Below, piece after piece: positions 1-28,334 of a stretch of DNA of 28,334 nt. Made by a program: the position numbers and the translations under genes. A model generated the notes under the pieces. The model was not told where the DNA came from. It worked only from the letters and a program-made list of their open reading frames with translations, and made no database searches. Within the stretch, counting starts at the first letter, position 1. Each line of letters opens with the position of its first letter. The stretch is from contig QZWS01000062.1 in NCBI GenBank assembly GCA_004114245.1, positions 3,310 through 31,643 on the forward strand, read 5' to 3'. This DNA comes from Zoopage sp. CT-All (Eukaryota > Zoopagomycota > Zoopagomycetes > Zoopagales > Zoopagaceae).

Positions 1-442
1 AGCTCAGGGTCTGGCAGATTAGAGGATTTGGTTGGATTCACGCAGCCCAGAAGCAGCAGAAGCAGATTTGTGCAAAAAATGAGAGTTTGCATGATTGTGA
101 GAGGATTTCAGAGGGTGAGAGGAAACGCTGAGGTGTGCAATGTTGGTGGTGAGAAAAGAGACTGCTTCTACAGCGCTTACTATTTCCATGGGCAGTGACA
201 GCAATGTGAACTGCTGTTGCTTGATTGTGTTATTCCCCTACTGTCAGTCTGTTGTACTGGTCTGCATCGCTCTTGATGATTTTGAGAAACTGGGAAGGGC
301 GATATCTACTTGTGAAGCCAACTATTTGACCTGAACTACACTGATGATGCATTGAAAGTGTTGGTGGCAAGAGCTATCAGTCAGACTACAATTAGACACA
401 GCCTCTATTCCTCCAGCAAGAAGAATACAAGGGCAGATGAGA
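1..442. other. left-edge stretch, no gene supported
   Basis: Only short open frames occur on either strand and none gives a recognisable protein. The stretch is less GC-rich than the gene to its right. It lies downstream of the minus-strand frame 443-1720, so it would hold that gene's 3' untranslated region. I see no tRNA, repeat or terminator that I can defend. Confidence 0.5.
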
Positions 443-1720
443 CTATAACTCGACGTTCCAAAGCGGTTCGTCGTAGTAACCGAGACATGTGTTGTCAGAG
501 TCGTCAGCATCATCGTGGATGTGAACACCGCCGTCAAGACAGCTCTCGACACATGTAGCATCGCATGAGCTGCAGTAGAGCGGTGTGGGTGGCGATGGTG
601 AAGGCGAGGCGACTACCGTAGCTACGGCGCCGGCGTCTTGATCGGAATCAACATCCTCCCAGTCGCCCTCATCGTCATCGACCGGAACTTGCTTGGCCTC
701 GACCAGGTCATCCGGAGTAAAGACTTTCCATATGCGCGGGGAGATGATAGATGAACGAGTGACGGGAACGCACTCGCGCTGCTTGAGCTCGCGCACGAGC
801 TTGCCGCGGTACATCATTGCACGCTCACATGCGATTTGAAGATAGCAGCGCGAATTCCAACGATACGAACGAGAAGCAGATGCTTGCGTGAATACGTGGG
901 CAGTGGTTGCAGGCGGAGGCAATGGTCGCGCGGAGGAGAGGGCCCGCAGAGCCAGCGAGATTTTATATGCATGGTTTGGTGCAATGTGCATTGCGAGGAG
1001 GGCACGAGCGCGGTGGAGGTGGGCGGCGGGAGAAAACTTTTGCTTGTGAGCGGTGGTGGGAGTGGCTGGTGGGGATCGTCGGGCCGGTGACGTGCTTGCG
1101 GGAGGCGGCGATGTGACAACAATTGCGGGAGCCAATAGCGGGCATGTCAAATCAGACGCATCGGTGATTTTGACAGGTTGAAACGACGCCGGCGGCAGTG
1201 ACGATGTTCGCGATGCGGGGGACGAGAATGAGCGACGACGGGCAAACAGCACCACGCCTCGATTGGCGGCGGGCCGTCGCAACGGCGCCATCATCGACCA
1301 CTTCGAAACCGACGCAAACAGCGACGGCGATTCCGAGTCGGAGGACACCGTAGTCTGCTGCTCGGCTTTGGGAGCGACAGTCGTCGACGGCTGCTTCAGC
1401 CATGCGCGCACAACACCCCGCCACTCGCCACTCAGCACCGACCTGTGCATCATCTCGCTCTCTTCGCGGTCCGAGGGCGGCGATGCCGAGGCAGTGGAGG
1501 TGGGCGAGGTGGATGTGCGCGAGGAGATCTCCCGGAGCATGTCGACGGGCGAGGCAAGCTCCCGCGGCGGCGAGAGCTCGGCGAGCGCGGGCGGGACGGA
1601 GGCGGGCAGCGGCGCAGAGGAGAGCAGCGGCTGCAGCGCGACGGCGGGAATGTCGATGCGCAGGCGGGAGGCGGCGCGCAGCCGGCGGTGCGGAAGGGCG
1701 GGGGCTGGCGCGGTGGCCAT
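443..1720 (-). CDS. uncharacterised Ala/Ser/Pro-rich protein (uncertain)
   Basis: A single uninterrupted frame of 425 codons if translation starts at the ATG at 1720. That start has a favourable context (CTGCC before ATGGCC); an in-frame ATG at 1807 would add 29 residues. The product is rich in Ala, Ser and Pro, with an Arg-rich N-terminus. Past the middle is a more ordinary stretch containing YRWNSRCYLQIACERAMMYR and KRECVPVTRSSIISPRIWKV-type sequence. A strongly acidic segment (VPVDDDEGDWEDVDSD) and a Cys-containing tail follow. I recognise no domain, signal peptide or membrane segment. The locus is GC-rich and other frames on both strands are also open, so frame length alone is weak evidence. 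It may be a lineage-specific regulatory protein; no function is proposed. Confidence 0.5.
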   Translation of the reverse strand: MATAPAPALPHRRLRAASRLRIDIPAVALQPLLSSAPLPASVPPALAELSPPRELASPVDMLREISSRTSTSPTSTASASPPSDREESEMMHRSVLSGEWRGVVRAWLKQPSTTVAPKAEQQTTVSSDSESPSLFASVSKWSMMAPLRRPAANRGVVLFARRRSFSSPASRTSSLPPASFQPVKITDASDLTCPLLAPAIVVTSPPPASTSPARRSPPATPTTAHKQKFSPAAHLHRARALLAMHIAPNHAYKISLALRALSSARPLPPPATTAHVFTQASASRSYRWNSRCYLQIACERAMMYRGKLVRELKQRECVPVTRSSIISPRIWKVFTPDDLVEAKQVPVDDDEGDWEDVDSDQDAGAVATVVASPSPSPPTPLYCSSCDATCVESCLDGGVHIHDDADDSDNTCLGYYDEPLWNVEL

Positions 1721-2058
1721 GGCAGGTGATTTTGGGAGCTGTGCAGCGTGACACCCGAAAGAGGAAGCAGCCGAGAATGGCCGATGCCTGTCACATAGGG
1801 CCGCCATACAGTAGCACTATATACATATCGAGGGTTCTACTTATACCTATTCAGTGCCTACTGATAGTCGGCTCTCCACATCCATCCATCAGCACCACAA
1901 TCAACGTAACCACCTTGCTCCTGCAAGTTGCACACGACAACCACCAAGCGGAGACGGGCTATTCCTGACCCACTGTGACTCAAGACCACTGCTGCGATGG
2001 CCTGGGTGGCTGCTCAGCGACCTGCTCCTGCTCACTCCTGCTCGTTTCCTTTTTGAGC
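1721..2058. promoter_or_regulatory. divergent intergenic region with LeuRS leader
   Basis: This 338-bp region separates the minus-strand uncharacterised frame from LeuRS. A TATA-like run lies near 1818-1823. Just before the LeuRS ATG is a pyrimidine-rich leader, about 2008-2055, with repeated CTGCTC and CTCCTG units. CT-rich tracts immediately upstream of the start are common in highly expressed fungal genes. I see no other gene here. Use of these elements as a promoter is inference. Confidence 0.45.
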
Positions 2059-5000
2059 ATGACTGACCCGTCTGGAGCCGCCGAAAAGGTATCGCAGCGC
2101 CCTGCTCTACCCTCCCGCGCTTAATACTCTGCAGCCAACTCACAAGCGCGATGTGCTGCGCTCGTTCGAGGCCCCGGCGCAGCAGCGCTGGGCGGCGGAG
2201 CACGCGTTCGAGGCAAACGCCCCGCTCGAAGTCAATCCCGCCACCGCTCCGCTCGGGGCCACCGCCCAGGACAAGTTCTTCGGCACCTTTCCGTACCCAT
2301 ACATGAACGGGCGGCTGCATCTCGGGCACACCTTCACCATCTCAAAGCTCGAGTTTGCCGCTGGCTATGAGCGGCTGCTGGGCAAGCAGGTGCTTTTCCC
2401 GTTCGGTCTGCATTGCACCGGCATGCCGATCAAGGCCTGCGCGGATAAGCTCAAGCGGGAGATCGAGATGTTTGGCACCAGTTTTGTGATTCCGTCCGAC
2501 GAGGCTGCCGTCGCCGCGGACGTCTCCGCGGTGACAACCACTGCGACGGCCACGGCCACAGCGCATGAAGCCGAGCCCGTGGGCGAGGGCATCAAAAAGA
2601 AGCATGCCAAGGCGAATGCCAAATCAACCGGCGACAAGTATCAGTTCCAAATCATGAAGTCACTGGGCGTCCCGATCGAGGAGATTGCCCTATTTGCCGA
2701 CCCCAATCGCTGGCTTTCCTACTTCCCGCCGCTCGCGCTCGCCGACGTGCGTGCCCTCGGTTGCAAGATCGACTACCGGCGGTCGTTCATCACCACCGCG
2801 AAGAATCCATACTACGACTCGTTTGTTCGGTATCAGTTCAACCTGCTGCGCCGCCTGGGCAAGGTCAAGTTTGGCGAGCGGTACACCATCTATTCGGCGC
2901 TCGATGGGCAGCCCTGCATGGACCATGATCGCCAGACGGGCGAGGGCGTCGGCGTACAGGAGTACACCGCGATCAAGCTCGAGGTCGTTGACTGGGCCAC
3001 GGCCGCGCCCGTCGCACTACGTTCGGCCGCCTCCGGCCTCAAAGTCTATTTCGTGGCTGCTACCCTTCGTCCGGAAACCATGTACGGACAGACAAACTGC
3101 TTCGTCGGACCCGACCTTGATTACGGCTTGTTCCAGGTGGCGTCGGGCGTTGCCTACATTTGCACCGAGCGTGCTGCGAAAAATATGTGCTGGCAAGGCC
3201 AGGCCATCGAGCGCGGCCACGCAAAGTGTCTTGCGACTTTCAAGGGCCGTGATCTTGTCGGATCGCGTGCTCGTGCACCGCTCTCCGTTCACGATATCGT
3301 CTATATCCTGCCGATGGACTCGGTCTTGCCCACCAAGGGCACTGGCGTTGTTACTTCCGTGCCAAGCGATTCGCCCGATGACTACGCCACCACCCAGGAT
3401 CTCATTCGCAAGCCGGAATATCACAAGATCGACGTTGAGTGGATCAAGCCCTTCGCCCCGGTCCCAATCATTCGTACCCCCGCTTACGGCGACCTCCCGG
3501 CCCCGACTGTCTGCGAAAAGCTTAAAATCCAGTCCCCAAAGGATCGGGTCCAGCTTGCGGAGGCCAAGGAGCTGGTGTACCGCGACGGTTTCTACAACGG
3601 GACAATGCTCGTCGGAAACCACGCCGGTTTGTCGGTGCAGGACGCCAAGCCAAAGATCCGCGAGGAGCTAATTGCTGCCGGGCTCGCATTCCCTTATGCT
3701 GAGCCCGAGGGCATGGTTATGTCCCGCAGCGGCGATGAATGCATCGTCAACCTTTGCGACCAGTGGTATCTCGACTATGGCGAGGAGAACTGGCGCATTC
3801 AGACGGAGGAATGCCTCGCTGGCGTCAACACGTTCGGTCCAGAGACGCGCAATCAATTTGAGCAGACCCTTGGTTGGTTGAACCAATGGGCATGTGCACG
3901 CTCATTCGGCCTCGGGTCGCGGCTTCCCTGGGATCCGCAGTTCCTGGTCGAGTCACTCTCCGACTCCACCATCTACATGGCCTACTACACCATCGCGCAT
4001 CTGCTCCAGCAAGGCTCGCTCGATGGCTCGGTCGTCGGTCCGGCAGGTATCCATGCGGAGCAGATGACCGACGAAGTCTGGGACTATATCCTGCGCGATG
4101 CCCCCGCGCCTACAACCAGCATCGCTCCGGCCACACTCGAGGCACTGCGCCGCGAGTTCCGCTACTTTTACCCGCTCGACTTGCGTGTCTCTGGCAAGGA
4201 TCTGGTCCCGAACCATCTCACGTTCTTCCTCTACAACCACACGGCCATTTTCCCCAAAAACCACTGGCCTCGCGGGATCCGCGCCAATGGCCATCTATTG
4301 CTGAATCGCGCCAAAATGTCCAAGAGCACTGGCAATTTCATGTCGCTGAGCGAGGCCATTGAAGCCTATGGCGCGGATGCAACTAGGTTTGCCTTGGCCG
4401 ATGCTGGCGATGCGCTCGAAGATGCAAACTTTGAGGCATCCACTGCCAACGCCGCCATCCTGCGCCTTTTCCGCTTGATCGAGTGGGCCGAGGAGGTATT
4501 TGGCGACAAGGCGCCGGCAATGCGTGCTGGCGACGAGTCGATCGAGTTCTTTGATCGCTTATTTACAAGCGAGATGGTTCTTGCAATGAATGCAGCACAG
4601 ACCGCGTACGGTAGCATGATGTATCGCGATGCGCTCAAGTTTGGGTTCTATGAGCTGCACGCAGCTCGGGATCGCTACTTGGACGCGTGCCAAATCTCAG
4701 GCATCGGCACCCATGCCGTTTTGTTGCGCCGCTGGCTGGAGCTGCAGGTGATTGCCCTCGCGCCCATCTCACCGCATCTCGCTGAGCATCTCTGGACGAC
4801 GGTGCTGAAGCATTCGACGTCGGTGATGCGTGCCCTCTGGCCCAAGCTTGCAGAAGGTGCTGTGGACAAGGCTGGGCTCGCTGCTGGAGAATACGTTCGC
4901 GGGCTTCTTCGTCTGGTGCGTGAGCAGGAGGGGTCGATCCTCAAGAAGGCAAAGAAGGGCACCAAGGCTGCGTTTGATCCCAAGGCTAAAAAGGCACTGC

Positions 5001-5416
5001 ATATCATCATTGCCAATCGTTTCCCGGCGTGGCAGGACAAGACCATGACTATGCTCAAGGAGAACTTTGACCAAGCCGGCGGCAAATTCGACGATGCCGC
5101 ATTGAAACAGACGTTTGCGGCCGCAGGCATGATGAAGGATAAGAAGGTCATGCCGTTCGCCAACGAAATCAAGAAGCGCGTCGCTGCCAACGGTGCCACC
5201 GCCACGTTCAATCGCGCTCTGCCATTCAATGAGACCCTGACGGCACAGGCTGTACAGGAGTATATCCGTCGCGCTCTTGGGTACGACGAGATACACATGC
5301 ACGAACAGGACGTCGTCAGCGCTAATGAGCAGACAGACGGGCTTGCGGCTGATCTGAGACGCGTGGGCGAAATCGCTGTTCCCGGACAGCCTGCGGTGCA
5401 TTTCTTGAACTTGTAG
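2059..5416 (+). CDS. CDC60: cytosolic leucyl-tRNA synthetase
   Basis: Class I aminoacyl-tRNA synthetase that charges tRNA-Leu for cytosolic translation. Exons are 2059-2088 and 2135-5416, giving 1103 residues, normal for the eukaryotic/archaeal type. The 46-nt intron 2089-2134 runs from GTATCG to TGCAG, with a branch-like CTTAAT. Splicing restores the family N-terminus ([20 protein letters not shown], like the yeast Cdc60 start), which an unspliced start would lose. The HIGH motif is HLGH at residues 72-75 inside [14 protein letters not shown]. The KMSKS motif is at 4313-4327, about residue 737. The CP1 editing domain shows [12 protein letters not shown] and [17 protein letters not shown] low-complexity Ala/Thr insertion (about residues 138-160) and a Lys-rich stretch precede [14 protein letters not shown]. 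There is no mitochondrial presequence. Codon choice is strongly C/G-ending, consistent with high expression. Confidence 0.96.
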
Positions 5417-5963
5417 AAGGACACTGAGAATGATGTCGTCGGAAATGTTCACTATTAACTAAGGGGCTGAATAAACAGCGCATTATATTGCAAGTCTATT
5501 AGAGACTTGCTGCTGACTGAAATGAGCAGCTTGCTTACACATTGCTTATTGAAAAATAAACTCACGCGCAGGTAGTGGAATATTGCGTCAAAGTGCTTGG
5601 ACAATGGTCATAGTCAGACCAACTTTTGAGGCAGTTAGCTAACTCCACCAAGGGTGATGATTGCTATGTGTCTGGGGAAAGTTTCAATGCTTGATCATGT
5701 TTTAAGTGTAAGGATGCATGCATCCTGAAGCCACTGCATGCTATGACTGGACTATTGACATTGATGTCTTGCTGTGTGCTAGGACCATAGAGTCCAAGGA
5801 AGCTTCTGCTATCCACACTATATTATTAAAGGATGTATTTGACTATTCTCCATTGTCACCAAGTCTCTGCAGTGGTGCATCGAAGAGTGGCTTGGAAAGC
5901 TGTCAAGTTGCGATTGCATCACTTGCGCATCAAACCAAGCCGCAGTTACTACGGACGGGCACA
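5417..5963. other. convergent intergenic region
   Basis: 547 bp between the LeuRS stop (plus) and the stop of the secreted-protein gene (minus). It is AT-richer than the flanking genes and holds the two AATAAA hexamers described for LeuRS. Open frames here are short or are read-throughs from the minus-strand gene. No RNA gene or repeat is evident. The length is notable in a window where other convergent stops are 7 to 52 bp apart. Confidence 0.5.
5470..5475 (+). terminator. candidate polyadenylation signal for LeuRS
   Basis: A canonical AATAAA lies 54 nt past the LeuRS stop codon. A second AATAAA lies at 5555-5560. Assignment to 3'-end formation rests on position and motif only. Confidence 0.5.
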
Positions 5964-6449
5964 TCATAGTTTGGCCTGCTGCTTGCCTCGCTTCGCCTCC
6001 GATGCCTCGAATAAGGCGACACTTACGCTCGAGGTTACGAACAGTTTGCCGCTCACATTTGGCATTTCCAACGGCAACACCGCATCGGTCCTCACCTCGC
6101 GCACCTCTACACATTCCTGCGATGCTCTCGCGCCCTTGCACGGCCCGCGACACACGCTAAACTCCTTGCCCTGCTCCTTGCCTGCCTTCACACAGTTCAC
6201 CGTGATAAAAGTGTAGGTTTTGGGGTTTTCAGGGTTATTGTATATGCGGCAGAATGTACCGTAAATACTGGACGGGACACCGCGGCACATGGGATTGTCT
6301 TTCCCATCACGTAGCGGGCCGTGGTGCTTCTCGATGTGGGTGTGCGGTCTCCACCTTGCGGGGCCGTGAATGACGAATGAGGCGTTGGCGGGAGCGGCAG
6401 CGAGAAGCAGGGCCATGGCGGCGGCAACAGCAGGGAGCGGGGCTTTCAT
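5964..6449 (-). CDS. small secreted cysteine-containing protein
   Basis: 161 residues from the ATG at 6449. I prefer this start because it places a classic signal peptide at the N-terminus: MKAPLPAVAAAMALLLAAAP, with probable cleavage after ANA near residue 23. Upstream in-frame codons would bury that signal. The mature part is basic. It carries six cysteines within about 70 residues (contexts MCRG, FCRI, NCVK, VCRG, PCKG, ECVE), an even number suited to three disulfides. One NVSG glycosylation sequon lies near the C-terminus. It is intronless, with no transmembrane segment after the signal and no GPI-like tail. I do not recognise the family. It lies downstream of the App1-like gene on the same strand, which also encodes a signal peptide. 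It could be a cell-wall, effector-like or inhibitor-type secreted protein; that is inference. Confidence 0.7.
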   Translation of the reverse strand: MKAPLPAVAAAMALLLAAAPANASFVIHGPARWRPHTHIEKHHGPLRDGKDNPMCRGVPSSIYGTFCRIYNNPENPKTYTFITVNCVKAGKEQGKEFSVCRGPCKGARASQECVEVREVRTDAVLPLEMPNVSGKLFVTSSVSVALFEASEAKRGKQQAKL

Positions 6450-6820
6450 GGTTTGGTTTTGTCGAGGCGGTGGCTGAACGTGATGTTGGATGGAGCTGGT
6501 GGGGCGGTAGAAAAAATGCGGGGCAGATTGCGTGTATTTCTTGCCCACGTCTGCCGAGAGCCGCGTGGCTGGCTGTATTATATGAGCTAAAGTGCTAATA
6601 GGCTAATGGAATGATGATCTAGTCTTTCCTGTTCAGTAAACTGGTGGGTTTCAGGCCAAGCTCTAGTGTATGCTACTTGATAGTCAAACTTCAATGATAT
6701 AACAGTGCTTACTATTTGACACACTGATATCTCATCTGTGTCATACACAAATCTTTCTCACTTATTCTATATTGTAGCGTATAATAATGCAATCGGGGCT
6801 ACACGACAACAAGCGACCTA
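6450..6820. other. intergenic region upstream of secreted protein gene
   Basis: 371 bp between the stop of the App1-like gene and the start of the secreted-protein gene, both on the minus strand. It must contain the 3' end of the first and the promoter of the second. The part nearest the App1-like stop is AT-rich. No open frame or RNA gene is convincing. Confidence 0.45.
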
Positions 6821-8110
6821 CTATAATCCACCGCCAATATCGCTATCTGGCACACCGGCAGGGCGACACCTGTTGCGGTCAAACTCGACATTGAACACTT
6901 CCCGAGGATCTTCAAATAGGAACCACCGCTTACGTGGTATGCCCTTAAATGCGTTGAGGAAAACCTTGCGGGTGTTTAATTTTGCTTCGCGGGCAGCATC
7001 GACGCCGCGCACGAGACGAATGAAGGCACATGGGTACCTCTCGCCAGCAGGATCACTGCGCATAAGGATGGCAAACGCTTTGGCGTCGCGCTGGCCAGAA
7101 TCACCAAAGAGAACAATCTTCCGCTCGGGGAAGTCCCTTGCTAGGGTGCGGATATGCTTCACCTTGAAGGAGACGTACTGGGGCAGCTTGATCACGGTCG
7201 TGGGATCCTTGACACGGAATTTCGCGAGCTGGATGACACCGGTAGGGAAGGATGCATTCTTGATGAAGCGGTCGAGGGATGGGAGGAGCGGGTAGGGCGT
7301 TCCAGAGGTATAGACGAAGCCGACAGCAGTGGTGCTGTCTGTGGCGCTGTCCGAGTCGTCCTCGGTGGCGAGCCAGGTGCGCAGATGCTGGAACAGCGCA
7401 GGCATGCCCGGAACCGGTTTATAGTTCTCCATGAAGGCCTTGCGGAACATTTTACGGTACTTCACCACGTGAGTGACCTTTATGGTGTCATCAATGTCGG
7501 CGACGACAATGTACCCGGTGGGGCCCCACACATGCACACGACCGAACTGCACGTCACTTGCCCCGGGAAGTCGGTATTTGACGGTGGCGATGTCGCCGGA
7601 CTGAAACCCGGGCGTGTCGACGGACACAAGCGCGTCAGAATCATCACCCTCGGGTGTGTAAAAGAACCCGTTCTTGCTCACGCGCATACTCGGCATCTGC
7701 ACGCCGCCGACCGTGAGCCCCGACACCGATGCCACATGCTTTGAGTGTCCGAGGGTGCTCGCGAAGAAATACGACATGCGGATCTGGAGGCGGTCTTTCT
7801 CGTCGTCGTCGCGTGGCCGCCACAGCTTTCTGTAGCCCTTGAGCAGCAATCGTTGGGCAAAGCTTGGGTACTTTCGGCGCTGAATCAGCACGCCCGAGAG
7901 GTGGATGCGGTATGCGGTGGGGTTGTCGGGGTCTATGGCGGCATAAGAAGGGAAGATGAGGGCCTGGGGGGAGCCGGAGGGATGGTCTAAACGGTCGTCA
8001 GTGGCATGGCCGGGGCGAAGGAGCCAGGGCTTTGAAAATGTAATGAATGGTTCGGCGGAGAGAGAAGATGCGGCGAGGAGCAGGGCAAGGGGGATGAGTG
8101 CCGGGATCAT
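6821..8110 (-). CDS. App1-type phosphatidate phosphatase with signal peptide
   Basis: 429 residues, intronless. The C-terminal half matches the phosphatidate phosphatase APP1 catalytic domain (DUF2183; HAD-like, Mg2+-dependent, dephosphorylates phosphatidic acid). The DxDxT nucleophile motif is at residues 205-209 in GYIVVADIDDTIKVT. It is followed by the substrate-loop Ser/Thr region GFVYTSGTPYPLLPSLDRFI and by KIVLFGDSGQRDAKAF, which supplies the late acidic motif. Known yeast App1 is longer and acts at cortical actin/endocytic sites. Here the protein opens with a hydrophobic signal sequence (MIPALIPLALLLAASSLSA) and is shorter, which points to the secretory pathway or vacuole. The N-terminal half is divergent, with a basic stretch around residues 80-100. 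The domain call is secure; substrate and location are inferred. Confidence 0.87.
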   Translation of the reverse strand: MIPALIPLALLLAASSLSAEPFITFSKPWLLRPGHATDDRLDHPSGSPQALIFPSYAAIDPDNPTAYRIHLSGVLIQRRKYPSFAQRLLLKGYRKLWRPRDDDEKDRLQIRMSYFFASTLGHSKHVASVSGLTVGGVQMPSMRVSKNGFFYTPEGDDSDALVSVDTPGFQSGDIATVKYRLPGASDVQFGRVHVWGPTGYIVVADIDDTIKVTHVVKYRKMFRKAFMENYKPVPGMPALFQHLRTWLATEDDSDSATDSTTAVGFVYTSGTPYPLLPSLDRFIKNASFPTGVIQLAKFRVKDPTTVIKLPQYVSFKVKHIRTLARDFPERKIVLFGDSGQRDAKAFAILMRSDPAGERYPCAFIRLVRGVDAAREAKLNTRKVFLNAFKGIPRKRWFLFEDPREVFNVEFDRNRCRPAGVPDSDIGGGL

Positions 8111-8588
8111 AATAAGGGGCGTTTGGCGGTTGAGCAGGTGATGCCACGCGGCCCTTAGCTTGTGGCAGCTCTACCTTGCGCTTGTCCGATTGACATCATC
8201 GACGACGCCATCGACGCCATCGCATGGTCCTCTGCTGCCCCGTCTCATCATGCGTTGCTAGTACCGATGGAGAGCGTGGACAAGCTAGTGGGCTGCAGGT
8301 TGACAACTCTGTGGGTGGGTGGTGGGATGTGTGACATATCCACGGCGCACTCATCCAGCACACCGCGCTCATCATGAGGAGAAATAGGCTGAGTAGTCAG
8401 AAAACTGAGCAAGAAATGACATTCCACTGCGAGCAATAGGTCAACCGCGACTGACCAGCGACTAGGAATAGCAACCACAAGTTACACTACTACAGCAGAG
8501 TTTGAGGCAGTACGTAGGCCGCCAATATCCAGATACGGAGCAAGTACTGCGCACGCAGTCACTCGTTCGGATTGCTGATCCTCAGGCG
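8111..8588. promoter_or_regulatory. divergent intergenic region, APP1-like / PDH E2
   Basis: 478 bp between divergent starts. It contains short repeats of CATCGACGCCATCG type near 8195-8225 but no defensible gene. The longest open frame (8162-8377) has no recognisable product and is low-complexity at its start. It should hold both promoters; I cannot point to specific elements. Confidence 0.4.
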
Positions 8589-10046
8589 ATGATGCTTTCA
8601 TCCGCGACGCGCAATCTCCTTCGCGCCCGTGTACCGAGCACGATATCGCTCGCTGCGGCGCGCATTCGTCTCTATGCTAGCTTCCCGCCGCACACCGTCA
8701 TCAACATGCCTGCCCTCTCGCCGACCATGACCCAGGGCAACATTGGCCCATGGCGAAAGCTCCCTGGCGACTCCATTGCACCGGGCGACGTTCTAGTCGA
8801 GATAGAGACGGACAAGGCGCAGATGGACTTTGAGGCGCAGGACGACGGGTTTCTGGCCAAGGTGCTGGTCGACACCGGTGCCAAGGATATACCAATCAAT
8901 ATGCCGATTGCCGTAATGGTCGAGGACAAGGCTAATGTTGCTGCCTTCGAGAGCTTTACTATCAACGATGTTGCAGGGGGCAATGCTCCAGCTACTACCA
9001 CGGAAGCAGCAGCTACTCCGGCGACGTCGTCATCGTCGTCAACATCCAAGTCAACCACGCCATCAACGCCACCGGTGCCCGCGCAGCAAAGCAATGCATC
9101 TTCAGTCAGCGGTCGCCTAAAGGCTAGTCCATTTGCCAAGGTTTGGTAGACTATTTGGTAATCCATTCTCAGTCCAAAATAGACCACCGCTGCCTCGCTC
9201 AATGTAAATCTCGCAGGCATATCTGGATCTGGTCCGGGTGGACGGATCCTTGCCGAAGACGTCAAGTCAGCCGCTCTTCAAACACCCGCGCCCGCAGCGT
9301 CTGCAAGTCAGGGTGCTGCTTCGCCTTCCGCGACGCATACTGCCACGGCCTCGACCAGCTACGTTGATATCCCGGTTTCCAATATCCGCAAGGTGATCGC
9401 AACCCGCCTGACCGAGTCTAAACAGACAATTCCGCACTACCAGCTCACTTCAAGTATACGCATGGACAAGATGATTGCTCTTCGTCAGGCCCTTAATGCC
9501 AGCCTTCCGGCTGAGAAAAAGCTCTCGCTCAACGACATGATCATCAAAGCCGTTGCGCTTGCACTCACCCGCGTGCCCGAGGTCAACTCTCAGTGGCACG
9601 GCGACGTAATTCGCCAGTTCCAGCGCGCCGATATTTGCGTCGCTACTGCCACGCCCGCGGGTCTCATCACCCCGATTGTCGACGGCGCCGATCTCAAGGG
9701 ACTGCTGTCCATCTCTTCTCAAGTCAAGGATCTTGTCGCCCGTGCTCGCAAGAACGAGCTCAAGCCGCACGAGTTCCAGGGCGGTACCTTCACCATCTCC
9801 AACCTTGGAATGTTTGGCATCGAGTCGTTCAACGCCATCATCAATCCTCCCCAGGCGTGCATTCTTGCCGTCGGAGCAACCGAGCGAACCATCGTGCCGG
9901 CCGACGACAGTGACAGTGTAGCCCAGGCTAGCATTATGAAGGCCACGCTCAGCTGCGACCACCGCGTTGTTGACGGTGCTGTTGGTGCACAGTGGATGCG
10001 GGAGTGGAAGAAAATTATGGAGCAGCCGCTTGAGCTGATGCTATAA
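8589..10046 (+). CDS. LAT1: pyruvate dehydrogenase E2 (dihydrolipoamide acetyltransferase), mitochondrial
   Basis: Core acetyltransferase of the pyruvate dehydrogenase complex in the mitochondrial matrix. Exons 8589-9140 and 9183-10046 give 471 residues. The N-terminus is Arg/Ser/Ala-rich, as expected of a matrix presequence. A single lipoyl domain carries the lipoylated Lys at about residue 76 in [13 protein letters not shown]. An Ala/Thr/Ser/Pro linker follows. The E1/E3-binding domain is rebuilt only by splicing: SPFAK joins [20 protein letters not shown]. The catalytic domain has [23 protein letters not shown] and the active-site HRVVDG, with His near residue 444. The 42-nt intron 9141-9182 (GTTTGG to AATAG) skips a nearer CTCAG. 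Its stop lies 7 bp from the convergent stop of the HemK fusion gene, so the two 3' UTRs must overlap. Confidence 0.95.
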
Positions 10047-10053
10047 AGTCACA

Positions 10054-11706
10054 CTAGCTGCATTGTGAGCGTTGAAATACGATGCACCGTTCATATCCGT
10101 ACACATCTCGGATGACTTGAATTCGCTTGTAATCGCTAAAGATCTCGGTGACCTTATCGATAGCGCCATTTGCAATTTCAAGCACGAGCCAGCCTCCAGG
10201 AGCCAGGAGCGTGCCTCGAGAAAGGCTGGCTCGCAAGCCGTAGTAGGCGCCAAATCCAGTCCCCCCACCAACCACGGCCAGCTCTGGCTCATGCTGCATG
10301 CCAACTAGGGACTTATAATCGCTTTTGGACAAGTAGGGTGGATTGCAGACGACAATGTCAAACACCCCAAGCGACTGGTGCAAGGCGAACATGTCCGCCG
10401 TATGAAACTCGACGTGACAAAGTCCTAGGCCATCGGCATTGTATCGTGCAACCTCCAGTGCATCCAGTGATATGTCGACGCCAACGAGACGATTAGACGC
10501 GTGCGCACTGCCCAGGCGCGCAGCGATAGCCAAGATTATACAGCCCGTGCCAGTGCCGACGTCCAGAATGCGAATCGGGACTGTCAAGTCACGAACAATA
10601 GCCAAGGTAGCATCAACAAGAGACTCGGAGCTTGCTCGCGGGACCAAAGTGATGCCCGGCCGCACTTTGAATTCCAGGCCGCAAAATTGCTAAGAAAACG
10701 TCAGGCAAATTCAGGCAGTGGAGCGGCACACCTTGAGACCGGATATATGCGCTGGGTTCAGGCGCGCACGCAGCGCATCAGCACGCTGGGTGCAACTCAA
10801 GTTTTCAAGTCCTTTCTCCATCGTATTGAGAGCCCGATTAAATGCGGCCCGCTCACGTTCACACAGGGCCATGAACTTTGGCGGCATTGGTATGCATATT
10901 CGCTGACCACTGCTTACAACGACCATGTCGAGACAGAGAAATAGTCCTTTTCCTTTGCAGTTCGGCAGCTTCTTTTCGCTATCACCGACACCAATGATCG
11001 GGTATCCGAGCGAATGAAGGACCTGGCGGACGCACTTGCCCAGCGACTTGAGCCTGCCAAAGACATCGCCAGTAAGCTGGCAAGAAAGGAGCGAGAGAGA
11101 GCCAGCGCAGATGCTCTCAAATGTTTTCTCGCATGCAAATACATATCGCCGGCCCTCGTCCTCATGTGTAAGCGTGCTGGGAAAGGAGCCCCAGCAGATG
11201 GCATGGAATTGAAGCAAGGTCCCGAAAGGAGGCTGCAGCGATTTCTGGTAGTGTTCTTCCGTTTTCGAATACAAAACCTATCTCATCAGACTTGCTGGGC
11301 GTCGTGTCAAACTCACGAGAGATGCCGCCGCCTTCTCCATCGAATATAATGGGAGTACGGGCTCAGCCATCTTCAAGAAATCGAGGGACTTTACGCTGAT
11401 ACCAGCGTCTTTCCGGACCACCAAATACTCTTCTGTGCGTTCGACAACATGCAAATTGGAATGCTCCAAAGCCTCCTCCAGCATGTACACGCGCGCCTTC
11501 TCTTCGACAAGCTCCACGATGTCGCCGGTATGCAAGACCCGGGTCTCTTCCGCAGCCGTCCCGTTCACGCGCACGCGTCCCGCCGCAATAGCCGCCTTGC
11601 ACTGTGCCCGTGAGCCGAGGTACTCGCGGAAGTGCAGCACCGTGACGCGTAGTAGACGCATGCCATCATCAACGTGAAGCTTGCTGACGATGCCGTTTTT
11701 TGACAT
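10054..11706 (-). CDS. MTQ1: S4 / degenerate RluA-type pseudouridine synthase / HemK (Mtq1-like) glutamine methyltransferase fusion
   Basis: Three exons (11317-11706, 10732-11277, 10054-10689) give 523 residues. The introns, 39 and 42 nt, are both phase 0. Residues about 15-75 form an S4 RNA-binding domain (REYLGSRAQCKAAIAAGRVR then GDIVELVEEKA). Residues about 83-270 align with RluA-type synthases: HVVERTEEYLVVRKDAGIS, SKTEEHYQKSL, LGKCVRQVLHSLGYPIIGVG. However, the catalytic HRLD tetrad reads YSME (121-124) and the GRxHQIR motif is lost. Residues about 290-523 are a HemK methyltransferase that modifies the Gln of release-factor GGQ motifs: GLEFKVRPGITLVPR, ILDVGTGTGCI (SAM loop) and CNPPY (catalytic NPPY, 428-431). 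Splicing at 10690-10731 is what restores GLEF.V.PG..VPR. Yeast Mtq1 has only the HemK part. The methyltransferase is probably active; the middle domain is probably a pseudoenzyme. If intron 1 is retained, its in-frame TAG gives a 142-residue S4 protein. Confidence 0.85.
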
Positions 11707-11782
11707 GACAGCGCTGATTTTTGCACCTCATCTACCTGCCGCCATCTGCATCCCATCTACCCTGTCCCCGATCTTCACCATC
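11707..11782. promoter_or_regulatory. short bidirectional promoter, HemK fusion / eIF4E
   Basis: 76 bp separate the fusion-gene ATG (11706, minus) from the preferred eIF4E ATG (11783, plus). The plus strand is rich in CT and ATCTACC/CATCT-like units up to the ATG. An in-frame eIF4E ATG at 11705 overlaps the fusion-gene ATG within one CATG. If that start were used, the gap would vanish. Confidence 0.5.
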
Positions 11783-12487
11783 ATGCAAGCCGATCTCACC
11801 GCGCCCGTCGCCGAAACCATGGCCAATATCGTCCTTGCCGCCGAGGACTCGCTCGTGCCGCCCTCGCCGTCCTCGCAGGAATCTGGTGACGCTTCGGCGA
11901 CATCCGCTCCTGGTGGCGATGACTACCTCTCTGTTCTCGCTGACCCCGTCAACTTTAACATCAAGCACCCTCTCTACAACTCTTGGACGCTGTGGTACGA
12001 CGGCCCGGGGCGCAAGACAACGGCGCAGAGCTGGTCGCAGAATCTCAAGCTTCTGGTGAGCTTCGATACCGTCGAAGACTTTTGGGGCGTGTACAACAAC
12101 GTGGCCAAGGCCACCGAGCTCTCCGCCGGCGCAAACTATCATTTATTCAAGACGGGCGTCAAGCCCATGTGGGAAGATGCTGCTAATGCCAAGGGTGGAA
12201 AGTGGGTCGTGCAGATGCCAAAGGCGGCGGCAAAGGCAGAGGACGTGAACGAGTACTGGCTCGGCACGATGCTTGCATGCATTGGCGAGTCTTTCGACGT
12301 TGATAATGAGATCTGCGGCGCGGTAATGTCGAATCGGAAGGCATACTTCAGGATAGCGCTGTGGACAAGAACGTCCAACCGAAGGGACGTCTGCGAGGCA
12401 ATCGGCAGGCAGTTCAAGGCCTTGATCGGGTACTCGGGCAAGATCGAGTTCATGTCGCATGCCGAGGCTGCCCGCGGGAAGCACTGA
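11783..12487 (+). CDS. eIF4E: translation initiation factor eIF4E (mRNA cap-binding)
   Basis: Binds the 5' m7G cap and recruits eIF4G for cap-dependent translation. 234 residues, intronless, with a 60- to 70-residue Ser/Pro/Ala-rich N-terminal extension before the fold. The fold opens with HPLYNSWTLWYD. Class I tryptophans are present: QSWSQNLKL (equivalent of human Trp56), KPMWEDA (Trp102, with the following Glu) and ALWTR (Trp166). VEDFWGVYNNV supplies the eIF4G/4E-BP-binding Trp73 equivalent, and ACIGESFD is typical. I chose ATG 11783. In-frame ATGs at 11705 and 11819 are possible; 11819 has the best context (ACCATGGCC). It starts 76 bp from the divergent HemK fusion gene. Its stop is 320 bp from the convergent KEX1 stop. 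Confidence 0.95.
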   Translation: MQADLTAPVAETMANIVLAAEDSLVPPSPSSQESGDASATSAPGGDDYLSVLADPVNFNIKHPLYNSWTLWYDGPGRKTTAQSWSQNLKLLVSFDTVEDFWGVYNNVAKATELSAGANYHLFKTGVKPMWEDAANAKGGKWVVQMPKAAAKAEDVNEYWLGTMLACIGESFDVDNEICGAVMSNRKAYFRIALWTRTSNRRDVCEAIGRQFKALIGYSGKIEFMSHAEAARGKH

Positions 12488-12807
12488 TTGTGCAAAAATG
12501 GGGTGAGGATCTTTAAAAAAAGGCCGTCCGTTCTATTGGGTCAATGTCCTTGGGACGTTGTATCCTACGGTTGCGGGAGCCATCGCTAGACTGTATCTAG
12601 TCATTCAAAAATAACAATAGTCTGTTTGCTGCACCTGTATTTGTCCTTGTGTATTAATGTGAAGCGCCATTTTAAATAATCAAGGCAAGCAGCCCTGGCC
12701 TTGACGCATCGCTACTCACTGTCATCGAGGCAGCGCCGGGTTGAGTCGATCGGCTTCCTCCATATCATCACTATGGGGCATTAGCAAGTGGCATAAACAC
12801 CTGCTTC
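12488..12807. other. convergent intergenic region, eIF4E / KEX1
   Basis: 320 bp between convergent stop codons, AT-rich with A-runs (for example around 12513-12523 and 12606-12616). No open frame of interest and no RNA gene seen. It should contain both 3' UTRs. No perfect AATAAA was found for either gene. Confidence 0.45.
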
Positions 12808-15343
12808 TTACAGCTCCGTATCATCTGCAGTTGCAGGATCGCCCATGAGGGCTTCTTCCTCGCCTTCACTGCTCATGACGGAGCGACGAACAGCAAACAG
12901 TGCCAAAGCGACGGACACCATAATCACCATGAATAATACCGTCGGACCACTAATGCCGCTGTAAGCCGACAGAAAAAAACATATGCTCACGATGCGTAAT
13001 AATTGCGTTCGAGCACTATCTCTTTGGGGATAGCAGTGGCCGATGCCTGAGGACCTGCAGTTGTGGTGGATGCGATAGTGCTGCCTTCGAAAGACCGGCT
13101 CGATTCGGTAAAAGACGGCGACGGCGTTGGCAAAGAGCTGAGCATCGATGTGGACGTCGGCTGGGTGGTTACGGACGACTGTGGCCAGGTGATCGGAAGC
13201 GTGGTTGAGCTGCTAGCTGTTGTCGACGCCGATGGTGCGGATACGATCGGCTCAGGCTGCTTGGCACCAACATGGGAGTCCGGAGGGGTAATATACTCTG
13301 CCTCTATAAATCGATTCATCATGTCGTACGTCTGCTGATTGCTGTCGACTGCAACCATGTGGCTCCCGTCAAAAATGCGCGCAAAAGTAAGATTCCTCTC
13401 AGACTGCCATGTGCCAATCTGTTTGCTGTTCATAAACCACGGTTTGGCATGGGAGTCCTATCAAACTATCTGCTATTGTCGTGGTGGATGGAGGAGCACT
13501 TACGTGGAATCCCTGATCACCATTCCATCGTAGTCGGGCAATCGTCCTAATCATGCCAAGAGTATTGCAGATCAAATCATTGTCGCCACTAGACCAACCG
13601 GTAAGACATGAGCAATGGAAACAAAATGCTGACGTAAAAAGGAGGATGCGCGTCCTTGACAGCAAATCGGGAAGGTACTAGAAAATGATGCTACACAGGT
13701 CCAGTCGAACTAATATGGCGAATACCACGTGCGATGAATGGCTTCGATCGCGATCCATCGAATTGGTCACCTTCTTATCACATTCTATCCATTCTGTGCC
13801 CTTCTTTCGGGCGTTTACGGCTTTGACAACATCCGAGCGCTACGACAGTAATTTTCGGTTGGAAATGCAACCGAATGGACACATACCCGAAGATAGGAGT
13901 ACATATAGGGCAATATAGGTGGCCATTTCATGCCACAGTCTGGATATACGTCGCGCAAGGTATAGTCATAGATATTGATGCACGTCTGCTTGCCATTCCT
14001 GCGCGGGTGAGATCCAAAGTAAATAGCAGACTGTGGCATACTCTGTGCGCATCGACTCTTGTAGGATAATTTCCATCAACTGCTCACATACTGGGATATG
14101 GATTCGTGGCTCGCCAGTGGCATAACGCTCAGCGCAACTTTTTTCGGACTCCCTTGCACGTCGCTACAGTATCTGTTATATTACATATATCGCACTGTTA
14201 TTATATACCAAGAAGTCTCCAGTAAGTAATCCTTTATCCTCTGCAAAGTCGATATATGCGCCGTACTTCATGATGAATGAATCTTTAAAGCAATGTACCC
14301 GGAAGTGTGATACCTGCGTCCCAGCATCAATCCATCCATTGCCTATCGCCAGTCCAGCAATATTCCACTGCCCGAGCATGTTTAAGACGAATGCACTGGA
14401 TGCACTGGATGAGGCATACCCGATGAGCACGCTGAGTATCTTCCAGAATCGCTTTAGCATAGTATGGTATGTACACCCCCGCATAGCTCTCACCAGCCAA
14501 GTATATCTGACATAAGTAAGACCGAGCGCGCACTAGGAGAAGAATATCTACCTCGGATGCCTCCAAATTGGTGAATACATGGAAGAAGGCCTGCATGAAG
14601 TTGATAAACTCGGGAGTCGTCTCGGCCATGCTAGACGGAATGCGCCCGTTTCGGATATAACTAAACCCCGTTCCAATTGGCTGATCGACTATGGCATCGA
14701 CCTCTGAGAAGCATCAAATGCAGACAGTGCGTATGCTCTACCATAAACAACATAGGCATAGTCGCTCCAGCCACTGTTGGTCAACTCTAATACTCCGTCC
14801 TTATTGGCACGGAATGGCCCGTTTTCTAAAAGGAGACCGTCCATGCTAGCACGACCAAGTAAATCAGCAAATGGTTCGGATATCGGGACGCCACCTTGAG
14901 CTGAAAGCAGTGAGCCTCAACAAAATACAAGGGCTCAGTGCCTACCACCCAGGACCTGGAGAGCCACGCACCGACATCCAATCAGTCATGTACAAGTTCA
15001 CAGCAAGACAATACCTCCGTTCAGCCAAACAATCTAGCGACGCTGCATTAGGGATGGACTGCGAAACGCAGGCATGCATTACCAGCTTCTGCCGGCGTTG
15101 GGCGAATCGCGGATGCACCAGCCAGAAGAATATATTGCTCCCGGACGCGGCATCGATCTCGATATGCCTAGTGAGAGTGGTGCTACTCGTTGGCCGCGAA
15201 CAGGCACACGTACCCAGCGTGCATGGTCTGTGTAAACGTTGGCGGCAGCCCAGGCAGTTCGCGCACCAAATACTCATCTGCCCGCATTAGACGTTATCAG
15301 ATCAAGCTACGAATTAAATACCGCGAGGGTCGGCGGATGCCAT
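12808..15343 (-). CDS. KEX1: Kex1-type serine carboxypeptidase (pheromone-processing), intron-rich
   Basis: Trans-Golgi S10 carboxypeptidase that trims C-terminal Lys/Arg from Kex2-cleaved precursors. I reconstruct 18 exons: 15322-15343, 15214-15277, 15083-15167, 15015-15033, 14946-14955, 14895-14900, 14742-14845, 14552-14688, 14420-14506, 14314-14367, 14209-14265, 14042-14163, 13887-13998, 13726-13839, 13634-13677, 13504-13588, 12991-13457, 12808-12958. All junctions are GT-AG and in phase, giving 579 residues. Seen in order: [49 protein letters not shown] (Ser156), [25 protein letters not shown] (Asp350), GSHMV (His407). A Ser/Thr/Pro stalk, a transmembrane helix (about 534-553) and an acidic tail follow, as in Kex1. 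No signal peptide is found: the start at 15343 is tentative, and ATG 15287 (no exon 1) is an alternative. Codons are more A/T-ending than in neighbouring genes. Confidence 0.9.
14895..15033 (-). other. KEX1: microexon cluster in KEX1 (19, 10 and 6 nt exons)
   Basis: Three consecutive tiny exons, 15015-15033 (19 nt), 14946-14955 (10 nt) and 14895-14900 (6 nt), are separated by introns of 59 and 45 nt. A 49-nt intron follows. Joined to the next exon they encode IVWLNGGPGCSSMDG, the S10 oxyanion-hole motif, which is nearly invariant. Skipping the 6-nt exon would delete the two Ser residues but keep the frame. Skipping the 10-nt exon would break the frame. All six boundaries are GT-AG. Evidence is motif restoration only; no transcript was seen. 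Confidence 0.75.
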
Positions 15344-15383
15344 GTTGGCGGTCGGGCTGGCAATGTGACTGCTCCGCGTCTTC
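15344..15383. promoter_or_regulatory. minimal bidirectional promoter, KEX1 / COX10
   Basis: Only 40 bp lie between the modelled KEX1 ATG (15343, minus) and the COX10 ATG (15384, plus). If KEX1 has an undiscovered signal-peptide exon further upstream, the two 5' ends would overlap. An in-frame KEX1 ATG at 15385 overlaps the COX10 ATG in one CATG. Confidence 0.4.
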
Positions 15384-16460
15384 ATGCTGTGCCATTTCAC
15401 CCGGCGAGCACCGATGCGAAGCTGCTGCGCTACGCGGCGTCGCTTTCCCGCAAGAATACTATCAACGTCCCGGCCGCGTCTCGGAGATCACGTTCCAATA
15501 TCCACAGACACCGTGCCCTTTCGCCCTGTCCTCGCTCCCACGCTGCGCAGCTTCCCCGCCCTCTTTGCGGAGATATCGAAATCCCGGCTCGCGACGCTTG
15601 TCACCCTCACCACGATGTGCAGCTATGCCCTCGCACCATCTTCCTCGGCGGCCATCGGACTGGACATACCCACCTTGGCCATGGCAACCACCGGTACCGC
15701 ATTGTGCGTGGCCTCCGCAAATGCTTGGAATCAGTGGCTTGAGGTTCCTTTTGACGCGCAGATGGCGCGCACAAAGAATCGCGTGCTAGTGCGACGCGCC
15801 GTGACGCCATTGCAGGTGGTGGGTGTGGCCGCTGCAACAGCCATTGGTGGCACGGCCCTGCTGGCGGCAATCAATCCCACTGCTGCGCTGCTCGGTGCCG
15901 CTAATATCGTATTATACTCCTTCGTATACACGCCCATGAAGCGCATTCATACCGTGAATACGTGGATCGGGGCTGTGGTGGGCGCCATCCCGCCCGTCAT
16001 TGGATGGGCTGCTTCCACTGGCAATATCTTCCACCCTGGGTGCCTAGTGCTCGCCACGCTGCTCTACTCGTGGCAATTCCCGCACTTCATGGCACTGTCC
16101 TACTTAATTCGCGGGGATTACATTCGTGCGGGGTACAGGATGTGTGCATCGACGCGTCCAGTGCTCAATGTTCGCGTCGCACTGCGCCATGCGTTGGTGT
16201 GTGCCACCCTATCGGTGGCCGCTCCACTTTCAGGACTCACGACGTGGTGGTTTGCGTTGGACTCGGGCATAGTAAATTGCTACATGTTGGCAAGGTCGGT
16301 GCAATTCTCGCGAAAATCGAGCAAGCAGAGCGCAAGAGATCTGTTCTTCGCTTCGCTCATGCATCTCCCACTCGTCCTCGCGCTCATGATGCTGCATAAG
16401 AAGCCGCTAGAAGAGCAAGCGGTGGATGTAGACGATGTAGAAATGGAGTCGGGCCTGTAA
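15384..16460 (+). CDS. COX10: protoheme IX farnesyltransferase, mitochondrial
   Basis: Converts heme b to heme O by farnesylation, the first step of heme A synthesis for cytochrome c oxidase. It is an inner mitochondrial membrane protein of the UbiA prenyltransferase family. 358 residues, intronless, of which about 45 are an Arg/Ser/Thr-rich, mitochondrial-type presequence. The first UbiA motif is ANAWNQWLEVPFDAQMARTK (112-131, with the N..xD..D pattern). YTPMKR follows at 182-187, and WQFPHFMALSY at 230-240 is diagnostic of Cox10. Several hydrophobic helices run from about 64 to 215 and again near 268-290 and 325-342. The C-terminal tail is acidic. It is convergent with SAC3, with 52 bp between stops. 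Confidence 0.95.
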   Translation: MLCHFTRRAPMRSCCATRRRFPARILSTSRPRLGDHVPISTDTVPFRPVLAPTLRSFPALFAEISKSRLATLVTLTTMCSYALAPSSSAAIGLDIPTLAMATTGTALCVASANAWNQWLEVPFDAQMARTKNRVLVRRAVTPLQVVGVAAATAIGGTALLAAINPTAALLGAANIVLYSFVYTPMKRIHTVNTWIGAVVGAIPPVIGWAASTGNIFHPGCLVLATLLYSWQFPHFMALSYLIRGDYIRAGYRMCASTRPVLNVRVALRHALVCATLSVAAPLSGLTTWWFALDSGIVNCYMLARSVQFSRKSSKQSARDLFFASLMHLPLVLALMMLHKKPLEEQAVDVDDVEMESGL

Positions 16461-16512
16461 ACCTTTTCGCATAGTTACATAACACGCTGAAAGTACATGT
16501 CAACTTTGGTGC

Positions 16513-19500
16513 CTACTTAGAAGACTCTAGCAACTGCCGCGCCTCTGCCATTGTCTTGTACAGGCGTGCAATCGAACTGCTACAGCGCATCATATGAATG
16601 TGCTTCAAGGAAGAAAGACAACCAACCTTGTCGCTGGTCCAATGGCTTGCTTCTTTACCGCTTGAGTAGCCATCCCGCCGCTTGCTCCAGCATCTTCCTC
16701 CATAGCAATAACGCGTCCATTCTCCTCCAACGGAATAGCCACCGGGCCGCTTTTCTGTGCAGCATACTCGGCATCAATCACCCGTTCGAAAATCTGCCGT
16801 TTGGCTGACGATATCATCATCGACGATGCAGCCGTGGCATAATGCGCGCCAGTGTCGCTGGTATCTTGCATTGCAAATGCCTTGCGAAGCGCTGGCTCGG
16901 CCAAACTCCAGTCTGCAGGTCTGCGCATGCACTGCATCAGAAAACTGGATAACCAGAGGAGCTTACAACGGAGGTGGTATGAAAGCGTCCACATGCTGTC
17001 CTTCGTCCACCACTGTGGCAGCAAAGACACGCTTTGAACACGAAAAAACCTCGTCCCAGGCTTGTTGGATCAGCTTTTGAAACGCTATATAACTTTAGAC
17101 CAAGATGGAGGGACATGACGACATACTTTCGTTAATTGCTATTGCAAAGAGCTCCAACAGTCGACGCACGAGTGCACTAAAAGCCTCAACCACAGGATCC
17201 ATCAAGCCTAAAGTATCATCAAATCGATCCCCAAGCAATCAAAGACGCACTCTTGAATCGTCGCAACGGGTACCTTCTTCCAGTGGCCATCAGCCATTTG
17301 AACTTGACATTCAAGTCCACAGCACTGCGCTCTACGTCGCGCTGTATTACGATCGTTGTCGCGTTCAACCTTGCCTCAATCTCTTCCTTGATCAAACTTA
17401 TAGAGCTAGCATCCTCGCTATCATTTTCAGTCGACCATAGCGCTACCAAAAGCGGCAGTTTGGGATACACTCGTCTGCGCGAAGTCAAGTCCGACGCTAT
17501 ATCATTGAGGTGTTTCCCGGCTAAAATGCCTGCTCGCATGGGCACCATCATCAATACGGCGCTAAGATCTTCCATCCCCTGTTATGAGCTCAGACTACGA
17601 TACGGCTTGGAAGGATAGCGATACCATAGATATAGTTGGCTCGTGGGATAGACTGCCGACCACAAAGGTTGCTGTAAATTCTGAGAGAGACGAAGCGCGC
17701 TGACTCAGCCCAAGCTTATGGAGTAGCCAGTACGCTATTGGAGATGACGGGTCGTTTGATACTATCAAAAGACGATATGCGGCAGGCTCGGATATAGGCA
17801 CGAGCTCTCGCAGGTCGATCGGAGCCCAAATATCGCTGTCGGCAGCATCGCCTGCCTCCTTTTCCGGCGTCGATGCCACCGTCAAGGAAACAGGCGGTGT
17901 GGGAAGCCGTGAATGAACTCTTACTTGCGTTCGTCCCACGGTATCCCCAAGCGACGCCGAAAATGCAGCAAATTCCATATCGCGTTTCTTCCGCAACCCC
18001 CTGCTTATCCAACGACTCTGACAGACCCGTTGAATGAATATCATCGTTGAGCGCTTTAGGAAGCGTTCGCGGAAAATTCGATCAACTTGAGCACTGGAAG
18101 CTTCATAAAATACTTCCGAGAGCAGCTGTCCGTATACAAGCTCGGCATGGGTAGCCCGCCGACGATCCAGCTGCGCCATCGCAGTGCGTATCTCTTCCGT
18201 GGCCACTGCACGTACGACACCCGAGACGAGCCAATTAAGCGAAATATCACTCGAGGACAGAATTAAATACTCTCTCCTTTGCTTGCTCAGTCGAGCCGAG
18301 CGAATGGATTCTTCTGCAACGGTATGGATGACGTCACCGACGATTTCGTAGCGAAGTTGAGCAGCTACTAACTGCGTGCGTCTCAAAAGATTCGTCCTCT
18401 TTGCCTCTATCGTCTTTCGCTGTTCTTCTACATGCGCACGCGCAGCGAGCGGCGATACTGACGCAATGTCGGCCAGTATCTCATTTTTGACAGCAGTTGC
18501 TAGCGAACCTATGGTCTGCGTATCCATTGCCGCATTTCGCTTCGGAGTCACTGAAGCAAGTGGGGCAGGTATTGACGCCGACTTTGCAAAAATACCAGTA
18601 GCGGAGGGTGCAGATGGAGGAAAGGCAGAAAACGACGGTGTTCGTTGTGGCGTATTTGTTGATGCCAGCGCTGGAGCATTGAACGATGACGTCGTGAATG
18701 AAAAACTATTGACTGCCCTTTGGGGCAACGGAGCCACCCGGGAATTCGCCATGTCCATCGGCCTTCGCACCGTCGTGGGTACAGGCTGCTGTTGGGGCCC
18801 GTGAATGAAGGAGGTAATAGCACCAGAGAACTTTGAGCCGACAAGCCGATGATTCCTTAACTGATAAAAGTACGTCGAGGTAACAGCTAAACAATGATGA
18901 AAATCGACGGATGATCCGAGTAATCGTACTTGGGGGAAGGCCAAGCGTGACCATAGCATTGTCTAACGTATCGGATAGGGAAAGCTCCAGCAGTTCGCAT
19001 GTTTTTGTAGCATCCACCAGGTCATTGAAGCCAAGGAGAGGGACCAGTTTGTCCATAGGATATGCCTGCGGTCGAGCCCGTCCACCAGCGACGTGCATGG
19101 CCTCGAAAGCATTCCTTCTGATCCAAGTGAAAAAAAATTCTAGGATGCAGGAGACAAGAGCGGGCGTCGAAGCATTGGCACAGAGGCGGAAGAAGCGGGC
19201 AGCGTTGAACGGCGCAGCCTCGTAGCCAGCATCGGCCAGGCGCTGAAAATTCAAAGCCAGCTGAACTTCTGGTGAATTGAAGATATGCTGTTTCAAGTTT
19301 TGCGACTTTCGCGAGGCGTCACGATCATGTAAGTGGGCCAGAAGATAGTAGGCACGGAATTCGGCCTCATTCGGATACTGGATCGTCGCGTCATCGTAGA
19401 ACTCGACCAAGCTCTGGAGCACTATTGCATGGTTATATGCATACCATTGGGACGCTTAAATTACCTTTTCGAAGCTGCTCAAGTTCTTGCTGAAGACTGA

Positions 19501-20143
19501 TATTGTCATCCTCGCGGAGCCAATGTGCCGCGACGATATGATACCTGGCAATTTTCTCATGTGCCAGCACCGCCTCTGGACCACTGTAGTTTTGCAGCGT
19601 AAAATCCTGTCGAATGCTTCGCGTGCGATCTCGGACGAAAGCGTGACAGGAGGCGAGCGGATTGTTTGCCACGACGGTATTCAGCAGATAATCGAGCGTG
19701 TTTACAAGGACGTTCGGAGGGCGAACATCGGTAGGAAGCGGCTGCTCATCGCCAGCCGATGACCTATGATAGGATTTGACGGCGCACGTATGATTGACGC
19801 GGTCAGTGGTGCCCGGCAGCTGCGTGGAGAATCACGACAAATCGGAACGAGTGCCCAAGCCTTACCAGTTCTAGCTTATCCAAAGTCTTTTCGAATTCGC
19901 GCTGATGACGCTCAAATTCCGGGCACATATCCTCGCATATACCGCGTAAGTTGCGTGCCTGGAGAAGCGAGGACCGTGCGTCTGGATCATCCATCAGTCC
20001 GTCGCGGATGAACTTCTTTCGCAGATCCTCGCGGCCCGCCTTGAGCTAGAAAGCGTAAGGCGCGGTTCTCCCATATTCCATGATACCGTGAGGTACAGAT
20101 TGTTGGTGGGAACATAGTTGAAGCGCGCTTCGCGATCGGCCAT
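16513..20143 (-). CDS. SAC3: Sac3/GANP, TREX-2 mRNA export scaffold
   Basis: Scaffold of the TREX-2 complex at the nuclear pore, coupling transcription to mRNA export. Ten exons: 20087-20143, 19866-20045, 19465-19819, 18930-19421, 17625-18886, 17251-17578, 17127-17207, 16967-17084, 16627-16920, 16513-16579. All GT-AG junctions are in phase (introns 41-47 nt) and give 1077 residues. The Sac3 signature GICEDMCPEFERHQREFEK lies at about residues 54-72. It is followed by VNHTCAVKSYHRSSAG and RPPNVLVNTLDYLL. The SAC3/GANP PCI-like region includes SLVEFYDDATIQYP and FNAARFFRLCANASTPALVS. A long charged helical region in exon 5 (VEEQRKTIEAKRTNLLRRTQ onwards) fits the Sus1/Cdc31-binding CID. The C-terminal third (PKLPLLVALWSTEND and downstream) resembles the extended GANP tail rather than yeast Sac3. 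The last four small exons are assigned by splice signals and frame only, so they are less sure. Confidence 0.88.
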
Positions 20144-20194
20144 GTCCGCGGATGGCCTGAGATCTTGTGACTGCTTGTTCGTCTGCCAACCCCA
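20144..20194. promoter_or_regulatory. 51-bp bidirectional promoter, SAC3 / RBM39-like
   Basis: The two start codons (20143 minus, 20195 plus) are 51 bp apart. Both N-termini are supported by family sequence or plausible splicing, so the shared regulatory region must be tiny or extend into coding DNA. Both products act on nascent mRNA, which makes co-expression reasonable. Confidence 0.5.
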
Positions 20195-21782
20195 ATGGAC
20201 TTTGACTTTGAGAGTCTCGTCGACGCGCCGTTCCAGTCTGTAGGCTGCGTCGCCGCTGCTGGCGATTATTCTTACCGCTCGACTAGAAACCGCAAAGTAC
20301 GCGGGACTACCGCGGTAGGTCGCGGAGTCGAAGTCCTCGGGCAAGCCATCCTGCTGACGACAGTGGTCACCCTCCGCGCCGCCGTCTGGAGCGCTCGCCG
20401 TCGCCTCGCTCGAGCCGTCGCGAGCATGGAGAAAACGAACATGATCGTCGTGGACAGCATCGTGAAGAGAATCGCCATAGGCGCGGGTCGTCGCCTCAAT
20501 ACCGCCCCAGATCGAGGGAGCGTCGTCCGGAACCCCGCCGTTATTCGCCACCGCCTGCTCGTCGTCCCCGCACCCCTAGCCCGGATCCACTGACGCGAGA
20601 TGAGCGTACTGTGTTTGTTGCGCAACTTGCGCAGCGTCTCCGTCATCGCGAGCTCTTTGATTTCTTCTCACAGGCTGGCCGCGTCAAGGACGCCCGCATC
20701 GTCACCGACAAGATCACCCGCCGCTCAAAGGGGTATGCGCGGGACTCCTACTGCACTAATGCTTACCGCAGTGTAGCGTCGGATATGTTGAATTTTACGA
20801 GCAGACTTCTGTCGAAAAAGCTGTTCAGCTCACTGGTCAGAAGCTTCTAGGACTACCGGTTGTTGTACAGCGCTCCGAAGCAGAAAAGAATCGGATTGCC
20901 GAAGTCAACGCCGCGTACGTCTTGAGATGTCACCAGGAGTGTGCTTATCCAGTATTCTTAGGCAAACCAAGATCAAGGAGCAGATCTACACTCGACTCTA
21001 CATTGGCGCAGTGCATTTCAACATTGCCGAAGACGAACTTCGCCTCGTGTTTGAACCGTTTGGCGAGCTCGAGTATGTTTCCATTCAGCGTGATCCTGAG
21101 ACTGGCCGCTCAAAAGGCTACGGCTTTGTCCAGTATAAGCGTCCCATGGATGCCAAATTGGCGCTCGAAAAGATGAACGGCTTTGAATTGGCTGGCCAAC
21201 AGATTCGTGTAGGTCTCGTTACCGAAAAGGGTGCTGGCATTGTAGGGGGATACACACTCGATGATACAGAAGTCAAGGGCGTTGCCCTTTCGTCGCAGTC
21301 TCGGATCGAGCTTATGCAGAAGCTTGCCCGTGATCCTGCGCCGTACAAGCATATCACGGATGCACCTGCTGCTAGGCCTTCAGTCCCGGCCATGCAAGTG
21401 CGCACCGTTGTCCTCAAGAATATGTTTTCGCCCGAGGAGTAGGTTGAGTGCATTGCGTTGAATACCGCTCATGGCCGTCACAGGGAAACAGAGCCTAATT
21501 GGGCATCGGAACTCGAGGTCGATGTCGCCGAAGAATGCGCCAAATTTGGCGACGTTGTGCACATTCACGTTGACAAGTATTCAGAGGTAGGGCTTCTTAC
21601 CGAGTTTATTCATTTCTCATATTGTCAAGGGCGAGATTTACGTCAAGTTCGCGGCGGCCCAAGGTGCCGAGGCCGCGATCAAGTCGCTAAATGGACGTTG
21701 GTTTGCCAAGCGTCAGGTGCAAGCATCAATCATCTCCGAGCTGGTTTACCATACTCGCTTCCCCAAATCTGCTGGCCTGTGA
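20195..21782 (+). CDS. rsd1: RBM39/Rsd1-like splicing factor (RS domain, two RRMs, UHM)
   Basis: U2AF65-related splicing factor. Exons: 20195-20239, 20287-20732, 20777-20914, 20962-21438, 21484-21586, 21630-21782; 453 residues; introns 43-47 nt. The start is fixed by [13 protein letters not shown], matching the family's acidic opening (DxDxExxLEAPY). An Arg/Ser/Pro-rich region follows ([10 protein letters not shown] to about residue 115), then [20 protein letters not shown] leading into RRM1 (RNP-1: SKGVGYVEF). RRM2 contains [11 protein letters not shown] (RNP-2) and SKGYGFVQY (RNP-1). The C-terminal UHM has [33 protein letters not shown] and the UHM loop GRWFAKR, whose R-W-F pattern binds ULM tryptophans of SF3b1/U2AF. 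Intron 20733-20776 ends at TGTAG, skipping CGCAG 6 nt upstream; only the later site keeps RNP-1 in frame. Confidence 0.94.
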
Positions 21783-21833
21783 TTAGGGCATCAAACGACA
21801 GCGCTCTTCTGGTGGAAACAATGTAGCACAAAT

Positions 21834-24800
21834 TTACTCTATCACAAGAAAGCGCTCCCCCGTTCTCCGGAGAAACTTGGATACAGCACCCCGTACATCC
21901 GCCCTATCCGATGCTATCATCTGCACCGCCAACTGATACAGGCCAGGGATGTGCCGGAGAAACTCGCTGATGTCGGCGTGCTTATCATCCGTCCCCGCCG
22001 CCTCCCAAGGCAGGTCTAATATACACTGCCAGACAACAATGACACATGGCGACCAATTGATGATTTCTCGTTGATTTTTCCCTGGCTCGGCAAGCAACTG
22101 CACGTACATTTCAAACAGCAGGCCAATCTCATCGATGAGCCGCTGCGCTAGCTTGACGTTGGCATCGCCGTAGAAGCCATAGAGGATGAAGGCAAAGCGC
22201 ATGTACGCGGTAAGTGCGACCATTTGCTGGCGAAAAAGATTAGGCAGTTGCTTGACGAAGCCAGCCTTCCATATATGCTGGCGTAAATCTTTATCTTCGT
22301 TAAATTTCTGCGCGAACCTAAAGGACTAGGCAAATTTAGATGCACAGCACAGGGTAAACTGCAAACCTCGTAAAGAGAGCGCATCCATCGCTTTCTAAGC
22401 ACCTCTGGAAGCGTTAGCACGAACTCGGGCTGCAGTCGCAGCTTTTCGTCGAGCTGCTGAACCATGAACAACTGGAGCGTGCACTTGGCGACGGCAGTTG
22501 GAAAATCGAGCGATGATGTGGCCTCTGAAGAAAAATGCCGCGCTGAATTGCCCGTCGCTTCGTCGACCACTTCGCGAGACGGGATATCTAATTCGGTTGG
22601 AGAGACGGCCGTAAAATACTGCTCTAGCTGGTCGGAAACGACCGTCCATCGCGTGTCGTCAAATACCTCGAGGTACCTGTCTATGATGCTCATGAATGCG
22701 ACTATGGCATGTTGGCAAACGGCCTCGTTCTGCCAGTAAAGCGCTCGGAGGATTTGATCAGTGACGATCGACAAGAGGAGGACGCCATCTTCCGAGCCTT
22801 GTATATCTACCGCGTACGCGTCCACCATGATGTCGAATACAGCCATCCACAATCTACTGGACGCGTTCAACGATGTCAGCGTCTCCGTCTCTATCTCTTG
22901 CAGCAGCGGTGCAAGTACAGACGAGTACAAGGAATGCCAGAATTTGGAATTAAACGACGAGCCGTGCTCCTTAATAATACCCGATAAACAATTCACAGTG
23001 GCGAACTGCAGATCCTCAGACTGGGAGTTGAGAATCGCTCGCGAGAGGCCAGAGAATATCGGGAACCTACATCGTGGTAAGTGATGCGCACACTACTACA
23101 ACACGGGCATACCAGTGATAAAACTTGTAATTTGCCGAAGCTTCACGGCCGGCATCGTAGAGCTCAGTCTCGTGTTCGCTGAGATACATAGCACATGTTT
23201 GCAGCAGGCCAATGGCTTGCTCGACCAGAGCAGGGTCGTGCATCATGAGAAACTCGAGCGTTGCCCGGATTGCCTCGGAGAAGACTATTCCTTCAAGAAG
23301 ATCGATGGAATTTGTGATCAAATCGCGCAAAAGCTCAAACGCAGCGACCATGATCTTGGGGTTCATTTTCGCGCTATGTCCGAGGGCAGCAAATACGACG
23401 AGCCAGCCGGACTTGAGATTTGCCGATCGCTTTGCTATGATCTGCCGAAGCGATTGCAGTACGGTCAAATGGACTGTAAGCAGTCGGCTGTTCTTCAGAA
23501 TGGAATCGAGCGGGAGAAGCAGTTCAAAATGATCGCGGTAGCGCGGCAATTCCTTGTGCTCGAGGTACATGTTCTGCAGCTGAAGCAGTGCGCTAACAGC
23601 AAACATGGCAATGTTGTCGTCGTCCTTGGAACCGACGGCCTCGAAGTATGGCTGAAGGGTCTGCCAGATTTGAGTCCATTCAAATGTCGTTCGTTGCAGA
23701 TTGTAATTCGTCGCCTCGACGATCTTCCCCAGGCAGAAGGAGACGCCTTCGGACGATTCGAATTCAGTAAGCGACACAGCCGCAAGTGATTGGAGGAACA
23801 CAATGACGCTGTCCCCGCTGAGGGAAGCCGACTTGAGCATAAGCCGGTCCAACGACTTGGTCATGGCGTCGGATGTCATTTCCGCTGAAATAAGCTTGAG
23901 CGACATAGCCACTTTGGACGAGCCGGAGGTGCCGGATACGATGCTGGCATCGACAAGCGAACCAATGAAATTAGAGCGTTGACTGACGACGGCATCCATG
24001 AGCTCGTTCGCATGCAGCACCGAGCTCGCGGACGACTTGCGTGCACCAGCACCGCCGCTGCCGTTCGGCACATGCAAGCTGGAGATCGAACCGTTGCGAG
24101 CCCGCCGTGTAGCAGCAGCGCGAAGGTCCATATGGCTCCCAGACGTCGCCAGTCGGTGAAATTGCGATAGTACGTCGATGACAGTGATCCACGAATCCGA
24201 AAGATACTCGCCAGCATCATCGGCAATCAGGAGCAAGCTGCGAATGGCCAGAATATTCTTTTGCTTAATCTCGCCTATATGGTTGATGCCCGTGAATTTC
24301 GCCATGGATGTGACAAATGCGGCGCGTTCCGTGACAAATTGGTAGCGACCTGCAAGCCAAATACTGTGCTGCATGGAAGAAAGGCAGAGCTGAATGAGCT
24401 CATTGGTGGTCAGGTCAGCGGTTTGGGCATCCTCATCTCCAGAAACCTCTTCAAAAGCGCGGCTAAAGGTGCCAAGAAAGGCGGTCCATGCGTCGACGAA
24501 CATGCTTCGGATGGACTCGTTCGGCTCTGGTTTGCCATTTACACCGATAACCGCCGAACGGACCAGTGCTTCGAGCAAGCCACCTGGCTGAGCGACGTCA
24601 TCGTACACCAATGCGAGATACTCATCCGACAGGTCGCTGCAGAAATTGATGGTGCGGCATTCTCGAGTAAAGGCGTCCTTGGAGACGGGTTCGTTGCGCT
24701 GCAGTCGAATGCAGAGTTTCATGACAAAAAATAGCAGATCGTAGACCGTGTCCGCAGATGCGAAATCATCCTCGTTGCAGTCACAATACCTAGGCTATCG

Positions 24801-26752
24801 TCAGAGCGATGGTGGCAATGTCCAACGCACCTTTCGGCAAACGCTTTGATGAAGCGGTCGAACTGTCCCAGATCAGCAGGCAGTGTTAGAGAGATGATCA
24901 GCTTGACACAGGCCTCGCTCAGTCGATCCCCAGACAATGCGAACGTTCGCATATAGGCCCGTAGCATGGTGTCCGGCTGGGCGGCAAGAAATTTGCCCAG
25001 CGAGGCCTTGTTGATCCCCTCTGCCTCCGCAAGCATGCTCGCAATCTGGAAGCAATCGTCCTCAACAACACCATGATCGATCCAATACCGGATCCCTTCG
25101 ATGGCATCGTCCAAGTCATTGAACATGCGGAGACCAATCTCGAGGTGATTCCGAAGATGGCGTTTATTATTGAGCTCGTCTTCAGTCGGGAGGATGACAT
25201 TGCTAAACTCCTTGACAACAATGGCAGCCGCAACAGGCGGGAAGGCAGCGGCCTCGCGGCGGGAAATATCTGCAAGGCCCTTGACGATAGCTCCGAGAGA
25301 TCGAAGGGCGCGGATGCGGATGCGAGCACTGTGAACGGCATCAAGGTCCGCGGCCGAGTCGAGCAGCAGACCCGCCGCGTGACTCCCAATGAGTCCGCCC
25401 ACGGTGGTGGAGGGCTTTTTGACCGAAGATCGCTGCTGAGCAATCCGAGATATGATGCTAACGATCTGGCCAAAGATCAGCGACGTGCCATAATCCTGAA
25501 ACACATCGTAGACGGTTATGAGCAGCTTTGTGTCGGAACAGAGCCGGTGGAGGCCATTGAGGAGAATCATCTTGCGCTTAGGGAGCAGCAACGGGTCTTC
25601 GAATGCATGAAAGAATGCCTCGTCAAATACAGTCTCCAGCTGTGTTCGCAACGGCCGTGTGAACTTTTCCAATATGGACATGAACAGCTGGACGGCAACC
25701 TCGAGGACCTGATCGGACGTGGAAAGACAGGACTTGAGCACGACGTTGCAGACCTCGTCGCGGAAAAACCGCACAATCACGGGGTCGGCTATGGCATGCT
25801 CACCGGCCTTGGCGAGCATCCCGAGTATGCAGTCGAGAGCGAGATAGACCCGCGTGATGAGTTTATCGGCATCGCGCTCATCATCATCGATGGTGGCGAA
25901 GCGCACAAATCGCTCGAGGATGAGCAGAGTGTCGCGCTGCAGCAGCTGATGGAGCGAATGAAGCTCAACCATGGGTCTGAGGAGATACGAATAGGTTGCA
26001 TCTGAGCCGTCATACAAGCCACCGGGCGATGGAGACGTGCGCAACGAGGCCTCCAGCTGCACCATGGCATAGTTCACAACCTGGCTCACGCTGGCCCGTG
26101 CTGTTGCCTGCGGCAGCGTCTTCGTCGAGCTGCCGCCATCGCTTGCGAGGGCAATCTCCATGCATAGATCAATGGCATCAACGAGACATTTCCCGTGGAC
26201 CTGGGCGTGCGGGGACGTGACCAGCGCGTGGAGCGCCTTAATGGCCTGCAGGTACAACTCGTCATTAACCTGGGTGGATATGGCGTCGCGGATGGACCGG
26301 ATGACATCAGCGGACGATTTCCGCACCCGCAAAACCACCGTGTCGGATGATGCCTCGGAGGAGGGATCGGTGGGAGGCAGTATAATGATGCCAGAGCCGT
26401 CGAACGCGGCCATCCCAGGGACGCCTTTGAGCACAACGTCCTCGCACACCAGCTCGCCATGCACGACCAGCTTTTGCACCGCGTCCAGGGCCAGCACTTT
26501 ATATCTCACACCAACGCTTCCGTGTAGACAGAGCTCAAATGGCAGCCAGAGGCTTGTATTTGCGGCGCGCTCCCAGGCGGAACGGGCTTCGGGATCGAAT
26601 GTTGCGAGAACATGCGCATGGGTGTCGCGGGCATCGCGCAGGGCGGCAATAGCGGCCGAGCATGCATCTCTGATATCCTTGGCACGCGCATGCGAGGTCG
26701 ACGCGGGCGGCGGCTCGGCGAGGAGACCCTCAAAGGCATGTTGGAGGCGCAT
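21834..26752 (-). CDS. large Sec7/BIG-type ARF-GEF-like protein with degenerate Sec7 domain
   Basis: Four exons (24831-26752, 23113-24789, 22367-23066, 21834-22307) give 1590 residues, normal for Sec7p/BIG. Architecture: N-terminal DCB, then HUS (KMILLNGLHRLCSDTKLLIT, about residues 415-435), Sec7 domain at about 545-715, then HDS repeats. The last of these include HWFPIFSGLSRAI and FNEDKDLRQHIWKAGFVKQL, typical of the BIG C-terminus. In ARF-GEFs, Sec7 exchanges GDP on ARF1 using a glutamic finger in GDYLGE or GEYLGE. Here the motif reads GKFLAA (24980-24997), with Ala591 in place of the Glu. LPGEAQKIDR reads LPADLGQFDR, and MLNTSLHNP reads LCIRLQRNE. The fold-supporting FAERYCDCN and FASADTVY remain, and the frame is intact. 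Intron 22308-22366 (59 nt) is the least certain, because a nearer TTTAG would break the frame. It is probably a catalytically dead paralogue or a repurposed scaffold. Confidence 0.87.
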
Positions 26753-26812
26753 AGAGGAGGGTAGCAGTGCAGTTGACAGCTGCAAAACTATACAGTAGGA
26801 ATACAAGAACGA

Positions 26813-27331
26813 CTATGCTTCTCCTCGGCTCCGTCTCCGGTCCCAGTACTCGCGCCGTACACCCGCGTAGCCTTCCTGCAGACGCCGCGGGATTCGCCGA
26901 TGGAACAGCAGCCGCCCGCCATCGCCTCTGGACTCGGTCATGCGCAGGTTGAAGCGGCCCAGCGCTCGATTGACCTGCGGGATGAAGCGACGCGCACGCG
27001 ATAGCGGTTCGGTGTAGGAAATCAGCACGACGGCGGTGGTGGTGAGAATAAGCGAGATCTTGATGAGCAGATGCATGGTGGGGTTCCGCGGCGGTGCGAG
27101 GAACACGAGGTATGCGAGGATGCAGATGGACACGATCAGAGCGCCTAGAATGGATTGGATGTAGACGAGGGTACGGTGGTGGTGTGCGGCGTTCTGGCGC
27201 AGGCGCTCCTCAAAGATGAGCAGATCGCGGAATCGCCGTTGGTTGGACGGGAGCTGCTCGGACGACGATGCACGCGCCAAGAACCCCGATGTATCTGTCG
27301 AATCCGAGCCGGAGATATTACCGGCGTGCAT
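26813..27331 (-). CDS. SPO7: Spo7-like regulatory subunit of Nem1-Spo7 phosphatase
   Basis: Partner of the ER/nuclear-envelope phosphatase Nem1, which dephosphorylates and activates the phosphatidate phosphatase Pah1. 172 residues, intronless. A polar Ser-rich N-terminus precedes the Spo7/CNEP1R1 signature FRDLLIFEERLRQNA (about 34-48). Two transmembrane helices follow, at about 56-78 and 87-106, then a basic Arg-rich cytosolic tail. The topology and the FRxLLIxEExLR pattern are diagnostic. It is shorter than the yeast protein and longer than animal CNEP1R1. Its stop is 60 bp from the start of the Sec7-like gene on the same strand. Its start is 95 bp from divergent RET3. Confidence 0.82.
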   Translation of the reverse strand: MHAGNISGSDSTDTSGFLARASSSEQLPSNQRRFRDLLIFEERLRQNAAHHHRTLVYIQSILGALIVSICILAYLVFLAPPRNPTMHLLIKISLILTTTAVVLISYTEPLSRARRFIPQVNRALGRFNLRMTESRGDGGRLLFHRRIPRRLQEGYAGVRREYWDRRRSRGEA

Positions 27332-27426
27332 CGCGGGCGGTGGGGACGGTGAGGACGGCGAGGGAGCTGGCAGCGAGGGCAGCGAGGGCGCGAAGGTCGT
27401 TGGGAAGATGCACCATCCATCCGCCC
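27332..27426. promoter_or_regulatory. 95-bp bidirectional promoter, SPO7 / RET3
   Basis: The region between the divergent starts is strand-asymmetric. The plus strand is a G/A-rich run with GGCGAGGG and GGCAGCGAGGG repeats at about 27336-27395, so the SPO7 leader would be a CT-rich tract. No TATA-like element is seen. Confidence 0.45.
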
Positions 27427-27984
27427 ATGAACCTGACGCTCGACACCATCAAGGCGGTGCTTGTCCTCGACTCGACCGACGCATCGACGCGGCTACTCGC
27501 CAAATACTACTCACCGTCGCTCGACAAGTACCGCGCGCACAAGGACCAGGTCGCGTTTGAGCGCGGCATCCTGGCCAAGACGAAGAAAGGCAGCAGCGTC
27601 TCTGCGCAGCCCGAGATCATGCTGTTCGACGGCCAACTCATCGCGTACCGCGCCATTGGCGACATTACCATTGCCGTGGTCGGCGTGCCTGATGAAAACG
27701 AGCTGATCATCGCCGCGGTGTTGACCGCGTACGTGGATGCGGTCTCCTCGCTGCTTCGCCATCAGCTGGAGAAGCATTCCTTTGTCGAGAACTTTGACCT
27801 CATGGCGCTTGCCCTCGACGAGTGCGTGGACGACGGCGTTGTGCTGGAGATTGATTCGGCGCAGATCGTGGCGCGGGTGTCCAAGCGCGGGTATGACTCG
27901 CAGGAGGTCGCGGTGGCCGAGCAGACGCTGATGCAGGCGTACCAGGTTGCCAAGGAGAGGCTGACCCAGTCGCTGCGCAGCTAG
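27427..27984 (+). CDS. RET3: coatomer subunit zeta (COPI)
   Basis: Small subunit of the COPI F-subcomplex (pairs with gamma-COP) in retrograde Golgi-to-ER transport. 185 residues, close to yeast Ret3. Longin-fold features are present: TIKAVLVLDSTDASTRLLAK, YYSPSLD, FERGILAKT, EIMLFDGQLIAYRAIGDITI and GVPDENELIIAAVLTAYVDA. The C-terminal part has FDLMALALDECVDDGVVLEI, typical of zeta-COP. The start at 27427 is used because the longer upstream frame is low-complexity Arg/Ala sequence read from the promoter. It is intronless. The next gene starts 87 bp downstream on the same strand. Confidence 0.94.
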   Translation: MNLTLDTIKAVLVLDSTDASTRLLAKYYSPSLDKYRAHKDQVAFERGILAKTKKGSSVSAQPEIMLFDGQLIAYRAIGDITIAVVGVPDENELIIAAVLTAYVDAVSSLLRHQLEKHSFVENFDLMALALDECVDDGVVLEIDSAQIVARVSKRGYDSQEVAVAEQTLMQAYQVAKERLTQSLRS

Positions 27985-28071
27985 CGTGGCTGTAGTTCAG
28001 TGTATTGCGGAGTGCGGAGTGTCGAGTGTAGTGTGTCGAATGCCAAGTGCCGTTTGTCTACTGCTTTCCCA

Positions 28072-28334
28072 ATGAAGCTGCCTCCCCCGGAAGCAACCAA
28101 GAAACCGCCATCTATTGTACATTCCAACATGCCTACCTTCGCCCGCGTTGCCGCCTTCTCCGCAAATGCGGATGCGTACTTGCGGTGGGACTCTGTATTT
28201 GAGCGTGCAGCTGTCCCTGCCTCGGCGGTTGCCCCCATGATCGCCCCTGTGGCACGATTCCTTGCCACCGACATCACCGATGCCATCTACTACGATGTCG
28301 CCCCGCTCACCAAGGAGAAGAAGCACTCCTTGGA
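28072..28334 (+). CDS. unidentified protein, N-terminal part (cut by window edge)
   Basis: An open frame from the ATG at 28072 runs without a stop to the last base, 87 codons plus two bases. The start MKLPPPEATKKPPSIVHSNM is followed by TFARVAAFSANADAYLRWDS and later VARFLATDITDAIYYDVAPL, with a Lys-rich stretch at the edge. Composition and codon use look like real coding sequence. I do not recognise the family and cannot tell whether an intron follows. There is no clear signal peptide. Confidence 0.6.
   Translation, partial: MKLPPPEATKKPPSIVHSNMPTFARVAAFSANADAYLRWDSVFERAAVPASAVAPMIAPVARFLATDITDAIYYDVAPLTKEKKHSL

Follow-up and report, generated by a model that had tools for sequence, protein, structure and literature searches.

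A divergent BIG/Sec7p-like protein with a degenerate Sec7 domain in Zoopage sp. CT-All

The window, which is the whole 28,334-nucleotide stretch of DNA analyzed here, carries an intact protein-coding gene whose product has the domain order of the large Arf guanine nucleotide exchange factors (GEFs) of the BIG/Sec7p type but a degenerate Sec7 domain. The gene is best explained as an old, fast-evolving BIG/Sec7p paralogue. By analogy with animal BIG3, the protein is probably (at roughly 0.6) a GEF-inactive or very weak paralogue that would serve as a noncatalytic membrane scaffold or regulator; we infer its lack of exchange activity, its location, its scaffold role, and the selection acting on it.

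RESULTS

A four-exon gene with BIG domain order

The BIG-like gene lies on the minus strand (window 26752..21834) and encodes 1,596 amino acids in four stop-free exons, so that the frame is open, as originally predicted, although longer than the 1,590 residues given. Its three introns (41, 46, and 41 nt) have splice sites that we placed on GT..AG and homology. The gene and its domains are as follows (window coordinates).

24831..26752, minus strand: exon 1, aa 1-640, with DCB, HUS, and the first two-thirds of Sec7 (gene model, Pfam, AlphaFold model)
23113..24789, minus strand: exon 2, remaining Sec7 with motif 2, and HDS region (gene model, Pfam)
22367..23066, minus strand: exon 3, HDS region (gene model)
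21834..22325, minus strand: exon 4, C-terminal region including SFRFAQKFNEDKDLR...KAGFVKQLPN, and stop codon (gene model)
26069..26698, minus strand: DCB domain (PF16213, E 3.1e-9), residues 37-246 of a frame starting 18 aa upstream
25505..25939, minus strand: HUS domain (PF12783, E 4.8e-15)
about 24594..25165, minus strand: degenerate Sec7 domain, aa 530-706, split by the intron at 24830-24790 (Pfam, PDB chains)
24790..24830, minus strand: 41-nt intron inside Sec7 (gene model)
23328..23567, minus strand: HDS domain (PF09324, E 7.8e-13)

The reading frame looks real, since each of the five alternative frames contains 20 to 93 stops and the chance of finding none in 1595 codons is ~10^-26 from base composition. 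Codon usage correlated with that of a pooled reference at r 0.848, with three of the four reference genes coming from the window itself, and the comparison was repeated against genes of other contigs. A zeta-COP row, taken out of frame and so containing 6 stops, was left aside. The correlation was 0.77 with the Sec7p gene on contig C326 (0.17 one base out of frame), a contrast that is only modest because the antisense control reached 0.60, and 0.63 with the Mon2 frame on contig C281 (controls, 0.28 out of frame and 0.29 antisense).

DCB, HUS, Sec7, and HDS occur in that order within the one gene, all above Pfam curated cut-offs. Pfam recognized Sec7 in two parts, one per exon (E 7.1e-17 and 3.4e-5). 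A 186-aa piece of the domain matched 27 distinct Sec7 chain sequences in PDB at E<=0.001, from cytohesin, ARNO, and BIG; the top match was cytohesin-1 (E 9.6e-21, residues 11-185 of 186). An AlphaFold model of the exon 1 part gives a predicted fold. The original prediction had set Sec7 at 24780-25110, which overlaps the domain and includes the intron (24830-24790) but leaves out motif 2 (24719-24690) and the N-terminal end of the domain. PF09324 (HDS) had two matches in the genome, in the BIG-like gene and on C326, and the GBF1-type gene on contig C97 is without it.

Catalytic residues of the Sec7 domain are changed

Residue conservation was counted over 135 comparison proteins, mostly fungal BIGs: 134 listed matches of searches with the window protein and with the C326 protein (the latter contributing the best 120 of 4017 matches), plus the C326 protein itself. 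The window's own frame (P0001) was left out of the counts. The altered stretches are these.

24980..24997, minus strand: GKFLAA where the relatives' consensus is GEYLGE; not the glutamic finger
24854..24889, minus strand: motif 1, reading LTLPADLGQFDR against a consensus of FRLPGEAQKIDR among the relatives
24872..24874, minus strand: equivalent of the glutamic finger (ARNO E156), here Asp627 (codon GAT)
24690..24719, minus strand: motif 2, KLCIRLQRNE; relatives mostly have MLNTDLHNPQ or LLNTD...

The letters GKFLAA, LPADLGQFDR, and LCIRLQRNE read exactly as originally claimed and lie inside the Sec7 domain recognized by Pfam and PDB chains. The glutamic finger, however, had been placed in the wrong motif (GDYLGE). 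In our PDB alignment, FRLPGE of wild-type ARNO corresponds to FRLPGK in the 1r8s chain; 1r8s is described as the E156K mutant of the ARNO catalytic Glu, and the BIG3 paper names the last Glu of FRLPGE as the catalytic residue (PMC4096751). The finger is therefore the FRLPGE Glu (ARNO E156). This position is Glu in 135/135 comparison proteins and Asp627 in the BIG-like protein, a change that reads as conservative on the sequence, and the GDYLGE Glu is present in 123/135. A pseudo-GEF in a duplicate BIG is still the best-supported reading, but the residue argument first offered for it used the wrong glutamate, and the true finger change is conservative.

Other catalytic features are altered as well. 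ARNO R118 and K159 approach GDP in published modeling; by our own count, their equivalents here are Gln592 and Gln630. Motif 2 has lost its N, T, and D (KLCIRLQRN vs MLNTDLHNP), and Lys665 and Arg672 sit in the expected Arf-binding groove, where a position that is Met or Leu in 134/135 comparison proteins is Lys. The protein thus has Asp627 in place of the FRLPGE Glu, and KLCIRLQRNE in place of the intact motif 2, of an active Sec7 Arf GEF. ARNO E156D is described as attenuated and as having failed to trigger Arf1 recruitment in extract. With the further residues changed too, the domain probably has very weak exchange activity or none.

Of the 94 positions at which 90% or more of the 135 proteins agree, the BIG-like protein kept 36 and the C326 protein 91. 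Seven GBF-type proteins kept 57-65, and the lowest two of the 135, P0009 and P0008, kept 49 and 53 and retained the Glu. Eight of the 13 invariant positions are retained, as are Asp632 and Arg633 closing motif 1 and the FAERY stretch. A focus of the loss on catalytic motifs was not supported: 10/32 positions were kept in motifs vs 26/62 elsewhere (Fisher p 0.37).

Divergence extends over the whole protein

Identity to the C326 protein and to proteins of Piptocephalis, Syncephalis, and Basidiobolus was 12.5-33.6% over eight segments, in which the DCB and HUS ranges were 18 aa off the Pfam borders; three pairs of intact relatives were 23.7-72.0% identical over the same segments. HUS and Sec7 showed a large gap to the intact pairs; the gap was small in the segment ahead of Sec7 and, in the comparison with Basidiobolus, at the C-terminus. 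Two segments are less informative: aa 435-520, before Sec7, where the intact relatives are mutually just 23.7-25.6% alike, and aa 1331-1596, where Piptocephalis and Basidiobolus share 25.6% and the BIG-like protein and Basidiobolus 24.9%. By identity, the BIG-like protein was not consistently nearer the C326 protein than the other fungal ones. From these identities and the Fisher test, the whole protein has diverged, and the Sec7 domain fell with the rest. To call the scaffold conserved was accordingly too strong, and the erosion is not confined to Sec7 as had been supposed.

Compared by eye with the 12 closest Arl1-contact residues of PMC4956616 (chain index taken as residue number), the DCB domain was identical at 5/12, and the equivalents of Tyr109 and Leu156 were changed. 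We draw no conclusion on Arl1 binding from this count, since yeast Sec7 itself has just 6/20 Arl1 interface residues (PMC4956616).

The genome encodes intact Arf GEFs and a further degenerate Sec7 protein

The genome assembly comprises 8.62 Mb in 419 contigs. The second BIG with intact GEYLGE that the original prediction called for was found on C326, which encodes an intact Sec7p with GEYLGEG, FRLPGEAQKIDR, and MLNTDLHNP. Among the best 120 of 4017 matches of this protein, the top three by E-value were two Piptocephalis proteins (50-51% identity over ~70% of the query) followed by Syncephalis plumigaleata (45% over 98%), and the tree places it next to Piptocephalis (Zoopagales) as its sister (100/99), which makes a zoopagalean fungus the most likely source. 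Contig C97 encodes a GBF1/Gea protein with intact FRLPGEAQQIER and MLNTDLHNP. The prediction would have been refuted by a genome with no other Sec7p/Gea-type GEF together with measurable activity of the domain; an intact Sec7p and a GBF1/Gea are both present. Mon2 is encoded on C281, the only place where a Mon2_C domain was found, and the BIG-like protein is not Mon2, as it has a Sec7 domain and no Mon2_C match. Loss of exchange in the BIG-like protein is affordable because the genome has intact Sec7p, intact GBF1/Gea, and Mon2.

A fourth Sec7 gene, on contig C292 (L010:2593-4590), matches just 4-128 of the 183 positions of the domain. It has Lys at the finger position, the same residue as the engineered Lys of ARNO E156K, and no recognizable motif 2 in its Sec7 domain; judged by these residues, its product appears to be the second degenerate Sec7 protein of the genome. 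Ahead of its Sec7 domain lies a PH-like stretch that falls under the Pfam cut-off. Searched with an Arf-family profile, the genome yielded 15 matches, of which 14 exceeded the cut-off; they are exon pieces and so represent fewer genes, and the model also matched 10/14 prokaryote controls.

The modeled part of the intact Sec7p gene (C326, L019) has 16 introns vs 3 in the degenerate paralogue. The C-terminal end of the C326 protein, whose model is unfinished, is less canonical-looking than that of the degenerate paralogue, where KAGFVKQLPN stays (21834-22325).

Origin of the BIG-like gene

An old duplication is the likeliest origin. Trees were built from the BIG-like protein, the C326 protein, and 20 of the 134 proteins, and from a reduced set with seven rows fewer; model alignment A1 used 20 of the 134. 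In the full tree, GBF rows separated at 100/100, and the BIG-like protein fell outside 14 fungal BIG rows (99/100), beside GBF and other long rows, on a very long branch; it had no resolved position in the reduced tree. Its branch measured 4.42 (full tree) and 5.99 (reduced tree) changes per column, and its position is unsure because of this length. A recent copy of the C326 Sec7p was rejected as a sister topology (AU p 0.000175; the pull that the model exerts on long branches alike calls for caution), and a clade with the Zoopagales rows was more weakly rejected (p 0.0224).

No close orthologue at high identity was found among about 5.8 billion proteins. A search with aa 500-1260 gave 15 hits from 7996 scored candidates, the best at 26-27% identity and none named pseudo-BIG or BIG3, and one with aa 545-745 gave 850 candidates, none at E<=0.001. 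To gauge these searches, we counted shared words with a sampling of our own that differs from the search tool's. Over a like-sized HDS stretch, the C326 protein shared 32-56 words with P0017, P0019, P0020, P0023, P0026, and P0130, 10 with P0002, and 21 with P0006; over DCB it shared just 9-16 with the same six fungal relatives. The BIG-like protein shared 4-7 words with the nine hits P0002-P0010. By these counts, the searches would probably have detected an orthologue near 45-50% identity but could have overlooked one near 30%. A 335-aa query found no second copy of the BIG-like protein in its own genome, matching just the other Sec7 genes. We found no fungal pseudo-BIG in the openly accessible literature searched.

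DISCUSSION

Among known proteins, the BIG-like protein most invites comparison with animal BIG3/ARFGEF3, which the original prediction omitted. BIG3 is described as a BIG paralogue with a degenerate Sec7 domain that lacks the FRLPGE glutamate, existing beside intact BIGs (PMC4096751), and PMC4956616 gives it a DCB region. The window protein likewise appears as a BIG paralogue without the catalytic Glu beside an intact BIG and GBF1. The two differ in that the BIG3 Sec7 is described as having no significant BLAST similarity to BIG1/2 (PMC4096751), whereas that of the window protein is readily recognized (Pfam E 7.1e-17; cytohesin chain, 9.6e-21), and in that BIG3 has a unique region of its own between the Sec7 and DUF1981 domains (PMC4096751). 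The likeness, drawn from published description and with no claim of orthology, supports the suggestion that the protein may work like BIG3.

With Sec7p and BIG1-BIG2, the protein shares the DCB-HUS-Sec7-HDS order and a consensus-like C-terminal SFRFAQKFNEDKDLR stretch; it differs in the catalytic Glu, the basic residues, and motif 2, and in its low segment identity to the four fungal members. Mon2 is not known to have a Sec7 domain. FBXO8 (FBX8), which is listed as a Sec7 subfamily, is a Sec7 family member not known to have exchange activity, and an F-box protein not known to have DCB, HUS, or HDS. Mon2/Ysl2, to which the protein was originally likened, does resemble it in its DCB-HUS scaffold, and is described as lacking GEF activity (PMC4956616), but the genome has a Mon2 of its own, and Mon2 is a poorer comparison than BIG3.

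In the proposed mechanism, with Asp for Glu at the finger, motif 2 broken down, and neither of the basic residues leaning on the phosphates of GDP retained, exchange would be absent or very weak. The DCB-HUS-HDS helical solenoid would attach to membranes of the Golgi or endosomes, as well as to small GTPases or to itself. What is left of the Sec7 fold may be retained as a structural or binding module, as in animal BIG3. PMC4956616 describes Mon2 and BIG3 as lacking GEF activity and as having no known function, and suggests that their DCB domains aid membrane recruitment through small-GTPase binding; we infer the scaffold role of the BIG-like protein from this suggestion.

The same residues might instead belong to an exchange factor that is slow or has a changed target, with Asp in place of Glu and an altered groove fitting a divergent Arf or Arl. 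The finger position is still acidic, Asp632, Arg633, and the FAERY stretch are retained, and the 14 Arf-family matches over the cut-off, exon pieces from a model that also hits prokaryote controls, make unusual substrates possible. We nevertheless consider this unlikely, as the R118 and K159 equivalents, the motif 2 N/T/D, and the groove Met/Leu (here Lys) are all changed, and E156D by itself is described as attenuating ARNO. A duplicate under relaxed constraint, heading for loss and without important function, would account for the very long branch, the divergence distributed over the entire protein, and the failure of protein searches to return an orthologue; against it, 1,596 codons have stayed free of stops and frameshifts despite so much change, a recent copy of C326 is rejected, and 8/13 invariant positions persist, which makes this reading distinctly unlikely.

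It is highly improbable that the contig belongs to a different organism of the sample or is an assembly artefact. The fragmentation into 419 contigs would allow for this, and an rRNA pattern search of the genome gave no match as a cross-check; however, the introns of 41-46 nt resemble those of C326 (40-46 nt; splice sites author-chosen in both genes), codon usage agrees with C326 and with the C281 Mon2 frame (the former with the modest contrast noted above), and the neighbors on the contig are ordinary eukaryotic genes. A more speculative extension of the preferred reading, that of a noncatalytic BIG3-like scaffold, is that two Sec7 proteins, one of BIG type with Asp and one cytohesin-like with Lys, have turned into nonexchanging proteins that bind Arf and keep or sort its GDP form rather than activate it, with all exchange left to one BIG and one GBF1; we regard it as very unlikely.

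If the preferred reading is true, degenerate BIG proteins arose outside animals as well, which suggests that the BIG scaffold is useful without exchange, and the fungus would offer a system for separating the scaffold and catalytic roles of large Arf GEFs. In annotation, a Sec7 hit alone is insufficient to mean an Arf GEF.

Elsewhere in the window, two 454-aa open frames (17595-18959 and 443-1807, both minus strand) had no Pfam match at E 0.1. A Spo7-like protein (PF03907, E 1.3e-11) is encoded at 26813-27331 on the minus strand. Near the Arf-GEF-like gene, 27268-27984 on the plus strand encodes a small adaptin-type chain (PF01217, E 2.1e-15) that by eye is zeta-COP of COPI.
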